Shown piece by piece: positions 1 through 64,000 of a stretch of DNA of 64,000 nt. Position numbers and translations under genes: made by a program. Source of the DNA: an uncultured bacterium (GTDB lineage: Bacteria; Verrucomicrobiota; Lentisphaeria; Victivallales; UBA1829); contig CASFTV010000022.1 in the NCBI GenBank assembly GCA_949297765.1, positions 1-64,000 of the forward strand. The letters are read 5' to 3'. Numbering within the stretch: the first letter of the stretch is position 1; the number at the start of each line of letters is the position of its first letter. Below the pieces are notes generated by a model, which was not told the origin of the DNA, did no database searches, and saw only the letters and a program-made list of their open reading frames with translations.

Positions 1-19
1 CCCATGATTTGACTGCCAT
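1..19 (-). CDS. 5' end of an unidentified gene running off the left edge
   Basis: An ATG on the minus strand at position 19 is preceded by a strong Shine-Dalgarno sequence (GGGAGGTG, about 4 nt upstream). Only six codons (MAVKSW) are inside the window, so the product cannot be named. The gene would be divergent from the alanine racemase gene. The call rests only on the ribosome binding site and start codon. Confidence 0.4.
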
Positions 20-99
20 ATTCACCTCCCGCGTTACAGAATGCAAATATAGCATAATTTTCTTGGATTTCATCTTTTATTTAGGGATAAGTTCTAAGT

Positions 100-120
100 T
101 GCGGAAAAGCGGTTTCCGCA
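100..120. promoter_or_regulatory. 8-bp inverted repeat upstream of alr
   Basis: TGCGGAAA (100-107) and TTTCCGCA (113-120) form a perfect inverted repeat with a 5-nt spacer. It ends immediately before the putative -35 box of the alr promoter and lies between two divergent starts. It could be an operator or a hairpin. A terminator role is unlikely because no plus-strand gene precedes it. Confidence 0.35.
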
Positions 121-121
121 G

Positions 122-149
122 TTGATTTTTGTGTAAAAAAACGTATATT
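122..149 (+). promoter_or_regulatory. Putative sigma-70-type promoter of alr
   Basis: TTGATT (122-127) and TATATT (144-149) are separated by 16 bp and lie about 45 bp before the alr start codon. The surrounding sequence is AT-rich, unlike the coding sequence. The match to the consensus is good, but no transcription evidence is available. Confidence 0.5.
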
Positions 150-192
150 CCCAACACGGAACAATTTTTTACGGAAGGGAGCCGCGGTTCGG

Positions 193-1335
193 ATGAAGGC
201 ATCGGAAATCACCCCGCACAGCAGGGTTTGGCTGGAAATCAATCTGGATACGATCGAACGGAATTTCAGGCACATTCAGGAGGCGGTGAAACCGCTGAAG
301 GTTCTTGCCGTTCTGAAGGCAAATGCGTACGGACTCGGTGCTGAAAAGATCGCGGAACGGCTGGACCGCGCCGGAGCTGCCGGATTCTGCGTGGCGGAAC
401 TGAAGGAGGCGCTTCCTCTTGTCAAATTCGGAAAACCGGTGCAGATTCTCGGCGCAGTGCTGGATTATGAGATTCCTCCCGCCGTGGCGAATCATATCAT
501 TCTCGGGATCACGGATGTGGAGGTCGCAAGAAAGATCAGCGCAGAGTCGGTCCGTCAGCAGGTCCGGACGGAGGTCCAGCTCAAGGTGGACACCGGAATG
601 GGACGGCTCGGAATTCTCGAAAATCAGGTGCTTGCGGTGGCAAAAGAGGTTGTCAAACTGCCGAATCTCGACTTGAAGGGGATCTACACCCATTTCCCGA
701 TTGCCTATCACGGTGCGGACCGGTACAGCTTTGCCCAGACCGCCCGTTTCCTCGCCATCATCGAAAAACTCTCGCAGCACGGAATCGAACTGGAAAAACG
801 GCATATCGCGAACAGCGACGCCATCAACAACTGTCCGTTTGCGACGGTGCCTCCGTTCACCCATGTCCGCGCGGGGATCAATCTGCACGGTTCGTTCGAT
901 ACGGAAGGGCAGAGGGCGCTCCGTCTGGAGCCGGTGCTGTCGCTGAAGACCTATCTGGCGGCGGTGCGCACGCTTCCCGCCGGTCACACCATCGGCTACG
1001 GATGCAACTGCCGCCTCTTCCGGGATACGAAGGTCGGGACGATCGCCGCAGGCTATGCCGACGGACTTCCTCTGAACCTTTCCAACCGCGGATATGTGAT
1101 CGTGAAAGGACGCCTCTGTCCGATTCTCGGGCGTCTTTCCATGGATTATACGACCATTTCTCTCGACGGCTTTGAGGATGGCGAACTCAAGCCCGGGGAA
1201 ATCGTCACCTGCATCGGCGGCGAGGAGCCGAACCGGATCACGGTCGAAGACTGGGCGCAGATCAAGGGAACTCACTCGTATGACGTGATCTGTTCATTCG
1301 GAACGCGCGTCGAACGAATTTTTGTCACAGACTGA
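193..1335 (+). CDS. alr: Alanine racemase
   Basis: This is a PLP-dependent racemase that interconverts L- and D-alanine for peptidoglycan synthesis in the cytoplasm. The 380-residue length is typical of the family. The PLP lysine is K42 in AVLKANAYGLG, near the start of the N-terminal TIM barrel. The C-terminal beta domain carries IGYGCN, which matches the catalytic tyrosine region, followed by GYADGLP and RLSMDYTT. The chosen ATG has a purine-rich stretch (AGGGAG) about 11 nt upstream. The last bases lie about 20 bp before the lipoprotein start, so the two genes are probably cotranscribed. Its presence fits the division genes further right and implies a peptidoglycan-containing cell. Confidence 0.97.
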   Translation: MKASEITPHSRVWLEINLDTIERNFRHIQEAVKPLKVLAVLKANAYGLGAEKIAERLDRAGAAGFCVAELKEALPLVKFGKPVQILGAVLDYEIPPAVANHIILGITDVEVARKISAESVRQQVRTEVQLKVDTGMGRLGILENQVLAVAKEVVKLPNLDLKGIYTHFPIAYHGADRYSFAQTARFLAIIEKLSQHGIELEKRHIANSDAINNCPFATVPPFTHVRAGINLHGSFDTEGQRALRLEPVLSLKTYLAAVRTLPAGHTIGYGCNCRLFRDTKVGTIAAGYADGLPLNLSNRGYVIVKGRLCPILGRLSMDYTTISLDGFEDGELKPGEIVTCIGGEEPNRITVEDWAQIKGTHSYDVICSFGTRVERIFVTD

Positions 1336-1354
1336 CTTACAGAAGGATTTTGTC

Positions 1355-1840
1355 ATGCTGAAACTCATTCCGGCCATTTCGCTTCTCCCGCTCCTGATGC
1401 TGCTGTGCGGATGTATCAACATCCAGTACGAAGGAAGTTCGGAGCCGCCGCTTCCCGATTCGGAGGCGGTCGAACTCTATTTCTCCGCCGATCAGATTCC
1501 GGTGAAGGACTACACCGTGCTCGGCGAAGCAACGGCAAGCGCCGGAATGACCTATACCGCAACCGATGTCGAAGCGAAACTGCGTTCCTTCGCCCGGGAG
1601 AAGGGGGCAAACGGTGTCCTGATCGTGGACATCAAACGAATCTATGCCGGAAAGGCGAGGGCCGATCAGATCAAGAATCAGAGCGATTTCCAATGGATCG
1701 TCGACGACTCCTCCGGAAGCTCTTTCCGCTATTTCCGCGAGGATATGCTCAATTACAGCAAAAATGAAGGACAGGAAAAACCGGTCTATGATATTCTGAT
1801 CAAGGCGAAGCTGATCTCGGTTCCGCGCGCGGAACCGTAA
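1355..1840 (+). CDS. Putative small lipoprotein of unknown function
   Basis: The protein is 161 residues long and begins with a hydrophobic signal ending in LLMLLCGC, a plausible lipobox with Cys20 as the lipidated residue. I chose the ATG at 1355 over an upstream in-frame TTG because AGAAGGA sits 8 nt before it and because it gives a normal signal peptide. The mature part has a central segment (GVLIVDIKRIYAG) that resembles the small beta-alpha proteins anchored to envelopes in many Gram-negatives, but I do not recognise a named family. It follows alr by 19 bp. Function is unknown. Confidence 0.8.
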   Translation: MLKLIPAISLLPLLMLLCGCINIQYEGSSEPPLPDSEAVELYFSADQIPVKDYTVLGEATASAGMTYTATDVEAKLRSFAREKGANGVLIVDIKRIYAGKARADQIKNQSDFQWIVDDSSGSSFRYFREDMLNYSKNEGQEKPVYDILIKAKLISVPRAEP

Positions 1841-1946
1841 GAGGACGTATCGTTTCTTTTCCGTTTCTCCGCGCAGGGCGGGTCTGCTTGCAGAACGGTT
1901 TTTCCCCGGATATATTCCTTCATCGGAAGAGAGGAGGGGCCTTTTT

Positions 1947-2780
1947 ATGAATTTCACGGAAAAACTGATCGTTGCGCCGGGACGGAAAATCGATGTGCGG
2001 GACATTGATCCGTCGGAAGATTTCGGATGGGGAAAAAAGAATCTTGACCGGCTGGTGGAACGGAACACCCGCGGGCTGATGGAGTATCAGTACAAGATTT
2101 ATGCGGAGAACCGTCAGTCGCTTCTGCTGGTGTTTCAGGCGATGGATGCCGGCGGGAAGGATGGGACGATCAACCATGTCCTTTATGCCATGAATCCGCA
2201 GGGCTGCCGTTCCCACTCGTTCAAGGTGCCGACAAAGGAGGAGGCGGAACATGATTTCCTCTGGCGGTATCATAAAGTGGCTCCGTCCGCGGGAGAGGTC
2301 GTGATCTTCAACCGTTCCCATTACGAGAGCGTCCTGGTGGAGAAGGTTCACGGGTTCGTTTCTCCGAAAGAGGTGAAAAAACGCTACGGGCTCATCAACG
2401 ATTTCGAGAAAACCCTCCTTTCCAACCGCACAACGATTCTCAAGTTTTTCCTTCATATCAGCAAGGAGGAGCAGCTGAAACGCTTCAAAGACCGTCTGGA
2501 CGACAAACGGAAACACTGGAAAATCTCGGAGAGCGACTACACCGAACGCGAATACTGGGATGATTACATGAAAGCCTTCAACGGGCTGCTGAACCATTGT
2601 TCGACAAAACACGCACCGTGGTTTGTCATTCCGTCCAACAACAAGGAGTTCCGTAATTTAGCCGTGTCGGAGATCATCCTCGACGCGATGAAGCACATGA
2701 AGCCGGCGCTCCCCGAAACCACGGCGGATCTGAACCGAATCCGCAAACTCTACTATCCCCGGGCCGCGAAGAAGGAATAG
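1947..2780 (+). CDS. PPK2-family polyphosphate:nucleotide phosphotransferase
   Basis: The protein belongs to the PPK2 family, which moves phosphate between polyphosphate and nucleoside mono- or diphosphates. The 277-residue length matches a single-domain member. A P-loop-type motif (MDAGGKDGTI) lies near residue 67 and a Walker B-like FNRSHYE near residue 117. The FNRSHYE form is typical of the subgroup annotated as PPK2-related rather than the DRSWYN form of class I enzymes. The C-terminal half carries the conserved lid and basic segments (RLDDKRKHWK). The gene is 106 bp after the lipoprotein and converges on mutL. Direction of the reaction and the preferred nucleotide cannot be read from the sequence. 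Confidence 0.93.
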   Translation: MNFTEKLIVAPGRKIDVRDIDPSEDFGWGKKNLDRLVERNTRGLMEYQYKIYAENRQSLLLVFQAMDAGGKDGTINHVLYAMNPQGCRSHSFKVPTKEEAEHDFLWRYHKVAPSAGEVVIFNRSHYESVLVEKVHGFVSPKEVKKRYGLINDFEKTLLSNRTTILKFFLHISKEEQLKRFKDRLDDKRKHWKISESDYTEREYWDDYMKAFNGLLNHCSTKHAPWFVIPSNNKEFRNLAVSEIILDAMKHMKPALPETTADLNRIRKLYYPRAAKKE

Positions 2781-2821
2781 TCCGGAAAGGGGGGACAATT
2801 CGCGCCAGTCCGGATCGTGTG

Positions 2822-2855
2822 CGGATTCCCCTGGAAGAATCCGTCCGGCTTTTTT
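2822..2855 (+). terminator. Possible rho-independent terminator of the PPK2 gene
   Basis: CGGATTC (2822-2828) pairs with GAATCCG (2837-2843) around an 8-nt loop, and six T residues follow at 2850-2855. The T run begins 6 nt after the stem, which is slightly far. It lies between the convergent PPK2 and mutL genes. Confidence 0.4.
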
Positions 2856-2865
2856 CCGCAGGGCG

Positions 2866-4803
2866 TTATTTCCGTCCGAAGCGGCGTTCCAGTTCGTTGA
2901 GCGAAATATGAAGGATGGTGGGCCTTCCGTGAGGACAGCAGTAGGGAAGTTCGCATTGCGCCATCTGATCGAGCAGGGCGCTGCACTCCTCCATGGAGAG
3001 TTTGTCGTGGGCCTTGACGGCGGCTTTGCAGGCGGCCTGAGCGAGTTTTGCAGAGTCGGTCTGTCCGCTGAAGGAGCCGTTTTCCGTAATCAGGGAGAGG
3101 ATATCCCGGAACACGCCGCCCGCGTTGTCCTGCCGCAGAGCCTGCGGAATCGCGTTGAGTTTCACGGAATGTTCTCCGAAGGTTTCCGCCTCGAAGCCGA
3201 GAGTATGGAAAACTTCCCGGTTCGCGTCGAGGAAACGGCAGTCGGAACGCGACACTTCCAGCGAGATCGGAATCAGGAGCTTCTGCGAGAGAACTCCTCC
3301 ATCCCGTTTCAGAAGCCGTTCATAGAGAACCCGTTCGTGCGCCGCGTGCTGATCGATCAGAACAAGCGCCCCCTTCATGACTGCGATAATATAGGAATCT
3401 TCCAGAATTCCAAGGACGTGGAGGTCTTTTCGTTCCGGGAAATTGGCGGTCCGCGGTTCTTCTCGTTCGATTTCCCGCGAAGAGGACGCATTGTCCTCGG
3501 GTTTGAAGAGATCCGGAACGGCGGCGCTGTCGGGCAGAGCGCCGACCGGAAGATAGTCCACTTTCGCCGCCAGCAGAATGCGTTCGATCTGCGGCGTGCC
3601 GGACGGAATATCCGGTTCGGTCTTCCGGATAAGCCGTTCTCCGGCCGGGCGTTCGGAAATCGGTTCCGCGGGCTCCACCGGAGGCAGGACGGCCTGGCGG
3701 CGGATGAAATCTGCCGGATCGAATGCGTTCGCCGGTCCGGAAGTGGGCGCGGGGGCGGATTCCGGTGTGGTGGACGGCGGAAGATTGGGAACAAGGAACG
3801 GATTGTCGGAGCGCGCCGCGCGGGACATCGCGTCGGCAACCGCTTCCCGGACCGCCGATGCGATCTCGAATTCATTGCGGAAACGGACCTCCCGCTTTGC
3901 CGGATGGACGTTGATATCCACCAGCGCAGGATCGAGCGAGAGAAAGAGAAGGGCGGGATGATAGCGGCCTTTGTCGAGCATGGGGCCGCATCCGTCCTTG
4001 ATCCCCCGGTAGACGGGGAGAGACTCCACCGGCCGGCTGTTGACGAAGATCCGCTGTTCCGAACGGGTCGGACGGGTCACGCCGCGGCGGGTGATGTAGC
4101 CGTGAATGGCGATTCGTCCGTTGTCGTATTCGAGGGGGATCATTGCGTCGGCCAGTTCGCGTCCGTAGATGTCGCGGATGCGGGGCATGAGTTCCTCTCC
4201 GGCTCCGCTCGACAGAACCTTGCGGTTGTCGATCAGCAGTTCGAAGGCGACACGCGGATGCGCCAGCGAAATCAGGGAGAGGGTTTCCGTGATATGACGT
4301 TCCTCCGTTGCGCCGGATTTCAGGAATTTCCGCCGCGCAGGGACATTGTAAAACAGGTCGCGGACCGCGGTTTCCGTTCCGGGCGCACAGCCCACCGGCA
4401 TGGTCTCTTCCAGGATCCCGCCGTTGAGGACCACCTGAAACCCCTCCTGGCAGCTGCGCCGCCGGGTCCGCATGGTCAGGCGGGAGACCGAGGCAATGCT
4501 CGGCATGGCCTCGCCGCGGAACCCGAAGGAGGAGATATGGAACAGATCTTCTTCCGTCGCGATTTTGCTGGTGGCATGGGGTTCGAAGCAGAGGAGGGCG
4601 TCTTCGGAGTCCATGCCGTCGCCGTCGTCCGAGACGGCGATCAGGCGCTGGCCGGCCCGTTCGATCCGGACTGTGATCCGTTTCGCATGCGCGTCCAGCG
4701 CATTTTCAACAAGCTCCTTGACCACGGACGCCGGCCGTTCGATCACTTCTCCCGCGGCGATCCGGTTGGCGATCCGGTCGGGAAGAATTTTAATCAGACT
4801 CAT
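2866..4803 (-). CDS. mutL: DNA mismatch repair protein MutL
   Basis: MutL is the GHKL ATPase that links mismatch recognition by MutS to strand incision. The N-terminal ATPase domain shows ELVENALDAHA, DDGDGMD and the GFRGEAMPSIASV loop, all within the first 120 residues. A variable proline-rich linker covers roughly residues 340-440. The C-terminal dimerisation domain contains DQHAAHERVLYE, which fits the DQHA(X)2E(X)4E endonuclease motif, plus QAACKAAVKAHD and CPHGRPT. This predicts a nicking MutL as in bacteria without MutH. At 645 residues the length is normal. The start codon overlaps the stop of the upstream TPR gene by 4 bp (ATGA). No mutS is in the window. Confidence 0.97.
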   Translation of the reverse strand: MSLIKILPDRIANRIAAGEVIERPASVVKELVENALDAHAKRITVRIERAGQRLIAVSDDGDGMDSEDALLCFEPHATSKIATEEDLFHISSFGFRGEAMPSIASVSRLTMRTRRRSCQEGFQVVLNGGILEETMPVGCAPGTETAVRDLFYNVPARRKFLKSGATEERHITETLSLISLAHPRVAFELLIDNRKVLSSGAGEELMPRIRDIYGRELADAMIPLEYDNGRIAIHGYITRRGVTRPTRSEQRIFVNSRPVESLPVYRGIKDGCGPMLDKGRYHPALLFLSLDPALVDINVHPAKREVRFRNEFEIASAVREAVADAMSRAARSDNPFLVPNLPPSTTPESAPAPTSGPANAFDPADFIRRQAVLPPVEPAEPISERPAGERLIRKTEPDIPSGTPQIERILLAAKVDYLPVGALPDSAAVPDLFKPEDNASSSREIEREEPRTANFPERKDLHVLGILEDSYIIAVMKGALVLIDQHAAHERVLYERLLKRDGGVLSQKLLIPISLEVSRSDCRFLDANREVFHTLGFEAETFGEHSVKLNAIPQALRQDNAGGVFRDILSLITENGSFSGQTDSAKLAQAACKAAVKAHDKLSMEECSALLDQMAQCELPYCCPHGRPTILHISLNELERRFGRK

Positions 4804-5546
4804 GGATGGTGTTCTCCCGTTTGTTTTTCCGCCTCCCGGACCAGCTCCTGAAATTCACGGCTTTTCCGGATGTTGTCGAAGGAGGGGTCCCAGCTGGCTT
4901 CGACAAGACGGGGGCCGAGATCCGCGGCCGCCCGCCGCAGAAAATCCAGCGCAACCTTCCGGTTGTTGGCAAGAGAATAGATCTTGGCAAGAGAGAGATG
5001 GGTGGCGGTGGTCCCGCCGGGATCCAGTGCAAGACTCTGTTTCGACGCCGCCAGCGCCTCCGGTAGTTTGTTCTGTTTCGCAAGAACGGTCGCCAGATTC
5101 AGATAGGCGTTCGGATCGCCCGGATAGAAAAGGGTCTGGTTGCGGAACATCAGCTCCGCGGTTTTGTAATCTCCCCGGTGGCTCATCAGCGCGCCAAGAT
5201 GCGACAGCGCCACCGCGTTGTTCGGACGGAAGACCAGAATGGTCCGGAACTTATCTTCCGCGGCGGGGAAATCCCCCCGCGCCCAGTCGTCCAGAGCGGC
5301 GGACGTGAGACGGCGGATGTCGGGTTCCAGAGTCGGAAGGGCGGAGCGGATTTCCCCATCTTCAAACCGGGTCGGCAGGGAGGGATCGAACAGCAGATCG
5401 CGCGGGACCGGTGCCGGATTTTCTGTCCTCTCCTGCGCCGTCTTGATGTTGGTGATGATGATCGTTGTCAGGATGATCAGCGCCATCAGAAGAATGAACG
5501 GCCCCAGCGGATTGCGGATGCCGGAAAACAGCGAATCCTTTGTCAT
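4800..5546 (-). CDS. Membrane-anchored TPR protein
   Basis: The 248-residue protein has one N-terminal membrane segment (about residues 14-32, PFILLMALIILTTIII). It is followed by tetratricopeptide-type helical repeats, clearest in NAVALSHLGALMSHRGDY and NAYLNLATVLAKQNKLPEAL. TPR domains usually mediate protein-protein contacts, here probably outside the inner membrane. The ATG at 5546 was preferred over an upstream one because it overlaps the stop of the ABC ATPase gene by 4 bp (ATGA). The stop in turn overlaps the mutL start. The three genes therefore look translationally coupled, although no functional link to mismatch repair is evident. Confidence 0.85.
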   Translation of the reverse strand: MTKDSLFSGIRNPLGPFILLMALIILTTIIITNIKTAQERTENPAPVPRDLLFDPSLPTRFEDGEIRSALPTLEPDIRRLTSAALDDWARGDFPAAEDKFRTILVFRPNNAVALSHLGALMSHRGDYKTAELMFRNQTLFYPGDPNAYLNLATVLAKQNKLPEALAASKQSLALDPGGTTATHLSLAKIYSLANNRKVALDFLRRAAADLGPRLVEASWDPSFDNIRKSREFQELVREAEKQTGEHHP

Positions 5547-6550
5547 GCGTCCGCTCCGATCCTGCGGCATGCGCAGAAGTGTCCCGGCGCAAGTTCCCGC
5601 ATTTCCGGCAGTTCTGTTTCACAGAGGCGCTGTTCCGCTTCCGGGAGTGTCCGGCGGAGAGCGCAGCGGTCGCAGAAGCGGCATCCCGCGGGGAAGCGGG
5701 CCGGGGGAGGGACCGATCCCGGAATCGTCGAGAGCTTCCCGTGACTGCCGCCGAGTTTCGGTACCGCCGAAAGAAGCGCCGCCGTATACGGATGCCGCGG
5801 ATGGTCGATCAGTTCCCGCACCGGTGCTGTTTCAACGATCCGTCCCGCATACATCACGCAGACACGGTCCGCCATTTCCGATACAATCCCGAGATTGTGG
5901 GTCACCAGAATGATCGACATCCCGAATTTCTTTCTCAGCTCCGCGAGCAGATCCAGAATCTGTGCCTGGATTGTCACATCCAGCGCGGTTGTCGGCTCAT
6001 CCGCCACGAGAATCGACGGCCGGCTTGCCAGCGCCATCGCGATCATCACTCTCTGCTGCATCCCTCCCGACAGCTCGTGCGGGTAGAGGCGCATCCGCTC
6101 CTCCGGACTCGGGATTCCCACTTTCCGGAGCAGTTCCGCCACCTCCTCCTCCACATTCTCCACCTCCGGCCGATGAAGCTCGATCGCCTCCGCAATCTGC
6201 GCACCGACCCGGAAGACCGGATTCAGCGATACCGACGGCTCCTGAAAAATATAGGCGATCTCCCCTCCGCGGATTCTCCGGAGCTGACGCGGCGGCAGTT
6301 TCATCACATCTTCTGTAACGCCGTCGCGCCGGGTCAGCAGCACCTCGCCCCGCGGAATCCGGGCCGGCGGCGACGGCAGAAGACGCGCCAGCGACATGCA
6401 GCTGATGCTTTTCCCGCATCCGCTCTCCCCGACCAGCGCCAGAATTTCCCCTTTCCGGAGCTGGAACGAGACATCCGTCACGGCGGGAAGCCAGCCTCGG
6501 TCCGATTTGAATTCAATCGTCAGATTGTTTACTTCGAGTACATTTTCCAT
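5543..6550 (-). CDS. Oligopeptide/dipeptide-type ABC transporter ATP-binding protein (OppD/DppD-like)
   Basis: This cytoplasmic ATPase subunit would energise peptide or nickel/oligosaccharide uptake of the Opp family. Walker A is GESGCGKS (near residue 37), the Q-loop region is IFQEPSVSLNPVF, the signature is LSGGMQQR, and Walker B is ILVADEPTTALD. The switch histidine is in LVTHN. The C-terminal Opp-type extension with clustered cysteines (CRFCDRC) is present, so the 335-residue protein is complete. The ATG at 6550 is preceded by GGAAGAA. No permease, substrate-binding protein or OppF partner is adjacent, which is unusual for this family. It must work with subunits encoded elsewhere or have lost its partners. 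Confidence 0.92.
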   Translation of the reverse strand: MENVLEVNNLTIEFKSDRGWLPAVTDVSFQLRKGEILALVGESGCGKSISCMSLARLLPSPPARIPRGEVLLTRRDGVTEDVMKLPPRQLRRIRGGEIAYIFQEPSVSLNPVFRVGAQIAEAIELHRPEVENVEEEVAELLRKVGIPSPEERMRLYPHELSGGMQQRVMIAMALASRPSILVADEPTTALDVTIQAQILDLLAELRKKFGMSIILVTHNLGIVSEMADRVCVMYAGRIVETAPVRELIDHPRHPYTAALLSAVPKLGGSHGKLSTIPGSVPPPARFPAGCRFCDRCALRRTLPEAEQRLCETELPEMRELAPGHFCACRRIGADA

Positions 6551-6653
6551 GATTCGTTTCTTCCGAAGGCGAACAATAATCCGGATTTCCGTTTTTTTCA
6601 AATGGAAACTGCGGTTTTTTCAGGAATATCCCATCCGGACCATCCGATCCGTC

Positions 6654-7400
6654 TTACGCAACGGCGATTCCCGCAAGAAGCAGAAGGGTTTCGGCAAGGT
6701 AGCCGTCGATTTCAAAAAGACGCGGCGAGGGCCGTCCCGCATGCCGGATGACCGCATGTCTCTGAATTCGAAGTATCAGTTCGGCTGCCAGCAGCAGAAC
6801 AAAGCCTCCGGCAAGAACCTGAAGATGGAGCGACAGGATTCCCGTCAGCAGCACCACCGCTCCCGCAATTCCGTAGGGAATTCTTTTTTTCTCTTCCGGA
6901 ATTCCCAGCAGCGGTTCAAAATCCTCCGCCGCGCAGTCCGCCAGTCCGCTCCGGACCAGATACGCCCCCGTGAAAACCGGAAGAAAGATCGACGGCGAGC
7001 GGAACGAGATCATCCCGAACGCCAGCGCCCGCAGAAGATAGAGGCTGACAAAGAGAAAAATCGGCGTCATTTCTCTCCGGAATTCCAGATCTCTGGAAAC
7101 GGCTTCCGCCATTTCTCCTCTGCGGAAGCGGAGGGTCAGATAGACGGAAAGACTGCGCAGGCCGCGCCATTCCGTCATCAGTTCGCATCCGAGCGGCAGG
7201 ACGATGGCTGCGAAAAGTCCCGCGGCTTCCCTGCCGAACAGAATTCCCGCAACAAGTCCCGTCAGCGTGCAGATTCCGCCCGCCGCCGCTCCGGCCAGCG
7301 GAAACAGCGCCGCCTGCGGCTCCGCAGAACCGCTGTGCAGTTTCCGGGTGAAGAATACGTTGAATGTCGCCGCTGCGTCGTTCCAGAAATCCCGTGTCAT
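6654..7400 (-). CDS. Multi-pass membrane protein, possibly a diverged CobS-like protein
   Basis: The 248-residue protein has about six hydrophobic segments. The first region (ALFPLAGAAAGGICTLTG) resembles the start of adenosylcobinamide-GDP ribazoletransferases, which usually read WFPLVG followed by glycine-rich membrane sequence. The family's acidic HLDGLADT motif is not present; the equivalent stretch reads LMTEWRGLRSLSVYL. It may be a paralogue that lost cobalamin chemistry, or an unrelated membrane protein. No other cobalamin gene is nearby. The ATG at 7400 overlaps the stop of the acyltransferase gene by 4 bp, which fixes the start. The gene is the last of a three-gene operon with two lipid acyltransferases, so a role in membrane lipids is worth considering. 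Confidence 0.65.
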   Translation of the reverse strand: MTRDFWNDAAATFNVFFTRKLHSGSAEPQAALFPLAGAAAGGICTLTGLVAGILFGREAAGLFAAIVLPLGCELMTEWRGLRSLSVYLTLRFRRGEMAEAVSRDLEFRREMTPIFLFVSLYLLRALAFGMISFRSPSIFLPVFTGAYLVRSGLADCAAEDFEPLLGIPEEKKRIPYGIAGAVVLLTGILSLHLQVLAGGFVLLLAAELILRIQRHAVIRHAGRPSPRLFEIDGYLAETLLLLAGIAVA

Positions 7401-8167
7401 GGTAAAACCTCGATTCCCGTATGTTCGCGATAGGCGTTCTGCATGAGTTTGCGTACTTTTTCCGCCAGTTCCTTCCGCGTTTCCCCGGTCGGGTGGAAAA
7501 GGCCGCAGGAGTAGACATCCACCCGGATCTCCTTCAGGCCCAGGAGCTGCCAGACATGCGGAAGAAGTGTCTGGTCGCCGTACCATGCCGGATTCATTTC
7601 GCCTCCCGGGACATGGTAAACCGTAATCAGCGGGAGCAGGGGGCGACGGTCTTTCAACGCCGCTTCAAACGGTGTCGATTTGAACGGCAGAAGACCGTGC
7701 TGTCCGTCGGTTGTCGTTCCTTCCGGATAGACGATCAGCGGAACTCCGATCGCAAGGGTATGTTCGAATTCCTTCAGCGTCTCCAGCGATTTCGCCGGAG
7801 ATTTCCGGTCAATCCACACCGGATGCGACATTTCAATATACGGCCCGAGCAGAAACCATTTCCGGATCTCCTTTTTCGGCGCAAAACGTACTCCTGTCAG
7901 CGAGGCGTGAACCAGAATATCCACATAGCTCTGATGGTTGGATACCAGCAGGACCCCTTTTTCTTCCGGGAATTCTCCGTGCCGGATCACCCGGATCTTC
8001 AGAATCCGCAGAATTCCGCGCGCCCATTCTCCCGCAAGTTTCGCGCCGAGGGTCACCCGTTCATCCCTGGTCTTCCCGATATGAAGGAGCACTGCCTTCA
8101 GCAGCATGACCGGAAACCAGATCAGGAGCAGCACGATCCGGAGGATTTTCCGGCCGAAGGTCAGCAT
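7397..8167 (-). CDS. 1-acyl-sn-glycerol-3-phosphate acyltransferase family protein (PlsC/OlsA type)
   Basis: The protein belongs to the PlsC superfamily of membrane-bound acyltransferases that esterify a second fatty acyl chain. The catalytic NHX4D box is NHQSYVD near residue 78, and the glycerophosphate-binding EGT motif is YPEGTTTDG near residue 150. One hydrophobic N-terminal segment (residues 7-25) would anchor it to the inner face of the membrane. The 256-residue length is normal. It overlaps the upstream GNAT acyltransferase gene by 7 bp. That pairing resembles OlsB-OlsA for ornithine lipids, so the acceptor could be lyso-ornithine lipid rather than lysophosphatidate (inference). Confidence 0.92.
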   Translation of the reverse strand: MLTFGRKILRIVLLLIWFPVMLLKAVLLHIGKTRDERVTLGAKLAGEWARGILRILKIRVIRHGEFPEEKGVLLVSNHQSYVDILVHASLTGVRFAPKKEIRKWFLLGPYIEMSHPVWIDRKSPAKSLETLKEFEHTLAIGVPLIVYPEGTTTDGQHGLLPFKSTPFEAALKDRRPLLPLITVYHVPGGEMNPAWYGDQTLLPHVWQLLGLKEIRVDVYSCGLFHPTGETRKELAEKVRKLMQNAYREHTGIEVLP

Positions 8168-9033
8168 GGGGAGCCGCAGGACCGGGTTGCGGGCCGCGCG
8201 GCGGAAGATTCCGGCTGCTGTGCCGTCAGTTCCACATTGAAATGCCGGGAATAGCGCTGGGGAAGCTGGGCAACGTCCAGAAGAATGAAAAAGTCGATCG
8301 TCCCGAATTTGCGGTCGAATACCGGCGCTCCGCAGATTTTTGCTCCGAGGCGCAGATATCCTTTCAGAAGCGGCGGCATCAGCGCCCGCACGGAGGGGAT
8401 TGCTTCCGCGGCTTTCCTCATGGTCTCTTCATCGGGCCGTTCCATGCGGAAATCATCCTGAGGCTCGGCATACACCTCCTCCGAAAGTTTTCCGCGGGCT
8501 TTGAGTTCGTCGTAGATCAGCCATCCGTGAGCCGGTTCCGTTGTCTCCAGACTGACGCATCCGAGCAGATATCTCTGACGGCTCCGGTAGATCAGTTCAG
8601 AAATTCCGCTCCACAGCAGAGCGACCACGCTTCCGTTGCGGGAATCCGGAGCCACGCAGGTCCGGCCCACTTCGATCGCCAGCGGTGCGATAGATGCCAG
8701 TCCGTCGATCCGGTATTCCTGCTCCGAATAGAACCCGAGTCCGGAATGCCGGGCGATGGAGCCGAAATGGATCCGGTAGGTCCCGACGACCCGTTCATCA
8801 TCTTTTCGGACCACAATGAGATGGAGGCAGTGATCGTCAAATTCGTCCTTGTCGATCCCTCCCTGCAGATCCTTCAGGCCTTTTCCCTGTTCCAGATTGA
8901 ATACATTGTAACGCAGACGGAATACCGATTCAATCTCCTCATCCGTCAATGCAAATTTAATCAGATACTGGTCTTTTTCAGCGATGACCGGAGGGTTCGC
9001 AACAAGCTCCCTGATTGCGTCCAGACTTTCCAT
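8161..9033 (-). CDS. GNAT-fold acyltransferase, OlsB/hemolysin-like
   Basis: The 290-residue protein matches the acyltransferase family that includes OlsB, which N-acylates ornithine with 3-hydroxyacyl-ACP. Visible family features are FRLRYNVFNLEQG near residue 40, GTYRIHFGS near residue 88, and IEVGRTCVAPDSRNG near residue 120. The ATG at 9033 was chosen over a longer upstream start because AGGGGAGGT lies 6 nt before it. The gene directly precedes a PlsC-family acyltransferase, with a 7-bp overlap, so the two probably make a two-step acylated lipid. Some members of this family are labelled hemolysin-like; nothing here suggests a toxin. Confidence 0.85.
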   Translation of the reverse strand: MESLDAIRELVANPPVIAEKDQYLIKFALTDEEIESVFRLRYNVFNLEQGKGLKDLQGGIDKDEFDDHCLHLIVVRKDDERVVGTYRIHFGSIARHSGLGFYSEQEYRIDGLASIAPLAIEVGRTCVAPDSRNGSVVALLWSGISELIYRSRQRYLLGCVSLETTEPAHGWLIYDELKARGKLSEEVYAEPQDDFRMERPDEETMRKAAEAIPSVRALMPPLLKGYLRLGAKICGAPVFDRKFGTIDFFILLDVAQLPQRYSRHFNVELTAQQPESSAARPATRSCGSPC

Positions 9034-9112
9034 ATTTGCACCTCCCCTTGGCGGAATCTTCAAAATATCGCTTGTTTTTTCGGATTTTACTATAAACCGT
9101 ATTCGGAAAAAC

Positions 9113-10207
9113 TCAAATCGTTTTTTCGTCTTTTTCGCAAAAGAGTGGACGGGACCCCGCCGCACTGCATGCCATCCCGAAGGCGATCATGGTCGCAAAC
9201 AGGGAACTGCCTCCGTAACTGAAGATCGGAAGCGTCAGCCCTGTCGGCGGCAGAAGCGCTGTATTCACCCCGATGTGCAGAAGCGCCTGTGCCGTGAAAA
9301 GAACGCCGGTTGAAAAAATGAAGATCCTGGCTTCCGCATCCTCCGTCCGGAGGGCCATTCTCCGGAAAATCCATCCGACAAACAGATAGCCGGCGATCAT
9401 CAGAAGTCCGCCGGCGACTCCGCCCGACTCCACGATCGAGGCAAACGCAGAGTCGCTGTGCGACAGCGGAAGATACGCATTCGACCAGAGCGCTCCCCCC
9501 CATTCCGATCCGAACACCCCTCCGTGCGCCAGCGTGTATTGAAACTGTTTGATGTGCCATCCCGCCCCGTAAAGATGACTGTCCGGATTCCAGTATCCGG
9601 CGATGCGCTTCATCGCATATTCGTGTTTCAGAACGAACAGAACCGCCGTCGGAACGGCAAGAGCGCCGAACAGCAGAAAAAAGGTCCGGAAATAACCGGC
9701 GGTGCACAGAACCACGGCAAGTCCGAGGAAAAAGACCGTCGCCGATCCGAAGTCCGGTTCCAGAAGCACCAGCCCGCAGAATACCATTCCGCTTCCCGCA
9801 AGATACAGCGCCCGTTTCCGTTCCGGCCACTGCGTCTTTGCGGCAAATCCGCTGATCAGCAGCAGAAACGGCGCCTTCGCGAATTCCGACGGCTGAAGAA
9901 GCACCCCTCCGAGCGAAAACCATCCATGCATTCCGTTGATCGGCGTGCCCAGAAACAGAACCAGCAGCAGCGCCGCCACCGCCGCTCCTCCCAGATACCG
10001 GGCGCAGCTCTTGTAAATCCCGAACGGAATCCGGGAAAGAACCAGAAACAGGATGATCCCGAAAATCAGCCAGACCAGCTGACGGAACGAATAATGAAAC
10101 GGATTTTCCCCGAGCGCCCGCGCACTGTAAATCGAGAGGCATCCGCCCAGCCCGAGAATCGTAAGTCCGAGCGCCGCGCTGAGATAGGTCTGTTCATTCC
10201 GGTTCAT
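9113..10207 (-). CDS. ftsW: SEDS-family peptidoglycan glycosyltransferase, FtsW/RodA type
   Basis: SEDS proteins polymerise lipid II into glycan strands at the division site (FtsW) or sidewall (RodA). The protein has 364 residues and about ten membrane segments. Conserved elements include GWFSLGGVLLQPSEFAK near residue 95, and LPLSHSDSAFASIVE near residue 248. The aspartate in the latter aligns with the essential catalytic Asp of SEDS enzymes. The C-terminal FSYGGSSL is a further family signature. FtsW is preferred over RodA because the gene sits in an mraZ-led cluster. The start overlaps the stop of the PBP-like gene by 4 bp (ATGA), so a stoichiometric complex of the two is likely. Confidence 0.92.
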   Translation of the reverse strand: MNRNEQTYLSAALGLTILGLGGCLSIYSARALGENPFHYSFRQLVWLIFGIILFLVLSRIPFGIYKSCARYLGGAAVAALLLVLFLGTPINGMHGWFSLGGVLLQPSEFAKAPFLLLISGFAAKTQWPERKRALYLAGSGMVFCGLVLLEPDFGSATVFFLGLAVVLCTAGYFRTFFLLFGALAVPTAVLFVLKHEYAMKRIAGYWNPDSHLYGAGWHIKQFQYTLAHGGVFGSEWGGALWSNAYLPLSHSDSAFASIVESGGVAGGLLMIAGYLFVGWIFRRMALRTEDAEARIFIFSTGVLFTAQALLHIGVNTALLPPTGLTLPIFSYGGSSLFATMIAFGMACSAAGSRPLFCEKDEKTI

Positions 10208-10896
10208 GGTCTGCTCGCCTCCCGGATGGAAACGGGGAGGGTGACATCTTTTCCCGGAACGGGCGGCGTCAGAATTTCAATGGTCCCCGGCACCCATGCT
10301 CCGCGGCGGTCCAGCATCACGCGGAACACTCCCGGCCGTCCGGAAAGTTCACGGTCAAACTCCGCTTCCCAGCCGGAGATGCCGCTTTCCCGTTCCTGCT
10401 CCTTCCGGAATTCGGTTTCCCCGATTTTTTTCCGGATCTCCGGATCGTCCACGGTCCGGCGGCGCGGACGGGGAACAATTTCCAGTTCCGGACAGCGCTG
10501 AAGCAGCTGCTGCAGTTTCAGAATCTCTCCCGGCGAAAGATTCCGTTTCAGAAGAATGCGTGTCTCCTCCTCCTCCTCGGCCGGAGGGGTATCCGGAAAC
10601 ACGGCTTTGAGACGGGCGCACAGATCCGTGTATCTTTCCGCTTTCAGACCGTTCTTTGAGAGCGAGAGATCGTGCGTCAGTTCGGTCCATGCCAGTTTGA
10701 TTCCGTCGCGGTCACGCAGCGTTCCGCGCATCGCCGGAATGCCTCCTTCGCGCCAGGCAAGATACCGGCTCTCCTCCAGAAGCCTTCCGCGCTCCCACCA
10801 GGAGTAATAAATCATGTGCGCCGCGGCGAGACCTCCCCAGAGCAGAAGTCCGCACAGAATGATCCCGCTTCGTTTTTTGAACTCCGACGGATTCAT
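10204..10896 (-). CDS. Class B PBP dimerisation-domain protein lacking the transpeptidase domain
   Basis: The protein has an N-terminal membrane anchor (about residues 11-28) and then the N-terminal module of FtsI/PBP2 proteins. The class B signatures RGTLRDRDGIKLA and GISGWEAEFDRELSGRPG are both present. The sequence ends at GKDVTLPVSI plus a few residues, exactly where family members normally enter the transpeptidase domain (GKDV-LTID). The total is 230 residues against roughly 550-700 for FtsI. No SXXK, SXN or KTG motif exists downstream because the ftsW start overlaps the stop codon. It therefore cannot crosslink peptidoglycan. It may act only as a SEDS activator, with crosslinking done elsewhere. 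A frameshift is unlikely given the clean ATGA coupling. Confidence 0.82.
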   Translation of the reverse strand: MNPSEFKKRSGIILCGLLLWGGLAAAHMIYYSWWERGRLLEESRYLAWREGGIPAMRGTLRDRDGIKLAWTELTHDLSLSKNGLKAERYTDLCARLKAVFPDTPPAEEEEETRILLKRNLSPGEILKLQQLLQRCPELEIVPRPRRRTVDDPEIRKKIGETEFRKEQERESGISGWEAEFDRELSGRPGVFRVMLDRRGAWVPGTIEILTPPVPGKDVTLPVSIREASRP

Positions 10897-11162
10897 CTCC
10901 GGATTCGCGGAAGTTCATGAAGATTAAGCGTTGTGCTTTTCAGCGCAAGTTCCGGTGCGCGGACAATCAGATCCTCCCACTCCGTCCGGTTTTCCGACGG
11001 AATATAGGAACTCATCTCTCTGCAGGCCACCCGGCAGGTGTTGACATTCAATCCCCGTCTGGAGCGGTTCCGTTCCCCGTTGATCCTGGCTGAACCCAGC
11101 AGCATCAGGGAAAGAAACAACACGAGAATGCAGAACACATAGCGGACTTTCAGCGGTTTCAT
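10893..11162 (-). CDS. FtsL-like small bitopic membrane protein
   Basis: The 89-residue protein has a short basic cytoplasmic tail (MKPLKVR), one membrane segment (residues 8-24), and a soluble tail outside. Position is the main clue: it lies between mraZ and the PBP-like gene, where ftsL normally sits, and its stop overlaps the PBP start by 4 bp. The tail lacks an obvious leucine-zipper coiled coil and has two cysteines, so sequence alone does not prove FtsL. The ATG is preceded by AAAGGAGA about 10 nt upstream. Confidence 0.65.
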   Translation of the reverse strand: MKPLKVRYVFCILVLFLSLMLLGSARINGERNRSRRGLNVNTCRVACREMSSYIPSENRTEWEDLIVRAPELALKSTTLNLHELPRIRR

Positions 11163-11196
11163 GAATGCCGGTCTCCTTTCCCTTCTTTTTATGTTT

Positions 11197-11679
11197 TTAC
11201 TGTTCTTCGCGGCCTGTTTCCAGATCGCGCATCATTTCCAGTTCATCTTTTTTCATGGAGTGATCCATGATTTTCCGCTGTTCCGCCTCCCAGCGTTCCA
11301 GCGACCAGAGTTCCACGCCGATTTCAATGCCGACGACCAGCGCGTCCGTTCCGTTTTCGATCGCCGCATGTTCCTTGAACATCTGCGGCAGAGTGATCCG
11401 TCCCTGCGCCGAAATCTTTCCCGACTGCGACCAGGCGCCGAATCGCCGCAGCGTCCGCCGGAACACGATGGAATCCCCGGCGCGCTCCGCAGGATTGCTC
11501 TCCCGCTTCCGCATCTCCAGATAGACCCTTTCCGGATACACCGCAATCGCCCCTTCCGGAAGACAGTGCAGCACAACATCGCCGCCGCGTGCCGTGAAAT
11601 CCTCGATCACCCGCGGACTCAGTTTGATTCGTCCGTTCGCATCCACGGAGCATTTGTCGATCCCGCAGAAAGAGAGCAT
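11197..11679 (-). CDS. mraZ: Transcriptional regulator MraZ
   Basis: MraZ is a ring-forming AbrB-fold protein that binds direct repeats in front of the division and cell-wall (dcw) cluster. Both half-domains are visible: SVDANGRIKLSPRVIEDF (residues 11-28) and SAQGRITLPQMFKEHAAI (about residues 89-106). The 160-residue length is slightly longer than E. coli MraZ because of a charged C-terminal tail. Normally rsmH follows at once; here the FtsL-like gene follows after 34 bp and rsmH is missing. The start has GGAGA about 10 nt upstream. It heads a four-gene operon ending with ftsW. Confidence 0.93.
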   Translation of the reverse strand: MLSFCGIDKCSVDANGRIKLSPRVIEDFTARGGDVVLHCLPEGAIAVYPERVYLEMRKRESNPAERAGDSIVFRRTLRRFGAWSQSGKISAQGRITLPQMFKEHAAIENGTDALVVGIEIGVELWSLERWEAEQRKIMDHSMKKDELEMMRDLETGREEQ

Positions 11680-11782
11680 CCGATTGGTCTCCGGTTTATT
11701 CCATTTTGTTCCAATATATTCCGAAAAATTCCAAAATCAAGCCATTTTAAAAAAAATACGGAAATTTTTTCGGTCTGAAGAG

Positions 11783-11819
11783 AAAAAAACTCCGCCGGCG
11801 GGAAACGCTCAGCGGAGTT
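11783..11819 (-). terminator. Rho-independent terminator after the GH42-like gene
   Basis: On the minus strand AACTCCGC and GCGGAGTT form a perfect 8-bp stem (11812-11819 with 11788-11795). A run of T residues follows at 11789-11783. It lies about 75 bp beyond the stop codon of the hydrolase gene and before mraZ, so it would separate the two operons. Confidence 0.75.
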
Positions 11820-11892
11820 GAACGGAAAAGGAGAAGGGGCGAGGTGGTCGCCGGATCATTGGATCACAAACGGATCGTGAGAGTCCGGTTCC

Positions 11893-13740
11893 TTATTCCA
11901 TAAAATAGAGACAGGTTCCTGAGTCGGAGAAATGCTCCGTGAAGGAATCGGTGTTCTCCGCGACAACCCGTCCGGAGAACAGTTCTGTGATTTTCTTTGC
12001 CTTCCGCGGAAGGAGGACGGGAACATCCGCCGCACCTTTCCGATGGACCATCAGAAATTCATCGGAACTCCAGACCGCATTGCCTTCCGGAGTATAACAA
12101 TGAACCCCCGCTTCTTTTGCGAGACGGCGCAGTTCCGCAGCGGTCAAGTCGGTCATCTTTGCGTAATAGACGGAGCGATGGGTCGGAAACGTTTTGATTT
12201 CATGATCGTCGACACCGAACGGAACTCCGGTCAGGACGCGGACATGGTCCGGATCGTACTTCCCGCCGGAAAGAATGCCGGGCGCATAGATCCAGACGAT
12301 CAGGCGGTCCGGGCGGCAGACAAACTTCTTCAGAATCTCATTCCTCCGAGCATCGGAGAGTACATGACTCTGGAAGATGATCATCCGGTAGGAATCCAGG
12401 TTGATTTTATCAAGATCCTTCCATGCGGCCGTGTCGAAGGGGAGGGCTGCATCGGAGAATTCGTCGCGGATCTTATGTGCGAGGAAGTACTGCTTCGGAT
12501 GATCGTAGAAGTTGACGAAGTAATTGCTTTCCGGATCATGGACCAGCAGAATTCCCGCATTGGAGCCGCTGGAGAGAGCGGCATATTTCTCCCAGAGAGT
12601 TTGCATCTGAGCGATCGCCTTTTTGACTTCGGGCGACGCATAGGAGTTTCCCCAGATGTTGAACCACCAGAGATGAAAACGGTTGATCAGACTCAGCGAC
12701 ATTTCGCGGCGCAGTCCGGCGACGTCCTCTTCGGGGGTTTTCCAGGCATTCCATATTTTCCCCTCGATCCGGATATGATCCGTGAGATCGCGGTTGGTCG
12801 TGCTGGTGATGCGGTCGCATTCGTGCAGATAGGCGATGTTCCGGCGTTTCAGCATCTGAAGCGTGGCAATATAACCGCTTGCGGAGCCGATGTCCCGCGT
12901 GGAGTTGCAGGAAGCTCCGATGACAAAATCGGGCGGGGCGGTGTCGAAGACCCGCTCGCACTCATGCTGTCCTTCCGCCATCATGTGAAACGGATAGCCG
13001 AAGAAGATGCCGATTTTTCTCTCTTTCCGGATCTTTTTCCGGGCGGAGGTGATGAAATGAATCGCGAGATCCGCCATCAAATCGTTGACATAGTGAAGCC
13101 ACTGGATGACGTGCGCTTCTTTTTCCGGATCACGGACAAAATCATGCCGGGCGCTTTTCAGTTCCCGGGAATTCGGGATGGGGAGAACGGGAACTCCCTG
13201 TTTTCCGCACCACTCCTCATAATAAGCACTTTTGAGTTCTTCCGCGCAGAAGTAGCTGTGGTCGATCCACTCCATGGTGCGCCCGCAGGCGAGGATGTAA
13301 CCTGCCATCCGGTCCCGGTATTTCGTCTCCGTATATTCCAGAAACGCATTCAGATACTTTGTTGTCAGATCCAGCCATTCCGAATGCAGGGAGCAGGCGG
13401 TCAGCGAATAAAAGGAATCCAGCGAAATTTTTCGGGCCAGCCATTGCGGAGAATTCAGATCAACCGCACAGAAAAAACGTGCTTCCGGATGAAACTCCAG
13501 CACATCGGCAATGTGACGGTCCAGCGACGAGAAATCGTAGCTCTCATCATAATTCCAGATTGGCGGATAGGCGCTGTACGGCTCGCCGAACGCGTTCGTC
13601 GTATTCATCGGAGAAATGGAAACCAAATTGATTCCCGCCTTCCTTATCGTTGTCAGAGCCTCAGTATCCTTCTTCAGAAACTTCCCATACGGAAGCCGAT
13701 AAATCATCCACGGTTTCATATCAACTTTCATTTCAGCCAT
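11893..13740 (-). CDS. Putative GH42-like glycoside hydrolase, cytoplasmic
   Basis: The 615-residue protein looks like a beta-galactosidase-type TIM barrel followed by a Rossmann-like domain. The barrel starts at WMIYRLPYGKFLKKD and carries candidate acidic residues in CGRTMEWIDHSYF and AYLHECDRIT, which are candidates for acid/base and nucleophile. The second domain (MIIFQSHVLSDARRNEIL) resembles the trimerisation domain of GH42 enzymes. No signal peptide is seen with the ATG at 13740, which has GGAGGAAA directly upstream; a longer upstream start would translate three hairpins and is less likely. The substrate is unknown. It lies downstream of a large secreted hydrolase and is probably part of the same locus. 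Confidence 0.82.
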   Translation of the reverse strand: MAEMKVDMKPWMIYRLPYGKFLKKDTEALTTIRKAGINLVSISPMNTTNAFGEPYSAYPPIWNYDESYDFSSLDRHIADVLEFHPEARFFCAVDLNSPQWLARKISLDSFYSLTACSLHSEWLDLTTKYLNAFLEYTETKYRDRMAGYILACGRTMEWIDHSYFCAEELKSAYYEEWCGKQGVPVLPIPNSRELKSARHDFVRDPEKEAHVIQWLHYVNDLMADLAIHFITSARKKIRKERKIGIFFGYPFHMMAEGQHECERVFDTAPPDFVIGASCNSTRDIGSASGYIATLQMLKRRNIAYLHECDRITSTTNRDLTDHIRIEGKIWNAWKTPEEDVAGLRREMSLSLINRFHLWWFNIWGNSYASPEVKKAIAQMQTLWEKYAALSSGSNAGILLVHDPESNYFVNFYDHPKQYFLAHKIRDEFSDAALPFDTAAWKDLDKINLDSYRMIIFQSHVLSDARRNEILKKFVCRPDRLIVWIYAPGILSGGKYDPDHVRVLTGVPFGVDDHEIKTFPTHRSVYYAKMTDLTAAELRRLAKEAGVHCYTPEGNAVWSSDEFLMVHRKGAADVPVLLPRKAKKITELFSGRVVAENTDSFTEHFSDSGTCLYFME

Positions 13741-13751
13741 TTTCCTCCGGT

Positions 13752-13809
13752 CAAGGGCCGCTGCCCTTGTCGCGGTCCAGCGGCGAAACGCTGGTCGTGC
13801 GGAGCACGA
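13752..13809. repeat. Three consecutive perfect hairpins in the leader of the GH42-like gene
   Basis: CAAGGG/CCCTTG (13752-13769), CCAGCG/CGCTGG (13777-13794) and TCGTGC/GCACGA (13795-13809) are three 6-bp perfect inverted repeats placed end to end. The stretch is GC-rich, unlike other intergenic DNA here, and ends just before the Shine-Dalgarno sequence. It could be a REP-like mobile palindromic element or a structured mRNA leader. Confidence 0.6.
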
Positions 13810-13907
13810 AATCCCGCTTTTTCTTCCATCTCTTCTTCGGCGATCCATTACTTCAAAACAGCGTTCTCCTTTCCTCACCATTGCTATACTAATCCTGCAT
13901 CTGAGGA

Positions 13908-16900
13908 TTATTCTGCGGAAAGCTCAAAGAAAAGATACGCACCGTCACGAGCCGTATCAACGGAGAAAACCGCGCGCCCGGCTTCTCTTTTTTCCGGAAG
14001 AATCGTTTTCATCCTCTTTCCGGAATAATGCAGGCAGTACAGTTTCATTTTTTCCGCATTGTCATTCTGAACGGCGACCCGGAACGATCCGCTTTGAAGC
14101 AACGGCGGATAATACCCGAAATGGAAAATTTCACGCATCTCCCTGTCATAGAACTGCATCCTGCTGTTCAACGCATTGGTGGCGAAAACGAGCATCAGTT
14201 TTTTTGCAGACCGGATCGGCTCTTTTCCGTCAATGGAGACCAGCGAAATTCCCGCATCCTTTCCCAGTTGAAGAACTTCGAAATCGTCCATTTGCTCTTT
14301 CGTTCCGGCGGGCGCGCAGATTCCCTGGAAGCGCGGAGTGTTGATCCGGACCAGATTTCGGGAGCAGTCCATGTAAATCTCTCCATTTGCGCTTTCAAAG
14401 ATCGCATCGCCATCGGAGCGGTTGCTTTCGGGGAGAAGGCCCTTCTGCCTGAGTATTTTGATGAAGGGAGCTGCGCTCCCGGAGCCGGTTTCCCGGCTCT
14501 GGAGAGTGGCTTTCGTTTCAACGGTTTCGGATCCGCCCGCGAGAGGAAATGCAACACCGTTCCTTCGAGACTTCTCCGCCTCGGCCTGTCCATAATCGCC
14601 GGAGAAGCGCATCAGAAGAGCGAGCGCGTTCTGAGAGCGGGAAAACATCTGCTGCCCCGTAAGACTGGTCCAGTCTTTTTCCCGGACGCGGATCCGCACT
14701 TCGTTTTCCGCCGGATCGACATCGCCGCGGACAAACAGAAAATAGGTCAGGAATTCCGATGCCTGAGCGATCGGATCGCGATGACTGTTGAACTGACGGA
14801 TGGAAAAGCGTGCATCGCCTTCGCTCAACGCTTCGACATTGACGATTCCTCCGTGGAGAGTCAGAATGCTGATTCCGTTCAGTGCCGCATAGGCTCCGGC
14901 TGTAAACGGCTGCTGATGGCGGTAGCGGTTCCAGAAGACATGCGAGTATTCGGAAACAACCATCGGTTTTCCGGTGAGCTTTGCGGAAATCAGATCCCGG
15001 AACATTCCTGCCGCGTTGGCGACCGAGCTGTTCTGGCGGTTGATGGCGCCTTTGCTGTTTCCCCCCTGCGGATGATCGTGATAGCTGTTGATTGCCACGA
15101 CGTCATTCTTCAGTCGGACAACATTTCCTGTATGCCGCTTGGAGAGATTGCATCCGGCGATCAGTCCTTTGTATCCCATTTTCCGCAGTTCGGTCCGGTA
15201 CCACTCCATCGTGTTCTGTTCGGTTTCCAGAATAAAGTTCAGCGCATCGACGTCTTTGGTGTTGAAGTTCCGGAAGCAGGGTATTTCCGAAAAAGAGCGG
15301 TAGTGTGTGCCGCGGGATTTGTTGCAGGATTCGATGGTTTTGTATTTCTTCTCCAGATATTTCCGGTAGTGGGGCGCGACGATCTTCGGATTCATGAACG
15401 TCGAAAATGCAAAGGCCTGTTCATTGAATGTGATGACCATCGCCAGAACCGGATCGTCGATCAGCGCCGTTTTTGTGTAAGGATTGACGTGGGTCAGGAG
15501 CTTTTTCACACCGGCGATCCAGTTTTCCCGTGCCTCTTCCGAAAAATGAATCCGCAGTTTCATGTTGTGCGAATCCCGGAGATTGCTCCATTTGTCGAAC
15601 CGGTGCTGAGCATAGTAGCCGTTCGGATGGGTCATCAGATCCAGCATCAGATAGATGCCCTGTTTTTTCATTTGGGCAACCGTGTAGTCGAAAATGTCCA
15701 GAGAACGGGTGTTGAATTCCACATCACGCGAAGATCCGTTCATCAGGAAGGTGTCGAGAAAATGGAATCTTGCCATCCGCAGTCCCCGTCGGACAAATTC
15801 CCGGACGCACTGTTCCGCCTCCAGTCCGCGGTAAAATGTCGTCGGGAACGAGGCGCAGAGCATTCGCAGGTCGCGTTCCGGCTCCCGTTCGAAACAGAGA
15901 GTTCCGCGCTCGGAGACGACGATCCGCCCGAGTGTGCCTGATTCCGGCCATTTTTCAAACCGGGAGAGATCCATCGGCGATCCCGGAATGCAGAAATCAT
16001 AATCGGTCCGGCGGAGCGCCATCCATTCTTTTCCCAGCCTGATTTCCAGAACGGGCTTGTCCTCCGGATACGGAATTCCATCTGCGGAAAGCGTTGCCGC
16101 GCAGACGATCCAGACGGCCTCCGTATCGGCGGAAAGAAAGCGCAGAGCGGTGATTTCTCCGAGATCCTTCTTCAGTTCCAGACGGGTGGCAAACAGGGTT
16201 CGCGTGCCTTTTCCCGGTCCCCGGACCGTCAATGCGGGAATGGCGTCCGGAAGACGGGAGGAGCTCCACCAGTCCCCGACCTGTTTCCGGTTCCGGATCG
16301 GGAGACTCTCTTTTCCTTTTGTCCCGACAACTTCAATCCGGCCGATCTCCTGAGCCTTTCTGCTTCCGCCCCAGCAGAGCGTGTGGAGCAGATAAAGATA
16401 CTTTGCCCCGACCGGTTTTTCCAGATTGACCGTGATCTCTTTCGGCCCGGACGGGAAATTGCTGCTGCCGAGCGTCAGAACGGCTTTCCCGGTTTTCTGA
16501 ATGAAAAACGGGAACGTCTTATACTCTTTTCTCCAGAACTCCTTGAGGAAGGGGGTCCCGTCATTCTGCGGGCCCTGATCGGACCATCCTCCGCGTCCGT
16601 CTCCGGCCTTCTCATCCTGGTAGGCCATGTTGGCGGCTTTGTTCAGCGGGACGGCCATTCCCAGATTTTCCAGTTTCAGATTGCGCATCCGGAACAGTCC
16701 GGTCGTTCCCTGCATGCCGATCTGAAGTTTCAGATCCTCAATCCCCGCGGGAAGAAAAAGGACGCTGCGGATTGTAACCCAGTCATAGGAGGTTTCTGTT
16801 GTTTTTGTGATTCCCTGATAGAAGTTTTTCCCGTTGAGTTTGGCAAGAAACTGAATCTTGACCCCAGTGAACGGTTTTCTGATATAACGTTTCAGGTCGC

Positions 16901-17153
16901 TTCCCTTGATGTCCGCGGAGACGGCAATCAGCCTGCCCGCCATTTTCTCTGCGGGAAACGGAAGATAAATGGAGGGAAAGCCTCCGGATTTTTTCTCCAT
17001 TCTAAAATTCAAAGCGCCGTCGGACCAGGAACTTTCCGGCCGGAGAGTCCATTCCTTCAGACTCTCCGGTGTCTGGAACGAATTCTCGTAAATCACATCG
17101 CAAAACGAGAAGAGGCCGGCAAACAGAAGAGGGAGGAGAAAGAAAAGTTTCAT
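13908..17153 (-). CDS. Large secreted multidomain glycoside hydrolase, clan GH-A-like
   Basis: The 1081-residue protein starts with a signal peptide (MKLFFLLPLLFAGLFSFC). A beta-sandwich binding module covers roughly residues 20-165 and a second one about 220-360. A TIM barrel follows, from about residue 440 to 760. Candidate catalytic residues are E578 in ITFNEQAF (acid/base, at the end of strand 4) and E735 in MVVSEYSHV (nucleophile), spaced as in clan GH-A enzymes. The last 250 residues form beta-rich accessory domains. It is encoded 11 bp after a pseudopilin gene and is probably cotranscribed with it, although its Shine-Dalgarno is weak. The polysaccharide target cannot be named from sequence alone. 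Confidence 0.85.
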   Translation of the reverse strand: MKLFFLLPLLFAGLFSFCDVIYENSFQTPESLKEWTLRPESSWSDGALNFRMEKKSGGFPSIYLPFPAEKMAGRLIAVSADIKGSDLKRYIRKPFTGVKIQFLAKLNGKNFYQGITKTTETSYDWVTIRSVLFLPAGIEDLKLQIGMQGTTGLFRMRNLKLENLGMAVPLNKAANMAYQDEKAGDGRGGWSDQGPQNDGTPFLKEFWRKEYKTFPFFIQKTGKAVLTLGSSNFPSGPKEITVNLEKPVGAKYLYLLHTLCWGGSRKAQEIGRIEVVGTKGKESLPIRNRKQVGDWWSSSRLPDAIPALTVRGPGKGTRTLFATRLELKKDLGEITALRFLSADTEAVWIVCAATLSADGIPYPEDKPVLEIRLGKEWMALRRTDYDFCIPGSPMDLSRFEKWPESGTLGRIVVSERGTLCFEREPERDLRMLCASFPTTFYRGLEAEQCVREFVRRGLRMARFHFLDTFLMNGSSRDVEFNTRSLDIFDYTVAQMKKQGIYLMLDLMTHPNGYYAQHRFDKWSNLRDSHNMKLRIHFSEEARENWIAGVKKLLTHVNPYTKTALIDDPVLAMVITFNEQAFAFSTFMNPKIVAPHYRKYLEKKYKTIESCNKSRGTHYRSFSEIPCFRNFNTKDVDALNFILETEQNTMEWYRTELRKMGYKGLIAGCNLSKRHTGNVVRLKNDVVAINSYHDHPQGGNSKGAINRQNSSVANAAGMFRDLISAKLTGKPMVVSEYSHVFWNRYRHQQPFTAGAYAALNGISILTLHGGIVNVEALSEGDARFSIRQFNSHRDPIAQASEFLTYFLFVRGDVDPAENEVRIRVREKDWTSLTGQQMFSRSQNALALLMRFSGDYGQAEAEKSRRNGVAFPLAGGSETVETKATLQSRETGSGSAAPFIKILRQKGLLPESNRSDGDAIFESANGEIYMDCSRNLVRINTPRFQGICAPAGTKEQMDDFEVLQLGKDAGISLVSIDGKEPIRSAKKLMLVFATNALNSRMQFYDREMREIFHFGYYPPLLQSGSFRVAVQNDNAEKMKLYCLHYSGKRMKTILPEKREAGRAVFSVDTARDGAYLFFELSAE

Positions 17154-17164
17154 ATTGGGATCTT

Positions 17165-17884
17165 TCAGTATGCAGTTCCGGTGATGTCGATCATAATCTG
17201 GTTGGTTGGCCAGGTATTGGCGGCGACAAGGGCGGATAACGATTTATTCTGCGCCGCAACGTGTCCGTCGACAAAAAGCATGTTGCAGCGATTGCTGTGG
17301 ACCAGAAAATACGTTCCGGCATAGCTGGTCCTGTACACATCTTCCTGTTTCGAGGCGGCGCACCCCATATAGAAGTATTTTGTCGGCTGTCTGATGGTTT
17401 TCATATTGAAAAAGACCCATCCCGTTCCGACTTTTATATGGGAATTCAAGCCTCCTCCGTAATTTTTCCCCCAGGGGCTTTCCCGGGAGGCATCATAATT
17501 CATGCTCGTGGTTTGGACTTTATAGGTGTTATAGGCATGCTTTGTATCGGTATCCATCTTCATATCCGGGATCGCCGGACATTTTTTGTTGACTTTCTTC
17601 TTGACCAGTTCATGCGTGTCGGCAATGTTCATGGTCGGGAAATAAAGCGGCCGGATCCAGTCATACGCGCCTCCGCTGACAGGAGCGATATCATCATGAC
17701 TTCCCGCGTACATCTGATATTCCGTCCCATGCTGTTTTAAATTGTTGATACAGGTGATCGCCTGCGCTTTCTCTCTTGCCTTGTTCAGAGCCGGAAGAAG
17801 TAGCGCCGCGAGAATTGCAATGATCGCAATTACAACAAGGAGTTCTATAAGAGTAAAAGATGAAACAGGGTTGTTTTTCTTCAT
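17165..17884 (-). CDS. Type II pseudopilin-like protein with H-x9-DG motif (1 of 3)
   Basis: The prepilin leader is [16 protein letters not shown], with the usual cleavage before Phe and a glutamate at mature position 5. A hydrophobic helix ([17 protein letters not shown]) and then NKAREKAQ follow. The C-terminal region has [13 protein letters not shown], a perfect H-x9-DG. Such proteins are processed by a prepilin peptidase and assemble into type II secretion or type IV-like fibres; they are greatly expanded in Lentisphaerota and Planctomycetota. The gene starts an operon with a 1081-residue secreted hydrolase, and an AraC gene diverges from it. AGGAAGGA precedes the ATG, and a TATAAT-like -10 (17917-17922) lies upstream. 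Confidence 0.95.
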
Positions 17885-17954
17885 AAATCCTTCCTTTCTG
17901 GGTTTGTTTTCTTCTTATTATATGTTATTTTATAAAAAAAACTACGGGACAGGA

Positions 17955-17992
17955 TTATCAAAACATGGAATTTTTTATCAAAAACATGGAAT
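17955..17992 (+). promoter_or_regulatory. Direct repeats in front of the AraC gene, likely regulator sites
   Basis: TTATCAAAACATGGAAT (17955-17971) and TTATCAAAAACATGGAAT (17975-17992) are near-identical direct repeats with a 20-21 bp period, about two helical turns. AraC-family proteins typically bind such pairs. The second copy ends one base before the ATG of the AraC gene, which would fit autorepression. Confidence 0.55.
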
Positions 17993-17993
17993 C

Positions 17994-18992
17994 ATGAAAA
18001 GAGTTTCATCGTATGGCTCGTCGTATGACGAATTCGAGGTCGGAGGCAATTGCCTGATGGAAGTTTGCGGGTGGTACGACTCGCCCCTGCGCAGCATTGT
18101 GCTGTATCCGAACACCTTTATTTACTGCAAACGGTGGGGGAGTCACCGCATGCAGCATCATCAGTATGTCTGTGCGGCCCTGGAGTTTGTCGTGAGCGGA
18201 TCCGCAACCTTTCTTCTTGATGGAAAAAAAACAAAGGTCTCCGCAGGGGAAATTTTCATCATGCAGCGCGGATGCGATTCCGGTTTCACAACTTCGGCCG
18301 ACGAATACTATGAAAAAATGACACTTTGCATTTCCGGAACCATTCTGGATCTTCTGGTGGAATCGCTTCATTTGAATGCGGTGCCGAAGATCACGCTTTC
18401 CCATGTAGAAGAAGCAAAGCGCCGTTTCCGCGAAATCGAACGACTTCTCCGGGAAAAAGTTCCGGGAACGGAACGCCTCCTTACAGAGAAAACCTTCAAT
18501 TTGTTCCTGTTCCTCGAAGAGGAAAACCGCGAAACTCGGAACAGAACATATCCGAGACCGCTGCGGAAGGCTCTGGAATTCCTGCATGGAAACTACACTC
18601 GGGGGCATTTCGGGATGGGAGCCGTCGCGGAGGTCGCCGGTGTAAGTACTCCGACCCTGATCCGTATGTTCCGCACCTGCCTCGGAAAATCCCCGATGGA
18701 ACATGTCACGGAAATGCGCATGGAGCTTGCAAAAACTCTCCTGGAATCCACCGGTCTCCCGGTCAAGGAAATCGCTGAACGGGTCGGCTACAACGATCCG
18801 CTCTATTTTTCAAATGCGTTCCGGAATTATGTCGGAATCAGCCCGCGCGCCTACCGAGCTTCCGTCGGAAACGGGAGATCCCCCGCTCCCGGCGAAGAAT
18901 CCGGAACCGACGCTCATTCCAGTTCCGAAGCGAGTTTCGCCGCACCGGTCGCCGCCTCTTCCCGGAGTTCCCGGAAAAGAAGCGGAAGATGA
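17994..18992 (+). CDS. AraC-family transcriptional regulator
   Basis: The 332-residue protein has a cupin-like N-terminal sensing domain (about residues 20-140, with FVVSGSATFLLDGKK) and a C-terminal pair of helix-turn-helix motifs. HTH1 is AVAEVAGVSTPTLIRMFR, and HTH2 includes IAERVGYNDPLYFSNAFR. It probably senses a sugar and activates the divergent pseudopilin-hydrolase operon. The ATG at 17994 is the first in frame after the divergent promoter; its ribosome binding site is poor. The last 40 residues beyond the canonical AraC end are low-complexity, and their DNA overlaps the 3' end of the convergent kinase gene by 79 bp. Confidence 0.9.
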   Translation: MKRVSSYGSSYDEFEVGGNCLMEVCGWYDSPLRSIVLYPNTFIYCKRWGSHRMQHHQYVCAALEFVVSGSATFLLDGKKTKVSAGEIFIMQRGCDSGFTTSADEYYEKMTLCISGTILDLLVESLHLNAVPKITLSHVEEAKRRFREIERLLREKVPGTERLLTEKTFNLFLFLEEENRETRNRTYPRPLRKALEFLHGNYTRGHFGMGAVAEVAGVSTPTLIRMFRTCLGKSPMEHVTEMRMELAKTLLESTGLPVKEIAERVGYNDPLYFSNAFRNYVGISPRAYRASVGNGRSPAPGEESGTDAHSSSEASFAAPVAASSRSSRKRSGR

Positions 18993-20227
18993 AACTCCTC
19001 CTCGACGGCCTTCTGAATGGAGCGGCACAGACGCAGTCCGTTTCCTGAGCCGATGATCCGTTTGCGTCCCGGACGGAGCGAATCCGGAATTCCCTCCGCA
19101 AGCTGACGGACAATTCCACGGGCCAGTCCGGCCGCCAGATTCGGCAGCGTCAGATTCTCCAGCGTGATTCCTCCGATGCTCCCCCGGGAATCCGGATCGT
19201 TCCGTTCCCCGAGAAAATGCGGAGAGACCGTCAGTGCGGAAGGCTCTTCCGCCTGAAGCGCCGCCGCATCCAGCAGATCCAGCAGGACCTCCTCCGGAAG
19301 AGGAAGATACCCGAGCGTGCCAAGCCAGCTGTTCACCGTGTTTCCGAGCCATGCCCAGGCCCGGCCGCCGCAGAGCGGTGCAACCGTCGCAAGCATCCGT
19401 CCGCGGAGATAGGGACGCCGTTCCGCACAGGCCGGAAGCTCCGTATCCCCTGAAATCGTACAGGAAAGCTGGGCGCCGGTCCCGATGGTGAGAAACAGTT
19501 CGGAGTCCTCATCTTCCGCGGTCGCAAAGATCGACGCCTGATTGTCCCCGACCGGAACGGCGACAGGGAGCCCATCCTCCAGTCCCGGCACACCCCGGGT
19601 GAATCCCGCCGTCTCTCCGGACGGGAGCAGTTCCGGAAGCAGACGTTCCGGAATGCCGAGTGCGTTCACCGCTTTCCGGTTCCAGTGTCCGCTCTCCGGA
19701 TCGTAAATTCCCCACGAGGCGGCAAAGGTCGGATCCATCGCGGAACTCTGTTCTCTTCCGGTCAGACGGGCGGCGAGAAGGTCGGCAGGCGTTCCGCAGC
19801 AGTTCCATTTCTCCAGTTCTCTGCGGAGCGCAAGAAGCGCAAGCGTGGCGCCGCCGAATCCGTCGGCAAGCGGAGCGCCGCTGATCCGCCGGAAGTTTTC
19901 CAGTTCTCCCGCCGCCGACACGCTCTTGTCCTGCCAGGTGGTGACCGGGGATATTTCTTTTTCGTTCCAGAGAACGACGGAGTGCATCTGTCCGGTCACT
20001 CCGAGCGCCCGGACCCGGGCAAGCTCCTTCCGCGGAAACTGCGACAGAAGATGATATACCGTCCGTTCCATTTTCCGGTAATCCTGACGGGCGCTTTCCG
20101 GAGGCCCCGGAAGCGCCGCTCCCGATCCCGCCGAAAGACTCCGGCTCTCCTCCGGCCGTGCAGGATCGTAAAGAACGACCGCGATTTTCGTTGTCCCGAG
20201 ATCAATTCCAAGCGTGAGATCCTTCAT
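18914..20227 (-). CDS. FGGY-family carbohydrate kinase, sedoheptulokinase-like
   Basis: FGGY kinases phosphorylate sugars using ATP. The N-terminal phosphate loop is GIDLGTTKIAVVLYD (residues 7-21). The substrate-facing region LGVTGQMHSVVLW with the following TTWQDKS is closest in style to sedoheptulokinases and xylulokinases. The catalytic aspartate is in VPVGDNQASIF, and the ADP-binding region is RKRIIGSGNGLRLCRS. The 437-residue length is slightly short for the family, but both domains are present. It is the fourth gene of an operon with a glycyl radical enzyme, its activase and a regulator; only 2 bp separate it from the activase. It probably acts on a product or substrate of that pathway. 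Confidence 0.92.
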   Translation of the reverse strand: MKDLTLGIDLGTTKIAVVLYDPARPEESRSLSAGSGAALPGPPESARQDYRKMERTVYHLLSQFPRKELARVRALGVTGQMHSVVLWNEKEISPVTTWQDKSVSAAGELENFRRISGAPLADGFGGATLALLALRRELEKWNCCGTPADLLAARLTGREQSSAMDPTFAASWGIYDPESGHWNRKAVNALGIPERLLPELLPSGETAGFTRGVPGLEDGLPVAVPVGDNQASIFATAEDEDSELFLTIGTGAQLSCTISGDTELPACAERRPYLRGRMLATVAPLCGGRAWAWLGNTVNSWLGTLGYLPLPEEVLLDLLDAAALQAEEPSALTVSPHFLGERNDPDSRGSIGGITLENLTLPNLAAGLARGIVRQLAEGIPDSLRPGRKRIIGSGNGLRLCRSIQKAVEEEFHLPLLFRELREEAATGAAKLASELE

Positions 20228-20229
20228 GT

Positions 20230-21126
20230 TCAGTTCCTTTGCAGTTGAATTCCGCCGCGGGCGAGACGTTCCTCCAGTCGGCGGATTGCGGATTGCGGCG
20301 GTTCCGGCATTCCGGCAAGTTCGTAGTTCCGGCCGAGCGCGCGATACTTCGGTTCTCCGAAATGATGCAGTCTGAGCACTTCCGCCGCAAGCGGAATCCC
20401 CTTCGCCCGGAGACGGACCGCATGAAGACGGAGCGCATGGTCCGCCGCCGCATCCAGTTCCTCCGGAGCGTCGTTCCGTCCCGTGATGACCGGGAAACGC
20501 AGCAGGAAATCGTTGGCATGTTCCGCCGCATCTTCCAGATTTTCAAGGACATCCGCCAGATTTCCTCCGGTGTTCCTCCGGAAGTTTTCCGCCGTTCCCG
20601 CCTTGAGATCGGCAATGACCAGATCGCTTGTCCGGACCAGCGCCGGAAATCCCGGTGTGGATGCGTTGCTTTCGATCGCCGTATGAATTCCCCGTTCACG
20701 AAGAAGGGGGAGCAGGCGGCAGAGTTCCTCCGCCTGAAGGGAGGGTTCCCCTCCGCCGAATGTGACGCCGCCGAATGTCGTCCAGGCGGAGGCGGCGGAG
20801 AGAAGATCGTTCCGCAGATCGTCGACGGTTCGATCGAATCCCGCCCACTCCAGCGCGGGATGTTTCAGTTCGCGGCAGACCGGGTCCGGGCAGTTCCGGC
20901 AGAATGTCCGGTTGAGTGTTCGTCCGGAAATCGCTCCGTTCGGGCACAGAAAGGAGAGATCCTCCTCGTCGCTTCGGTCCGAATGAAACAGAATTTCCGG
21001 TTCCGGCGAGATGCTCTCCGGTGATGCGCACCAGCGGCAGCGGAGATTGCATCCTTTCAGATAGAAGATTCTCCGGAATCCCGGTCCGTCCTTCCGGTTT
21101 GACCATCCCTGGGCAAAAAGTCTCAT
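20230..21126 (-). CDS. Radical SAM activating enzyme for a glycyl radical enzyme
   Basis: The protein installs the glycyl radical on its partner by cleaving S-adenosylmethionine. The cluster-binding motif is CNLRCRWC with C26, C30 and C33, and GGEPSLQ is the SAM-binding GGE motif. A reduced ferredoxin-like insert with several cysteines (FCRNCPDPVC) follows, smaller than the usual two-cluster insert of non-PFL activases. The ATG at 21126 overlaps the regulator's stop codon by 4 bp, which decides the start; upstream codons add only arginine-rich sequence. Its target is almost certainly the 783-residue enzyme two genes upstream in the same operon. Confidence 0.93.
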   Translation of the reverse strand: MRLFAQGWSNRKDGPGFRRIFYLKGCNLRCRWCASPESISPEPEILFHSDRSDEEDLSFLCPNGAISGRTLNRTFCRNCPDPVCRELKHPALEWAGFDRTVDDLRNDLLSAASAWTTFGGVTFGGGEPSLQAEELCRLLPLLRERGIHTAIESNASTPGFPALVRTSDLVIADLKAGTAENFRRNTGGNLADVLENLEDAAEHANDFLLRFPVITGRNDAPEELDAAADHALRLHAVRLRAKGIPLAAEVLRLHHFGEPKYRALGRNYELAGMPEPPQSAIRRLEERLARGGIQLQRN

Positions 21127-22154
21127 GGTTCGACCAGCTTTCCGGGAAAACGGCGGATGGACGCCTTCCACGCTCCGCCTTTTCTGCGCTGATTCAACAG
21201 CGCCTCCACTGCGGCGTCCGCCATTTCGGCGATCGGCTGACGGCATCCGGTTCCGCCGATTGCGGAAAGCTCCGGCGGACTGTCCACGCAGTAGAGTCCC
21301 GCGCCCGGAACCGGAGCGTGGAACAGCCCCAGAAGAACCGGCGCATTGACGGCGACAATCGCCGTATGGGCGTTGTTCTCCGCATATCGGATCAGCTCCT
21401 CGCCGAGACGGCTGTACTCCGTCCGGGGCGCATCGCGGCGGATGGTGCGGACCTCCCTGTGGCGGACGGCCGGATCCCGGAATGTTTCAAATGCCGCCCG
21501 GCGTTCGGCGTTGGTATCCACATCCAGATCGGAATAGGTGACGAAGATGAAATTCCGCGCGCCCTTTTTCAGCGCCCGCTCCAGCAGGAGATTCATGGCT
21601 CCGGCGTTGTCCAGGCCGACGTAGTCCGCGAACGGTCCCGGCACCACCTGATCGTAGAACACCAGATTCACTCCGAGAATCCTCAGGCGCTCAAAGACCG
21701 AAAAATCAAATCCCCTGTCGGCGCCCCAGACGATCAGATCCCGGACGCCGCGGCTCGCCATCCGGAGGGCGATTTCAAGCTGACGTTCCCCCGTGTCGGG
21801 TTCCGGGATGCCGAGAACCAGCAGGGCGTCCAGTTCGTCGCAGCGGCGGCTGACCGCTTCGACAAACCGTCCGGAGAACGCATGGGGCAGCGTGGTGATC
21901 AGCCCGATGCGTTCCAGCGGGCCGCGATGGGCGCGGAAGGTGTCGGAAACGCGGGTCCCGATCGGACGCTGCCGGACGATGATCCCTGCGGCTTCCAGCT
22001 GTTCGTAAACCCGCCGGACCGTTACCCGGCTGACGCCGGTCCGCGCCGCATAATCGCGTTCCGTCGGGAGTCTGTCCCCGGGAACGTATACGCCTGAAAG
22101 AATCTGCGCGGTCAGTTCCGAGCGGATCTGTTCGGTCAGACTCTTCATGCGCAT
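21123..22154 (-). CDS. GntR-type HTH / LacI-type sensor regulator in the glycyl radical operon
   Basis: The protein is a fusion of an N-terminal GntR winged helix (residues 1-70, with PGDRLPTERDYAARTG and SRVTVRRVYEQLEAAG) and a periplasmic-binding-protein-like LacI domain. This architecture is typical of AraR-like sugar regulators. The effector is probably a mono- or disaccharide. It overlaps the glycyl radical enzyme gene by 10 bp upstream and the activase by 4 bp downstream, so it is made with the operon it probably controls. The palindrome at 24597-24621 is a plausible target. Confidence 0.9.
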   Translation of the reverse strand: MRMKSLTEQIRSELTAQILSGVYVPGDRLPTERDYAARTGVSRVTVRRVYEQLEAAGIIVRQRPIGTRVSDTFRAHRGPLERIGLITTLPHAFSGRFVEAVSRRCDELDALLVLGIPEPDTGERQLEIALRMASRGVRDLIVWGADRGFDFSVFERLRILGVNLVFYDQVVPGPFADYVGLDNAGAMNLLLERALKKGARNFIFVTYSDLDVDTNAERRAAFETFRDPAVRHREVRTIRRDAPRTEYSRLGEELIRYAENNAHTAIVAVNAPVLLGLFHAPVPGAGLYCVDSPPELSAIGGTGCRQPIAEMADAAVEALLNQRRKGGAWKASIRRFPGKLVEP

Positions 22155-24496
22155 TCCTTCCGTTCCAGACGCTTGATGATGTCCTCCTGAATCGCGGGGG
22201 CAAGATCCAGAAAGTTGACGAAGGTCCCGTGGATCCGCATGATGTAGATGCCGGAAGGCGCATATTTCTGCGGATCGGAGAGGATCTTCCGCAGATGGCG
22301 GGCGCTGTCAATATTGAAGTAGACATAAAACGGTGCGCTGCCGTCCTCTTTCGGATAGAACAGCGGACGGATGATCCGGTCGCGCATTGCGAGTCCTTTT
22401 TCTTCAGCGGTCGGGCAGTCGTCGAAGAGCGCGGGCTGCAGGCCGATATGGGAAGCGTATCCGCCGGTCATCCGGTCGAACGGGAGAATGCGTTCCGAGA
22501 TCAGTTGGTCGGCCAGTTCTCCGGAGACCGCTTCGGGGCGCGGATCGACGCCGTAGCCCAGCATCGCCCGGGCGCATCGTCCGTCCGGTGTCGCCCCGAC
22601 CCAGTAGCCGTACAGCAGATGTGTGCTCGGCGTGGAAAAATCCGGCATGAAGGGGCGTCCCGCGGGATTCCGGAGGGAGGAAACCTTTTCGCTGACCGTT
22701 TCCGCAATCCGGGATGCCGTCTCATCCGCCTCCGGATTCCATCCGCCGTATTTCGGACAGGCAAGCAGACGGGCGCACAGGGCGGGATCGTTCCGGAAAT
22801 TTTCCCGCAGGGCTGTCAGAAGCCGCTCCGCTCCATCGGGATCTTCGGCAAGAAAATGGCGGACCGCGACAAGGGAGTCAACGATGACGCTGAGTCCGTG
22901 AATCAGACAGCCGCTCGCATTGTAGCGGGTTCCCGGATGGACGGGATCGCGCATGTCGCGTCCGCTTTCCGTCCCTCCGAAGAGCAGCGAGCCGAACGGC
23001 GTCGCACAGCTCCCGATCGCCTCGGTGCAGAGATTCGCCGCCTTCTCCATCTCCGGGAGAACGGCGGAAAGCTGACGGAAAAACGCCGTTTCAAGATCCC
23101 GGTACAGTTCCTCCCGGTTCGAATAGCCGAGTTCCCGCGTGCTTCTTCCGATCTTTTTCCCCGTGAGCAGAGAACAGCCGTCGTTCAGGGTCAGTTCGAG
23201 GATTTTTGCCAGATTCAGCCAGCTGTTGGTGGTGTTGCCGTTTTCCTTTCCCGCGATCAGCGGTTCCTGACAGCCCGCCACGGCCCAGTCGGGCAGATCG
23301 GCAGCGGCGATTCCTTTCGTGCTCAGAAGACGGAACATCATATCGTCGTTGAACAGCGACGGCGTGGAGTGCCCCGGCGTGAAAAACAGTTTTCCCATCG
23401 CGGAGAAAAGACGCTCCGGTGTATTCCGGTGTATTTTGACCGAAAGCGCCGGCTGCGGCTGATTGGAGCGGTGAAACGCCTCCAGAAATACGCCGGTCAT
23501 GGAGTTCGTGAGATCGTTCCCTTCCGTATCGCGCCCGCCGAGCAGGATGTTCTGGGAGATCGCCCATCCCCGCGCCCCGACCATGTAGAATGCCAGAAGA
23601 TGCCGGATCAGCGCCACCGCCTCTTCCTCTTCCGTCTCCTTCCGGTACGGCTCGAAAAGACGGTCCAGATTCCCGGCGGAAAACGCATACGGGTTCGGCG
23701 CCTGTTCCAGACACATCGTCTGCCAGAGCAGAACAAAGGACTGCAGCGCCTCGTGCAGATTTTCCGCTCCGTTTGCCGGAACCTTCCGGCAGTTTTCCGC
23801 GATCCGGCGCAGACGTTCCGCTTCTCCCGGAAGGGAGGAGCGCTCCTCCCGCAGACGGTCCGCCAGCTCCGCATAACGTTTTGCGAGAATCACCGGAGCG
23901 TCCGCCGCGCGCCGCATCGCTCCGCGGAACCCCTCCGTTCCGCCGGATGCCGGAAACAGGCTCCGGAGTCCTCCGCGGAGAATGGCCCGCATATCGGGGA
24001 TCATGTGGCCCGTGACCGGTTCCACAAAGAAGACCGCCTCCTCCGTCATCGGCGCGAAGGTCTGATAGATTCCGTTCAGGCGCTTCACAAACGCACTCCG
24101 GCTGCAATAGTCGCGGACCCGGTTGATCCGCTCTTCCGGGAACTCCTCCGTCGGGGATATGTCCGCGTAGATGGCGGTCGGATCGCAGTAGCCGCAGAAG
24201 GATTCCACCCGGAACGCCGGGTTGATCAGCGCGTAGCTCGGAGAGAATGCGTCATCCTGGGTTCCGGCCAGGACGCTCCCTTCCGGGATCTCCAGCGGCA
24301 TGCGTTCCACGCAGCGGCAGAGAAGTTCCCCCGAATGCTCCGGCGCGGACGGATCCACTCCTTCGCTCCGCATCGCTTCGCTCTGCATCATTTTGATTTC
24401 CTGAAATACGAACCACCCGCGAAGATCCTTCTGCTGCTGTTTTTTCTCCGTCAGCAGCTTCAGGCCGCTGTTGAACAGTTCCGCCGCCGATTCCAT
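22145..24496 (-). CDS. Glycyl radical enzyme of unknown substrate (PFL/dehydratase superfamily)
   Basis: The 783-residue protein has the ten-stranded barrel of pyruvate formate-lyase-like enzymes. The thiyl radical cysteine is C409 in AVAGCQEP, with E411 as in dehydratase-type members; PFL itself has two adjacent cysteines. The family stretch NLAKILELTLNDG follows. The glycyl radical loop is IMRIHGTFVNF with G757 as the radical site; the usual form is R-V-S/A-G-Y, so H and T replace two near-invariant residues. Activation requires the radical SAM protein in the same operon. With an FGGY kinase and sugar regulator beside it, the substrate may be a sugar, polyol or sugar acid. It must be oxygen sensitive, which implies an anaerobe. 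Confidence 0.94.
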   Translation of the reverse strand: MESAAELFNSGLKLLTEKKQQQKDLRGWFVFQEIKMMQSEAMRSEGVDPSAPEHSGELLCRCVERMPLEIPEGSVLAGTQDDAFSPSYALINPAFRVESFCGYCDPTAIYADISPTEEFPEERINRVRDYCSRSAFVKRLNGIYQTFAPMTEEAVFFVEPVTGHMIPDMRAILRGGLRSLFPASGGTEGFRGAMRRAADAPVILAKRYAELADRLREERSSLPGEAERLRRIAENCRKVPANGAENLHEALQSFVLLWQTMCLEQAPNPYAFSAGNLDRLFEPYRKETEEEEAVALIRHLLAFYMVGARGWAISQNILLGGRDTEGNDLTNSMTGVFLEAFHRSNQPQPALSVKIHRNTPERLFSAMGKLFFTPGHSTPSLFNDDMMFRLLSTKGIAAADLPDWAVAGCQEPLIAGKENGNTTNSWLNLAKILELTLNDGCSLLTGKKIGRSTRELGYSNREELYRDLETAFFRQLSAVLPEMEKAANLCTEAIGSCATPFGSLLFGGTESGRDMRDPVHPGTRYNASGCLIHGLSVIVDSLVAVRHFLAEDPDGAERLLTALRENFRNDPALCARLLACPKYGGWNPEADETASRIAETVSEKVSSLRNPAGRPFMPDFSTPSTHLLYGYWVGATPDGRCARAMLGYGVDPRPEAVSGELADQLISERILPFDRMTGGYASHIGLQPALFDDCPTAEEKGLAMRDRIIRPLFYPKEDGSAPFYVYFNIDSARHLRKILSDPQKYAPSGIYIMRIHGTFVNFLDLAPAIQEDIIKRLERKECA

Positions 24497-24596
24497 CTCT
24501 TGTTCTCCCCAGTTGTCCGGGATTCCGTCCCGTTTCGGACATCCGGTCCCTGCCGGACGAAATTTTCCGCATGATAAACTTGCAAATCTTCTGTTT

Positions 24597-24621
24597 TATG
24601 GTACTATATAATAATACCATA
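24597..24621. promoter_or_regulatory. Inverted repeat in the divergent promoter of the glycyl radical operon and manA-like gene
   Basis: TATGGTA (24597-24603) and TACCATA (24615-24621) form a perfect 7-bp inverted repeat around an AT-rich 11-bp core. The inner GT-N-TATA-N-AC arrangement resembles GntR operators. It is about 100 bp before the glycyl radical enzyme start and 28 bp before the isomerase start. Confidence 0.5.
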
Positions 24622-24649
24622 TAAAAAACAAGCGCAGAAAGGATTTTTT

Positions 24650-25720
24650 ATGAAAAGGATGGTGAAATTTCTTCCGAATCGGGTGTGGCGGGTCTATCGC
24701 GGAGGGGCGGAGCTGGACCGCTGGAGCGGGGCGGCGGAGGCGGCGGACGGATCGTTTCCCGAGGAGTGGATCGCTTCGACCGTGGAGGCGCGGAATCCGC
24801 AGCATCCGCTTCCTGGGGAGGGCGTGAGCCGTGTGGCGCTGCCGGACGGCGGAGAGGAACGGTTCGATCATTTTCTGGACAGGGAAGGGGAGGCGTTTCT
24901 CGGACCGGAGCTTGCCGCGCGGACAGGGAACCGGCCGGGATTCCTGACCAAACTCCTGGATTCGGCGATCCGTCTTCCGATCCAGGCGCATCCGGACCGG
25001 GCTGCTTCCCGGACGCTCTTTCATTCCGAGTTTGGAAAGACGGAAGCATGGGTGGTCCTCGCCGGACGGCGGATCGGCGGAGAGGAGCCGTATCTTCTGA
25101 TCGGCTTCAATGAACGCTTCGATCCCGCGGTCTTCCGGCGCGAGGCGCTGGAGGGGCGGATGGAAAAGACACTCGGCATGATGCACCGTTTTCCCGTTAC
25201 GCCCGGCGAGACGATTCTTATTCCGGGAGGCCTTCCGCATGCGATCGGATCCGGCGTTCTGGTCCAGGAGATCATGGAGCCGACGGACTGGGTGGTCCAG
25301 CCGGAGAACTTCTGCGGAGAGTGTCCGCTCACGCTCCGCGACCGTTTTGCCGGTCTGGAAGCGGAGGAAGCTCTTTCGGTCTTTCACTGCTCGGTGACGT
25401 CCGAGGCGGAGCTGCGGAAACGGATCGTCCTTCCGCCCCGGGTTCTCGCGGAGAATCCGGATGCCGTGCTGATTGAGCGGATCGACCGGAACGCCATCCG
25501 CTTCTTCGGATCGCTGGAACTCCGTCTGAACGGGACATGGCAGTGCCCGGAGGAGTTCCGCTGCTTTATGGCCGGAACGGTTCTGGAGGGGGCGGCGTCC
25601 GTCGAAAGCGGTCCGGAGACGATGTCCGTGGAGCGGGGGGAAACATTCGCCCTCGGCGCCGCATCGGCTCCGCGGTTCCGGGGAACGGCGCGGATTCTGT
25701 TTGCGCTTCCCCCGCTCTGA
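24650..25720 (+). CDS. manA: Class I mannose-6-phosphate isomerase-like protein
   Basis: The enzyme would interconvert mannose 6-phosphate and fructose 6-phosphate using a zinc ion held by a cupin fold. Zinc-site signatures are LPIQAHPDRA (near residue 105) and GKTEAWVVL (near residue 127). A third is IPGGLPHAIGSGVLVQEI (near residue 188), which includes the conserved histidine and glutamate. The 356-residue length is usual for short bacterial members. AAAGGA lies about 8 nt before the ATG, with another ATG three codons later. It diverges from the glycyl radical operon and shares a palindromic promoter region with it, so the pathways may be coregulated. Confidence 0.9.
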   Translation: MKRMVKFLPNRVWRVYRGGAELDRWSGAAEAADGSFPEEWIASTVEARNPQHPLPGEGVSRVALPDGGEERFDHFLDREGEAFLGPELAARTGNRPGFLTKLLDSAIRLPIQAHPDRAASRTLFHSEFGKTEAWVVLAGRRIGGEEPYLLIGFNERFDPAVFRREALEGRMEKTLGMMHRFPVTPGETILIPGGLPHAIGSGVLVQEIMEPTDWVVQPENFCGECPLTLRDRFAGLEAEEALSVFHCSVTSEAELRKRIVLPPRVLAENPDAVLIERIDRNAIRFFGSLELRLNGTWQCPEEFRCFMAGTVLEGAASVESGPETMSVERGETFALGAASAPRFRGTARILFALPPL

Positions 25721-25742
25721 ACGGGGAAAGCGCCCTTCCGGA

Positions 25743-27890
25743 TCAGACTCTTTTCTTCAGATGGAGAATCTTGCAGTCAAAATCTCCGGTCAGCTCCGCG
25801 CGGAGTCCGACGGAGGCAAGGGCCGCGCCTGAAAGTGCGGGATACTCCCGGATGGCGGCGTTCCAGCAGTCTTCGATCTCGTTGCCGTGGCAGACGATGT
25901 CGTAGACGGCGTCGTGGTCCAGTCCGGGAAGGCGGAACGGAGGGAGCTTGTCGGCAAACTGGATCGACATGCCGAGAACAAAGACCGCCGCTTCCGTCTT
26001 GTCCTGCGAAACATAGGCGTAGACCGCATACGGATGAGTGTAGGCGCTGACCAGACGGTACAGATCACCCCGATGGATCACCGGACGCAGTTTCTTGTAG
26101 AGTTCCACATACGAACGGATTTCCGCAATTTCCTGTTCCGGACAGAGCAGGAGATTTTTTCCGCAGGCGAGGGATCCGAGCATTCCGCAGAAGGCCTGGA
26201 ATTTCAGCGGTGTTTTCCGGTTGTTGATGTGCGCCATCGTGTCGCTGATGTGGCAGGCGCCTCCGGCCATCCGGGGATGGTTGAGGGCGGAGAAGCCTTC
26301 GTGGAGCTTGAGGATGTCGAGAGGATCCTGATTGTCGCTTCGGTTGACTCTGCCGAAGGCGCGGGTCATCTGCAGACTGATGCGTGCGCCGCCCGAAGCG
26401 CAGTTCTCCATCAGAAGCGAGGGGAAGGTCCGGGAGACCGTCTGGAAAATCCAGTCGAGATTCCGGGCGTAGTCGATCCAGAGCCGTTCCGCTCCGCCGG
26501 GCGAGGAGAAGTAACAGTTCATATCCAGCTTCAGATAGGCGATTCCGGTTGTCCGGATCAGATCGCAGATCGTGGTACAGAGGTATTCCGCAACCTCGCG
26601 CTTCGCCAGATTGAGCATGACGCTGACCCGCGGACGGGGGCCGACATCGTTCCGTGTTTTCCGGAGCGGTTCGCAGCCGGGATAGACCATCGTCCAGTCC
26701 GGATGAGCTCGGTAGAGGTCGCTGTCGATTTCGAAGGATTCCGGTTCGATCCAGAGTCCGAACTTCATTCCGAGTCCGGCGACGCGGTCGATGACGGGGC
26801 GCAGTCCGTTCGGGAATTTTTTTCTGTCCGGGGTCCAGTCGCCGAGGGCGCTCTGCCAGCCGTCGTCGATGACAAACAGTTCGCATCCGAGTTCCGCCGC
26901 CCGTTCCGCGGTCCGGATGACGTTCTCCTCGTTGACATGGGTCTGAAGACTTCCCCAGGTGTTGCAGATCATCGGAATTTCCCGATTTGCGATGCCTCGC
27001 GGAAGGAGGGCCTCGTCCTGCCAGCGATGGAGGGTCCGGCTCATTCCGCTGAATCCTTCCGTGGAATATCCGGCGGCGAAGGAGGGGGTCGGGAAGCATT
27101 CGCCCGGATGCAGGAAGACCGCGCTGTCGAAGTCGTTGATGCCGCCGTGGATGCAGGTGCAGTCGTACCAGTTCTGCTCCACGGTGATTTTCCAGTTGCC
27201 GGACCAGAGTACGGTGGCAAAGTAGACCTCTCCGGAGGTTTCCGTTGCGCCGCCTTCGTCCAGGGCGACGAGCGGAACATGGAACGGCCCCGAAAGCCCC
27301 GTCCGGCTTTCAATCGTGAATTTTCCCTGCGCCGCCGCCTGACGGACCGGAATGGATTCCTTTCCCCAGTGGCCGCCGAAATGGGTGATCCGCCACTGTT
27401 CCGCCGCGTTCGGCAGAAAGTAGACAGCGGAGGCGAAGCGTTCCAATGTGATGTCGCACTCTCCGTCGTTGATGATTTCGCAGGAGCGTTCCAGCACCCG
27501 TTCGTGGAGACGGTAGATCAGGTTCAATCGCACCGGATGGCGCTTTTCCCGGAAATTCAGGACCAGCGTGTTCTCCCTGGTGTCGAATCCCGTATACAGG
27601 AAGATGGATTCCCGGATGCCGTCGGGATAGGAGATCTTCAGTGCGGATTCATCATGAAAGTCGCCGCCGAACACGGGAAGCTCCCGGTACAGCATTGCGG
27701 CGCGTGCCGGGGAGTAGTGACGGTGGCACTGACGCTCCCGGGGGGAGGGAGGATCCTCAATCCGGGAAAGCGGCGCGCCCCAGTAAAGATTCCACGGCGT
27801 GCCGGAATCGGCGATTTCAATGGCGTAACTCATGGCGCGGTTGGTCAGAAGAAAGCGGTTTCCTTCGTGCAGAATGGAGATGTCGTTCAT
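25743..27890 (-). CDS. GH36 alpha-galactosidase
   Basis: GH36 retaining alpha-galactosidases release terminal alpha-linked galactose. The 715-residue protein has an N-terminal beta-sandwich (to about residue 290), a TIM barrel and a C-terminal beta domain. The barrel motif FVIDDGW lies at residue 339. The nucleophile is D456 in LKLDMN, and the acid/base is D519 in RSDNQD. ENCASGGAR at 495-503 is another family landmark. No signal peptide is present, so it works in the cytoplasm on imported oligosaccharides. It is the last gene of a six-gene hydrolase operon, 17 bp after a secreted binding protein gene. GH36 also includes alpha-N-acetylgalactosaminidases, so specificity remains open. Confidence 0.94.
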   Translation of the reverse strand: MNDISILHEGNRFLLTNRAMSYAIEIADSGTPWNLYWGAPLSRIEDPPSPRERQCHRHYSPARAAMLYRELPVFGGDFHDESALKISYPDGIRESIFLYTGFDTRENTLVLNFREKRHPVRLNLIYRLHERVLERSCEIINDGECDITLERFASAVYFLPNAAEQWRITHFGGHWGKESIPVRQAAAQGKFTIESRTGLSGPFHVPLVALDEGGATETSGEVYFATVLWSGNWKITVEQNWYDCTCIHGGINDFDSAVFLHPGECFPTPSFAAGYSTEGFSGMSRTLHRWQDEALLPRGIANREIPMICNTWGSLQTHVNEENVIRTAERAAELGCELFVIDDGWQSALGDWTPDRKKFPNGLRPVIDRVAGLGMKFGLWIEPESFEIDSDLYRAHPDWTMVYPGCEPLRKTRNDVGPRPRVSVMLNLAKREVAEYLCTTICDLIRTTGIAYLKLDMNCYFSSPGGAERLWIDYARNLDWIFQTVSRTFPSLLMENCASGGARISLQMTRAFGRVNRSDNQDPLDILKLHEGFSALNHPRMAGGACHISDTMAHINNRKTPLKFQAFCGMLGSLACGKNLLLCPEQEIAEIRSYVELYKKLRPVIHRGDLYRLVSAYTHPYAVYAYVSQDKTEAAVFVLGMSIQFADKLPPFRLPGLDHDAVYDIVCHGNEIEDCWNAAIREYPALSGAALASVGLRAELTGDFDCKILHLKKRV

Positions 27891-27907
27891 TGAAACATAC
27901 CTCGTTT

Positions 27908-28825
27908 TTATTTGATTTCCTCAAAAGAGAATTCGTCCAGCAGAACATTGGCGGGAAGGGCGTTTTTTTCGGCGGCGAACGTCAGGGCGCCGATCCGCTC
28001 ATCCAGATCGGGATAGCGTTTGCTGTCGGCGGGAATTCCGATCGTCAGTTCATAGCGTTTCCATTCCGTTCCGATCCGGAGAAGAGAGCCCGTGTGAAAA
28101 TGGTCTCCCCGGTGGCCGGCGGGCGACCAGAGACTGAACGCGGTGCGCAGTCCGGTCGCGTTCTCTCCTTTCGCCCAGAAGATGAGACGGTATTTCCTGC
28201 CCGGAGTTACCGGAAGCGCTCCGGAAATCAGGGTATTCCCGGGCTTGCTGCTGAAAACGAGACTCCGTTCTCCACACAGGAATTCTCCGCTGTTCGCGAG
28301 ACGGGGCGCTTCGCCTCCCTTCAGATGAACACGCCAGAACAGCGGAGTTTCATTGCCGGATTCAAAATTCCCGTCCGGGATCAGATTCCCCGCATCCCGG
28401 GGAGCGGCGAAACGGTCCACGATGATTTTGCGGATCCGGATGGTTCCGGCTCCGCCGTTCGGATCCGGATTCCAGCGGAGTGCGGCGGAATCCGCCGCGC
28501 CGGTGAAGAGCCAGAAGGTCTGTGCCTCCCAGTTCCGGGTCGGACGGAGGCGGAGGTGAATCCGTTTTCCGTCGCTCCGGTCGAAGACCATGAAGCAGGT
28601 GGGAGTTCCGGAATCGGAACGGCTTTCCAGACGGATTCGCAGAAAATGTCCCGGTTCGGTGTTCAGGGGAAGTTTCAGTGCGGGCCGGGCGCTGCCGGTG
28701 TAATGGATGGTGTACTCTCCGTTTCCGTCCGACACCCACGGCTTTTCGGGAAGGAGCGTGTTTTCGGCGCTCTCGACCGAAAGGAGCACTCCGGCGGAGA
28801 AAAGAAAGAGCGGGAGATGTTTCAT
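27908..28825 (-). CDS. Secreted carbohydrate-binding-like protein
   Basis: The 305-residue protein starts with a signal peptide (MKHLPLFLFSAGVLLSVESA). It then shows two jelly-roll segments in the style of CBM4/9/22-like modules. The second is clear: LIPDGNFESGNETPLFWRV, YRLIFWAKGEN and VLLDEFSFEE at the very end. No catalytic domain is seen. It may bind glycan at the cell surface or assist the neighbouring 1001-residue hydrolase, whose gene ends 4 bp upstream. GGAAGGA precedes the start. Confidence 0.78.
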   Translation of the reverse strand: MKHLPLFLFSAGVLLSVESAENTLLPEKPWVSDGNGEYTIHYTGSARPALKLPLNTEPGHFLRIRLESRSDSGTPTCFMVFDRSDGKRIHLRLRPTRNWEAQTFWLFTGAADSAALRWNPDPNGGAGTIRIRKIIVDRFAAPRDAGNLIPDGNFESGNETPLFWRVHLKGGEAPRLANSGEFLCGERSLVFSSKPGNTLISGALPVTPGRKYRLIFWAKGENATGLRTAFSLWSPAGHRGDHFHTGSLLRIGTEWKRYELTIGIPADSKRYPDLDERIGALTFAAEKNALPANVLLDEFSFEEIK

Positions 28826-28829
28826 CTTT

Positions 28830-31800
28830 TTAATTCCTTCCGTTGAAAAAGAGCAGATGAAAACTGGTCCGGTCCCGATGGAGTTCCGCTTCTCCGGCCG
28901 AAATCAGCGAGCGGTGGGCGTTTGCACCGGGGGCGGCGTCGTTGAGTTTCAGGGCGAAGCCGATGACGGGGGCGTCGCAGGGAATCCGGAGCGAGACTGT
29001 GTAGCCGGTCTGTGTGGTCCGGTATTCCGTCCGGACGGAGCGCGGAGAATCGCTCCAGACAACGGTCCTGTCGCGTTTCAGGCGCGGAAGGAGAAAGATC
29101 CGGAACGTGTCGGCCGTATACTGGCGGGGATGGTCCGGATCGAGTCTCAGAGGATCGAAGTCAAAGAAAAGTTCGACGCAGTCCTGCTGCCAGGGACGGC
29201 GTCCGGCAGGATCGGCTCCGGAGGAGGTCGCGTCGTCCACGGAGAGATCGAAAATCAGTTCCTTTCCCTCTTTCCGGATGCTCCATGTTCCGCAGAAATC
29301 GCCCGGAGTTCCCATGACCGTGCGCTCGCCGGGAGTCACCGTTCCGTTCCGGATCTCTTCCATGGGGAAGGAGGAAATCCCCACGCCGGTCGAGAGCAGA
29401 ATCCGGGGGCGGCCGCTGACGTTCCCCGACGGGCTGACCGGGATCGCCACGGAATGGACGGTTCGGGGCGGAATGGTGAAAGGGACCATCTCCGTGGCAA
29501 CGGTTCCGTCTCCCCGGAATCCGGCAAAACCGGAGACGGAAGCGGTGCTCTGATTGAACAGTGTTGCATGAATCTTTCCGCCGGCGGCGCGGACCAGTCC
29601 GGACGGAACAACCGGATGGCGGATCCGGAGCGGAAGATGCGCCAGACGTTTGAAAAACTCTTCTCCTTTCCATTTTCCCTCCCGCAGAAAGAACGGCACC
29701 GGAGTGACGGGCAAAACCCCGGGACGGAGCGGATTGCCGAAAAGATCGAACACTTTGAATCCGGAAAGATCGACAGAAATTCCGTCGCGCTTTTCAAAAT
29801 TCCAGAGAGCCGCCACGGGTTCTCCCTTTTTCCGGAATGCGTAGACCGCAACACCGCCGGGGAATTTGTGTTTCCCCGCCGGTTCCGCCGATTCAAAAAA
29901 ACGCGCCAGAGCATTGAATACCACAAAATTCGGCCCCGGAATCCACTCCATGAAACTGCCGAATCCGTGATGCGGGATCAGACGCAGTTTCCAGATGCGG
30001 TCCTGCTGCAGAAAGATCGACTGGCGGACGCCTTCTCCCAGGTCGGTCAGAAAACGGGCGGCAATGTGGTGCGGCTGTGCCATGCTTTGAAAGGCGCCGT
30101 CCTTGATCGGCGTGTCAAAGGTGTAATAGAGTTCGGTGTTCCAGAGAGGAAGATCCTTGTATCCGGCTTCGGCAAGAAGCTGACGGAATTCTGCGATCAG
30201 CCTGTCGGCGGGAGCCGCCGAGCCGAGTTCCCGGCTCGTGTAGGGATGAAACGAGGCTCCATCCATGCTCCGTCCGCCTCCGCCGGCCAGAACCTCCCGG
30301 ACGAACTGACCGGTTTTCACGCCGAAGTCCTCTGTCACGGAAAAGCCGATGACTTCGGCCGCGGGGTCGGCCGCCTTGATCTCCTCATATGCCGTCTGCA
30401 GAAACGGCAGATAGCTTTCTGCGCTCATGCAGCCGTTGGGTTCGTTGAAGATTTCGTAGCAGCGGATCCGGCCTTTTGCGCGTTCCGCGATCTTCCGGAC
30501 GTAGGTCCGCCAGTATTCCAGGGGCGGAAGAAAGACCCAGCCTCGGATTCCGTTCCAGTTGTATGCGGCATAGCGGACCTCGGTGCAGAGAGGATCCAGC
30601 CAGTCCGGCCATTTTTTCGTCCACCAATGGAGCTGATGCGGACGCGCCCGCAGAAAGTTGATGCGGCCGAGACAGGCAAAGGGTTCGATCCGGTATTTTC
30701 TCATCAGATCAAGTCCGAAATCCAGATGGCGGAAATCCCATTTCCCCTGTTCTTTTTCAAGAATGCACCAGGCGGTGGATTCATAGCCTCCGTCATGTTC
30801 CCGGAGGATCCGGCATCCCATTTTCGCGAGGAGTTCGAGTCTGCGCTCCAGCGGCGCGTTGCAGACGAGGTAGCCGGGTGCCTTGTATTTCGGAAATCCG
30901 GAAAACTCCAGTCCTCCGTTGAGTCCGACGCAGAAATCCCGGCGGGGATCCAGCGGACCGGCAGTGTATTTTCCGATGACCGCCACGCTGCCCGGAAGCA
31001 CCGAATCGTCCGGGACTCCCTCCGCCGCTGCCCGGAGCGTGTAGCAACCGAATCGGAGAGAGAGGGTTTCCGTGAATTCCCGGACCTCTCCGCGCTGCAG
31101 ACGGACCGGGATCTTTTTCCGGAAAACAACGGCGTTCGTAAAATCGTCCAGAACGGAAAGTTCAACATCCTTTGAAAACTCTTCCGCCGAGAAGTTCCCG
31201 ATCCGGAGCGATACGGGGATCCTGGCCTTCCGTTCCGCAACCGCGGTGAAATCCGGAGTCGAAACGGCGATCTCCACCCCGGAGGAGCTTTCCTCCCCCT
31301 GTTCAAAAAGTTCAAACGAATCGAATTCAAAATCAGCGGGCGGATTGTTTTTCTCGTCCATTCCGGTCAGAAAGAGGTGAGCGTATCCGTTCAGTTTCCT
31401 TCCGCTCTGAAAGTGGTATTCATACGCTGTCCACTCCTTCTTCAGGAGAAAGGAGGTGTTCACGCCGCTCCACTCCAGCTTTCCGTTGATCAGCATAACG
31501 CGGGAGATGTTGACCGCGAGACGCCGGCCGGGAACCGTACACCGCGCCTTGAAGCGGAGCGTGTAGCTTTTCTCCGGCTCCAGAGAGAATTCCTTGAAGT
31601 AGAGTTCAAAGCGCTGACCGTAGGGGTTGCGGAGTCGCAGATAACGCTCCCCCGGTTTCCCCGCCGTTTCAAGAGGATGAAACCGCAGTTCGGCATTGGT
31701 GTCCGGCCGCAGAAGGGTTTTCACCGCGCAGCCGGCGCTCCCGAGTTCAAACGATCCGTTGAAAATTCGGTTGCCCGCCGGAAGAAGCACAGGCAGCAGC

Positions 31801-31835
31801 AGAAGAAGCGGAAGAAGGAAGGAATAGGGGTTCAT
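28830..31835 (-). CDS. Secreted multidomain glycoside hydrolase, clan GH-A (GH39/GH5-like)
   Basis: The 1001-residue protein has a signal peptide (first 20 residues) and an N-terminal binding module of the CBM4/9 style (to about 175). A linker beta domain follows, and then a TIM barrel from about residue 300 to 640. Catalytic residues are E465 in YEIFNEPNG (acid/base) and E568 in LWNTELYYTF (nucleophile), typical of GH39-like and other clan-A enzymes. The C-terminal 200 residues look like a CBM9-type domain (CVELFFDFDP, FRIFLLPRL). It is preceded 5 bp upstream by a pseudopilin gene. The substrate is not known; the surrounding GH36 suggests a galactose-containing glycan. Confidence 0.87.
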   Translation of the reverse strand: MNPYSFLLPLLLLLPVLLPAGNRIFNGSFELGSAGCAVKTLLRPDTNAELRFHPLETAGKPGERYLRLRNPYGQRFELYFKEFSLEPEKSYTLRFKARCTVPGRRLAVNISRVMLINGKLEWSGVNTSFLLKKEWTAYEYHFQSGRKLNGYAHLFLTGMDEKNNPPADFEFDSFELFEQGEESSSGVEIAVSTPDFTAVAERKARIPVSLRIGNFSAEEFSKDVELSVLDDFTNAVVFRKKIPVRLQRGEVREFTETLSLRFGCYTLRAAAEGVPDDSVLPGSVAVIGKYTAGPLDPRRDFCVGLNGGLEFSGFPKYKAPGYLVCNAPLERRLELLAKMGCRILREHDGGYESTAWCILEKEQGKWDFRHLDFGLDLMRKYRIEPFACLGRINFLRARPHQLHWWTKKWPDWLDPLCTEVRYAAYNWNGIRGWVFLPPLEYWRTYVRKIAERAKGRIRCYEIFNEPNGCMSAESYLPFLQTAYEEIKAADPAAEVIGFSVTEDFGVKTGQFVREVLAGGGGRSMDGASFHPYTSRELGSAAPADRLIAEFRQLLAEAGYKDLPLWNTELYYTFDTPIKDGAFQSMAQPHHIAARFLTDLGEGVRQSIFLQQDRIWKLRLIPHHGFGSFMEWIPGPNFVVFNALARFFESAEPAGKHKFPGGVAVYAFRKKGEPVAALWNFEKRDGISVDLSGFKVFDLFGNPLRPGVLPVTPVPFFLREGKWKGEEFFKRLAHLPLRIRHPVVPSGLVRAAGGKIHATLFNQSTASVSGFAGFRGDGTVATEMVPFTIPPRTVHSVAIPVSPSGNVSGRPRILLSTGVGISSFPMEEIRNGTVTPGERTVMGTPGDFCGTWSIRKEGKELIFDLSVDDATSSGADPAGRRPWQQDCVELFFDFDPLRLDPDHPRQYTADTFRIFLLPRLKRDRTVVWSDSPRSVRTEYRTTQTGYTVSLRIPCDAPVIGFALKLNDAAPGANAHRSLISAGEAELHRDRTSFHLLFFNGRN

Positions 31836-31840
31836 CTGAT

Positions 31841-32644
31841 TTAAAATCCGATCCAGTTGTAGGTGTAGTCGCCGCTTGCGTTGTACGGCATTTTGGCATT
31901 GACAGAACGGGAGGCGACATGGCCGTCTCCATACAGGTAATTCGATTTCCGGTTGTGCGGCGCGCTGTTCTTGATCAGAATTTCCTTCTTGGCGGCATCG
32001 GTGTAGTAGGTGTAGGGAAGAGCGGGATTCGTTGTGCCGCTTTCAATGACGCCGCGGATGGATCCGAAAGCATTTTCCTCCGGTTTCCCCGTGGTCATGA
32101 TGGCCACGCGGCTGGTCAGCCAGTCGCTCCGGTTGGCGTGCCAGTAGGGCGGGGTATTTTGGGTATAGCGTGCGTAGTAGGCGCGTCCTTTTACAAAATA
32201 CGAGTAGGTCGCCCACCAGATCGCCTGCTCCTTGGTGAACAGATAGTTGTTGCCGTAGGAGCTGTTGTTCGTATTCGGAACAACGGGATAGGCGGGACAG
32301 AACCAGACTCCTTTCTGCGTATTCATTGCAATCGCTTTGTTGGAATTCTCCGCGTGCGGACGGTTCAGATAGGTTCCGATCAGGTCTTCCAGATATTGTC
32401 CCAGACCGCTGTCGGCGACGGGCGGGAGTTCTTCCGCGTTGTCGCCCGCATAGAGGATGAGGGTCTGCCCGATCTGCTTGAAATTGGAGGCGCAGGCGGC
32501 CTCCTGCGCACGCTCTCTTGCTTTGTTCAGAGCGGGAAGAAGAAGGGCTGCAAGGATCGCGATCACCGCAATGACAACGAGGAGTTCCACAAGAGTGAAT
32601 TCCGGAGAACGGATTCTTTTTCCGCTTTGTCTGTTCTGATTCAT
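31841..32644 (-). CDS. Type II pseudopilin-like protein with H-x9-DG motif (2 of 3)
   Basis: The leader ends in [13 protein letters not shown], followed by the hydrophobic helix [20 protein letters not shown]. The C-terminal motif [13 protein letters not shown] is a perfect H-x9-DG. The ATG at 32644 has GGGAGGAAG upstream and overlaps the stop of the GH5 gene by 4 bp, so translation is coupled to that hydrolase. The next gene, the 1001-residue hydrolase, begins 5 bp after its stop. The central 150 residues are aromatic- and asparagine-rich and differ from the other two pseudopilins. It probably acts at the cell surface with the secreted hydrolases encoded on both sides. Confidence 0.95.
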
Positions 32645-34233
32645 TCTTCCTCCCTTTCTGTTATTGTCTGTTTTTTTGACCAGTATTTGCGGAGCACCTT
32701 CTGCCGGCCGGTCGGAGCGTTCGCGGGAGAATTCAAATGGAAGGAGTCCGGATATTCGAGGCTCCAGTTGCGCCACTCCCGGTGACAGTGATAGGCCCAG
32801 TCCCAGCCGAACTCCTCAAACAGCGAACAGAGGTCCTCCAGATACTGCGCTCCGCCCGGCGCCCAGCGGATGACGGAAAACTCTCCGCAGTAGATTCGAG
32901 CTCCGTACTTTTCCTGAAAACGCACCACGGGAAGCAGGATCTTTTTCAGCATGGCGCGGTCGTAGGAATCGGAACCGATCTTCCCCGGATAGCTCAGGTA
33001 TTTTCCCGCCCGGATGTCCCGGATGCTCGGCCCGACCCCCTGATGGGTGTAGTTGTGCGGCTGATACATGTGAACTTCATAGAGAATGTTCCTGAACGGA
33101 AGCGGCTTCAGATAGGAAAAGCCGATCGGATTGTCCCAGTCGTTCGCGGAGATGTAGAGCGGGACCTCCGGATCAATCTCCCGGATCGCCTTCGCCGCAA
33201 GATACTGGCAGTAGAGATAGTTGTAGGGAGCGGAGCCGTACTGGGTCGGTTCGTTCATCAGCGTGTAACCGTGGATGGCAGGGGAGTCCTTGAAGCGTTT
33301 CGCGATCGTTTTCCAGATTGCCACATACTCGTCGAGATACTTTTTTTCAAAGAACATGCGGAAGTTATCTTTGCTTCGTCCGCTCTCCTCCTTTGCGTCG
33401 ATGCCGAGCAGGAGCGGTTTCCGGTAGCGCTCGCCCGGAACCTGCGCAAGAACGGGAATGAGCTTCAGTCCGAGTTTTTCGTATTCCGGGAGCATGGTTT
33501 CCAGACGGTCCAGACTCCGTTGCAAGGTCTCCGGCTGATTGATGTCCCAGCGGATCCACCAGCGCATCATGTTGGCGCCCTCCGCCGCGAGATCTGCCGC
33601 ATCCTGCCGTGTGGAGTCGGACCGGATGCCCGCGCCGCGCAGAACCGGCGATTTCGTGACCCGTTCCGTATATTCGCACCGGAAGTTCTCCGGAAGTGAG
33701 AACGGAACGGGATACAGATCGCGTTCCTCGATGCGCAGACCCGAAATCCGGACGACCCCGCGGTTGTTCTGGAGTCCTGCCATCAGAACATTTTTTCCGA
33801 CCGGATCGGGAACCCGGAGCGCGATCTCCTGCCGGCGGTTCCGGAAGGTTCCCCACAGTCCGGCTGAGGAGGTGTAATACCGCGATTCCGCGCCTCCTCT
33901 GTGGAACAGCATCAGCTTGGCGCAGCAGTGGCTCTTTTCCCCTTTCGGAACGCCTTCCGCCGAAATCAGACCGGAAATGACGATGTCTTTCCCCTTGTAC
34001 GGTGTAAGATCAATGACAAGATGGGCGCCGTAGGTTTCGTTCCGGATCGGATCGTCCGGGCCGATGCTGACCTCCAGTGCGGTGTCTCCGTCGGCAAGGG
34101 CGGTCCAGCGGGCATATTGGGTCAGTTTCCATCGGCTGTCCGGAGTTCCTTTCAGAAACGCTTCTCCCGCCGGAAGCGTTCCGGCGAGGAACAGAAGCAG
34201 CAGACTCAGCGTGGTTTTCCAGTTGTTCCGCAT
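32641..34233 (-). CDS. Secreted GH5-like glycoside hydrolase
   Basis: The 530-residue protein has a signal peptide ([25 protein letters not shown]), a beta-sandwich of about 150 residues, and a C-terminal TIM barrel. The barrel shows [12 protein letters not shown], then [10 protein letters not shown] with the acid/base glutamate, and [11 protein letters not shown] with the nucleophile glutamate. The final tryptophan-rich segment ([13 protein letters not shown]) fits the GH5 active-site rim. The ATG at 34233 has AAGGAGA about 11 nt upstream. It is the second gene of the operon, 13 bp after the intracellular hydrolase gene, and its stop overlaps the pseudopilin start. It probably cleaves an internal beta-linkage of the target glycan. 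Confidence 0.88.
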
Positions 34234-34246
34234 GACAGATTTCTCC

Positions 34247-36154
34247 TTATTCTGATTTTTTCTCACGGGACAGCGTGAGCAGGATGCCGGAGAAAGGAGC
34301 GATCTCCTGAAGTCCGGATTCGATCTTCCAGCCCGGGTGGATCCGGAATTCCGGATCCACCGGAGTGGGACTGTTGTTCACGGCAACGCACCGGCATCGG
34401 TCTGGATCGGACGGATCGGGATGCTCGGTCAGCGTCAGCAGCGGGTCGTCGATCCGGAGAAGCCGTTTCGAGAGGATCTTCTGCGAAAACGCCCGGTAGA
34501 AATTGCGCCAGGGAGTCTCCGTTTTCAAATGGAAGGCTCCCGGCTTCTCCGCAAGAGAGCATTCCAGCGGAAGTGAGAGAAAATAGATCTCTCCTTTTCC
34601 GAAGCGGGCGCGGGTGAAGACGGGGTTGCCGTTCTCTTCCGTCGCCAGAACCTCGGCGTTGAGCGTGCGCAGAATCAGGCGGAACGGCGATTGGATTTCG
34701 TAAAGGCCGTTCTGGAAGCGGACCCGGGCCGGAGCCGTGCGGGCCTCCCGTCCGCCGGATTCGACTCCGAACACCTCCGTGAACGGCGAAAGCGAGCCGT
34801 CGTCGAGCGAAAGATAGAGCGTCGCGCCGTTTTTCACTTTTTCGAGCAGCGCATGGATCTGGGTCCGGTAGAGCCCGGATGCGCCGCGGAGGCCGGGAAG
34901 AAGATAAAGCTCCGCATCCTGCGGATTTTCCCGGCCGTACTGGAAGCGGATGTCGAATCCGCTCTGCTTTGCGAGCACAAACGCGCTCCAGGCGTTGGAG
35001 AGAATGTGATCGAAATCCTGTTCCATCGGGAGAAGGCAGATTGCGTCGCGCCGGAAAGGAGGAAGTTTCCGGGACGGAAGTCCGTCCAGAAATTCCCGGA
35101 AGCGGCGGAAAACTTCTGCAACCGGTTTTTCCCGCATGTCCGCGGTGAAGAATCCCAGTTCACGCTCCCATGCGCTCCATTCGTAGGGAGGGAAGGGGAG
35201 GTTCGACTGGTCAAACGCGCACCACCAGAGAAAATATTCCGCGCCGTGCGCCCAGGCGTTGAACATCGCATTCCGGATGAATTCCGCCTTCTCCTTTTCG
35301 GCGCAGTACGAGGGGGAGAAGGTGCCGATCTCTTCCACCGCGCCGGGTTTTCGGCTGATGTCGGAGTAGAGAAGCGTTTCCACCGTTGCCTGAAATACAC
35401 TGCGGATGGATGTATGCGTATCCACGCGGGACGGCTTCTTGGAGGGCGAGTGCGGATACGGATGGGCGGTCAGCAGATCGCAGAGTTCCCCCTGCGTCTG
35501 AATTGTCCAGGCCGCGGAATCGCCGGGAAGCCCTTCTCCAGGGGTGAGCGCGTGCATGCCCGATCCGACCGGTCGTTCCGGATCTTCAATCCGGATGGCG
35601 GAGGCGATGGCGTTGGTCCAGTTCCATGCGTCGGCGGGTTCCGTCACAACGCCCATGCAGTTGCTTTCGTTGCCCAGTTCCCAGCAGCGGATTGCCGCGC
35701 ACGTTTTCAGCTCCCGGACAAAACAGCGGACAAATTTCACCTGCCACTGAATGGAATACGCATCGGTCAGCGGATTGAGTTTTTCCAGCGCCGGCGGAAG
35801 AAAGAGGGTTCCGCTCATCCAGCCGGTCACGATCCCGACCACCAGTTCCAGATGGTTCTCTTCCGCGATTTCCGCAAGGGTCCGGAAGCGGCGGATCATG
35901 ATTTCATCGACGCCGGCGCGTCCGCAGGGGGTGTCCGGCAGGTCGAGTCCGTGCATCGCAATGGCCCGCACCCGTCCCCGGAATCCGGCAATCTGTTCGA
36001 TCGGCTGAAAATCCCGCCAGTTCGGAAACACCCGGAGCAGCTCGCATCCGAGCTCCCGGAGACGTTTCAGATCCTTCCGTACAACGTCCTCATCCCAGAG
36101 TTCCCACATCCGGGTCCCCGCATGGGAGGCCCAGTAATTGCATCCGATTTTCAT
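34247..36154 (-). CDS. Intracellular clan GH-A glycoside hydrolase (GH5/GH42-like)
   Basis: The 635-residue protein has no signal peptide and opens with the barrel strand MKIGCNYWASHAGTRMWE. Acid/base is the glutamate of CWELGNESN (near residue 163), and the nucleophile is one of the pair in GAVEEIGTFS. The second half has a Rossmann-like module (residues 370-500) and a short beta C-terminal domain, as in GH42-type and beta-mannosidase-like enzymes. It is the first gene of the six-gene operon, divergent from a LacI regulator at 36332. It likely trims oligosaccharides after import, with the GH36 enzyme. Confidence 0.84.
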   Translation of the reverse strand: MKIGCNYWASHAGTRMWELWDEDVVRKDLKRLRELGCELLRVFPNWRDFQPIEQIAGFRGRVRAIAMHGLDLPDTPCGRAGVDEIMIRRFRTLAEIAEENHLELVVGIVTGWMSGTLFLPPALEKLNPLTDAYSIQWQVKFVRCFVRELKTCAAIRCWELGNESNCMGVVTEPADAWNWTNAIASAIRIEDPERPVGSGMHALTPGEGLPGDSAAWTIQTQGELCDLLTAHPYPHSPSKKPSRVDTHTSIRSVFQATVETLLYSDISRKPGAVEEIGTFSPSYCAEKEKAEFIRNAMFNAWAHGAEYFLWWCAFDQSNLPFPPYEWSAWERELGFFTADMREKPVAEVFRRFREFLDGLPSRKLPPFRRDAICLLPMEQDFDHILSNAWSAFVLAKQSGFDIRFQYGRENPQDAELYLLPGLRGASGLYRTQIHALLEKVKNGATLYLSLDDGSLSPFTEVFGVESGGREARTAPARVRFQNGLYEIQSPFRLILRTLNAEVLATEENGNPVFTRARFGKGEIYFLSLPLECSLAEKPGAFHLKTETPWRNFYRAFSQKILSKRLLRIDDPLLTLTEHPDPSDPDRCRCVAVNNSPTPVDPEFRIHPGWKIESGLQEIAPFSGILLTLSREKKSE

Positions 36155-36241
36155 CTTGAATCTTCCCTTCCGATGGTTTGCTTACGGATAAAATTATACT
36201 GTAAACGGCAGATTCCGTCAATAGGGGAAGAGAAGATTTCA

Positions 36242-36263
36242 ACTTAAAAAATACTTAAAAAAT
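36242..36263. repeat. Tandem 11-bp repeat in the divergent hydrolase/LacI promoter
   Basis: ACTTAAAAAAT occurs twice with no gap (36242-36252 and 36253-36263). It lies between the divergent hydrolase operon and the LacI-family gene, about 70 bp before the latter. It could be part of a promoter UP-like element or a regulator site. Confidence 0.5.
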
Positions 36264-36331
36264 GAGAGCTTCGTTTGCATTTCTGTCCGTGAAATGCTAT
36301 TGATTTCCGGGAGAGGAGGAGGGTTGGAAAG

Positions 36332-37270
36332 ATGGATTCGAAAAAAATGACATTATCCCGGATTGCGTCGGAATTGGGGGTGTCGACGGCCGCGGTCTCG
36401 TATGCGCTGAACGACCGTCCCGGAGTGTCGGCGGACCTGCGGAACCGGGTCCGTCAACTGGCGAAACGCCGGAATTACGAGTCGCCGTCGCCGCAGATCG
36501 CGCTGCTTCTCCCGCCGGGATCGCTCTCTCTTTCCGCGTATGGGATCAGCCTGCTCAATGAACTGCGCAGGGAAGCGGATCGGCGGAACTGCCGGCTTCT
36601 GATGCTCTCCTGCACCGATCTGAGCTTGCTGGAGAACCGGATGGTCTACGGGGCGCTTTCCGTGGATTTCCAGCGGAAAATGGGGACGCTTTTTCCCCGG
36701 CAGAAGGATATCCCGCTGATCTGCCTGAACGAACCCGGCAACCTGATGGAAGGAGTCCCGTCGATCCGTTCCGACGAGGCGGCGGGCATCCGCTGCGCGA
36801 TGGATTATCTGGTGGATGCCGGACACCGCCGGATTGCTCTGCTGTATTTCGACAGCGCCGCAAGCCGGGACCGCCTGGAGCCGTTTCAGCGCTATGAACG
36901 GTTCGGCTGTCCGCTGGAGCTGATCGCGCAGCCGCATTCCGGGAACATTTCGCTTTCCGAGGCGATCTGTTCCGCGCTCGAACGGGGGGCAAGTGCGTTT
37001 CTCGTTTCCGGAGAACGGTATGCGTATCCGGTCTATCACAGCCTGGCGACGATGGGGAAACGGATCCCGGACGATGTTTCCGTGATCTGCTGGGAGTGGG
37101 CGGACGCCTGTTATCTGACTCCGGCTCCGACGACCCTGGGACAGGATTTCAAGGCGATCGCCTCCGCCGCGTTTGATCTTCTCGAACAGAAGATCCGCGG
37201 GGAGACGGTCGGCAATGTGCGGATTCCCTATCGTTTCCGCATCCGGGAGAGCGTCCGGAAACTCAACTGA
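36332..37270 (+). CDS. LacI-family transcriptional regulator
   Basis: The 312-residue protein has an N-terminal HTH and hinge (MTLSRIASELGVSTAAVSYALNDRPGVSADLR) and a sugar-binding sensor domain. The sensor ends with TTLGQDFKAIASAAFDLLEQKI, which is typical of LacI family members. The sensor is somewhat short, with the usual ligand loop reduced. It is divergent from the six-gene hydrolase operon (177 bp apart) and is its probable repressor. The ATG has GGAGAGGAGGAGGG about 9 nt upstream, an unusually long Shine-Dalgarno sequence. Confidence 0.92.
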   Translation: MDSKKMTLSRIASELGVSTAAVSYALNDRPGVSADLRNRVRQLAKRRNYESPSPQIALLLPPGSLSLSAYGISLLNELRREADRRNCRLLMLSCTDLSLLENRMVYGALSVDFQRKMGTLFPRQKDIPLICLNEPGNLMEGVPSIRSDEAAGIRCAMDYLVDAGHRRIALLYFDSAASRDRLEPFQRYERFGCPLELIAQPHSGNISLSEAICSALERGASAFLVSGERYAYPVYHSLATMGKRIPDDVSVICWEWADACYLTPAPTTLGQDFKAIASAAFDLLEQKIRGETVGNVRIPYRFRIRESVRKLN

Positions 37271-37283
37271 ACATCGGAACGGG

Positions 37284-38063
37284 TCAGACTTTTGCTCCGC
37301 GCGCGAGTTTGCGGGAGACTCCGCCGTCCACGATGATGCTCTGTCCGGAGAGAAAGCCGGATCGTCCGGAAACAAGGAACATCGCCGTTTCCCCGATGTC
37401 GCGCGGTTCGCCGATCCGCCCGACCGGAATGCCTTCGGCAATTTCTTCGCGATTGAATCCCGGCGCCTCCGTCATGCGTGCCACTTCGATATAGCCGGGC
37501 GCAATGGCGTTGATGCGGATGTGATCTTTTCCGCACTCCAGCGCGAGCTGTCCGGTCATGGAGTGGATCGCCCCTTTACTTGTGGCATAGAGGGTCCGCC
37601 CGGTGACGCTGGTCTCCATCTGGACCGAGCCGATGTTGACGATGCTCCCCCCGGACGGCGTGTTTTTCCGCATCCGCCGGATCTCGTTCAGACAGCAGAA
37701 CAGTGTTCCGCGGATGTTCATGGAGGTGAGTTTTTCGTAGGTTTCGAACGTGATGTCGTCAAACGGCATGAATCCGGGATCCCAGCCGGCGTTGTTCACG
37801 GCCGCGTCGAGTCCGCCGAAGACGCGGTCGACTTCCGCAAACAGCGTTTCGATCCCCTCTTTCGTCCCGAGATCGGCCCGGCAGAGATGGATCGCCCCGC
37901 CGAAGACGGAAAGACGTGTTTTCAGCGCTTCCGCCTCCTCCGGCGAGGACCGGAAATGGAGCAGAAGGTCCGCTCCGTTTTCCGCAAAGACTTCCGCGAT
38001 TCCGGCGCCGATTCCCTTTGCCGCGCCCGTAATCAGAATTCGTTTTCCGCTCAGCTCTTTCAT
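37284..38063 (-). CDS. Short-chain dehydrogenase/reductase (SDR), sugar-acid pathway
   Basis: This is a classical NAD(P)-dependent SDR of 259 residues. The cofactor motif is TGAAKGIGAG (residues 13-22), the NNAG motif is at about residue 90, and the catalytic triad is completed by YATSK. The C-terminal GQSIIVDGG is typical. Its start overlaps the stop of a GH5-like gene by 4 bp, and it is the last gene of the seven-gene cluster containing an IlvD-type dehydratase and a DapA-type aldolase. A role in sugar or sugar-acid oxidation is therefore likely, but the family is too broad to assign a substrate. Confidence 0.9.
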   Translation of the reverse strand: MKELSGKRILITGAAKGIGAGIAEVFAENGADLLLHFRSSPEEAEALKTRLSVFGGAIHLCRADLGTKEGIETLFAEVDRVFGGLDAAVNNAGWDPGFMPFDDITFETYEKLTSMNIRGTLFCCLNEIRRMRKNTPSGGSIVNIGSVQMETSVTGRTLYATSKGAIHSMTGQLALECGKDHIRINAIAPGYIEVARMTEAPGFNREEIAEGIPVGRIGEPRDIGETAMFLVSGRSGFLSGQSIIVDGGVSRKLARGAKV

Positions 38064-39814
38064 GATTTCACCGTCAGCAGATAGGTTCCGGGGAAGAGAT
38101 GGAGCGTGCCGTCATCCGCCGGCGCTTCCGTTTTTCCGGTTTCCGCATTCCGGCAGGCGGTCACCTGCCACGGAAGAAGACGGAAATCCACTTTCCCTTC
38201 GTGAAGAAGCGAGACCGGCGGCTCCTTCAGACAGTTCACATAGCGGTTTGCCATGAACCGGTAGGTTTTGCCGCGGCCGGGATCGGAGAGGAACTGCTGC
38301 GCCGGGAAGATTGTCAGCTTCCAGGTCCCATCCTCCTGTTTCTCCAGGAAGTAGCAGCCGTTCGAGCTGCTTTCCGCGAAACGGGATTTTCCGCGGCCGG
38401 AGACGGCGGTGAGTTTGTCAAGGTCGCCGAGCGGGAGATCGTTGTCGCAGGAATAGCGGAAGACCCTCTCGTTCCGGAATGCGACGAAGTCGTTGTTCCG
38501 TTCGATTGTGTAGTTGTTTCCGTGCCACTTTTCCGTTTCCCGGACGACCGGATCTTCCGGTTCGTTGTTCCGGAAGATCTCGCCCGCCGCCGCGAATCCG
38601 GCCGCGCGGGAGGGGGTGTGCGCAATGTTGAGGAAATGCACCACCCAGCCCGGATTCCATGCGGCCACCGCATAGGGCGTGTAGGTGAAGTAGGCCGCCA
38701 TCTGGACATCATGCTTCGCGTACATTGCGGCGATCGCGGCAAGCGGATAGCCGTTCTGCGTGGCGGTGGCGTCGAACTCATAGGCGATGCGTGCGAATTT
38801 CCCTTTCGGAAGGCCTTCGTAGGGTTTGAACCAGCGTTCGGCAAGTTCCAGATGATTCGCGGAATCTGTGTTGGAGCCGTCGAACTGGTTGACGTTGAGA
38901 TAGGTGCCGATGGTGATCGCGTCGATGCCGCACTGCTCGAAGACCGGAAGAAGATCCGGCGGAATGAGTCCGCTGTACGAGGGGAACTGCGCTTTGATGA
39001 CCTGTTTGCCGAAATACTGGTCGATGACCGGCCAGAGATGGCGGAAATAGCGTTCGACCAGTCCGGAACGGAAACGGCTGAACTGGGTGTCGTCGTCTCC
39101 GTCCGGGTGCTCGGCGCGGAAGGCTTTCCACATTTCCTGAAGTTTTCTGCGCTGGCGTCCGCGGGAGAAGACCGCGTTGGCCATGTGGTGCGCCGGATCG
39201 AACTCCTCCAGAATCTGCTGGAGGGAGGGGAAGGGGGGTTCGTTGATGAGTTCAAACGCAACGATGTTCCTGTACTCGTTCATCCGTTTGCCGCTGACGG
39301 TGCTTTTCCGGGAGAAGAGCGCGTGGAGGTAGGTCTCCTGACAGCGGATCGCGTCGGGATCCCAGATCATGGAGTCGCAGGAGTAGAAGTTCGAGAAGCC
39401 GAAGGCCTCCTGGGAGTCGATGAACCAGTAGGCGTAGTACTTTTCCTGGAAAATCTGGTTTGCGACGGTGTTCCACCAGACGGTCGGGGTCAGCATCAGA
39501 TAGATCCCGTTCTTCTCGCATTCGTCGATCAGGTAGTCGAGGACGCGCATGTTCTTGTTTTCGACGATGTTGCCGTCGCGGTCGGTGATCTCCCGGTCGT
39601 AGAGATGCATCCGGATGAAGTCGATGCCCATCAGCTTGAAGTGGCGGATGTCTTCGTCGATCGCCCGGAAGTGGTCTTTTCCGAGCTCTTCGATGTTGTA
39701 GAAGTTGCTGTTGAACGGCGTGTAGTAGTTGACGCCCCAGAGTTTGACTTTTTTCCCGTCGGCGTCGTAGATAACGTTGTCCCGAACGGAAAACGGTGTT
39801 GAGAAAGATGGCAT
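38060..39814 (-). CDS. GH5-like glycoside hydrolase, cytoplasmic
   Basis: The 584-residue protein begins directly with the barrel (VKLWGVNYYTPFNSNFYN), without a signal peptide. Acid/base is E192 in AFELINEPP, and the nucleophile is E346 in IAYEFDAT. A beta-sandwich covers the last 130 residues. The overall form resembles GH5-related enzymes acting on short oligosaccharides. AAGGAG precedes the ATG by 6-7 nt. It lies 14 bp after a GH101/129-like gene and overlaps the SDR start by 4 bp, placing it in the oxidative sugar cluster. Confidence 0.87.
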   Translation of the reverse strand: MPSFSTPFSVRDNVIYDADGKKVKLWGVNYYTPFNSNFYNIEELGKDHFRAIDEDIRHFKLMGIDFIRMHLYDREITDRDGNIVENKNMRVLDYLIDECEKNGIYLMLTPTVWWNTVANQIFQEKYYAYWFIDSQEAFGFSNFYSCDSMIWDPDAIRCQETYLHALFSRKSTVSGKRMNEYRNIVAFELINEPPFPSLQQILEEFDPAHHMANAVFSRGRQRRKLQEMWKAFRAEHPDGDDDTQFSRFRSGLVERYFRHLWPVIDQYFGKQVIKAQFPSYSGLIPPDLLPVFEQCGIDAITIGTYLNVNQFDGSNTDSANHLELAERWFKPYEGLPKGKFARIAYEFDATATQNGYPLAAIAAMYAKHDVQMAAYFTYTPYAVAAWNPGWVVHFLNIAHTPSRAAGFAAAGEIFRNNEPEDPVVRETEKWHGNNYTIERNNDFVAFRNERVFRYSCDNDLPLGDLDKLTAVSGRGKSRFAESSSNGCYFLEKQEDGTWKLTIFPAQQFLSDPGRGKTYRFMANRYVNCLKEPPVSLLHEGKVDFRLLPWQVTACRNAETGKTEAPADDGTLHLFPGTYLLTVKS

Positions 39815-39828
39815 GGATCACTCCTTGG

Positions 39829-41661
39829 TTATGCGTGAGAAACCGCCGCGCTTTTCCCGGGAAGAACGCTTCCGTCCTCTCCGGTGAACGCCCGGTCCGA
39901 AAAGTTGACGGTCACGGAAACTCCGTTTGCGAAGACGGTCCGCTGGACGGTGCGGTCCGCCGAAAGATAGTCGAAGGAAATCATCCGCGCCATACCCGTC
40001 TCCCGTGCCGCCGGAGCGGTACGATGATAGGAGGCGGCAATCTCTTCCTTCCGTTCCTCCCACTGGGTCGCGGTGAGGCTGTACAGCGGCGGCTCGCCGC
40101 AGAGCGCGTCGAACAGGTCGCGGAGAACCATCAGCTCCGGACAGCAGTTGGAGCTGTCGCCCCAGTACCAGTAGCTCACGGCGCAGTCGTGATAGACCAG
40201 CTGCCAGAGCGGGATCCGGTACTGCGGATTCAGCATGTAGCGGCGGAACGAATCCGGAATCTCCGCGCCGCGGTAGACGGTGGTCATGCGGCGGCCCGCG
40301 TCCTCCGCGCGGAACTCCACCGGACTCATCATCCCCTCCGAAAAGTGGAAGGCGTCGACGGCGGCTTCACAGCCGACCTCCACTCCGTTGACCAGACCGA
40401 TGTCCGAGAGGAAGTTGAGCTGGGTTTTGATGTAGCGCATGGAGTCGGCGCGCGTCGCCGGATGGAGCGGATGGTAGCACTCCTGAAGATAGCCGCCCGC
40501 CTGCACGTCGATGAAGCGGGAGGTGTAGCCGACCTTTTCCACATCCGGCGGAACGTTTTCCATCGTCAGTTTCAGCGCGGGAATGTCGCAGACGGAGTTT
40601 TGCCAGTGCAGTTCGCCGTCGAGTCCGTGCAGCTGCCAGGCTTTGGCGTATTCGCCTTCGCGGGTGATCCGGACGATCCCCGGCCAGTACTTCGTGTTGA
40701 CGCTCCGTTTGACGCGGTAGGGGATGATTTTGTCAACGTCCGGTTTCGGCAGAACGTCGCGGTAGATGTCGTATTTTCCGACGAGGAAGCCTTTGCTTTT
40801 CAGAAAGGCGCAGTCTTCCGGCGTCTCTCCTTCAAAGGAGTTCCAGAGGACGCGGTCCATGCCCAGACGTTCCAGATCGGCGGCGATCTTCCGGACGTTG
40901 CGCGGCGTCTGTTCCGGCTCCTCCGGACGGGCGTACAGACGGTTCATGTTGTTGTCGTCCCAGAGCCAGAGATCCGCCGCGCCGATCAGTTTTGCCAGCT
41001 CCGGCGTGTGTTTCATCTTCTCCTTCAGGGTCACGACCTGTCCGAGCGATTCACGCCATGCGCGGTACTGTGCCGCGCCGTCGGAAAGAGTGTCGGCAAA
41101 AAAATACCGGACCGCGCGGGAATAGCCCCATTTCCCTTTTTCGTCGATCCAGATGATCCGGCTGTGGCGGAGTCCTTCCTCCTGCGTGTTGCGCAGTTCT
41201 GCGTCGAATCCGCATTCCACGCCGGTCAGCACGCAGTGATTCTCCCGCAGAAAGCCGAAGAGACACAGGGAGGCGCTCATTCCGGAGTAGAAGGCCATCC
41301 GTTCCGGAAGCGGAAAGTCGAGATCCTCCGCAGGAACGGCGAATCCGCAGCCGAGAGGATAGATTCCCATGTCCCCGCGTTTCATTTTCCAGGCGGGCGG
41401 CCAGGCGATCTTGTCCGGCATCTCTCCTTCCGCGTCGAGCCGGAGGGCGAGCCCTCCGTTTTCCGGAAGGGTCACGGTGACATGAACCGGAAAGCCGGAA
41501 CAGTCCAGATCGAACGTCAGCGCGTCTCCGTTCCGGACAACGTTGGAGACGGGAATGTCCGACGCGCACTGTTCCAGCTCCGTCCCGTCCGCCAGACGGA
41601 CCGAGAGCGAATTGCCTGCGTTCAGACGGACGGACATCATGGAGTTTTCCAGAATCGGCAC
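39829..41661 (-). CDS. GH101/GH129-like putative alpha-N-acetylgalactosaminidase, paralogue A
   Basis: The 610-residue protein has an N-terminal beta domain and then a barrel with the stretch LVYHDCAVSYWYWGDSSN. Candidate catalytic residues are the aspartate of RFIDVQAGG and the glutamate of GVEVGCEA, 43 residues later. From memory, this is the spacing of the nucleophile and acid/base in GH129. No signal peptide is present, fitting the intracellular GH129 type. The start is GTG with GAGGAGA upstream; an ATG seven codons later is an alternative. It shares a nearly identical 101-bp stretch with the second paralogue at 42596-44479, although the proteins are diverged elsewhere. GH101/129 act on O-glycan core GalNAc; activity here is inferred. 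Confidence 0.75.
   Translation of the reverse strand: MPILENSMMSVRLNAGNSLSVRLADGTELEQCASDIPVSNVVRNGDALTFDLDCSGFPVHVTVTLPENGGLALRLDAEGEMPDKIAWPPAWKMKRGDMGIYPLGCGFAVPAEDLDFPLPERMAFYSGMSASLCLFGFLRENHCVLTGVECGFDAELRNTQEEGLRHSRIIWIDEKGKWGYSRAVRYFFADTLSDGAAQYRAWRESLGQVVTLKEKMKHTPELAKLIGAADLWLWDDNNMNRLYARPEEPEQTPRNVRKIAADLERLGMDRVLWNSFEGETPEDCAFLKSKGFLVGKYDIYRDVLPKPDVDKIIPYRVKRSVNTKYWPGIVRITREGEYAKAWQLHGLDGELHWQNSVCDIPALKLTMENVPPDVEKVGYTSRFIDVQAGGYLQECYHPLHPATRADSMRYIKTQLNFLSDIGLVNGVEVGCEAAVDAFHFSEGMMSPVEFRAEDAGRRMTTVYRGAEIPDSFRRYMLNPQYRIPLWQLVYHDCAVSYWYWGDSSNCCPELMVLRDLFDALCGEPPLYSLTATQWEERKEEIAASYHRTAPAARETGMARMISFDYLSADRTVQRTVFANGVSVTVNFSDRAFTGEDGSVLPGKSAAVSHA
40137..40237 (-). repeat. 101-bp segment shared with paralogue B (copy 1)
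   Basis: By eye this stretch differs from 42919-43019 at only 4 of 101 positions, while the flanking sequences of the two genes diverge strongly. It encodes LVYHDCAVSYWYWGDSSN and its surroundings. Identity that includes synonymous sites suggests gene conversion rather than selection on the protein alone. Confidence 0.8.
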
Positions 41662-41688
41662 GGGGAATCTCTCCTCTTTTCCAGAGAT

Positions 41689-42591
41689 TTACTGGATGAA
41701 TTCCGTTTGGATCATTGCATAGAGTTCTTCGAAGAGCGCATCGCTCACGGGATCGCTCACATAGCCGGGATGGCGGCAGTAGGCGCTTCCGATGAAGGAG
41801 CGGCGCTTCAGAATCTCCTTTTCATAGTGAATGATCATTTCGACGTTCTGACGGATGTGGTTCAGCAGGGCGTTGAGCTTGTCATGGACGCGCTGCGCCT
41901 CCGCATTGTCGCCGGCGAGGAGGGCGTCCCAGATCTTGCGGTAGACGTCGGGCATCGAGGGGCCGGGCATCACGCCGTACGCACCGCGGCGGAATCCTTC
42001 GATCATCTGGAATCCGGCGTTTCCGACAAAGATTCTGCGTCCTTCCGGCAGCAGCGTCATCAGTTTGGAAATATAGGCTCCCGGCGGCTTGCATTCGATC
42101 TTGAAGTAGGCAAGATTCTGATGTTTTTTCGCCAGATCCGCGAGAATTTCCGGCGCGATTGCCACACCGGTCTGCTCCGGCGCATACTGGAACATGACGG
42201 GAATCTTCACGCTGGAGCAGACCGCGTCAATGTGCGCGAAGAGCGCGGCGCCTCCCGGTTTGAGGAAGAAGGGCGGAAGAACCATCATGCAGTCCGCACC
42301 GGAGGATTCGATCCGTCTGGCCCATTTTACCGCGGATTCGGTCGAATGGCGCGTGTTCGAGACGATCGCGGGAACGCCGTTTTCGTGGCAGACCCGAACC
42401 GTGGAGTCGATGAGCTTCTCCTCCTCCTCGCGATCCAGTTTGTAATACTCTCCGGCGATACCGAACAGCGTCAGCGCCTGTGCGCCGCGGCGGATCAGTT
42501 CCGCGCAGCAGAGTTCATAGCCTTTGTAGTCCACCTCTCCGGCGTCGTTGAACACCGCCGGGGCAATCGGACAGATCCCTTTGATTTCCAT
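41689..42591 (-). CDS. Dihydrodipicolinate synthase-family aldolase (DapA/NanA/KDG aldolase type)
   Basis: The 300-residue TIM-barrel protein uses a Schiff-base lysine to make or cleave 2-oxo acids. The residues are K164 in AYFKIECK and Y136 in FQYAPEQTG, 28 apart as in DapA. GIAGEYYKL holds the GxxGE motif. It is not likely to serve lysine synthesis, since it sits between two glycoside hydrolase genes next to an IlvD-type dehydratase. Cleavage of a 2-keto-3-deoxy-aldonate, or sialic-acid-like lyase activity, is more plausible. The ATG at 42591 is chosen because GGAG lies about 10 nt upstream and it falls 4 bp after the previous stop. Confidence 0.9.
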   Translation of the reverse strand: MEIKGICPIAPAVFNDAGEVDYKGYELCCAELIRRGAQALTLFGIAGEYYKLDREEEEKLIDSTVRVCHENGVPAIVSNTRHSTESAVKWARRIESSGADCMMVLPPFFLKPGGAALFAHIDAVCSSVKIPVMFQYAPEQTGVAIAPEILADLAKKHQNLAYFKIECKPPGAYISKLMTLLPEGRRIFVGNAGFQMIEGFRRGAYGVMPGPSMPDVYRKIWDALLAGDNAEAQRVHDKLNALLNHIRQNVEMIIHYEKEILKRRSFIGSAYCRHPGYVSDPVSDALFEELYAMIQTEFIQ

Positions 42592-42595
42592 AGTG

Positions 42596-44479
42596 TTATT
42601 CTCCTGTTCTCTGGTTGAGTTCAATTAGAAAATCCTGCGGAGGAATGGATGTTCCGGAGCCGGTCCGGAATTCCTTCTCCGAAAAATTCACGGTGACGGA
42701 AACCCCGTTCGAGAAGACCGTGCGCTGGACCAGCCGGTCGCCGCTGAGGTGTTCGAACGAGACCATTTTTTCGTATCCGGTGAGCGTTGCCGTGCGTGTG
42801 GCCCGTCCCGCCGATTCCAGAAGACGGCTTTTCAGCGTCTCCCAGTCGGAAACGTGGAACGAATAGAGCGGCGGCTGGCCGTACAGCAGATTGAACAGGT
42901 CCCGCTGCGGAAGAAGTTCCGGACAGCAGTTGGAGCTGTCGCCCCAGTACCAGTAGCTGACGGCGCAGTCGTGATAGACCAGCTCCCACAGCGGAATCCG
43001 GTACTGCGGATTCAGCATGAAGCGGTCGAACACCTGCTCATGTTCCTCCGGCGGATAGAGATGCGCCTTCCGGCGGCCGGATTCCCGATAGTTGATCCGG
43101 TAGTGCGCCGGACTCATCTTCCCTTCGCAGTAGCAGTACGAGGAAACATAGCTTTCCGCGCCCTCCTCGGTTCCGGAAATCAGTCCGTTGTCCGCGAGAA
43201 TGCGGAAGGCGTTGTTCCGGCGGCGGATGCACTCCCGCCGCGTCAGCGGATGGTCCGGCGACCAGCAATCCTGACTGCCGCAGCCCATCACGTCGAAAAA
43301 CCATGCGTTGAATCCGTATTCCCGGGCGATCGGCGGAACTTCCCCGCCCGTGTACTCTTCGACGAACGAGGGACACGTCCGGTTCTGGGGATGCATTTTT
43401 CCGTCGCGTCCGCGCAAAGCCCAGGCTCCGGTAAAACTTCCGTCTCTGTCGCGCATGGTGTCGCGGGGCCAGTACTTCATTCGCCGTGCTGTATAGTCGC
43501 ACTCGCGGATTCGCGCGGGAGAGATCAGCGGAGCCACGGTTCCGGAGAGTTCATCCTCCATGTTGTCGTAGTGGGTGACAAGGAAGCCGGTCCGTTCGAC
43601 GATCTCCCGCGCGGCGGAACGGTCGCCGGAAAAGAAGATTCCCATCAATGCTTTTCCGCAGCCGCCCTCCTTCAGTTCCTCCGCGATGCGGAGGATGTCC
43701 TTTGCGGCGGGTTTGAGTTCCGCATGGTCGTCGGTTCCATACATGAAATTCTCATATCCGTCGGGCCAGATCCAGCAGTTTGCCGCGCCGATCAGGGAAT
43801 CCAGATGCGGAAGTTTCTTCCGTTTCTCCTTCAGCGTCACGATCTGCCCGAGCGATTCCCGGTATGCCCGGTACGCGGAGCAGAGCGCATTCAGTCCTCC
43901 CGTTCCGCCCGACAGAAACCGGAGGACGCGTTCATATCCCCACTCTCCCCGCTGAGACTCCCAGCAGAGCTGCGAGCGGAGAAGACCATCCGCTCTTTCG
44001 TGCCGGACCGAGGCGTCCGCTCCCTCTTCCGGCGCCAGCGCGATCCAGGCATCTCCGCGCAGAGAGGCAAGAAGCGCCATGTGCCACGTCTGCGAGCAGA
44101 GGGACGCTCTTTCGGGCAGGACCGGGATCGACGGATCGTCCACCGGGAACGCGAATCCCTCTCCGGCGGGGATCAGTGCAAGATCCCCCTTTTCCGGAAG
44201 CAGGGCGCCGGGATATTCAACGGCGGTTTCCATCGCGCCTTCCGCGAAGAGGCGCAGTTCCGGATTCCCGTCCGCGGCGAACTCCAGAACGGCGCGCACC
44301 GCAGACGGATGCCGGACCGAGGTCAGCGTGAAAACGATTTTTTCCTCCTCCTCCGACACCGTCTTTGCGGAAAAGCCGTTTCCTCCGAACCGGAACGCCG
44401 TATTGCCGTTCCGGAGCGTGAGGGAGGCATCCGGCAGATTCAGGGCAATTCGTATGGCATTGTGCTTCAGTTCCGGCAT
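42596..44479 (-). CDS. GH101/GH129-like putative alpha-N-acetylgalactosaminidase, paralogue B
   Basis: The 627-residue protein is a paralogue of the gene at 39829-41661, with the same domain order. Candidate catalytic residues are the aspartate of AWFFDVMG and a glutamate of SGTEEGAE about 42 residues later. The barrel stretch LVYHDCAVSYWYWGDSSN is identical to that of paralogue A, whereas the N-terminal beta domain is only distantly similar. The ATG at 44479 has GGGAGAA upstream. No signal peptide is seen. The two paralogues flank the aldolase gene, which suggests tandem duplication around it. Two versions may serve different O-glycan cores (inference). Confidence 0.75.
   Translation of the reverse strand: MPELKHNAIRIALNLPDASLTLRNGNTAFRFGGNGFSAKTVSEEEEKIVFTLTSVRHPSAVRAVLEFAADGNPELRLFAEGAMETAVEYPGALLPEKGDLALIPAGEGFAFPVDDPSIPVLPERASLCSQTWHMALLASLRGDAWIALAPEEGADASVRHERADGLLRSQLCWESQRGEWGYERVLRFLSGGTGGLNALCSAYRAYRESLGQIVTLKEKRKKLPHLDSLIGAANCWIWPDGYENFMYGTDDHAELKPAAKDILRIAEELKEGGCGKALMGIFFSGDRSAAREIVERTGFLVTHYDNMEDELSGTVAPLISPARIRECDYTARRMKYWPRDTMRDRDGSFTGAWALRGRDGKMHPQNRTCPSFVEEYTGGEVPPIAREYGFNAWFFDVMGCGSQDCWSPDHPLTRRECIRRRNNAFRILADNGLISGTEEGAESYVSSYCYCEGKMSPAHYRINYRESGRRKAHLYPPEEHEQVFDRFMLNPQYRIPLWELVYHDCAVSYWYWGDSSNCCPELLPQRDLFNLLYGQPPLYSFHVSDWETLKSRLLESAGRATRTATLTGYEKMVSFEHLSGDRLVQRTVFSNGVSVTVNFSEKEFRTGSGTSIPPQDFLIELNQRTGE
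42919..43019 (-). repeat. 101-bp segment shared with paralogue A (copy 2)
   Basis: This is the second copy of the near-identical segment described at 40137-40237. The four differences fall near the middle and 3' part. Similarity drops sharply on both sides. Confidence 0.8.
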
Positions 44480-44493
44480 TTGTGTTCTCCCGG

Positions 44494-46173
44494 TCAGCGC
44501 ATGTAGGGGAAGTCGCATCCTTCGTCCGCCTGCAGGACGTTGTCGATGTAGTGGCGGACGAATCCGCGTTCAAACGACTCCTTGGACTGGAAGGTGGTTT
44601 CTTTCAGCCGTTCCGCGATCTGTTCGGGGGAGAGTTCCACATTCAGAATGCCCTTTTCGACGTCCATTTCGATGATGTCGCCGTTCCGGACCGCGCCGAG
44701 CGGACCTCCGTCGCAGGCTTCGGGGCAGACGTGCAGAACCACCGTTCCGAACGCTCCTCCGCTCATCCGGGAATCCGTGATGCGCACATAGTCCTTGATT
44801 CCGCGCTTGTAGAGTTTCGGCGGGATCGGCATGTAGTTTCCGAATTCCGGCATTCCCGGTGCGCCTTTCGGTCCGTATCCGCGCAGGATGATCGCTTTGT
44901 TTTCATCCATGTCGGAGTTCGGATCCAGCAGATATTTTTCCGCTTCGGCGAGGGTGTCGAACACGCGCGCTTCGCCGCGGAACTTCAGAATCGACGCGGC
45001 GGAACGCTTGATGACCGCTCCGCGCGGCGCAAGATTGCCGTACAGAACCGCGATGCCGCCTTCCGGTTTCAGCGGTTTGTCGAACGGGGCGATTACATCG
45101 GGCCGGTAGGGCGGCTCCACATGTTCCAGATTTTCCTTCAGAGTTTTTCCGGTGACGGTCAGCACATCGGTGTGGAGGAGGGGTTCCAGCTCCTTCATCA
45201 GAGCCGGGACGCCGCCCGCCTGATGGAATTCGATCCCGACCGTTCCCTTGCCCGAGGGTTTCACGTCGACCAGAACACGCGTCCGTTCGCTGATCTTCTG
45301 GAACTCCTCCAGCTTGAGTTCGATTCCCGCCCGGCGCGCGATCGCCGTCAGATGGATGATCAGATTGGTGGAGCCGCCGGAACTCATCAGAACGGTGATG
45401 CAGTTTTCGATTGCCTTTTTCGTGACGATGTCGGTCGGTTTGATATCCCGTTCGATCAGGTTCATGATGGTGCGTCCGGTCTCCTCGGCGTACCGCATTT
45501 TCTCGGCGGAGACGGCGAGGGCCGTGGCGCTTCCGGGAAGCGAAAGCCCGAGCGATTCCGTCGCACACTGCATGCTGTTCGCGGTTCCCATGATCGGACA
45601 GGCTCCGATGCTGCCGTACAGACAGCCTTCGGCTTCATTCAGATCTTTTTCGGTCAGTTCTCCGGCGAGATAGCGGGTCCAGAGTTTGAAGCTGTCGGTC
45701 CCGCAGGCGAGCGATTCTCCCTTGTAGTTTCCGGGGAGCATGGGGCCGCCGGGCAGGAAGATCATCGGTTTGTTCGCGGAGACCGCCGCCATCAGCTGGG
45801 CGGGAACGTTTTTGTCGCACGATCCGAGCAGAATCACGCCGTCGAACGGATGGCGCGCGATCAGCTCTTCGGTGGTGATCGAGAGAAGATTGCGGTAGAT
45901 CAGGCTGGAGATGTCGAAAAACACCTCGCAGATCGACATGGTGTTGACCTCCAGCGGAAAGCCGCCCGCCGCCCAGACACCGCGTTTTACGGCATCCGCC
46001 ATCTGACGGAAGTTGTAATGTCCGGGATTGGTCTCCGCCCAGGTGTTGATGATTCCGACGATCGGTTTGTCCAGATCGACGTCGGTGTAGCCCATCGACT
46101 TGATGAGGGCGCGGCGGAGCAGGCACTGCCGCGTACCCGGTTTCAGCCAGGTCTTCGAATTCGAATTCTTCAT
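44494..46173 (-). CDS. IlvD/Edd-family dehydratase, probably for a sugar acid
   Basis: Members of this family dehydrate 2,3-dihydroxy acids, including aldonates such as arabinonate, xylonate, galactonate and 6-phosphogluconate. Iron-sulfur ligands C119 (GSCDKNVPA) and C192 (GSIGACPIMG) are present, as is TANSMQCATE. The position that is cysteine in [2Fe-2S] pentonate dehydratases is glycine here (NPGHYNF), as in E. coli IlvD, which carries an oxygen-labile [4Fe-4S] cluster. At 559 residues the length is normal. The neighbouring aldolase and SDR argue for a sugar acid rather than branched-chain amino acid synthesis. It is the second gene of the operon, 13 bp after the regulator. Confidence 0.9.
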   Translation of the reverse strand: MKNSNSKTWLKPGTRQCLLRRALIKSMGYTDVDLDKPIVGIINTWAETNPGHYNFRQMADAVKRGVWAAGGFPLEVNTMSICEVFFDISSLIYRNLLSITTEELIARHPFDGVILLGSCDKNVPAQLMAAVSANKPMIFLPGGPMLPGNYKGESLACGTDSFKLWTRYLAGELTEKDLNEAEGCLYGSIGACPIMGTANSMQCATESLGLSLPGSATALAVSAEKMRYAEETGRTIMNLIERDIKPTDIVTKKAIENCITVLMSSGGSTNLIIHLTAIARRAGIELKLEEFQKISERTRVLVDVKPSGKGTVGIEFHQAGGVPALMKELEPLLHTDVLTVTGKTLKENLEHVEPPYRPDVIAPFDKPLKPEGGIAVLYGNLAPRGAVIKRSAASILKFRGEARVFDTLAEAEKYLLDPNSDMDENKAIILRGYGPKGAPGMPEFGNYMPIPPKLYKRGIKDYVRITDSRMSGGAFGTVVLHVCPEACDGGPLGAVRNGDIIEMDVEKGILNVELSPEQIAERLKETTFQSKESFERGFVRHYIDNVLQADEGCDFPYMR

Positions 46174-46186
46174 GATGCGGTCCTTT

Positions 46187-47227
46187 TTATTGACAGGGGG
46201 TTGTTTCTATGAGTTTGGACGAAAGTTTTTTTGTCGTGATGCCGAAGCATGGATTTTCGATCTGGCGGATCAGCATGGACGCCGCTTCGCGTCCCAGTTC
46301 CTCCATCGGCGGTTCGACGGTCAGGAGGGGATGCGGAAGAAATTCCGTCAGCAGCGAATGGTCGAATCCGGAGATCCGGAGATGCGAGATGTCGATCCCG
46401 TGCATCCGCGCCTTCCGGGTGAAGACGCCCGCACAGAAATCGTTGAGGCAGCAGACCGCGTCCGGTGCCTTCTCCGGTGTCCGGAACAGTTCACAGAACC
46501 GGTCCTGCTCCTCCGGCGTGCTCTCCTGCGGACAGATCCATTCCGGACGGGGCTGAAGACGGCATTTTTTCAAGCCCGCCAGAAATCCGAGCGTTCTCTC
46601 CTGGGCGGCAAGCGGATTGACGCTTCCCCCTCCGAAGAGCGCGAAGCGGCGGCATCCCTCCTGATAGAACCGTTTCACGATTCCCGTGATCCCGTCCGCA
46701 TTCTCAAACGTGAGCAGACTGCCCTCGATCCCATCCGGCATCCGGATCAGAAACAGAACGGGAATTCCGCTTTCCACAAGGATCCGGCAGGTTTCCGGGC
46801 GGGCGTGACGGGGATCCGCGTAAAGGACGATTCCCGCCGGTTTCCGTGCAACTGCGGTGGCGGTGATCCGCTCCTGCCCGGCGGCATCTCCGGACAGCGG
46901 AAGAATCGACGGCAGATAGTTCGCATCCGCCGCTGCCAGACTGAAACTCTTCAGACTCTCCGCGAAAAACACCACGTCATGACAGAGGAAAATCAGTTCC
47001 CTCGAAATGACCTTGCTGCTTCCCGCAATGGTGCTGCCGACTCCGTTCTGTTTGAGGATCAGTCCGCGTTCCGCCAGCTCTGCCAGAGCCCGGCGCAGAG
47101 TCGGTTTGCTTACGCCGAATTCATCCGCCAGCTCCTGTTCGGCCGGCAGGTGGGTTCCTTCGGGCAGAACGCTGAATTTCTTTTCCAGCCTGCCCAGCAG
47201 TGTCCGATAGATGTTTCCGCGTGCCAT
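46187..47227 (-). CDS. GntR-type HTH / LacI-type sensor regulator of the oxidative sugar cluster
   Basis: The protein joins a GntR winged helix (residues 1-70, with PAEQELADEFGVSKPTLRRA) to a LacI-type sensor. The sensor has AGIVLYADPRHARP and GISGFDHSLLTEFLPH-like elements, and it ends with TVEPPMEELGREAASMLI. The ATG at 47227 was preferred over a GTG three codons upstream because GGGAGAG lies 8 nt before it. It heads the seven-gene operon and probably controls it, giving autoregulation. Confidence 0.88.
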   Translation of the reverse strand: MARGNIYRTLLGRLEKKFSVLPEGTHLPAEQELADEFGVSKPTLRRALAELAERGLILKQNGVGSTIAGSSKVISRELIFLCHDVVFFAESLKSFSLAAADANYLPSILPLSGDAAGQERITATAVARKPAGIVLYADPRHARPETCRILVESGIPVLFLIRMPDGIEGSLLTFENADGITGIVKRFYQEGCRRFALFGGGSVNPLAAQERTLGFLAGLKKCRLQPRPEWICPQESTPEEQDRFCELFRTPEKAPDAVCCLNDFCAGVFTRKARMHGIDISHLRISGFDHSLLTEFLPHPLLTVEPPMEELGREAASMLIRQIENPCFGITTKKLSSKLIETTPCQ

Positions 47228-47493
47228 TTTGCACACTCTCCCTTTTTTCGGAGAATACCATACAATCGTTTCGGATGGATTGCAAATATAAAATGCAAAA
47301 AAAATAAAATATTTTTTATGGTTTGAGTGTTTTGTACCTAAAATAAAAAGAGTATGATTAAAATTTAATGAAAAACAGCCTCTTCCAGAATCCGCTTTCC
47401 TGATGATGAGGAAATATAGATTGTGATTTTTCTGTCCTGAAAATTTGATTTTTGTTCATATCATGATATTGTATCATGTAATATAAAATTATA

Positions 47494-47508
47494 GTTCATA
47501 ATGTGAAC
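47494..47508. promoter_or_regulatory. Inverted repeat near the IclR start, likely operator
   Basis: GTTCA (47494-47498) and TGAAC (47504-47508) form an inverted repeat with a 5-nt spacer, 13 bp before the IclR-family start codon. Further upstream is ATCATGAT and other AT-rich partial palindromes. The whole region 47228-47521 holds no gene and is strongly AT-rich, consistent with two divergent promoters. Confidence 0.45.
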
Positions 47509-47521
47509 GGTAAGAGGAGTC

Positions 47522-48280
47522 ATGATTAAGGTACTGGATAAGATTTTTCAGGTTCTTGAGATGGTGGCGTCGGAATCGCCGAACCCGTTGACGCCGCTTC
47601 AGATTGCGACACGTCTCGGGATGAACCGTCCGACCTGTTCGCGGATTCTCGGGGAGCTGACGGATGCGGGATATCTGATGCATGTCTCCCGGCAGGCGGG
47701 GTATACGATCGGTCCGCGGTCGTACACGTTTGGGGGAATGGCGAAGTATAAGCCGTCGTTTCTGGAGAAGGCGGTTCCGTATGTGAAGAACTGCGCGCGG
47801 GTTCTGGGGCAGTCGGTTCTGATCTGCGAGCGGCTGGGAGGGGAGCGGTACATTCTTCACCATTCAAATTTTTCTTCGCTGAACATCCGGATCGTCCAGC
47901 TTTCCTACCGGGATCTGTTCGAGACTGCGACGGGGATGGTGCTTCTTGCCGCCGCTCCCGCGAAGGAACGGGAGAAGCTCTATGAGGAGTACCGGGCGGA
48001 GAAGCTGCCGATGTTTCCGGAACTGGAGTCGTTCGAGGCGGCGTCGGCGGTTCTGGACCGGATCCGGAAAGAGCGGATCTGCATGCGCGACAAATACCGG
48101 ACGCTGCAGTGGATCGCGGCGGTTCCGGTTCTGAAGAACGGGGTGACGGTCGCCGCGCTCGGCGTTTCCGCTCTTGCGGCCGACGCCTCCATGCCGGACC
48201 GCGCCCGCATGGTCGAAGAGATCAGAAAAACGGCGCAGCTGATTTCCAATGAACTTTCAACCATTGAAACAACAGGATGA
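47522..48280 (+). CDS. IclR-family transcriptional regulator
   Basis: The 252-residue protein has an N-terminal winged helix (PLQIATRLGMNRPTCSRILGELTDAGYL) and a GAF-like IclR effector domain. The latter includes YRDLFETATGMVLLAAAP and a C-terminal segment KNGVTVAALGVSALA. IclR members often sense aromatic acids or sugar acids. The gene is first of a three-gene operon with an SDR (3 bp downstream) and an enolase-superfamily dehydratase, and is divergent from the IlvD-aldolase operon. AGAGGAG precedes the ATG by 4 nt. A sugar acid is the likely effector (inference). Confidence 0.92.
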   Translation: MIKVLDKIFQVLEMVASESPNPLTPLQIATRLGMNRPTCSRILGELTDAGYLMHVSRQAGYTIGPRSYTFGGMAKYKPSFLEKAVPYVKNCARVLGQSVLICERLGGERYILHHSNFSSLNIRIVQLSYRDLFETATGMVLLAAAPAKEREKLYEEYRAEKLPMFPELESFEAASAVLDRIRKERICMRDKYRTLQWIAAVPVLKNGVTVAALGVSALAADASMPDRARMVEEIRKTAQLISNELSTIETTG

Positions 48281-48283
48281 ACA

Positions 48284-49030
48284 ATGAGTGAATCAATCAA
48301 GGGAAGAGTCGCCCTGGTGACCGGGGCATCGCAGGGACTCGGACGCGTTATTGCGCTGACGCTTGCGAAGGAAGGATGCAAAGTCGTGGTCAACTGCGCG
48401 CACAGTCCGCAGAAGGCGGAGCATGTGGCACAGGAGATCCGGAACGACGGCGGTGAAGCGGAGGTGTATGTCTGCGACATTTCCGACGAGAAGGCGGTCC
48501 GCACGATGTTCCGCGAACTCGGGAAAGTGGACATTCTGGTCAACAACGCCCGCATCGACCCCTATTTCCGCAAACCGGAGATGAGCGACGGCGAATGGTG
48601 GGATCTGGTGATGAGGATCAATCTGAAAGGGGCGTATCTCTGCTCGCAGGTGTTCTTCGATCAGGCGAAGGAGCGGGGATGGGGACGGATTGTCAACATA
48701 GCCTCGTCGCGTTCCTTCACGCCGGCGGAGCCGCACATGATCGCATACGGGGTTTCCAAGCTCGGCATGCACGGACTCACCCGGGCGTTCGCGGAGAACG
48801 GCGGAGCGTTCGGCATCACGGCGAACACGGTCTGCCCGGGAATGGTCATGACCGAGAATCTGAGAAAGCGGATCACGGAAGAGGATTATCAGGCAACCTG
48901 CCGAAACATTCCAGTCGGCCGCGGCGGTTCCTGCGAGGAGATGGCCGACGGCGTCCTTTTCGCCGTCCGCAACGGTTATGTCACCGGCGAATCCATCCAC
49001 ATCAACGGCGGACTTTACTACGCACCCTGA
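48284..49030 (+). CDS. Short-chain dehydrogenase/reductase (SDR), IclR operon
   Basis: The 248-residue classical SDR has TGASQGLGRV (residues 14-23), the catalytic SSRS serine region and YGVSK. The NNAG motif reads NNAR here, an unusual replacement. The C-terminus GESIHINGG is standard. It starts 3 bp after the IclR gene and is followed after 30 bp by a dehydratase. The likely role is oxidation of a sugar to its lactone, or of a keto-deoxy acid, in the same pathway as the divergent operon. Confidence 0.9.
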   Translation: MSESIKGRVALVTGASQGLGRVIALTLAKEGCKVVVNCAHSPQKAEHVAQEIRNDGGEAEVYVCDISDEKAVRTMFRELGKVDILVNNARIDPYFRKPEMSDGEWWDLVMRINLKGAYLCSQVFFDQAKERGWGRIVNIASSRSFTPAEPHMIAYGVSKLGMHGLTRAFAENGGAFGITANTVCPGMVMTENLRKRITEEDYQATCRNIPVGRGGSCEEMADGVLFAVRNGYVTGESIHINGGLYYAP

Positions 49031-49060
49031 TCTTCTGGAAAAACGAAGGATACAGAACTT

Positions 49061-50233
49061 ATGAAAATAACGGCTCTCAAAACATTTATCTGCAACGCGT
49101 TCCGGACCAATTTCGTCTTTGTGAAAGTGGAGACCGATTCCGGTCTCTGGGGTTGGGGTGAGGCCACACTGGAATATAAGGAGTTGACCGTTCAGGCGGC
49201 GATCCATGATCTGGAATCGTATCTGATCGGGAAAGATCCCCACAACATCGAAGCGTTCCGGCACGACTGCTACCGCGACGCATACTGGCGGGGCGGACCG
49301 GTCCTGATGAGCGCCCTCGCCGGAGTGGAAATGGCGCTCTGGGATATCAAGGGCAAGGCGCTCGGCGTGCCGTGTTATCAGCTTCTCGGCGGAAAGGTCC
49401 GCGACGCGGTGCCGATCTATGTCAACGGCTGGTTCGCTCCGGCAAAGACCCCCGACGAATTCGCGGAAAAGGCCAAAGAGGTTGCCCGGAAGAAATTCCT
49501 CGGCTGCAAATGGGATCCCTTCGGAAAGGCGTGGCAGCAGATTTCCAAGCAGGATCTGAACCGGGCGATGGAGTGTATCGGAAAAGTTGCGGAGGTGGTT
49601 GGCGAGGATGTCCAGCTACTGATCGAAGGTCACGGCCGGTTCGATATCCCGACCGCCGTCAAAATCGGACGCCGCCTGGAGGAGTTCGACATCTTCTGGT
49701 TCGAGGAGCCGATTCCCCCGGACGACAAGGAGGGAATGAAACAGGTCAAAGACCGCGTCCGGGTTTCCATCGCGGCCGGCGAGCGGCTCTACAACCGTTA
49801 TGAGTACCGCCAGTTCTTTGATCTGGCCTGTTCGGACTATATCCAGCCGGATATTTCCCATGCGGGCGGATTGTTTGAGATGCGTCTTCTCGGCGCGGAG
49901 GCGGAGGCGCGGCACATCGGATTCTGTCCGCACAATCCGTCCGGTCCTGTTGCGAACGCCGCGACCCTCCAGCTCGCCGCCTGCGTGCCGAACTTCGTCA
50001 TGCTCGAAATGATGATGACCGACGTCCCCTATCGCGCGGAAATCTGTGACGAGGATCTGACGATCCGCGGCGGAAAAATGGTTATTCCGGATCGCCCCGG
50101 ACTCGGAATCGACTTGAATGAGGCGGAACTTCTCAAGCATCCCTTCATCCGCACGGAACTGCGTCACTACCGCGGTGATCTGACGAACATCCGTCCGTCG
50201 GACGCAGTTCCCTATTACAAAATGGAAGAGTGA
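49061..50233 (+). CDS. Enolase-superfamily sugar-acid dehydratase (DgoD/RspA-like)
   Basis: The 390-residue protein belongs to the mandelate racemase/muconate-lactonising group. Magnesium ligands are the acidic residues in LIEGHGRFD, FWFEEP and AAGERLYN. The histidines of GHGRF and CPHNPSGP fit galactonate- and mannonate-dehydratase-type active sites. It would convert an aldonate into a 2-keto-3-deoxy acid. Galactonate is the best guess from the motif style, but the substrate cannot be fixed. The gene ends the IclR operon and is followed by a strong terminator. Confidence 0.92.
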   Translation: MKITALKTFICNAFRTNFVFVKVETDSGLWGWGEATLEYKELTVQAAIHDLESYLIGKDPHNIEAFRHDCYRDAYWRGGPVLMSALAGVEMALWDIKGKALGVPCYQLLGGKVRDAVPIYVNGWFAPAKTPDEFAEKAKEVARKKFLGCKWDPFGKAWQQISKQDLNRAMECIGKVAEVVGEDVQLLIEGHGRFDIPTAVKIGRRLEEFDIFWFEEPIPPDDKEGMKQVKDRVRVSIAAGERLYNRYEYRQFFDLACSDYIQPDISHAGGLFEMRLLGAEAEARHIGFCPHNPSGPVANAATLQLAACVPNFVMLEMMMTDVPYRAEICDEDLTIRGGKMVIPDRPGLGIDLNEAELLKHPFIRTELRHYRGDLTNIRPSDAVPYYKMEE

Positions 50234-50250
50234 ATCGAATGATCGCTGTG

Positions 50251-50283
50251 GACGGAGAGCCGAAACCGCTCTCCGTCTTTTTT
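50251..50283 (+). terminator. Rho-independent terminator after the IclR operon
   Basis: GACGGAGAGC (50251-50260) pairs perfectly with GCTCTCCGTC (50268-50277) around a 7-nt loop, and six T residues follow. It lies 17 bp beyond the stop codon of the dehydratase gene. Confidence 0.9.
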
Positions 50284-50391
50284 CGCACATGCCGTCGGAA
50301 AAAGACGGTTTCCCGGCAAGTCCAGAAGCCAGCGGGAAAATTCTCCGGGTGCGCAGAGTGTGAAGCTGCGCGGTTTCCCCGTTCCCCGGCT

Positions 50392-53073
50392 TCAGGGAAA
50401 CAATGCCGGGACGGAAGACGTGGATACGCTGCTTTCCCCGCCCGTCCATGAGGCTTCCGCTCTGCGGAAAGGATGCTGTGGCGGATCTTCCGCCGGCTGC
50501 TCCGTCGCGGGAAGTGGAGCGGACGGGAGAAGATCCTGTTCCGGAGCCAGAAGCAGAGTTGAGGGCTGCTCTGTCAGAGCGGCGGCTTGAACGGATTTCA
50601 GCTTTTCCGGAGTCATTTTCAGACGGATCGTTCTCCTGCCGGCGGAAAGGGAGAAAGGAACGCGGACATTTCCGCTTTTTCCGAATCCGAACCATCCTCC
50701 GGAGTGCATGGGGAAGCCGCAGAGCGAGGCGTTCTGGAACGGAGAGTTGTCAATGGAGATCCGGAAGGAGTCCGCGGGCCTCTTGTCCGTGCGGAGAAAA
50801 AGAAAATAGCGACCGTTTTTCGGAATGGTGACATTCAGCAGGAGTTCATCTTCCGTCCGCTTTTGTTCCGCTGCTGTCAGGACATCTTTTCGGTCGCGGA
50901 GGAGGAGCGCCTTGTCATCGCGCGAGTCCGCAAGTACGGAAATGACCCGGGAGAGGCCGTTTTCCAGACAGATCGAAAATGCTCCGTGGTTCTTTCTCGC
51001 CTGAAAAATCCGTTTCGGATCAATGGAAACCGAGATTCTGACGGGGATTCCCGGTTCCAGTTTTCCTTCGGAGGGTTCCATTTTCAGAAAGTCGGATCCG
51101 GAATTCCGGAAAATCCGGAACTTCCCCGTACAGGAGGGAAACAGCGAGACCGTTTTTGTTTCCGGCCGCAGTGATGAAAATTCCAGATGAGAAATATCGG
51201 TTGTAAACGGAACCGGGCGCTCCGGGAGGTCCCGGAAATGGTCTTTTCCATACGCTCCCGCAGGGTCGCTGTTTTTGCAGATTCCCGGAATCATCCTTGC
51301 TTTTTCGCCGGGGGAGGCGGGTCTCAGAGCAAAAAATCCGGAAGCCGGAGATTCAAACAGGAACTTGGCGTTGAGAAAATCGTTTTCCGAATCCTTTTTC
51401 AGAAAACGTTCCAGAAGGAGGGGAATGCCCGGCACAGCGATCAGATTGTTTCTGGAAACCTGTTTGCAGTGTCCGTTCAGGATCTCCCGCTCGGCGGGAG
51501 ATCCGGCATATCCGCTGATTCCGTTTTGAAATCCGATGATGGTGTTGTTGAACAGGAAATTCCGTCCCCGTCCGATCCTGGAAAACATGTTTTTCACGGC
51601 GGCGTTTGAGCCTCCGGTTTCATCTCCGGGAAAGCAGAAGAGATTGCGCCAGCACCAGGATGGTCCGTGAAGGTTCGGGGCAAGACTGATTCCGCACAGA
51701 GTGCCTTCGACACGATTGCCGAAAAACCGGGCGTTGATCTGTCCTCCGTCCAGTTCGATTCCGTCGTCATTTGCGAATGCGAGAAAATTGCCGCAGATTT
51801 CCGCGTCGCGGAACGGACCACCGGTGGCGCAGCCGTTGGCAAACCCTTCGACAACATCGTTCCAGCGGTGACGGTCGCTGCCGATCAGATCGCAGTACCG
51901 CAGGGTGAATTGCTCCGTCTCTCCGACAAAGATGGCGTTCGGACCATACGGATGTGTATGAAACCAGCTGTTTGCCGTTCCACGCGGATCGAAAATCCGG
52001 CAGCGTTCAATGCGGATCATCCGTCCGCCGCGGATGCAGATCCCGGAATCGTAGTTGAATGGTTTTCCGTTTTCCGTTGCATGTCCCGCCACCGGATCGA
52101 ACACGCCCTTTCTGCCGTAGCCGGAAATCTCGCAATTCAGGAGATGGATGCTGCTGGCGTTTTCGATGCGGACGCCGTTCCTGGAACCGCCCCGGATGGT
52201 TAATCCGTCCAGAATGATGCAGTCCGCCCGGTCAATCAGCAGGGCGTCGGTCCAGCGTTCTTTCCCGTCGATGACGACTCCCGGAGCTGCCGTATAGCGG
52301 ATGTAGCCGTCCGGCGACCCTCCTTCCCGGATGACCAGAGGCTTTCCATGCTGCTCTTTCCCGAGAACTACGGTCCGGGCGATCGGAAGCGGCGCTCCCA
52401 GCGTTCGAAATTGAGTTTCCAGAAGAGAACGTTTCCCGTTGTCATTCAGGCGGATCCGCAGGGTGTAGAGAGTGTTTTCCTGAAGTCCCGCGAGTGTTCC
52501 CCGCGCCTGCCGGTCCTCCGGAATGTAAATCGGAGCAAGTCCCCGGATGAATTCCGTTTTTCCTTGCGGACAGAGTTCGGTTTCCGCCCGGAAACAATCC
52601 TCCGATGCGGATTCGCAGTTGTTGATGTAGATGCTGCAAACCTGATAGCCCGGGACAATTTCCAGACGGTTCGCCGCTTTTTCCGGCCGGAATTCCTGAA
52701 ATTTCAGATTCCGGAATTCCGCAGTGTCGTGTCCGGGATCCAGAACTTTGCAGGAAAGTTCGATCCGGTCGGCATCCTGAGGAGAAAAGCGCAGAACGAG
52801 AAGCTCTTCCGTTTTCCGGTTGCGCGGAGAAAAAACCCGGATCCGCTCCTCTCCTTTCCGGAACAGGGCAGCCTCCAGCCATGCGCATCCCCGCCGGGAA
52901 CCCCGGACATCCGCCGAGAAAATCAGATCCTGCGCAGGAGGGAAATCGGTCAGGGAAGCAATTTTCCCACGTTCCTGTTCTCCGGGAGAAAGACGGCATT
53001 CCGGAAAAATCTGTTCCGAAATGCCGATCAGCGGAAGCAGCAGGCAGAGCAGAAGAATCTGGATCCGTCTCAT
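50392..53073 (-). CDS. Secreted right-handed beta-helix protein, possible polysaccharide lyase
   Basis: The 893-residue protein starts with a signal peptide (MRRIQILLLCLLLPLIG). A fibronectin-like stretch around residues 140-230 precedes a parallel beta-helix from about residue 230 to 560. The helix carries repeating turns such as CIILDGLTIRGGSRNGVRI, HLLNCEISGYG and IEICGN-like repeats. FANDDGIELDGGQINARFF is in the position where beta-helix enzymes often hold acidic catalytic residues. The C-terminal 200 residues are beta-rich, ending in a proline-rich tail. Pectate-lyase, alginate-lyase or glycosidase activity is possible; none can be chosen. It follows a pseudopilin gene by 21 bp. Confidence 0.8.
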   Translation of the reverse strand: MRRIQILLLCLLLPLIGISEQIFPECRLSPGEQERGKIASLTDFPPAQDLIFSADVRGSRRGCAWLEAALFRKGEERIRVFSPRNRKTEELLVLRFSPQDADRIELSCKVLDPGHDTAEFRNLKFQEFRPEKAANRLEIVPGYQVCSIYINNCESASEDCFRAETELCPQGKTEFIRGLAPIYIPEDRQARGTLAGLQENTLYTLRIRLNDNGKRSLLETQFRTLGAPLPIARTVVLGKEQHGKPLVIREGGSPDGYIRYTAAPGVVIDGKERWTDALLIDRADCIILDGLTIRGGSRNGVRIENASSIHLLNCEISGYGRKGVFDPVAGHATENGKPFNYDSGICIRGGRMIRIERCRIFDPRGTANSWFHTHPYGPNAIFVGETEQFTLRYCDLIGSDRHRWNDVVEGFANGCATGGPFRDAEICGNFLAFANDDGIELDGGQINARFFGNRVEGTLCGISLAPNLHGPSWCWRNLFCFPGDETGGSNAAVKNMFSRIGRGRNFLFNNTIIGFQNGISGYAGSPAEREILNGHCKQVSRNNLIAVPGIPLLLERFLKKDSENDFLNAKFLFESPASGFFALRPASPGEKARMIPGICKNSDPAGAYGKDHFRDLPERPVPFTTDISHLEFSSLRPETKTVSLFPSCTGKFRIFRNSGSDFLKMEPSEGKLEPGIPVRISVSIDPKRIFQARKNHGAFSICLENGLSRVISVLADSRDDKALLLRDRKDVLTAAEQKRTEDELLLNVTIPKNGRYFLFLRTDKRPADSFRISIDNSPFQNASLCGFPMHSGGWFGFGKSGNVRVPFSLSAGRRTIRLKMTPEKLKSVQAAALTEQPSTLLLAPEQDLLPSAPLPATEQPAEDPPQHPFRRAEASWTGGESSVSTSSVPALFP

Positions 53074-53094
53074 AAGGGGAAACTCCTTCGGCGC

Positions 53095-53856
53095 TTACCA
53101 CGCATTCTCATGCCAGAAAAACTGATTGGCGGAAGCGGAGGACGAGCCGCTTGTTTTAGAGACCAGAAGCGCATGCGGGAGGCGCGCGGCATGCAGATCC
53201 CCGAATCCGACCGTTGCCCGCCACTGATGTCTCCGCGCAATCTCAGTTTCACTCCACATCTGCATGGAATTGTTTGTGATGGAGCCGTCATATCCGAGAT
53301 AGCCGATTTCACTGAGGAGCAGCCGGGAAGAGGGATAACGCATCTGGCGGAATTCATGCCAGCGCTCTGTCCGTGAGGTTCCAGGAGTTCCGGTCAGATA
53401 GGTGTTGAACGCGTAGCTGTTGTTCGGCGCATAGTTGCTGGAGACGATGCTTCGTTCCGGCCGGATTCCGTTTCCGTCGCGGCGCCCGGAGGGACAGACG
53501 GCAACCGGAAGAATGTCATAATTGTAAAACTCCTCATTCATTCCGCCGATGTCCTCATTCATGGTCCCGCCTCCGAGATAGGGAACGAGTGTCGATGGGC
53601 GGGTTTTCCGGTCGGCCGGACCGAACAGCTGACGGTCGTAGCGCCAGTGAGTCGTCCAGCGGATGCTGCCGTTGTTGTCGTCGGCATACATGCCGGCGGC
53701 ATTCCCGATCTGCCGGATCTGGGAAAGACAGCTGGAAGCATGTGCCGCCTCCCTGGCTTTGTTGAGTGCCGGAAGCAGAAGACCCGCAAGAATTGCGATG
53801 ATCGCAATGGTAATCAGCAGTTCCACAAGAGAAAACCGCCTTCTCCGGAAATTCAT
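53095..53856 (-). CDS. Type II pseudopilin-like protein (3 of 3), H-x9-DG motif degenerate
   Basis: The leader [14 protein letters not shown] has the cleavage site and Glu5, followed by [20 protein letters not shown]. The central part is tyrosine- and asparagine-rich. In the C-terminal region [13 protein letters not shown] replaces the expected H-x9-DG-H, so the motif reads GD instead of DG. It is 253 residues long. AAAGGAGAA precedes the ATG. It is 2 bp after a small secreted protein gene and 21 bp before the beta-helix gene, so all three form an operon divergent from a GntR/LacI regulator. Confidence 0.93.
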
Positions 53857-53858
53857 GT

Positions 53859-54317
53859 TTATTCTCCTTTCTCCAGAGAGATCCGTTCCGCCGTGAGGGC
53901 GGCGCCGATGGTTTTCGTCGTTTGAATAGTCCGGATCAGCAGCTCCACCCGGTCCGCTTTTTCCGTGTTGAATTTTACGGAAAGGCGCGAGGGCGTTTTC
54001 CCGTTGCAGGGCGAGTCAAAACGCTTGAGTTCCTCTCCTTTGCGATAGAGCTTTACGGAAAGATAGGCAAGATCCGGCTGATCCGCTGTGAGTGTCGCGG
54101 AAAAAAGATAATTTGTTTCTCCTTCCAGTTTTTCGAAGTTTAAAACCGCTCCTCCGTGAAATTTCGTCTCCGCCCGGATGACAAGGTGCAGCTGCCCTTC
54201 CTTCTTTTCCAGGACTGTGCCTGCGGGATTCAACGATTTCCAGGAGTTCCCGAGCTCAACTGCCCCGGTCGAAACCGCAAAAATCAACGACAGAACCACG
54301 GATACATATTTCTTCAT
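53859..54317 (-). CDS. Small secreted beta-sandwich protein, possibly carbohydrate binding
   Basis: The 152-residue protein has a signal peptide ([20 protein letters not shown]) and one predicted jelly-roll-like domain. It contains [20 protein letters not shown] and [19 protein letters not shown], in the style of CBM4/9-type binding modules. No catalytic residues are evident. It is the first gene of the beta-helix operon. It may serve as a glycan-binding partner or be part of the secreted complex. Confidence 0.75.
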
Positions 54318-54410
54318 GACGCCTCCCTTGTTTCAGAATCCTGCCCGATTCGCGGATCCGGAAATCCCGTCCCGGGAAAGATGTTGTTATATATTGTTAT
54401 ATTTTGTGTT

Positions 54411-54424
54411 GTATAATATTATAC
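54411..54424. promoter_or_regulatory. Perfect 14-bp palindrome between divergent beta-helix and GntR/GH110 operons
   Basis: GTATAATATTATAC is a perfect palindrome 94 bp before the secreted-protein start and about 130 bp before the regulator start. The spacing of GT and AC around an AT core fits GntR-type operators, so the adjacent GntR/LacI regulator is the likely ligand. The surrounding 54318-54552 is AT-rich and holds no gene. Confidence 0.55.
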
Positions 54425-54552
54425 TACATTTTTGGAAAAAACGCAACAGGAAATCCGGAAAAAAAAGAAAAAAATTTTTAAATGCAGTTGAAAAGAAAGA
54501 AAATCGAGATATTTTATAATAAAGTATAACATTTGCAGAACGAAGGATGACA

Positions 54553-55674
54553 ATGCAGCGGGAAAACGGACCCATACCTCAAATATGCCGGATGCTCCGG
54601 GAGCGCATTTCCTCCGGAGAATATCCTCCGGGGACGCGGCTTCCGACGACCCGGGAAATGGCGCGGGAGTACGGCGTATCCCTGGTGACTATGTCGCGTG
54701 CGGTCAATGAACTGAAACGGGAACGGCTGATTTCCGCCGCGAGCGGGAGCGGGATCTTTGTGCTTTCTCCGCCGGAAAACCGCTCTTCCGGAAATCATTT
54801 TACCGCATTTATCGACAACTGGCGGATTATCCGGAATTCTTCCGATGAGAGTTCCGGCCATTATTTTGCTCATCTGTTCGATGATATGGTTCTCGGGATT
54901 CAGGAACGCTGCCGGGAACTCAAGGTGGATCTTGAACTCCGTTTCATTCCGGAGGATTTTTATGAGGAGCCCGGCCGGATCGCGGATTTTCTTCACTGCT
55001 ACACGGAAAAGGCCACGGGAGTTCTGGCGGTGAATCTGGATGCACTGCCGCTGATTCAGGAGGCACTTCCGGAGATACCACTGGTGTTTCTGCATGCGGG
55101 ATCCTACCGGGCGGAGCATCTGCGGTACAATATGATTCTTCCGGATTTCTATATGACGGCGTTTCAGGCGGTTTCTTATCTGGCGGAACAAGGCTACCGC
55201 AGAATTGCCTGCGTCAGCGGAGAGATGGTTCCCGAAGCCTACTGTCTGCGGGTAAACGGATATCGGGATGCTCTGACCGCACATGGATTTTCTCCGGAAG
55301 AGGCCCGCGTGTTTCTCTGCGGAGAGAATCTGTTCCAGATCTCGGAATGTGCGGAGCGGATTCTGGAGCTGGATCCGTCCGAGCGTCCGGATGCGCTGTT
55401 CTGTCTCAACGACCAGCGGGCGATTGTCATGCTGGAAACCTTCCGCCGTCACGGGCTCCGGGTTCCGGAAGAGATTGCCGTAATGGGGTTTGACGGTTCT
55501 GCCGCGGCTCTGCGCCAGTCCATCTCCACGGCTCCGCAGCCCTTCCGCGCAATGGGAATCCGCGGAGTGGAAACGCTTCTCATGCTCCGGCGGAATCCCG
55601 GAATCGCTCCGCTGTTCCAGATGATGATTCATCCGCTTTTCATTGGATCGACCACCCGGACGGAAAGACGATGA
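54553..55674 (+). CDS. GntR-type HTH / LacI-type sensor regulator coupled to GH110
   Basis: The 373-residue protein has a GntR winged helix (PPGTRLPTTREMAREYG, VTMSRAVNELKRERL) and a LacI-type sensor. The sensor contains GYRRIACVSGEMVPEA, a conserved LacI-like strand, and PEEIAVMGFDGS. The ATG at 54553 is preferred over one six bases upstream because AAGGA is then spaced 5 nt instead of touching the start. Its stop codon overlaps the GH110 start by 4 bp. It probably controls both its own operon and the divergent pseudopilin/beta-helix operon. Confidence 0.9.
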   Translation: MQRENGPIPQICRMLRERISSGEYPPGTRLPTTREMAREYGVSLVTMSRAVNELKRERLISAASGSGIFVLSPPENRSSGNHFTAFIDNWRIIRNSSDESSGHYFAHLFDDMVLGIQERCRELKVDLELRFIPEDFYEEPGRIADFLHCYTEKATGVLAVNLDALPLIQEALPEIPLVFLHAGSYRAEHLRYNMILPDFYMTAFQAVSYLAEQGYRRIACVSGEMVPEAYCLRVNGYRDALTAHGFSPEEARVFLCGENLFQISECAERILELDPSERPDALFCLNDQRAIVMLETFRRHGLRVPEEIAVMGFDGSAAALRQSISTAPQPFRAMGIRGVETLLMLRRNPGIAPLFQMMIHPLFIGSTTRTERR

Positions 55675-57251
55675 GAGACCGCTTTATCGCTCCTTCCGAT
55701 GATTGCGGCAGGGCTCTTGCTGCGATTCTTTCTGAAACGGATTCTTCCGGAACGGTGCTGCACATGGAGCCGGGACGATATGTTTTCCATAAAAAGGATG
55801 CCTCGGAACTGCCGCTGTCCATCAGCAATGCAAATGCGGGCGACGGTTCCGTTTTTGTGCGTCATGCCGCAATTTTCCTGCGGGGAAAACGGAATCTCGT
55901 TCTGGATGGTCATGGAGCGGAGCTCTGGTTTGACGGAGATCTCTCCCCGCTGATTCTGCTGGATTGTGAAAATCTTGTGCTCCGGAACTTTTCGATTCAT
56001 TTTGTCCGTCCGCGAGTTTCCGAACTCCGGCTTCTGTCCGTCGAGGGGAAGAGAGCCGATTTCTCCGTTTCTCCCGATTCCCCGTTTGTGATTGCCGGCG
56101 GACGGCTTCTCTGGATCAATGCCGACGGGAAAGCGGAGTATCCGGAATCGGTCATCGCGCAATGTGCCTCTCCCGATGGAAGGCGCAATCTGAGAAGCCG
56201 TTTTCATCCGCTTTGCGCGGCGCTTTCCGCTGAACGGACGGGGGAATACACGGTGCGTCTCCGTTTTCCGGATCCGTTTCCCGGACAATGCGGCGAGGTC
56301 TGGCAGTTCCGCGATCCTGCCCGGAACGAAATCGGCATCCTGCTGGATCATTGCAGAAAAATTCAGATGGAGGAGGTGCATCTGCATTTTACGCCCGGAC
56401 TCGGCGTGATTGCCCAGATGTCGCGGGATCTCCGTTTTCATAAACTGGTCCATGCTCCGTCGGAGGCCGGCGGGCGGGTCTGTGCGGCATTCGCCGACTG
56501 TGTTCATATTTCTGCATGCAGGGGAAGCGTGGAGCTTTCGGAATGTTCTTTTTCCGGATCGCAGGACGATCCGGTCAATGTTCACGGAATTTATCTGAAA
56601 CTTGAAAAAGCGGACGGGAACGAACTTTCTCTCCGCTTCATGCAGGCGGAAACCTGGGGGATTCTGCCGTTTGAACCGGGGGACCGGGTGGCGCTGGTCG
56701 ACGGGAAAACGCTTTCGCGTCTGGAATACCGGACGGTGACGGCCGCATTCCCGGACGGGAATCATCGGATCCGCCTGCTTCTTTCCGAACCCTTTTCCCT
56801 CCGTCCGGACTCCGCTGTGATCGAGAATATGAGCGCATATCCGGATACTGTGATCCGGGATTGCTCCTTTTCCGGATATCCGACACGGGGCATCCTGCTG
56901 ACTTCCGCGGGCCGATGTGCCATTCTGCGCAACACGTTTTTTCATGCGTCTCCGTTTCCCGCCGTCTATATTTCCGGGGATGCGGGGAGCTGGTACGAGT
57001 CCGGCGGGGTGACGGATCTTGAGATCTCCGGCAACACCTTTTACGGCTGCGGACAACCGGCAATCGCCATTCTTCCGGAAACCGTGCCGGACTCCGATGC
57101 GCCGGTTCACGACACGATCCGGATTTTCGGAAACCGGTTTGAAAACTGCGCATTCCCGTGGCTTGAATGGCGGAATACCGCAAATCTCATCACCGACATT
57201 CCTGCGCGGAAAATCCGGCGGAATGGCGGGGCGGAACAGAGTGCGGGATAA
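55671..57251 (+). CDS. GH110 alpha-1,3-galactosidase
   Basis: GH110 enzymes are inverting beta-helix exo-galactosidases that remove alpha-1,3-linked galactose, including the blood group B determinant. The hallmark GSQDDPVNVHG is present, with D299 and D300. D276 in AFADCVHIS lies 23 residues before, the spacing that I recall for the three catalytic aspartates of characterised members. The 526-residue length fits. There is no signal peptide, whereas most known members are secreted, so it may act on imported oligosaccharides. It is coupled by an ATGA overlap to the GntR/LacI regulator. Confidence 0.9.
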   Translation: MRDRFIAPSDDCGRALAAILSETDSSGTVLHMEPGRYVFHKKDASELPLSISNANAGDGSVFVRHAAIFLRGKRNLVLDGHGAELWFDGDLSPLILLDCENLVLRNFSIHFVRPRVSELRLLSVEGKRADFSVSPDSPFVIAGGRLLWINADGKAEYPESVIAQCASPDGRRNLRSRFHPLCAALSAERTGEYTVRLRFPDPFPGQCGEVWQFRDPARNEIGILLDHCRKIQMEEVHLHFTPGLGVIAQMSRDLRFHKLVHAPSEAGGRVCAAFADCVHISACRGSVELSECSFSGSQDDPVNVHGIYLKLEKADGNELSLRFMQAETWGILPFEPGDRVALVDGKTLSRLEYRTVTAAFPDGNHRIRLLLSEPFSLRPDSAVIENMSAYPDTVIRDCSFSGYPTRGILLTSAGRCAILRNTFFHASPFPAVYISGDAGSWYESGGVTDLEISGNTFYGCGQPAIAILPETVPDSDAPVHDTIRIFGNRFENCAFPWLEWRNTANLITDIPARKIRRNGGAEQSAG

Positions 57252-57389
57252 AATCTGTCTCTTTTGAGACGGGATCGCAGGAAGAAGATGGAACGGAAAA
57301 ATCCGAGCTCTCCCGGAGGCCGTTTTCCTGATCGTTCCGCATCTCTCCTCCTGCGAGCCGCACCCGGGCGGCCGGGCCGGCGCGGAGAG

Positions 57390-58638
57390 TCAGATTCCCG
57401 TGTCGGATTTTGAATCGGAGCTTCCGGGTTCCTTTCCGCCGAACTGTGCGGACCAGTCCGGATTTCCGGGACCGAAATGTTTCAGCATCACGATCGGCTC
57501 GCAGGCGGATTCATTGACGATGGTCACACCGTTTTTGGCGGCGGTTTCCGAGACGAAGTATTCATCGCATGTCCGTTCGCCGAATCGGATCATTGCGGGG
57601 GTCTCGACCGGCATTCCGTTCAGCGTGCCGTGTCCCTGCATCATGATGAGTCCGTAGGCGGCGGAATCCTGAACAAACACCGTCCGGCCGGGGAGGACGG
57701 TCAGCTCCTTGGCGGAAACGGACGGTGATTTGTAGCAGATCCATCGGTCGATGGCGCCCGGAACCTCTCTGATGGCCTCGACCGGCCGCATGAAGCGGTG
57801 GCGGCGGAATTCCGGATCAATGTTCCGTTCCCAGTCCATGTTGGAGATCAGATAGTCGAAGTCGCCGATCTTCTCCGGCGGACAGTTTTTCCAGAGGAGC
57901 GACTCGGAGATGAGCTGATCGTCCACAAGACTCTGCCACATCGCATAGACATCGCTTGCGAACTGCGGCTCATAGGTGCAGAGGGAGCCGGGTGCGTGCA
58001 GGATTCCCGGAGGGACGTCCCAGCCCGTTCCCGGTTCCAGACGATAGGCCTTTGACAGATTCGTGATCTTGTTGTCGCCTCTGGAGAAATTTTCCAGGCA
58101 TTGACGGACCTGTTCTTTTGTCGTTCCCGGTTCGAATCCGAAGAACGTGAACGGGAAATGTCCGCCGTGGTTGTTGAGCTGGGGGGGGAAAATAGTAGCT
58201 TTCCGGTTTCCCGTGCTGTCCGACGAGTTTTGCGTGCTCTTCCCTGTGATGAATATGATGCGGGAGCGGACCCAGGTTGTCAAAGAACTTGGAGTAGACC
58301 GGCCAGCTGCGGTACTGATTCCAGATGCGTTCGCCGAGCAGTTCCGCACCGAGTTCCTCCACCGCCTCGGTCAGCGGGATGAGTTCGCCGTCCTCCGCGA
58401 CCAGATGGCTGATGCCTTCGTTGACACCGGTCAGCGGGCCGTTGTCGGCGGGAGTGGTGCAGCCGAGCCAGCGTTCGTCGATGCCGCCGCGATTGCCGCC
58501 GAGCGCATAATAGTCGTCGGGATGCAGTTTGATGCGCCGTCCCGGAATGCAGAAGGAACGCGGGACCCAGTTCGGAGCAAGACGGAATATCCCGCCGCCC
58601 TGTTCAAACGCCGTTCGGATTTTTGCGGAATTCTTCAT
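57390..58638 (-). pseudogene. PMI-like cupin protein gene with a frameshift at a G8 (C8 on coding strand) tract
   Basis: Two frames together encode one cupin/PMI-type protein of about 415 residues. The N-terminal part (from the ATG at 58638) contains LPHHIHHREEHAK and GKPESYYF. The C-terminal part contains HGGHFPFTFFGFEPGTTK and WDVPPGILHAPGS. The join is at 58181-58188, eight G on the plus strand. Removing one base restores the reading frame and the conserved SYYFPPQLNNHGGH sequence. The protein would bind metal through the HxH-type residues and probably isomerises a sugar phosphate or free sugar. The start overlaps the upstream gene by 4 bp. A sequencing error, phase variation and a real pseudogene are all possible. 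Confidence 0.8.
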
Positions 58639-60680
58639 TTGAATTTTTCTCCTTTTCCTGATTGTATTTGAAAAATTTCGCCGTACCGCAGTTCCGGGAT
58701 CCGGAACCGAAGTGCTCTGCCGTCCCATTCCGGTGGAAGATCCGCTCCGTCGGACACCCGGATGACCCGGTCCGGCCTTTCCGGATGAAGAATGGAAAAT
58801 TCGACATCGCGGAGCGGGATCACCGGCGACTCCTCCTGACGGTTGACGACACAAAGCAGTTCGTCTCCGTTTTCCGCGGTCAGGCGCGTGATCTCCGCCG
58901 ATTCCGCAAGATTTTTTTCTTCCAGCAGAAACGGCGGGAGGAATTCCCGGAAAAGAGCTTTCAGGAACTCCCGCTGAGAACAGTGATCCTCCAGCGCGAT
59001 CGGAGATGCCTGCCAGAGACAGACTCCTTTTCCGAACCGGTGAACCGTCAGCGCCGGATATTCCGTCCTCTTTCCCGGCGGATTGGAGTGGATCGACGCG
59101 TAGTGATCGGGATCGTTGACCGGAAAGTCGGGGACGCTCAGGGTGCATCGGACCTCCGTTCCCGCCCGGGGATGCGCCAGCGGAACACATCCTTCGGCGA
59201 AAACAAGCGCTTCTCCCGTGTAGGTCACGGAATCGGATCGTTTGCCGGGCCAGTCCACGCCGAAGACATCCGCCAGGGCGAAATTTCCGGTGCTCCGTCC
59301 ATCCGGAGTGTAGAACGAGGTCGCACCGGTGGCGATCAGCGTCCCGCCGTTCCGGACGAACTCCCGCAGACGTTCGACCTCCTCCGGGGCAAGATACGCC
59401 GCATTGCAGACGATCAGCGCCTTCAGATCCCCATACGGCTCCGGAGAATTCACAACGACGCGCCACGGAATGTGCAGACGGTTCAGGATGCCGCTCGTCC
59501 CGAGCGTTTCGTCCAGAACAGCGTTTCTGCGGATCGACATGTTGTTTGCCCGTCCGCCGTTGAATTCATTCAGCTTCCATCCGTTCCAGTTCCGGTCGAC
59601 ACAGCCGGTCATGGAAAAATAGAGTCCGACATCCGCCGTCAGGCGTCCGCCCGGATTGCGGAGCGCGTTCCGGAACGGTTCCAGACGCCGGTTCAGATCA
59701 CGGAGGCGGCGGTAGAAATTCTCTTCCAGGGTTCCGTCCGGATTGATCGCGTCGATGAACAGATACGCCCCGCCGTTGGCGAGCGTGGTCAGCGCACTCA
59801 GAAAAAGTTCCTCATCCGATTTCGCGGACGTGTGATCGTTCAGCGCGACGCAGCGGGAGGTCATGTATTCAAAGGGCGGAGTATGCGTATAGGCATCGAA
59901 CACTTTGAGCGCGAAACGCTGCTGGAGTTTCCCTCCGTAGAAATCTCCGGACGCATAATCGGAGGCCGCCGCAATGGTGTCGGACTGCCCCAGATACCAT
60001 CCGTGCAGGACGGGCGAAAACTGGTGGGTGACGGAAATGCCCGGTCTGGTCCGGCGGACAAAACCGGTCAGAGCTTCGGCAAACTCTCCGAGGGAGCGCT
60101 CGCGGAAACGCTGAAAGGAGACCCATTCGGGGGAATCCCAGTCGATGATTTCCGGGAAGGGCTTCCCATATTTCCGGCGGCAGGCACTGCAGCAGCAGAT
60201 GGAGGGCCAGAAGGTCATGTCGATGAAAATTCCGTCGATGTCGTAGTTCAGGATTTCCGCGATCTGGCGTTCATAGAACGCGAGGGCGTCCGGCTGATTC
60301 GGACAGGTGTAATGGTAACGGCCGTCGTGATCGGATCCGGTGTTGTCGCGGATCCGGGTGTGCGGCAGACGGCGCGCGCAGTCGTTGTGATAGACAACGG
60401 TGTAATAGGCGAGGGGGACGATTCCCGCTTTCCGCAGTCCGGCGACTGTTTCTCCGAAGAGATCCCGTCCGTCCAGATTCGCATGCGGATGGCCGGCCGC
60501 GGTCGGATAGTAACAGTTCCCGTTGTGGTCGCAGGCGTAGACCATCGCGGATTCCACGCCCGAAAGACGGACCAGACGGAGATATTCCTCCACGGAAAAG
60601 TTCCGCATATACGATGGTTTCTGATCGGTGATATGGCTGTCAATCAGCAGTCTGCTGTAACAGGATTTTTCCCATTTCAT
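58635..60680 (-). CDS. Putative glycoside hydrolase, GHL6/alpha-L-fucosidase-like with GH42-type C-terminal module
   Basis: The 681-residue protein has a TIM barrel with the sequence DGIFIDMTFWPSICCCSACRRKYG (shown in part: IFIDMTFWPS). This is found in the hypothetical glycosyl hydrolase group distantly related to fucosidases and GH42. Candidate acidic residues are the aspartate of FIDMTF and those of SDYASGDFYGG. A Rossmann-like beta-galactosidase trimerisation module follows (ALIVCNAAYLAPEEVERLR, TLIATGATSFY). No signal peptide is present. The gene is the first of a two-gene unit with the PMI-like cupin, divergent from an AraC gene. The substrate is unknown. Confidence 0.8.
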   Translation of the reverse strand: MKWEKSCYSRLLIDSHITDQKPSYMRNFSVEEYLRLVRLSGVESAMVYACDHNGNCYYPTAAGHPHANLDGRDLFGETVAGLRKAGIVPLAYYTVVYHNDCARRLPHTRIRDNTGSDHDGRYHYTCPNQPDALAFYERQIAEILNYDIDGIFIDMTFWPSICCCSACRRKYGKPFPEIIDWDSPEWVSFQRFRERSLGEFAEALTGFVRRTRPGISVTHQFSPVLHGWYLGQSDTIAAASDYASGDFYGGKLQQRFALKVFDAYTHTPPFEYMTSRCVALNDHTSAKSDEELFLSALTTLANGGAYLFIDAINPDGTLEENFYRRLRDLNRRLEPFRNALRNPGGRLTADVGLYFSMTGCVDRNWNGWKLNEFNGGRANNMSIRRNAVLDETLGTSGILNRLHIPWRVVVNSPEPYGDLKALIVCNAAYLAPEEVERLREFVRNGGTLIATGATSFYTPDGRSTGNFALADVFGVDWPGKRSDSVTYTGEALVFAEGCVPLAHPRAGTEVRCTLSVPDFPVNDPDHYASIHSNPPGKRTEYPALTVHRFGKGVCLWQASPIALEDHCSQREFLKALFREFLPPFLLEEKNLAESAEITRLTAENGDELLCVVNRQEESPVIPLRDVEFSILHPERPDRVIRVSDGADLPPEWDGRALRFRIPELRYGEIFQIQSGKGEKFK

Positions 60681-60797
60681 GATGTTGTTTCTCCCGCGTT
60701 CTGGTGTTCCGCCTGTTTCCGCTTTTTTTTAGATTATACTCCGGAACAGCGGATTTGAAAAGAAGACAAATCAATCATTTCCAGCACAAAACGGGGA

Positions 60798-60844
60798 TTC
60801 CGCATTGTTTTTGCGGAAAGTCGGATTATCTTAGATGCGGAAAG
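60798..60844. promoter_or_regulatory. TGCGGAAA repeats upstream of the AraC gene
   Basis: TTCCGCA (60798-60804) and TGCGGAA (60812-60818) form an inverted repeat, and TGCGGAAAG recurs as a direct repeat at 60812-60820 and 60836-60844, 24 bp apart. The element lies about 30 bp before the AraC start and is a likely regulator site for the divergent hydrolase/cupin pair. Confidence 0.4.
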
Positions 60845-60873
60845 GATCTTGAACCGCGATTCAAAGGGATGCC

Positions 60874-61785
60874 ATGACCCCGGAACTGCTTCCTCAAACG
60901 CCATGTACCAGTGTCCTCCGCCGGATTTGTCCCTCGGTGGGCCCGGTCTGCCGGACAAACTGGCCGGCAGGACATATCGAGCGGAATCGACGGATTTATG
61001 ACTACGAATTCGTCTACTTCAGCTCCGGACGCGGAAGAATCCTGACGGAAGGGAAAAACTGTTTCTGCGGACCGGGGGATGCCGTCCTGATTCCGCCGGG
61101 AATCGCGCATTGCACCATCAGCGACACCCGGACGGAGCGCTGGTGCATCCATTTTGACTGGTATTCCGACTGCAAAGCCCATTACAGCAAACCGTCGATA
61201 TTTGTCTATGTGGATGAACGCGAAGAGTTTGACGAGTCCCAGCGTGCGCTTCCCCCTCCGGAGGAACTGGAGATTCCCGATCTTCTGCAGAGACATTTCT
61301 CCTTGCAGGAACAATCCACTCTTCAGCCGTTGCTTCAGGAGTATTTTCTGCTTTCTCCGGATGGTTTGCGCGAGGAGTTTCATCGACAGGGGGTCCTGCT
61401 TTCGATTCTCGGGTATCTTCTGGATGCGAATTCCTCCCCGGTGCGGAAGCCGGAAAAACTGAACACCCGTTTTTTTGAAGCCAAAAGCCGGGTCGACATG
61501 CAGTTCGCCAATTCCGCATTTTCGGTATCTTCCCTGGCCCGGGAACTGCATCTTTCGCCGAACCATCTGACGAAGCTGTTCCGGAGCAAGATGGGCTTGT
61601 CCGTCCATCACTACCTGATGATGCGCCGCATCTCCTCCGCCCGGCACCTGCTGGCCGATACGACGCGTTCCATCGGGGAGATCGCCGAGTGCTGCGGTTT
61701 TGAGAATCCCAATTATTTTGCCCGGTATTTCCGCAAAATCACCGGAATGACTCCGACAGAATTCCGCCGGGAAAATCATCCATGA
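60874..61785 (+). CDS. AraC-family transcriptional regulator
   Basis: The 303-residue protein has an N-terminal cupin sensor (YDYEFVYFSSGRGRILTEG, then PPGIAHCTIS) and a C-terminal double HTH. HTH1 is SLARELHLSPNHLTKLFR, and HTH2 contains IAECCGFENPNYFARYFR. The family is usually sugar responsive. AAGGGA precedes the ATG by about 6 nt. It is divergent from the hydrolase/cupin pair and is its probable activator. Confidence 0.92.
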   Translation: MTPELLPQTPCTSVLRRICPSVGPVCRTNWPAGHIERNRRIYDYEFVYFSSGRGRILTEGKNCFCGPGDAVLIPPGIAHCTISDTRTERWCIHFDWYSDCKAHYSKPSIFVYVDEREEFDESQRALPPPEELEIPDLLQRHFSLQEQSTLQPLLQEYFLLSPDGLREEFHRQGVLLSILGYLLDANSSPVRKPEKLNTRFFEAKSRVDMQFANSAFSVSSLARELHLSPNHLTKLFRSKMGLSVHHYLMMRRISSARHLLADTTRSIGEIAECCGFENPNYFARYFRKITGMTPTEFRRENHP

Positions 61786-61920
61786 TCCGCGTTTTTCCGC
61801 AGTTCGCTGGCGGGTGTGCAAGGAGGATTCCGGCGGACTCTTCCGCTCCGATGTTCATCGTTCTTCCGCTTGCTTCGGGGGACCGCTTCCCGGACAAAAA
61901 CGGGAGAGAGACTTGCGGAA

Positions 61921-62805
61921 TCAGTTCGAATATGCCTGCCGGAACTGTTCCGGTGTCATGTGGAAATGTTTTCGGAACGAGGTGCAGAAATAGGTGCTCG
62001 AATGGAATCCGGCAGCTGCGGCGATCCGGGAGAGTTCCCAGTTGAAACGGACGAGCAGCCGGGCGGCGTTCTGAAGGCGGATCCGGTGAACATATTCGTT
62101 CGGCGCCATTGCGCATGCCTCCCGGAAAATCCGGCGGAAACGCGCCTGTTTCAAATTGACGACAGCCGCCAGCTCCTCAATGCTGAAATCGTGTTTGTAG
62201 TTGTTGGAAATGAATTCGAATACTCCGGAGAGACGGGTCCGGAGCCCGGAGTTCGGCGACGGATGAAAAGATCCAGTCCGGATTTTCTCCAGAAAAAGAT
62301 CCTGCAGAATATGGGCCGCATACGACAAGGCCACATGGCGACTGGAATTTTTGAGCGCAACACTCATTTTCAGACGGGAAAAAAACGATTCCGGATATTC
62401 GAGTTTCAGAAACGGCGAATCAAATCCGCGGAAAGGGTTCTCCAGAAGGTCGTAAAGCGGCAGAACATGCACAATGATATTGGATCCCGCGGAACAGCCG
62501 CCGGCAAGAGAATAGGTATGCGGGAGATGTTCCGGGATGACGGCGCACTCTCCCGGCCCGATCGTTTTTTCCTGTCCGTCGATTTCAAGGTGGAATTTTC
62601 CATCCAGGGCAAATAGGATCAGGGTGTCGGAAATCTGACGCCGGGGTACTCGCCAGTTTTTCCGGCAATGCCAGAGCGATACATTCAGGACAACAAACCG
62701 GATTCCGTCCAGAAGACGGAGGGCGTCGTTTGCTTTTTCCGGCGGGAAAAGGGTTTCCAGACGGTCTTTGGTTTCATTCCCGTAAAGGCTGTCATCCTGT
62801 TCCAT
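61921..62805 (-). CDS. AraC-family transcriptional regulator
   Basis: The 294-residue protein has a cupin-like sensor (FALDGKFHLEIDGQEK, IPEHLPHTYSL) and the two HTH motifs of the family. HTH1 is ELAAVVNLKQARFRRIFR; the second contains IAAAAGFHSSTYFCTSFR. It converges on the other AraC gene. Its 5' side faces a 427-bp stretch without genes, and no obvious target operon is adjacent inside the window. Confidence 0.92.
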   Translation of the reverse strand: MEQDDSLYGNETKDRLETLFPPEKANDALRLLDGIRFVVLNVSLWHCRKNWRVPRRQISDTLILFALDGKFHLEIDGQEKTIGPGECAVIPEHLPHTYSLAGGCSAGSNIIVHVLPLYDLLENPFRGFDSPFLKLEYPESFFSRLKMSVALKNSSRHVALSYAAHILQDLFLEKIRTGSFHPSPNSGLRTRLSGVFEFISNNYKHDFSIEELAAVVNLKQARFRRIFREACAMAPNEYVHRIRLQNAARLLVRFNWELSRIAAAAGFHSSTYFCTSFRKHFHMTPEQFRQAYSN

Positions 62806-63232
62806 ACAGATTTTGACTCCGAAGTTTCTGGTGCAGTAGCGAAAATTTCAATGGGTTGATAATTTTTTTCAATTGAAATCCTTTTTACTATACTATATAG
62901 AGGTGAATTTGAAAATTACCTCGTGACAGCACCTCTTTGGTTCACCCATGAACAAGGCATTGTCACAGCGGTTCGGATGTCACGTCGGGCGAACCGCAAT
63001 GATTGCATGGAACCCTGGTTCGTTTCAGCGAATATCTTACACTGGAACCGTTATATTTCACCGATTCCTGTTGAAATCCACGAATCCGCTGAGGATCGTA
63101 AAGATTGACCGGCATTGCGTCTTCCTATCGTTTTTTGTGGTAAATTAACAATAGGTGCAGTTCCGGTTTTTTCTATTTCATCGCTGAGGTTTTCTCAAAA
63201 TGCACTTATTCCTGTCAAATACCGCCGAAGAA
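62806..63232. other. Gene-poor stretch with several inverted repeats; no convincing coding sequence
   Basis: No ORF here has a good ribosome binding site or family signature. The clearest element is a perfect hairpin GCGGTTCG/CGAACCGC (62968-62975 with 62990-62997). AGAGGTG/CACCTCT (62899-62905, 62930-62936) and ATTTCAAT/ATTGAAAT (62845-62852, 62872-62879) are further inverted repeats. The left part contains AT-rich sequence compatible with promoters. It could hold a small structured RNA or a decayed gene. Confidence 0.5.
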
Positions 63233-64000
63233 CTAATTCTTTTCTGGTTTTGTCCAGAAAAGGACCAGAGCAAAACTTCCACAGCAGGAAACGGCTATGA
63301 TGATTAGGGTCGTCAAAAGATAGTTTAAAAACTTTTGAAGGAGAAAGCTGTCCAGAAGATCGTCGAGCAGAAAGTGTCGTTGTGCGTCGCACAACTGCTC
63401 CAGAGAGATTTCTCCATGGTATTCTTTCCGTTCCGCAAGAAATGCTTCAAAAGATTTTGTCATGTGAAAGTACCACTTCCAGACCGTTGCAAGGTCCTGA
63501 AGCTCCTTGTTTTTCAGCGATGCCGATAAGGCGGACCGAAGGCTGGAGGAGGAAAATATGCTTCCGAATTTCATTGCATTGCTGTATTTGTTCAGTTCAT
63601 TTGCTATTTCAGGAAGTTTCAGCTGCTTGTCAAGCACCAAAGGGACTTTGTCTGCGAATCGGTTGGTGCGGATGACGAGGTCGTATAAAGGGATCGTTTT
63701 CTTTTTGTGGAATTCATCAAGATCTTTTTGAATCAGCTTTCCGACGGACGCGCTGTCCATCTCAGCCAGTTTTTCGAGGTTGCCGGAGACAATATAAAAC
63801 TCAGCCGCTTCCGGTGCGGAAAACAAGGATGGATTTTTATGGGCTTCCTTTATCAGAACTGTCCGGTATGCCGCCAGAGCTCCTCCCAGTCCTCCGAGGA
63901 TCAGCATGGGAATGCACCAGCCGCTCCAGATGAGGATGAGGGCAAAAACATACATGACTTTGGAGTCATCGTTCTTGCGGCGTTTCTGGTAATATACGGT
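63233..64000 (-). CDS. Membrane protein of unknown function, runs off the right edge
   Basis: The frame remains open past the apparent ATG at 63955 to the window end, and the extra residues (YYQKRRKNDDSKV) form a basic stretch just before a membrane segment, so the gene is probably longer than seen. Two hydrophobic helices (VFALILIWSGWCIPMLILGG and YLLTTLIIIAVSCCGSFALV) flank a soluble alpha-helical domain of about 180 residues. No family is recognised. Codon use is more AT-rich than for the hydrolase genes. Confidence 0.75.
   Translation of the reverse strand, partial: TVYYQKRRKNDDSKVMYVFALILIWSGWCIPMLILGGLGGALAAYRTVLIKEAHKNPSLFSAPEAAEFYIVSGNLEKLAEMDSASVGKLIQKDLDEFHKKKTIPLYDLVIRTNRFADKVPLVLDKQLKLPEIANELNKYSNAMKFGSIFSSSSLRSALSASLKNKELQDLATVWKWYFHMTKSFEAFLAERKEYHGEISLEQLCDAQRHFLLDDLLDSFLLQKFLNYLLTTLIIIAVSCCGSFALVLFWTKPEKN

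Follow-up and report, generated by a model that had tools for sequence, protein, structure and literature searches.

A class B PBP-like protein without a transpeptidase domain, encoded beside a third SEDS gene in Lentisphaeria

The window (the whole stretch of DNA analysed here, 64,000 nucleotides) contains a gene for a short class B PBP-like protein that is followed immediately by a SEDS gene. The locus raises the question whether the short protein is what is left of an ordinary ftsI or a complete protein in its own right and, if it is complete, what it could do for a SEDS glycosyltransferase. The first-pass annotation had read the pair as a class B PBP reduced to its anchor and dimerisation domain, joined by overlap to ftsW, and had proposed a SEDS activator that no longer cross-links.

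The pedestal protein

The protein of 230 aa (10204..10896, minus strand) consists of an N-terminal membrane helix and the pedestal. PBP_dimer is its sole Pfam domain (PF03717, E 4.7e-11, residues 53-200 corresponding to positions 2-174 of the 180 in the model), and the last 30 residues form a short tail beyond the pedestal. The anchor was recognised in the sequence as a hydrophobic stretch (residues 11-33) and in the AF2 model as a helix (residues 3-34); the model was built with 76 homologues and has a mean pLDDT of 95.2. No Pfam match to the transpeptidase domain (PF00905) was obtained in this protein or in any of the 76 homologues, and PBP_dimer was the sole match in 75 of the 76 when aligned. 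Because the transpeptidase domain is absent, the protein is described here as derived from a class B PBP and not as a PBP in function. A Foldseek search of the PDB returned first 6pl5_B, the PBP2 of the Thermus thermophilus RodA-PBP2 complex (E 7.1e-11), and third 8bh1_B, the FtsI of FtsWIQBL. The class B PBP N-terminal motifs RGxxxDRxG and GxxGxE are kept. In the RxYP motif the Arg is present in all 80 pedestals and the Tyr-Pro is mostly lost, while the same Tyr and Pro are invariant in 21 of 21 FtsI and PBP2 sequences from relatives, where they would presumably face the transpeptidase domain.

The stop codon TGA of the pedestal gene and the start codon ATG of the SEDS gene share an ATGA overlap. 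The reduction to anchor and dimerisation domain and the overlap with a SEDS gene were thus described correctly in the first-pass annotation (PBP_dimer only, ORF 10204-10896), although its word "fused" does not hold literally, as these are two overlapping genes and not one protein. Natural fusions of pedestal and SEDS were also sought; the two candidate frames of 800 aa around SEDS genes (G192, G037) contain no pedestal and are ordinary SEDS with an open upstream frame. A frame of 666 aa (G181), considered as a longer pedestal, is an upstream extension with the usual C-terminal end.

Pedestal homologues were found in 63 of 100 relatives by protein search, and a profile search detected short forms in most of the Lentisphaeria families tested (123 of 198 genomes, counted from the match list); many of the relatives are incomplete metagenome assemblies. 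The 80 distinct Lentisphaeria loci with the short form come from many families, and at all of them 0-35 residues follow the pedestal profile. The dN/dS ratios of close pairs (Nei-Gojobori) are 0.11-0.37, which indicates purifying selection. In a set of 388 genomes from the phylum, those matches that fell outside the class belong to full-length PBPs, with open frames of 576-944 aa; one frame, of 455 aa, is the exception.

In the source genome, 4.23 Mb in size and 98.4% complete, PF00905 was matched only twice, in each case inside a full-length class B PBP frame (664 and 703 aa), which by score against the E. coli proteins are one FtsI and one PBP2. The complete FtsI lies on another contig (C4) in an rsmH-ftsL-ftsI run with an MraZ domain match just upstream. 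Three SEDS genes are present, namely one RodA-like, one FtsW-like and the gene in the window; the FtsW-like protein has nearly equal scores against E. coli FtsW (134 bits) and RodA (140 bits) and groups with FtsW in the tree. Searches of this genome for GT51 class A PBPs and for YkuD L,D-transpeptidases gave no match; FtsI and PBP2 are its only recognisable transpeptidases. Since full-length FtsI and PBP2 as well as separate FtsW and RodA are kept, the locus constitutes an additional, third SEDS module, and the 230-aa protein adds to FtsI and does not replace it.

These data bear on two explanations in which the short form is incomplete. If an ordinary ftsI had been truncated locally, had decayed to a pseudogene or had been misassembled, the homology of the protein to class B PBPs over their N-terminal half would be explained. 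However, the 80 distinct loci, which come from many families, share one end point, the gene is under purifying selection, an intact FtsI is encoded elsewhere in the genome, and a full-length FtsI, looked for at this locus in the relatives, was found in none of them. The short forms in relatives rule out a pseudogene or assembly fault, the explanation as a whole retains practically no probability, and the earlier view that the gene is not broken was right. Since the pedestals form one clade that has lost the RxYP Tyr-Pro and kept the Arg in 80 of 80, the loss is old. It is also very improbable that the gene is one half of a split enzyme, with a separately encoded transpeptidase domain reassociating with the pedestal. 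Split enzymes exist in principle and nothing specific was found in favour of one here, whereas both PF00905 domains of the genome belong to full-length proteins and neither a GT51 nor a YkuD match is present; an assembly about 98% complete leaves slight room for a missed transpeptidase gene.

The SEDS3 protein and the module

The SEDS gene (SEDS3; 9113..10207, minus strand) starts in the ATGA overlap and encodes 364 aa with a FTSW_RODA_SPOVE domain (PF01098, E 1.4e-66, positions 22-350 of the 356 in the model). Against the NCBIfam ftsW model the protein scored 224.7 bits, under the cut-off of 337.5 bits. Two unrooted trees were computed by quick searches with no bootstrap; in the first, the module SEDS lie on one side of a branch with SH-aLRT 100, apart from RodA (91) and FtsW (87), each of which includes its E. 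coli member, and in the second the 40 sampled pedestals lie on one side of a branch with SH-aLRT 100, apart from FtsI (94). SEDS3 passes as a SEDS protein and not as FtsW or RodA, and the module has a single origin. The neighbour of the pedestal gene is therefore not ftsW, as first annotated, but belongs to a third SEDS clade, the RodA-like and FtsW-like SEDS being encoded elsewhere.

Residues were compared in 69 aligned SEDS3 sequences and are given in E. coli FtsW numbering. The catalytic Asp (D252 of SEDS3, equivalent to E. coli FtsW D297) is kept in 67 of 69, and the clade also keeps W138, Q147, P148, E150, R246, Y379, G380 and G381. Several positions that are near-invariant in RodA and FtsW together are switched: A135 to Met (63/69), R137 to Gly (65/69), F298, which adjoins the catalytic Asp, to Ser (69/69) and N359 to His (68/69), with E306 kept in 0 of 69. 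G272 is replaced by Ala in 55 of 69. Position 270 is Ala in 23 of 23 canonical sequences and Thr in 35 of the 69 SEDS3, including the copy in the window. In E. coli FtsW the substitutions A135T/V and R137H act as dominant negatives and fail to complement (PMC8765783), and Ala to Thr at A270 yields a partly defective protein (PMC8078798). Because the catalytic core is kept and the cavity is changed, SEDS3 is a distinct subfamily; lacking A135 and R137, it may be something other than an ordinary polymerase of lipid II. Its switched residues lie at positions at which mutation abolishes the function of E. coli FtsW, and could be used to probe the role of the SEDS cavity.

The gene order of the module is mraZ2, a small bitopic gene, the pedestal gene and SEDS3. 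The small bitopic gene (10893..11162, minus strand, 89 aa) occupies the ftsL position, overlaps the start of the pedestal gene by 4 nt and is kept in the module. Its product matched no Pfam family; the alignment, inspected by eye, contains a conserved AW..L....PEL motif and no evident leucine-zipper pattern. MraZ2 (11197..11679, minus strand, 160 aa; PF02381, E 1.1e-12) is the second MraZ of the genome. Upstream of mraZ2 lies a candidate MraZ-box-like operator (11694..11736, minus strand) of four direct repeats [T/C]GGAA-N5 (TTGGAA, TCGGAA, TTGGAA, ATGGAA) with an exact 10-nt period, and a sigma-70-like promoter match (11740-11713) overlaps these repeats. The MraZ box of E. coli is TGGGN-N5. 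Arrays of the kind in the window precede mraZ at 30 of 48 module loci, compared with 0.4 expected from mononucleotide shuffles. The array before the dcw mraZ of this genome is of another kind (TAGG, with a 10-nt period), which suggests that the two MraZ copies use separate operators. The boxes upstream of mraZ to which MraZ binds in other bacteria are direct repeats (PMC8475190).

Two further genes on the same strand were noted in the window. Downstream of the module a GNAT protein is encoded (8161-9165; PF13444, E 8e-27), with a weaker match to the FeeM N-acyl amino acid synthase, and the ORF list includes a protein with a prepilin-type N-terminal sequence (17165-17884).

After removal of duplicate loci, a SEDS gene was located directly downstream of the pedestal gene at at least 69 of the 80 distinct loci, MraZ upstream at at least 49 and the small bitopic gene at at least 41; these counts are lower bounds because several loci have short flanks. 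Among near-complete Victivallales (genomes at least 90% complete), three or more SEDS were present in 45 of 47 genomes with the pedestal, and two or fewer in 19 of 20 genomes without it (three or more in 1 of 20); these associations and the E-values are uncorrected for kinship. In the genus g6, for example, the module is missing along with its SEDS: exactly two SEDS were counted in each of 12 genomes and a single match in the thirteenth. Outside Victivallales the co-occurrence of pedestal and SEDS number is not significant because the SEDS copy number is high there. About ten loci carry the pedestal gene and no adjoining SEDS (L042, L060, L061, L059, L064, L080, L050, L034, L035), and one genome with such a locus (G103) has a single SEDS match.

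Proposed working and alternatives

The locus is probably a third SEDS synthase module, in which the 230-aa protein is the dedicated transpeptidase-free partner of the adjacent SEDS3. The predicted working comprises a physical complex, activation, an enzymatic product and repression by MraZ. In RodA-PBP2 and FtsW-FtsI the membrane helix of the partner binds the SEDS protein and the pedestal acts on extracellular loop 4 (PMC8078798). The contact between pedestal and loop 4 controls SEDS activity in the known systems (PMC8078798, PMC10257715); according to a later study, interface II, the contact made by the pedestal, inhibits, and the one made in the membrane activates (PMC10257715). By analogy with these two pairs, the membrane helix of the pedestal protein would dock on SEDS3 and the pedestal would act on its extracellular loop 4. 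Since the partner carries no transpeptidase, the complex would polymerise, or otherwise handle, lipid-linked glycan without cross-linking it. The module would be co-transcribed with its own MraZ, and MraZ2 probably represses it through the TGGAA-N5 repeat operator.

As only FtsI and PBP2 are recognisable as cross-linkers, the strands made by SEDS3 would be cross-linked in trans by these two, left uncross-linked, or would not be ordinary peptidoglycan. A wider proposal, in which belief and doubt are evenly balanced, adds a third type to the SEDS synthases: a SEDS-pedestal pair that lacks a transpeptidase, has a remodelled active site and is controlled through a MraZ operator of its own. Its strands would meet one of these three fates (cross-linking occurring only in trans), and the pedestal, standing alone, would be a minimal SEDS activator of natural origin. 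The earlier idea of a SEDS activator without cross-linking is supported insofar as the protein is transpeptidase-free, travels with a SEDS gene and has published counterparts for the role of its pedestal (PMC8078798, PMC12713402). A reduction of the FtsI/FtsW pair itself is not supported, full FtsI, PBP2 and separate FtsW and RodA being present. If activation and transpeptidation are indeed separated, this applies to an additional, third complex, because the SEDS of this locus is a third paralogue whose active-site residues are switched, and intact FtsI and FtsW are encoded elsewhere in the genome.

Three other readings accept the module as functional. A shift of substrate, by which SEDS3 and the pedestal make or transfer a glycan other than canonical peptidoglycan and so need no transpeptidase, is a real though minor possibility. 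The switches at A135, R137, F298, E306 and N359, two of them at positions where substitution inactivates E. coli FtsW, and the kinship in fold between SEDS proteins and O-antigen ligases (PMC8765783) agree with it. However, the catalytic Asp and most other essential residues are kept, the position behind MraZ and a gene in the ftsL position points to cell-wall and division genes, and the conserved core of the module includes no sugar-pathway genes. The next rival, somewhat less probable, is a regulator: the pedestal, with or without SEDS3, would be a decoy or antagonist competing with FtsI or PBP2 for FtsW or RodA. The orphan pedestals at about ten loci, the resemblance of the SEDS3 changes to dominant-negative FtsW and the candidate repressible MraZ-type operator would fit such a role; the pedestal is nevertheless tightly linked to, and lost together with, the third SEDS rather than FtsW or RodA, and 67 of 69 SEDS3 keep the catalytic Asp. 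It is unlikely that SEDS3 and the pedestal took over the glycan polymerase role of class A PBPs. GT51 is absent from the source genome and from most module-bearing relatives, and the association within the class is negative (Fisher p 3e-4, uncorrected for kinship), but 28 genomes, several from deep families, have both GT51 and the module, 39 have neither, and the association among near-complete Victivallales is not significant (p 0.16). This mixed pattern argues against a simple swap.

Comparison with known systems

It is a live question whether SEDS activation by a class B PBP is independent of cross-linking; so far it has been approached with point mutants and purified complexes. A class B PBP can be required as a protein even where its catalysis is dispensable, and catalytically dead class B PBPs can still serve (PMC12713402). 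A pedestal alone, kept across a class beside one SEDS clade, would be a ready-made minimal activator, and in SEDS3 a SEDS protein could be tested without a confounding transpeptidase. A module working as proposed would mean that strands can be made by one complex and cross-linked by another. No description of a stand-alone pedestal or of a third SEDS clade in this lineage was found among the open-access papers searched. A survey of the PVC group scored ortholog groups as present or absent with multiple copies counted once (PMC12283558), which would hide a third SEDS.

Like RodA-PBP2 and FtsW-FtsI, the module pairs a SEDS protein that keeps the catalytic Asp with a single-pass partner bearing a pedestal; unlike them, its partner has neither a transpeptidase nor the RxYP Tyr-Pro, and its SEDS forms a third clade with switched cavity residues. 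SpoVE-SpoVD and PBP2b with dead catalysis (Clostridioides difficile, Bacillus subtilis) provide cases in which the class B PBP is still an allosteric activator (PMC12713402), as proposed here for the pedestal. In those proteins, however, the domain is present and either inactivated by laboratory mutation or redundant in its catalysis, whereas the pedestal proteins of the module lack it naturally, and do so across a class. RagB (YrrS) of B. subtilis stimulates SEDS and has no transpeptidase activity (PMC12457691); it is not a class B PBP and is likened to the pedestal by role only. The order of mraZ, a gene in the ftsL position, a PBP-like gene and a SEDS gene in one operon recalls the dcw cluster (mraZ-rsmH-ftsL-ftsI ... 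ftsW), from which the module differs in having no rsmH and no mur genes and in being a second copy beside intact dcw genes on another contig.

Follow-up and report, generated by a model that had tools for sequence, protein, structure and literature searches.

Probable old or repeated short-tract gene conversion within a tightly conserved motif of two diverged GH129-type paralogues

Two strongly diverged genes, A and B, in the window (the whole stretch of 64,000 nucleotides that was analysed) share one nearly identical segment, here called the patch, and this match probably goes back to old or repeated short-tract gene conversion within a tightly conserved motif. With a probability of about 0.58, RecA-type short-tract conversion reset A against B in the motif, either once in an ancestor or repeatedly, and slow silent change then kept the match. 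Two sequences alone overstate the case for a recent conversion, and sister genomes point to an old or repeated event mixed with slow silent change.

The two genes and the segment that they share

Both copies score above the Pfam cut-off for PF11308 (Table 1) and, judged from their sequences, are ancient, strongly diverged GH129-type paralogues. Over 608 aligned codons the proteins are 39% identical and the DNA is 53% identical with the patch included, a value that falls to 0.50 once the patch is excluded, so that the strong divergence elsewhere (protein 39%, DNA about 50%) described in an earlier note on this DNA is confirmed; the aldolase gene placed there between the copies likewise belongs to the DHDPS family. 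The predicted structure of A has a mean pLDDT of 93.2 and its fold matches are GH129 entries (5opq, Z 33.7; 5wzq, 33.1; 8rzk, 31.8), the next entry reaching 19.5. A and B thus resemble the solved GH129 enzymes, the NagBb alpha-N-acetylgalactosaminidase (5wzn) and the Zobellia 3,6-anhydro-D-galactosidase (5opq; ZgGH129, 8rzk), in the PF11308 score of both copies and in the fold of the A model, whereas sequence identity of A across the fold alignment is about 20% and, unlike those enzymes, A and B adjoin sugar-acid genes.

Table 1. Positions in the window of the two paralogues, the patch and neighbouring genes
Feature	Position	Strand	Evidence or remark
Gene A, GH129-type glycoside hydrolase (predicted), 610 aa	39829..41661	-	Pfam PF11308 104.4 bits, cut-off 25.6
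Gene B, GH129-type glycoside hydrolase (predicted), 640 aa	42596..44518	-	Pfam PF11308 68.4 bits, cut-off 25.6
Patch in gene A, residues 476-508, MLNPQYRIPLWQLVYHDCAVSYWYWGDSSNCCP	40137..40237	-	4/101 differences vs 42919-43019; 25/28 same codons
Patch in gene B, residues 501-533, MLNPQYRIPLWELVYHDCAVSYWYWGDSSNCCP	42919..43019	-	4/101 differences vs 40137-40237; 25/28 same codons
Codon just beyond the patch 3' edge	40135..40137 (A), 42917-42919 (B)	-	GAG in 5/5 A, GAA in 4/4 B; fixed silent difference (alignment column 656)
DHDPS-family aldolase, between A and B	41689..42624	-	Pfam PF00701 107.2 bits
Dihydroxy-acid/sugar-acid dehydratase, upstream of B	44494..46173	-	NCBIfam NF004784 661 bits, cut-off 539; control gene
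Second glycoside hydrolase, downstream of A	38060..39814	-	Pfam PF00232 23.7 bits, cut-off 22.6; control gene

The count of four differences in 101 sites given in the earlier note is exact by direct comparison (mismatches at 40177, 40203, 40207 and 40213), and an independent repeat finder ranked the A/B patch pair first in length among direct repeats (193 nt, 81%). The patch comprises 33 whole codons with 32 of 33 residues identical between A and B, and both of its ends coincide with the ends of a conserved protein block, the fixed silent difference of Table 1 adjoining the 3' edge. The barrel strand proposed for it does not agree with the model of A, in which a short helix (485–490) and loops make up most of the patch, together with a two-residue bridge. 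Elsewhere in the genome itself the patch does not recur. At identical residues, Met and Trp excluded, the same codon is used at 25 of 28 positions in the patch and at 109 of 196 outside (Fisher p 4e-4). Expected from codon usage were 12.4 of 28 with the long ORFs of the window, a length-selected set in which some ORFs lie antisense to A and to the dehydratase gene, and 13.4 of 28 with the two genes' own usage, which is independent of that set; codon usage as the only cause is thereby ruled out. In a permutation test for the best same-codon run over the whole gene, p was 0.003–0.019 depending on the mismatch penalty. From these values it is evident that the match exceeds chance as well as protein conservation plus codon usage; all p values in this study are per test, and many tests were run.

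The match in related genomes and at silent sites

The set compared consists of five A and four B genes, those of the window included, and the close relatives in it are MAG or metagenome-bin contigs. A search of genome contigs yielded 42 loci with the alignment as query and none with B alone, and left out of the comparison were one B gene whose contig stops before the patch (G003), fragmentary B copies (L054/G454) and distant copies (G384). Patch identity between A and B is 95/99 in the window's genome (A0-B0) and 88/99 (A1-B1), 90/99 (A2-B2) and 91/99 (A133-B133) in the others, and the peak is seen in all four genomes with both patches as well as in cross-species A-B pairs. In a silent-run permutation p was at most 0.012 in 4/4 same-genome pairs and below 0.05 in 8/16 cross-genome pairs, and same-genome codon sharing in the patch ranked only 2 of 24 label permutations. 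Since the peak occurs in three other genomes and between species, any reset of A against B would be ancestral or recurrent, and the description of the recombination as recent is not borne out.

Silent identity was calculated at codons whose residue is invariant across the five A and four B genes. In the patch (25 codons) it was 0.79 for A-A, 0.82 for B-B and 0.80 for A-B comparisons, and outside (113 codons) 0.54, 0.56 and 0.45, respectively, so that inside the patch A resembles B as closely as each gene resembles its counterparts in other species, whereas outside the A-B value is lower (0.45 versus about 0.55). The earlier argument from synonymous-site identity to recombination holds to the extent that this orthologue-like similarity of A and B is confined to the silent sites of the patch; the same sites are, however, also slow between species within A and within B, which recombination does not produce. 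In close relatives the silent rate of the patch between species is about 0.17–0.27 of that outside, and because a normal rate would be expected under conversion only, conversion does not by itself account for the pattern.

The likelihood analyses separate the two contributions in part. With a codon model restricted to silent sites, a slower patch rate (x0.21) improved the fit by 27 log units and collapse of the A|B branch alone by 7, the collapse adding 1.2 log units once the patch rate was slowed; in the third-position version of this test 15 of 200 simulations were at least as extreme. Simulations of slow silent change in which the A|B branch was retained seldom brought A-B identity up to the within-gene level (12 model settings, P of difference 0–0.067, one 'balanced' tree among the settings having been set by hand). 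In the maximum-likelihood tree from all sites the branch dividing A from B measures 0.003 in the patch and 2.23 outside, although the null topology was not rejected; for the patch neither the null nor the A0+B0 topology was rejected, the two being 0.07 log units apart. In the silent-site tree behind the codon model the A0 branch is close to zero in length, probably owing to the higher third-position G+C of A0. Codons nearly fixed within each gene (majority at least 4/5 in A and at least 3/4 in B) agree between A and B at 20/20 positions in the patch and 26/36 outside (p 0.007), p rising to 0.12 and 0.17 under stricter thresholds, and wholly disjoint A and B codon sets were found at 0/25 positions in the patch versus 8/113 outside (p 0.19). 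The best window among four other genes, used as neighbouring-gene control, reached 0.784, and slow silent windows are therefore not unique to the patch.

Among distant relatives, a two-copy genome from another family (G331) has the same codon in A and B at 19/19 deeply invariant patch codons and at 45/68 outside (p 0.001). These shared codons differ from those of the window's genome, and the sharing spans much of the second half of the genes, beyond the patch. A Firmicutes two-copy genome (G453) gave 14/19 in the patch versus 37/68 outside (p 0.105); among 150 relatives of that genome, two matches came from G453 itself and from no other. A quartet test against two distant lineages was significant in 5/8 comparisons (p 0.0098–0.32). 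In six single-copy relatives from another group (L044–L049, 15 pairs) no patch effect was seen, patch values being much like those outside. With respect to equal nucleotide conservation in distant orthologues, which the earlier note regarded as favouring selection, nucleotides of the patch are kept among close relatives and not across genera, where A0 and A of G331 have the same codon at 11/19 positions in the patch and 37/68 outside, nor do the single-copy orthologues display the effect.

Weighing of alternative explanations

The earlier proposal of a conversion that is recent and restricted to the window's genome could account for A0 and B0 being closer to each other in the patch than A0 is to other A genes (87–91) or B0 to other B genes (90–93), for the Ala codon GCC, found in A0 and the majority of B genes at a position that encodes Val in the four remaining A genes, and for a split joining A0 and B0 with 77% bootstrap. 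It is nevertheless very improbable, as the three other genomes with both patches display the same peak, patch codons at invariant residues that are common to A0 and B0 alone number 0/25 (5/113 outside), and both genes exceed their relatives in third-position G+C, which also raises their likeness. Still less credible is an assembly or binning artefact in which chimeric contigs were joined at a common k-mer. Such an origin might be suspected from the MAG or metagenome-bin source of the close relatives and from gene B of G133, which is split over two contigs that both contain 123 nt of B at the patch, but the copies in the window differ at four sites within the patch, the flanking reading frames are intact and the match is present in separately assembled genomes.

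A possible, though clearly less probable, alternative to conversion is strong selection on codons or nucleotides (translation accuracy, co-translational folding or mRNA structure) without recombination, under which each gene would have retained or arrived at identical codons on its own. Consistent with this, the patch is the slowest silent-site window in A (0.784) and in B (0.82), the likelihood is dominated by the slow-rate term, and codon sharing in G331 extends along a long conserved region. The retained codons are, however, often non-preferred ones (AAT, CGG, TGT, AGY), and any enrichment of the patch in ribosomal-protein-type codons is slight (fraction 0.40–0.64 versus 0.40–0.60 outside in nine genes, the reference being 747 codons in the ORFs of a single ribosomal region), so that a preference of this type was discarded. 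Extra codon identity at the same residues across genera is lacking, as is the patch effect in single-copy relatives, and the 113 invariant residues outside the patch behave otherwise. As to RNA structure, the predicted fold of the 99-nt patch is more stable than that of synonymous redraws in 9/9 sequences (z -1.3 to -3.2), but control windows fold as extremely (z down to -4.5), compensatory changes were found at 0/34 and 0/30 pairs, and Rfam returned no match up to E 1; a conserved RNA element was accordingly rejected as a candidate. An overlapping reading frame was also considered: a single antisense frame stays open throughout all nine sequences but mirrors the sense codons, and no gene is claimed for it.

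Conversion in a constrained motif and known parallels

Conversion between A and B is the best single explanation of orthologue-like A-B silent identity in the patch alone, and as such it is partly supported; tight conservation of the motif accounts for part of the match. Short-tract conversion between A and B is an ordinary kind of event, and we infer recombination as cause of the reset, together with its age, direction and RecA-type mechanism. The patch would be the most tightly conserved motif common to the two paralogues, and short RecA-type conversion tracts would have reset A against B inside it, either through a single event in the ancestor shared by the related genomes or on several occasions. 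The restriction of the tracts to the patch may reflect purifying selection on the protein, under which this segment alone stays similar enough for homologous recombination, the flanks being presumably too diverged, and slow silent change in the motif could afterwards have preserved the match. A rather speculative extension is that the motif is a self-maintaining recombination island, in which protein constraint sustains the identity needed for recurrent conversion and conversion in turn sustains identity, a cycle that would operate separately in two or more bacterial lineages, those of the window's relatives and of G331; the 33 codons would then evolve as a single unit common to two diverged genes. 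If real, the case would illustrate cleanly and on a small scale how conversion between bacterial paralogues of ancient origin can persist only where constraint on the protein leaves sufficient DNA homology, and the patch motif would be unsuited to gene trees.

In PMC4530459, gene conversion between RF1 and RF2 is described for Bacteroidia and Chloroflexi, covers nearly a whole domain (about 83–88 residues) and was detected with protein trees, one case being headed as a single ancestral event. As in A and B, the genes are ancient bacterial paralogues and conversion is limited to a region of common function; there a near-whole domain and protein trees are involved, whereas here the segment has 33 codons, the signal lies at silent sites and no topology was rejected. 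Long-lasting concerted evolution of prokaryotic genes, in which paralogues of one genome are, recurrently over long times, closer than orthologues, concerns whole genes in PMC6053082, whereas in A and B it is one short segment of otherwise fully diverged genes that matches.

The A and B genes and their shared patch

The genome that contains the window comprises 4.2 Mb in 92 contigs, with the window on contig C22. Those of its close relatives whose records carry a name are MAGs of uncultured Victivallis or Victivallales, plus an uncultured-bacterium bin. A DHDPS-family aldolase gene sits between genes A and B (copies A0 and B0 in this genome), and the composition of the surrounding gene block suggests that an unknown glycan is degraded via a sugar acid. 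A fold comparison for gene A also identifies it as GH129-type, with matches to 5opq (Z 33.7), 5wzq (33.1) and 8rzk (31.8), the next entry having a Z of 19.5.

Genes, gene block and patch copies in the window
Feature	Coordinates	Strand	Remarks
Gene A, GH129-type glycoside hydrolase	39829-41661	-	Pfam 104.4 bits, cut-off 25.6
Gene B, GH129-type glycoside hydrolase	42596-44518	-	Pfam 68.4 bits, cut-off 25.6
Gene block	38060-47236	-	regulator, sugar-acid dehydratase, B, DHDPS-type aldolase, A, second glycoside hydrolase
Patch in gene A	40137-40237		
Patch in gene B	42919-43019		

The A and B proteins are 39% identical over the full alignment. Within the patch 4 of 101 bases differ and 32 of 33 residues are identical. 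Where the residues agree (Met and Trp excluded), A and B share the codon in 25 of 28 cases in the patch but in 109 of 196 elsewhere (Fisher p = 4e-4), and codon usage would give 12.4 or 13.4 of 28; the near-identity between diverged genes pointed out in the earlier note thus holds. The best same-codon run along the gene gave permutation p values of 0.0026 to 0.019. Third-position G+C is 0.78 in A0 and 0.72 in B0, compared with 0.59 to 0.67 in the relatives' genes, which generally raises A-B likeness. Codon preference does not account for the choice of codons in the patch.

Relatives carrying both genes

Both genes were found in the genomes G001, G002, G003 and G133 (copies numbered 1, 2, 3 and 133), and five A and four B patches were compared, the B copy of G003 stopping short of the patch; G004 has a single A-type gene in the genome as sampled. 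Patch identity between A and B is 95/99 for A0-B0, 88/99 for A1-B1, 90/99 for A2-B2 and 91/99 for A133-B133. The A0 patch matches those of the other four A genes at 87, 89, 90 and 91 of 99 positions and the B0 patch those of the other three B genes at 93, 90 and 90, whereas outside the patch A0 shows an identity of 0.72 to 0.73 with A1-A3 and of 0.50 with B0. Only within the patch, therefore, do paralogues match orthologues in closeness.

Gene B of G133 is split over the end of one contig (C56, L058) and the start of another (C129, L040), with 123 nt in common that start inside the patch. With about 77% identity to A and B the G133 copies are at a within-genus level, though the family given for G133 is not that of the window genome; misbinning or operon transfer is possible, as sample label E02 is found on the named contigs of both G133 and G003.

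Codon constraint and probable conversion

Codons for residues invariant in the nine genes agree in the patch at 0.79 (A-A), 0.82 (B-B) and 0.80 (A-B; 25 codons), and outside at 0.54, 0.56 and 0.45 (113 codons). In a codon model the silent rate between species in the patch was 0.21 of that outside (27 log units gained), and the patch is the slowest silent window in both A (0.784) and B (0.82). This slowness favors the main rival explanation, selection on codons or nucleotides alone, which we consider possible but less likely than conversion; the dehydratase gene also has a silent window at 0.784, so the slowness of the patch is not extraordinary by itself. The 99-nt patch folds more stably than synonymous redraws in all nine sequences, z lying between -1.3 and -3.2, yet values down to -4.5 occur in control windows of the same test, no compensatory changes were found among 34 pairs of the folded structure or 30 pairs of a consensus structure, and the patch gave no Rfam match.

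More distant genes speak against selection alone. Among six single-copy A-type orthologues (L044-L049, from Oligosphaera and MAGs; 15 pairs), patch values scatter around outside values (sample pairs, 22/27 versus 427/514 and 22/28 versus 406/509). For a deep set of 19 patch and 68 outside residues invariant over 12 genes of three lineages, which the truncated B133 does not contradict, the A gene in the genome G331, which belongs to a different family, shares its codon with A0 at 11/19 patch and 37/68 outside positions, and its B gene with B0 at 11/19 and 34/68. Patch codons are thus not kept across genera, and the orthologue conservation that the earlier note would have attributed to selection on codons or RNA is present among close relatives only. 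In the same set, A-B agreement in the patch and outside was 17/19 and 36/68 in the window genome (Fisher p = 0.003), 14/19 and 28/68 in G001 (0.012), 17/19 and 31/68 in G002 (0.0005), 19/19 and 32/60 in G133 (5e-5) and 19/19 and 45/68 in G331 (0.001). A quartet statistic from which general constraint on codons drops out was higher in the patch in 8/8 comparisons, which are not independent, with p < 0.05 in five.

In the patch, moreover, A and B are not set apart from each other. In a tree of all sites, the branch between all A and all B genes measures 0.003 in the patch and 2.23 outside, part of the latter being protein change. Once a slow rate is allowed in the codon model, collapse of this branch adds just 1.2 log units on silent sites; outside the patch silent A-B identity is near the codon-usage level, so that silent sites there hold little information on the depth of the branch. 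In 12 simulation settings with the slow rate fitted and the branch kept, equal within- and between-gene identity was rare (P 0 to 0.067); six settings with a zero-length branch gave P of 0 to 0.147. Codons nearly fixed per gene are the same in A and B in 20/20 cases in the patch versus 26/36 outside (p = 0.007; three other cuts, 0.02, 0.12 and 0.17), and the glutamate codon directly beyond the 3' patch edge is GAG in 5/5 A genes and GAA in 4/4 B genes.

We favor, with a probability of about 0.58, old or repeated short-tract conversion enabled by purifying selection, combined with slow silent change. Purifying selection would keep only this motif alike enough between A and B for recombination, a short tract within it would have been converted long ago or repeatedly, and slow silent change would add to the match. 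Such conversion would proceed by a RecA-type mechanism and would require a minimum of homology. Precedents for the A/B patch are RF1-RF2, where conversion is confined to a domain of common function (PMC4530459), and the long-lasting concerted evolution described in prokaryotes (PMC6053082).

Age, direction and possible recurrence

A 40-column window scan placed the largest excess over expectation at the patch in A0-B0, A1-B1, A2-B2 and A133-B133, and this peak is common to cross-genome A-B pairs. Permutation of silent runs gave p values of 0.0050, 0.0123, 0.0063 and 0.0003 for the four same-genome pairs and p < 0.05 in 8/16 cross-genome pairs. None of the 25 invariant-residue patch codons is exclusive to A0 and B0, and one is exclusive to A133 and B133; at column 638, A2, B2 and A3 have CAT and the other six CAC. 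The recent conversion proposed earlier is not borne out by the shared peak and the lack of codons exclusive to A0 and B0, and these sequence patterns fit an ancestral reset, perhaps with later events, rather than a single recent event in the window genome. At one position Ala is encoded by A0 and by all four B genes but Val by A1, A2, A3 and A133, which hints at conversion from B to A, a hint weakened by Ala at this position in further A-type genes.

The patch codons of G331 differ from those of the window's relatives, and its A-B match looks, from codon comparison, like an independent repeat. Codon sharing between its A and B genes extends through much of their second half (best run 107/133; 20 or 21 matches in 19/212 windows of 22 codons), so that the patch is not unique there; the two genes sit on separate contigs (L131 and L132). 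A Firmicutes MAG (Candidatus Alectryocaccomicrobium; L052, 4839-8613) has adjacent A-like and B-like genes, which agree at 14/19 patch and 37/68 outside positions of the deep set (p = 0.105). This adjacency indicates that the A/B duplication is old and was probably transferred between phyla.
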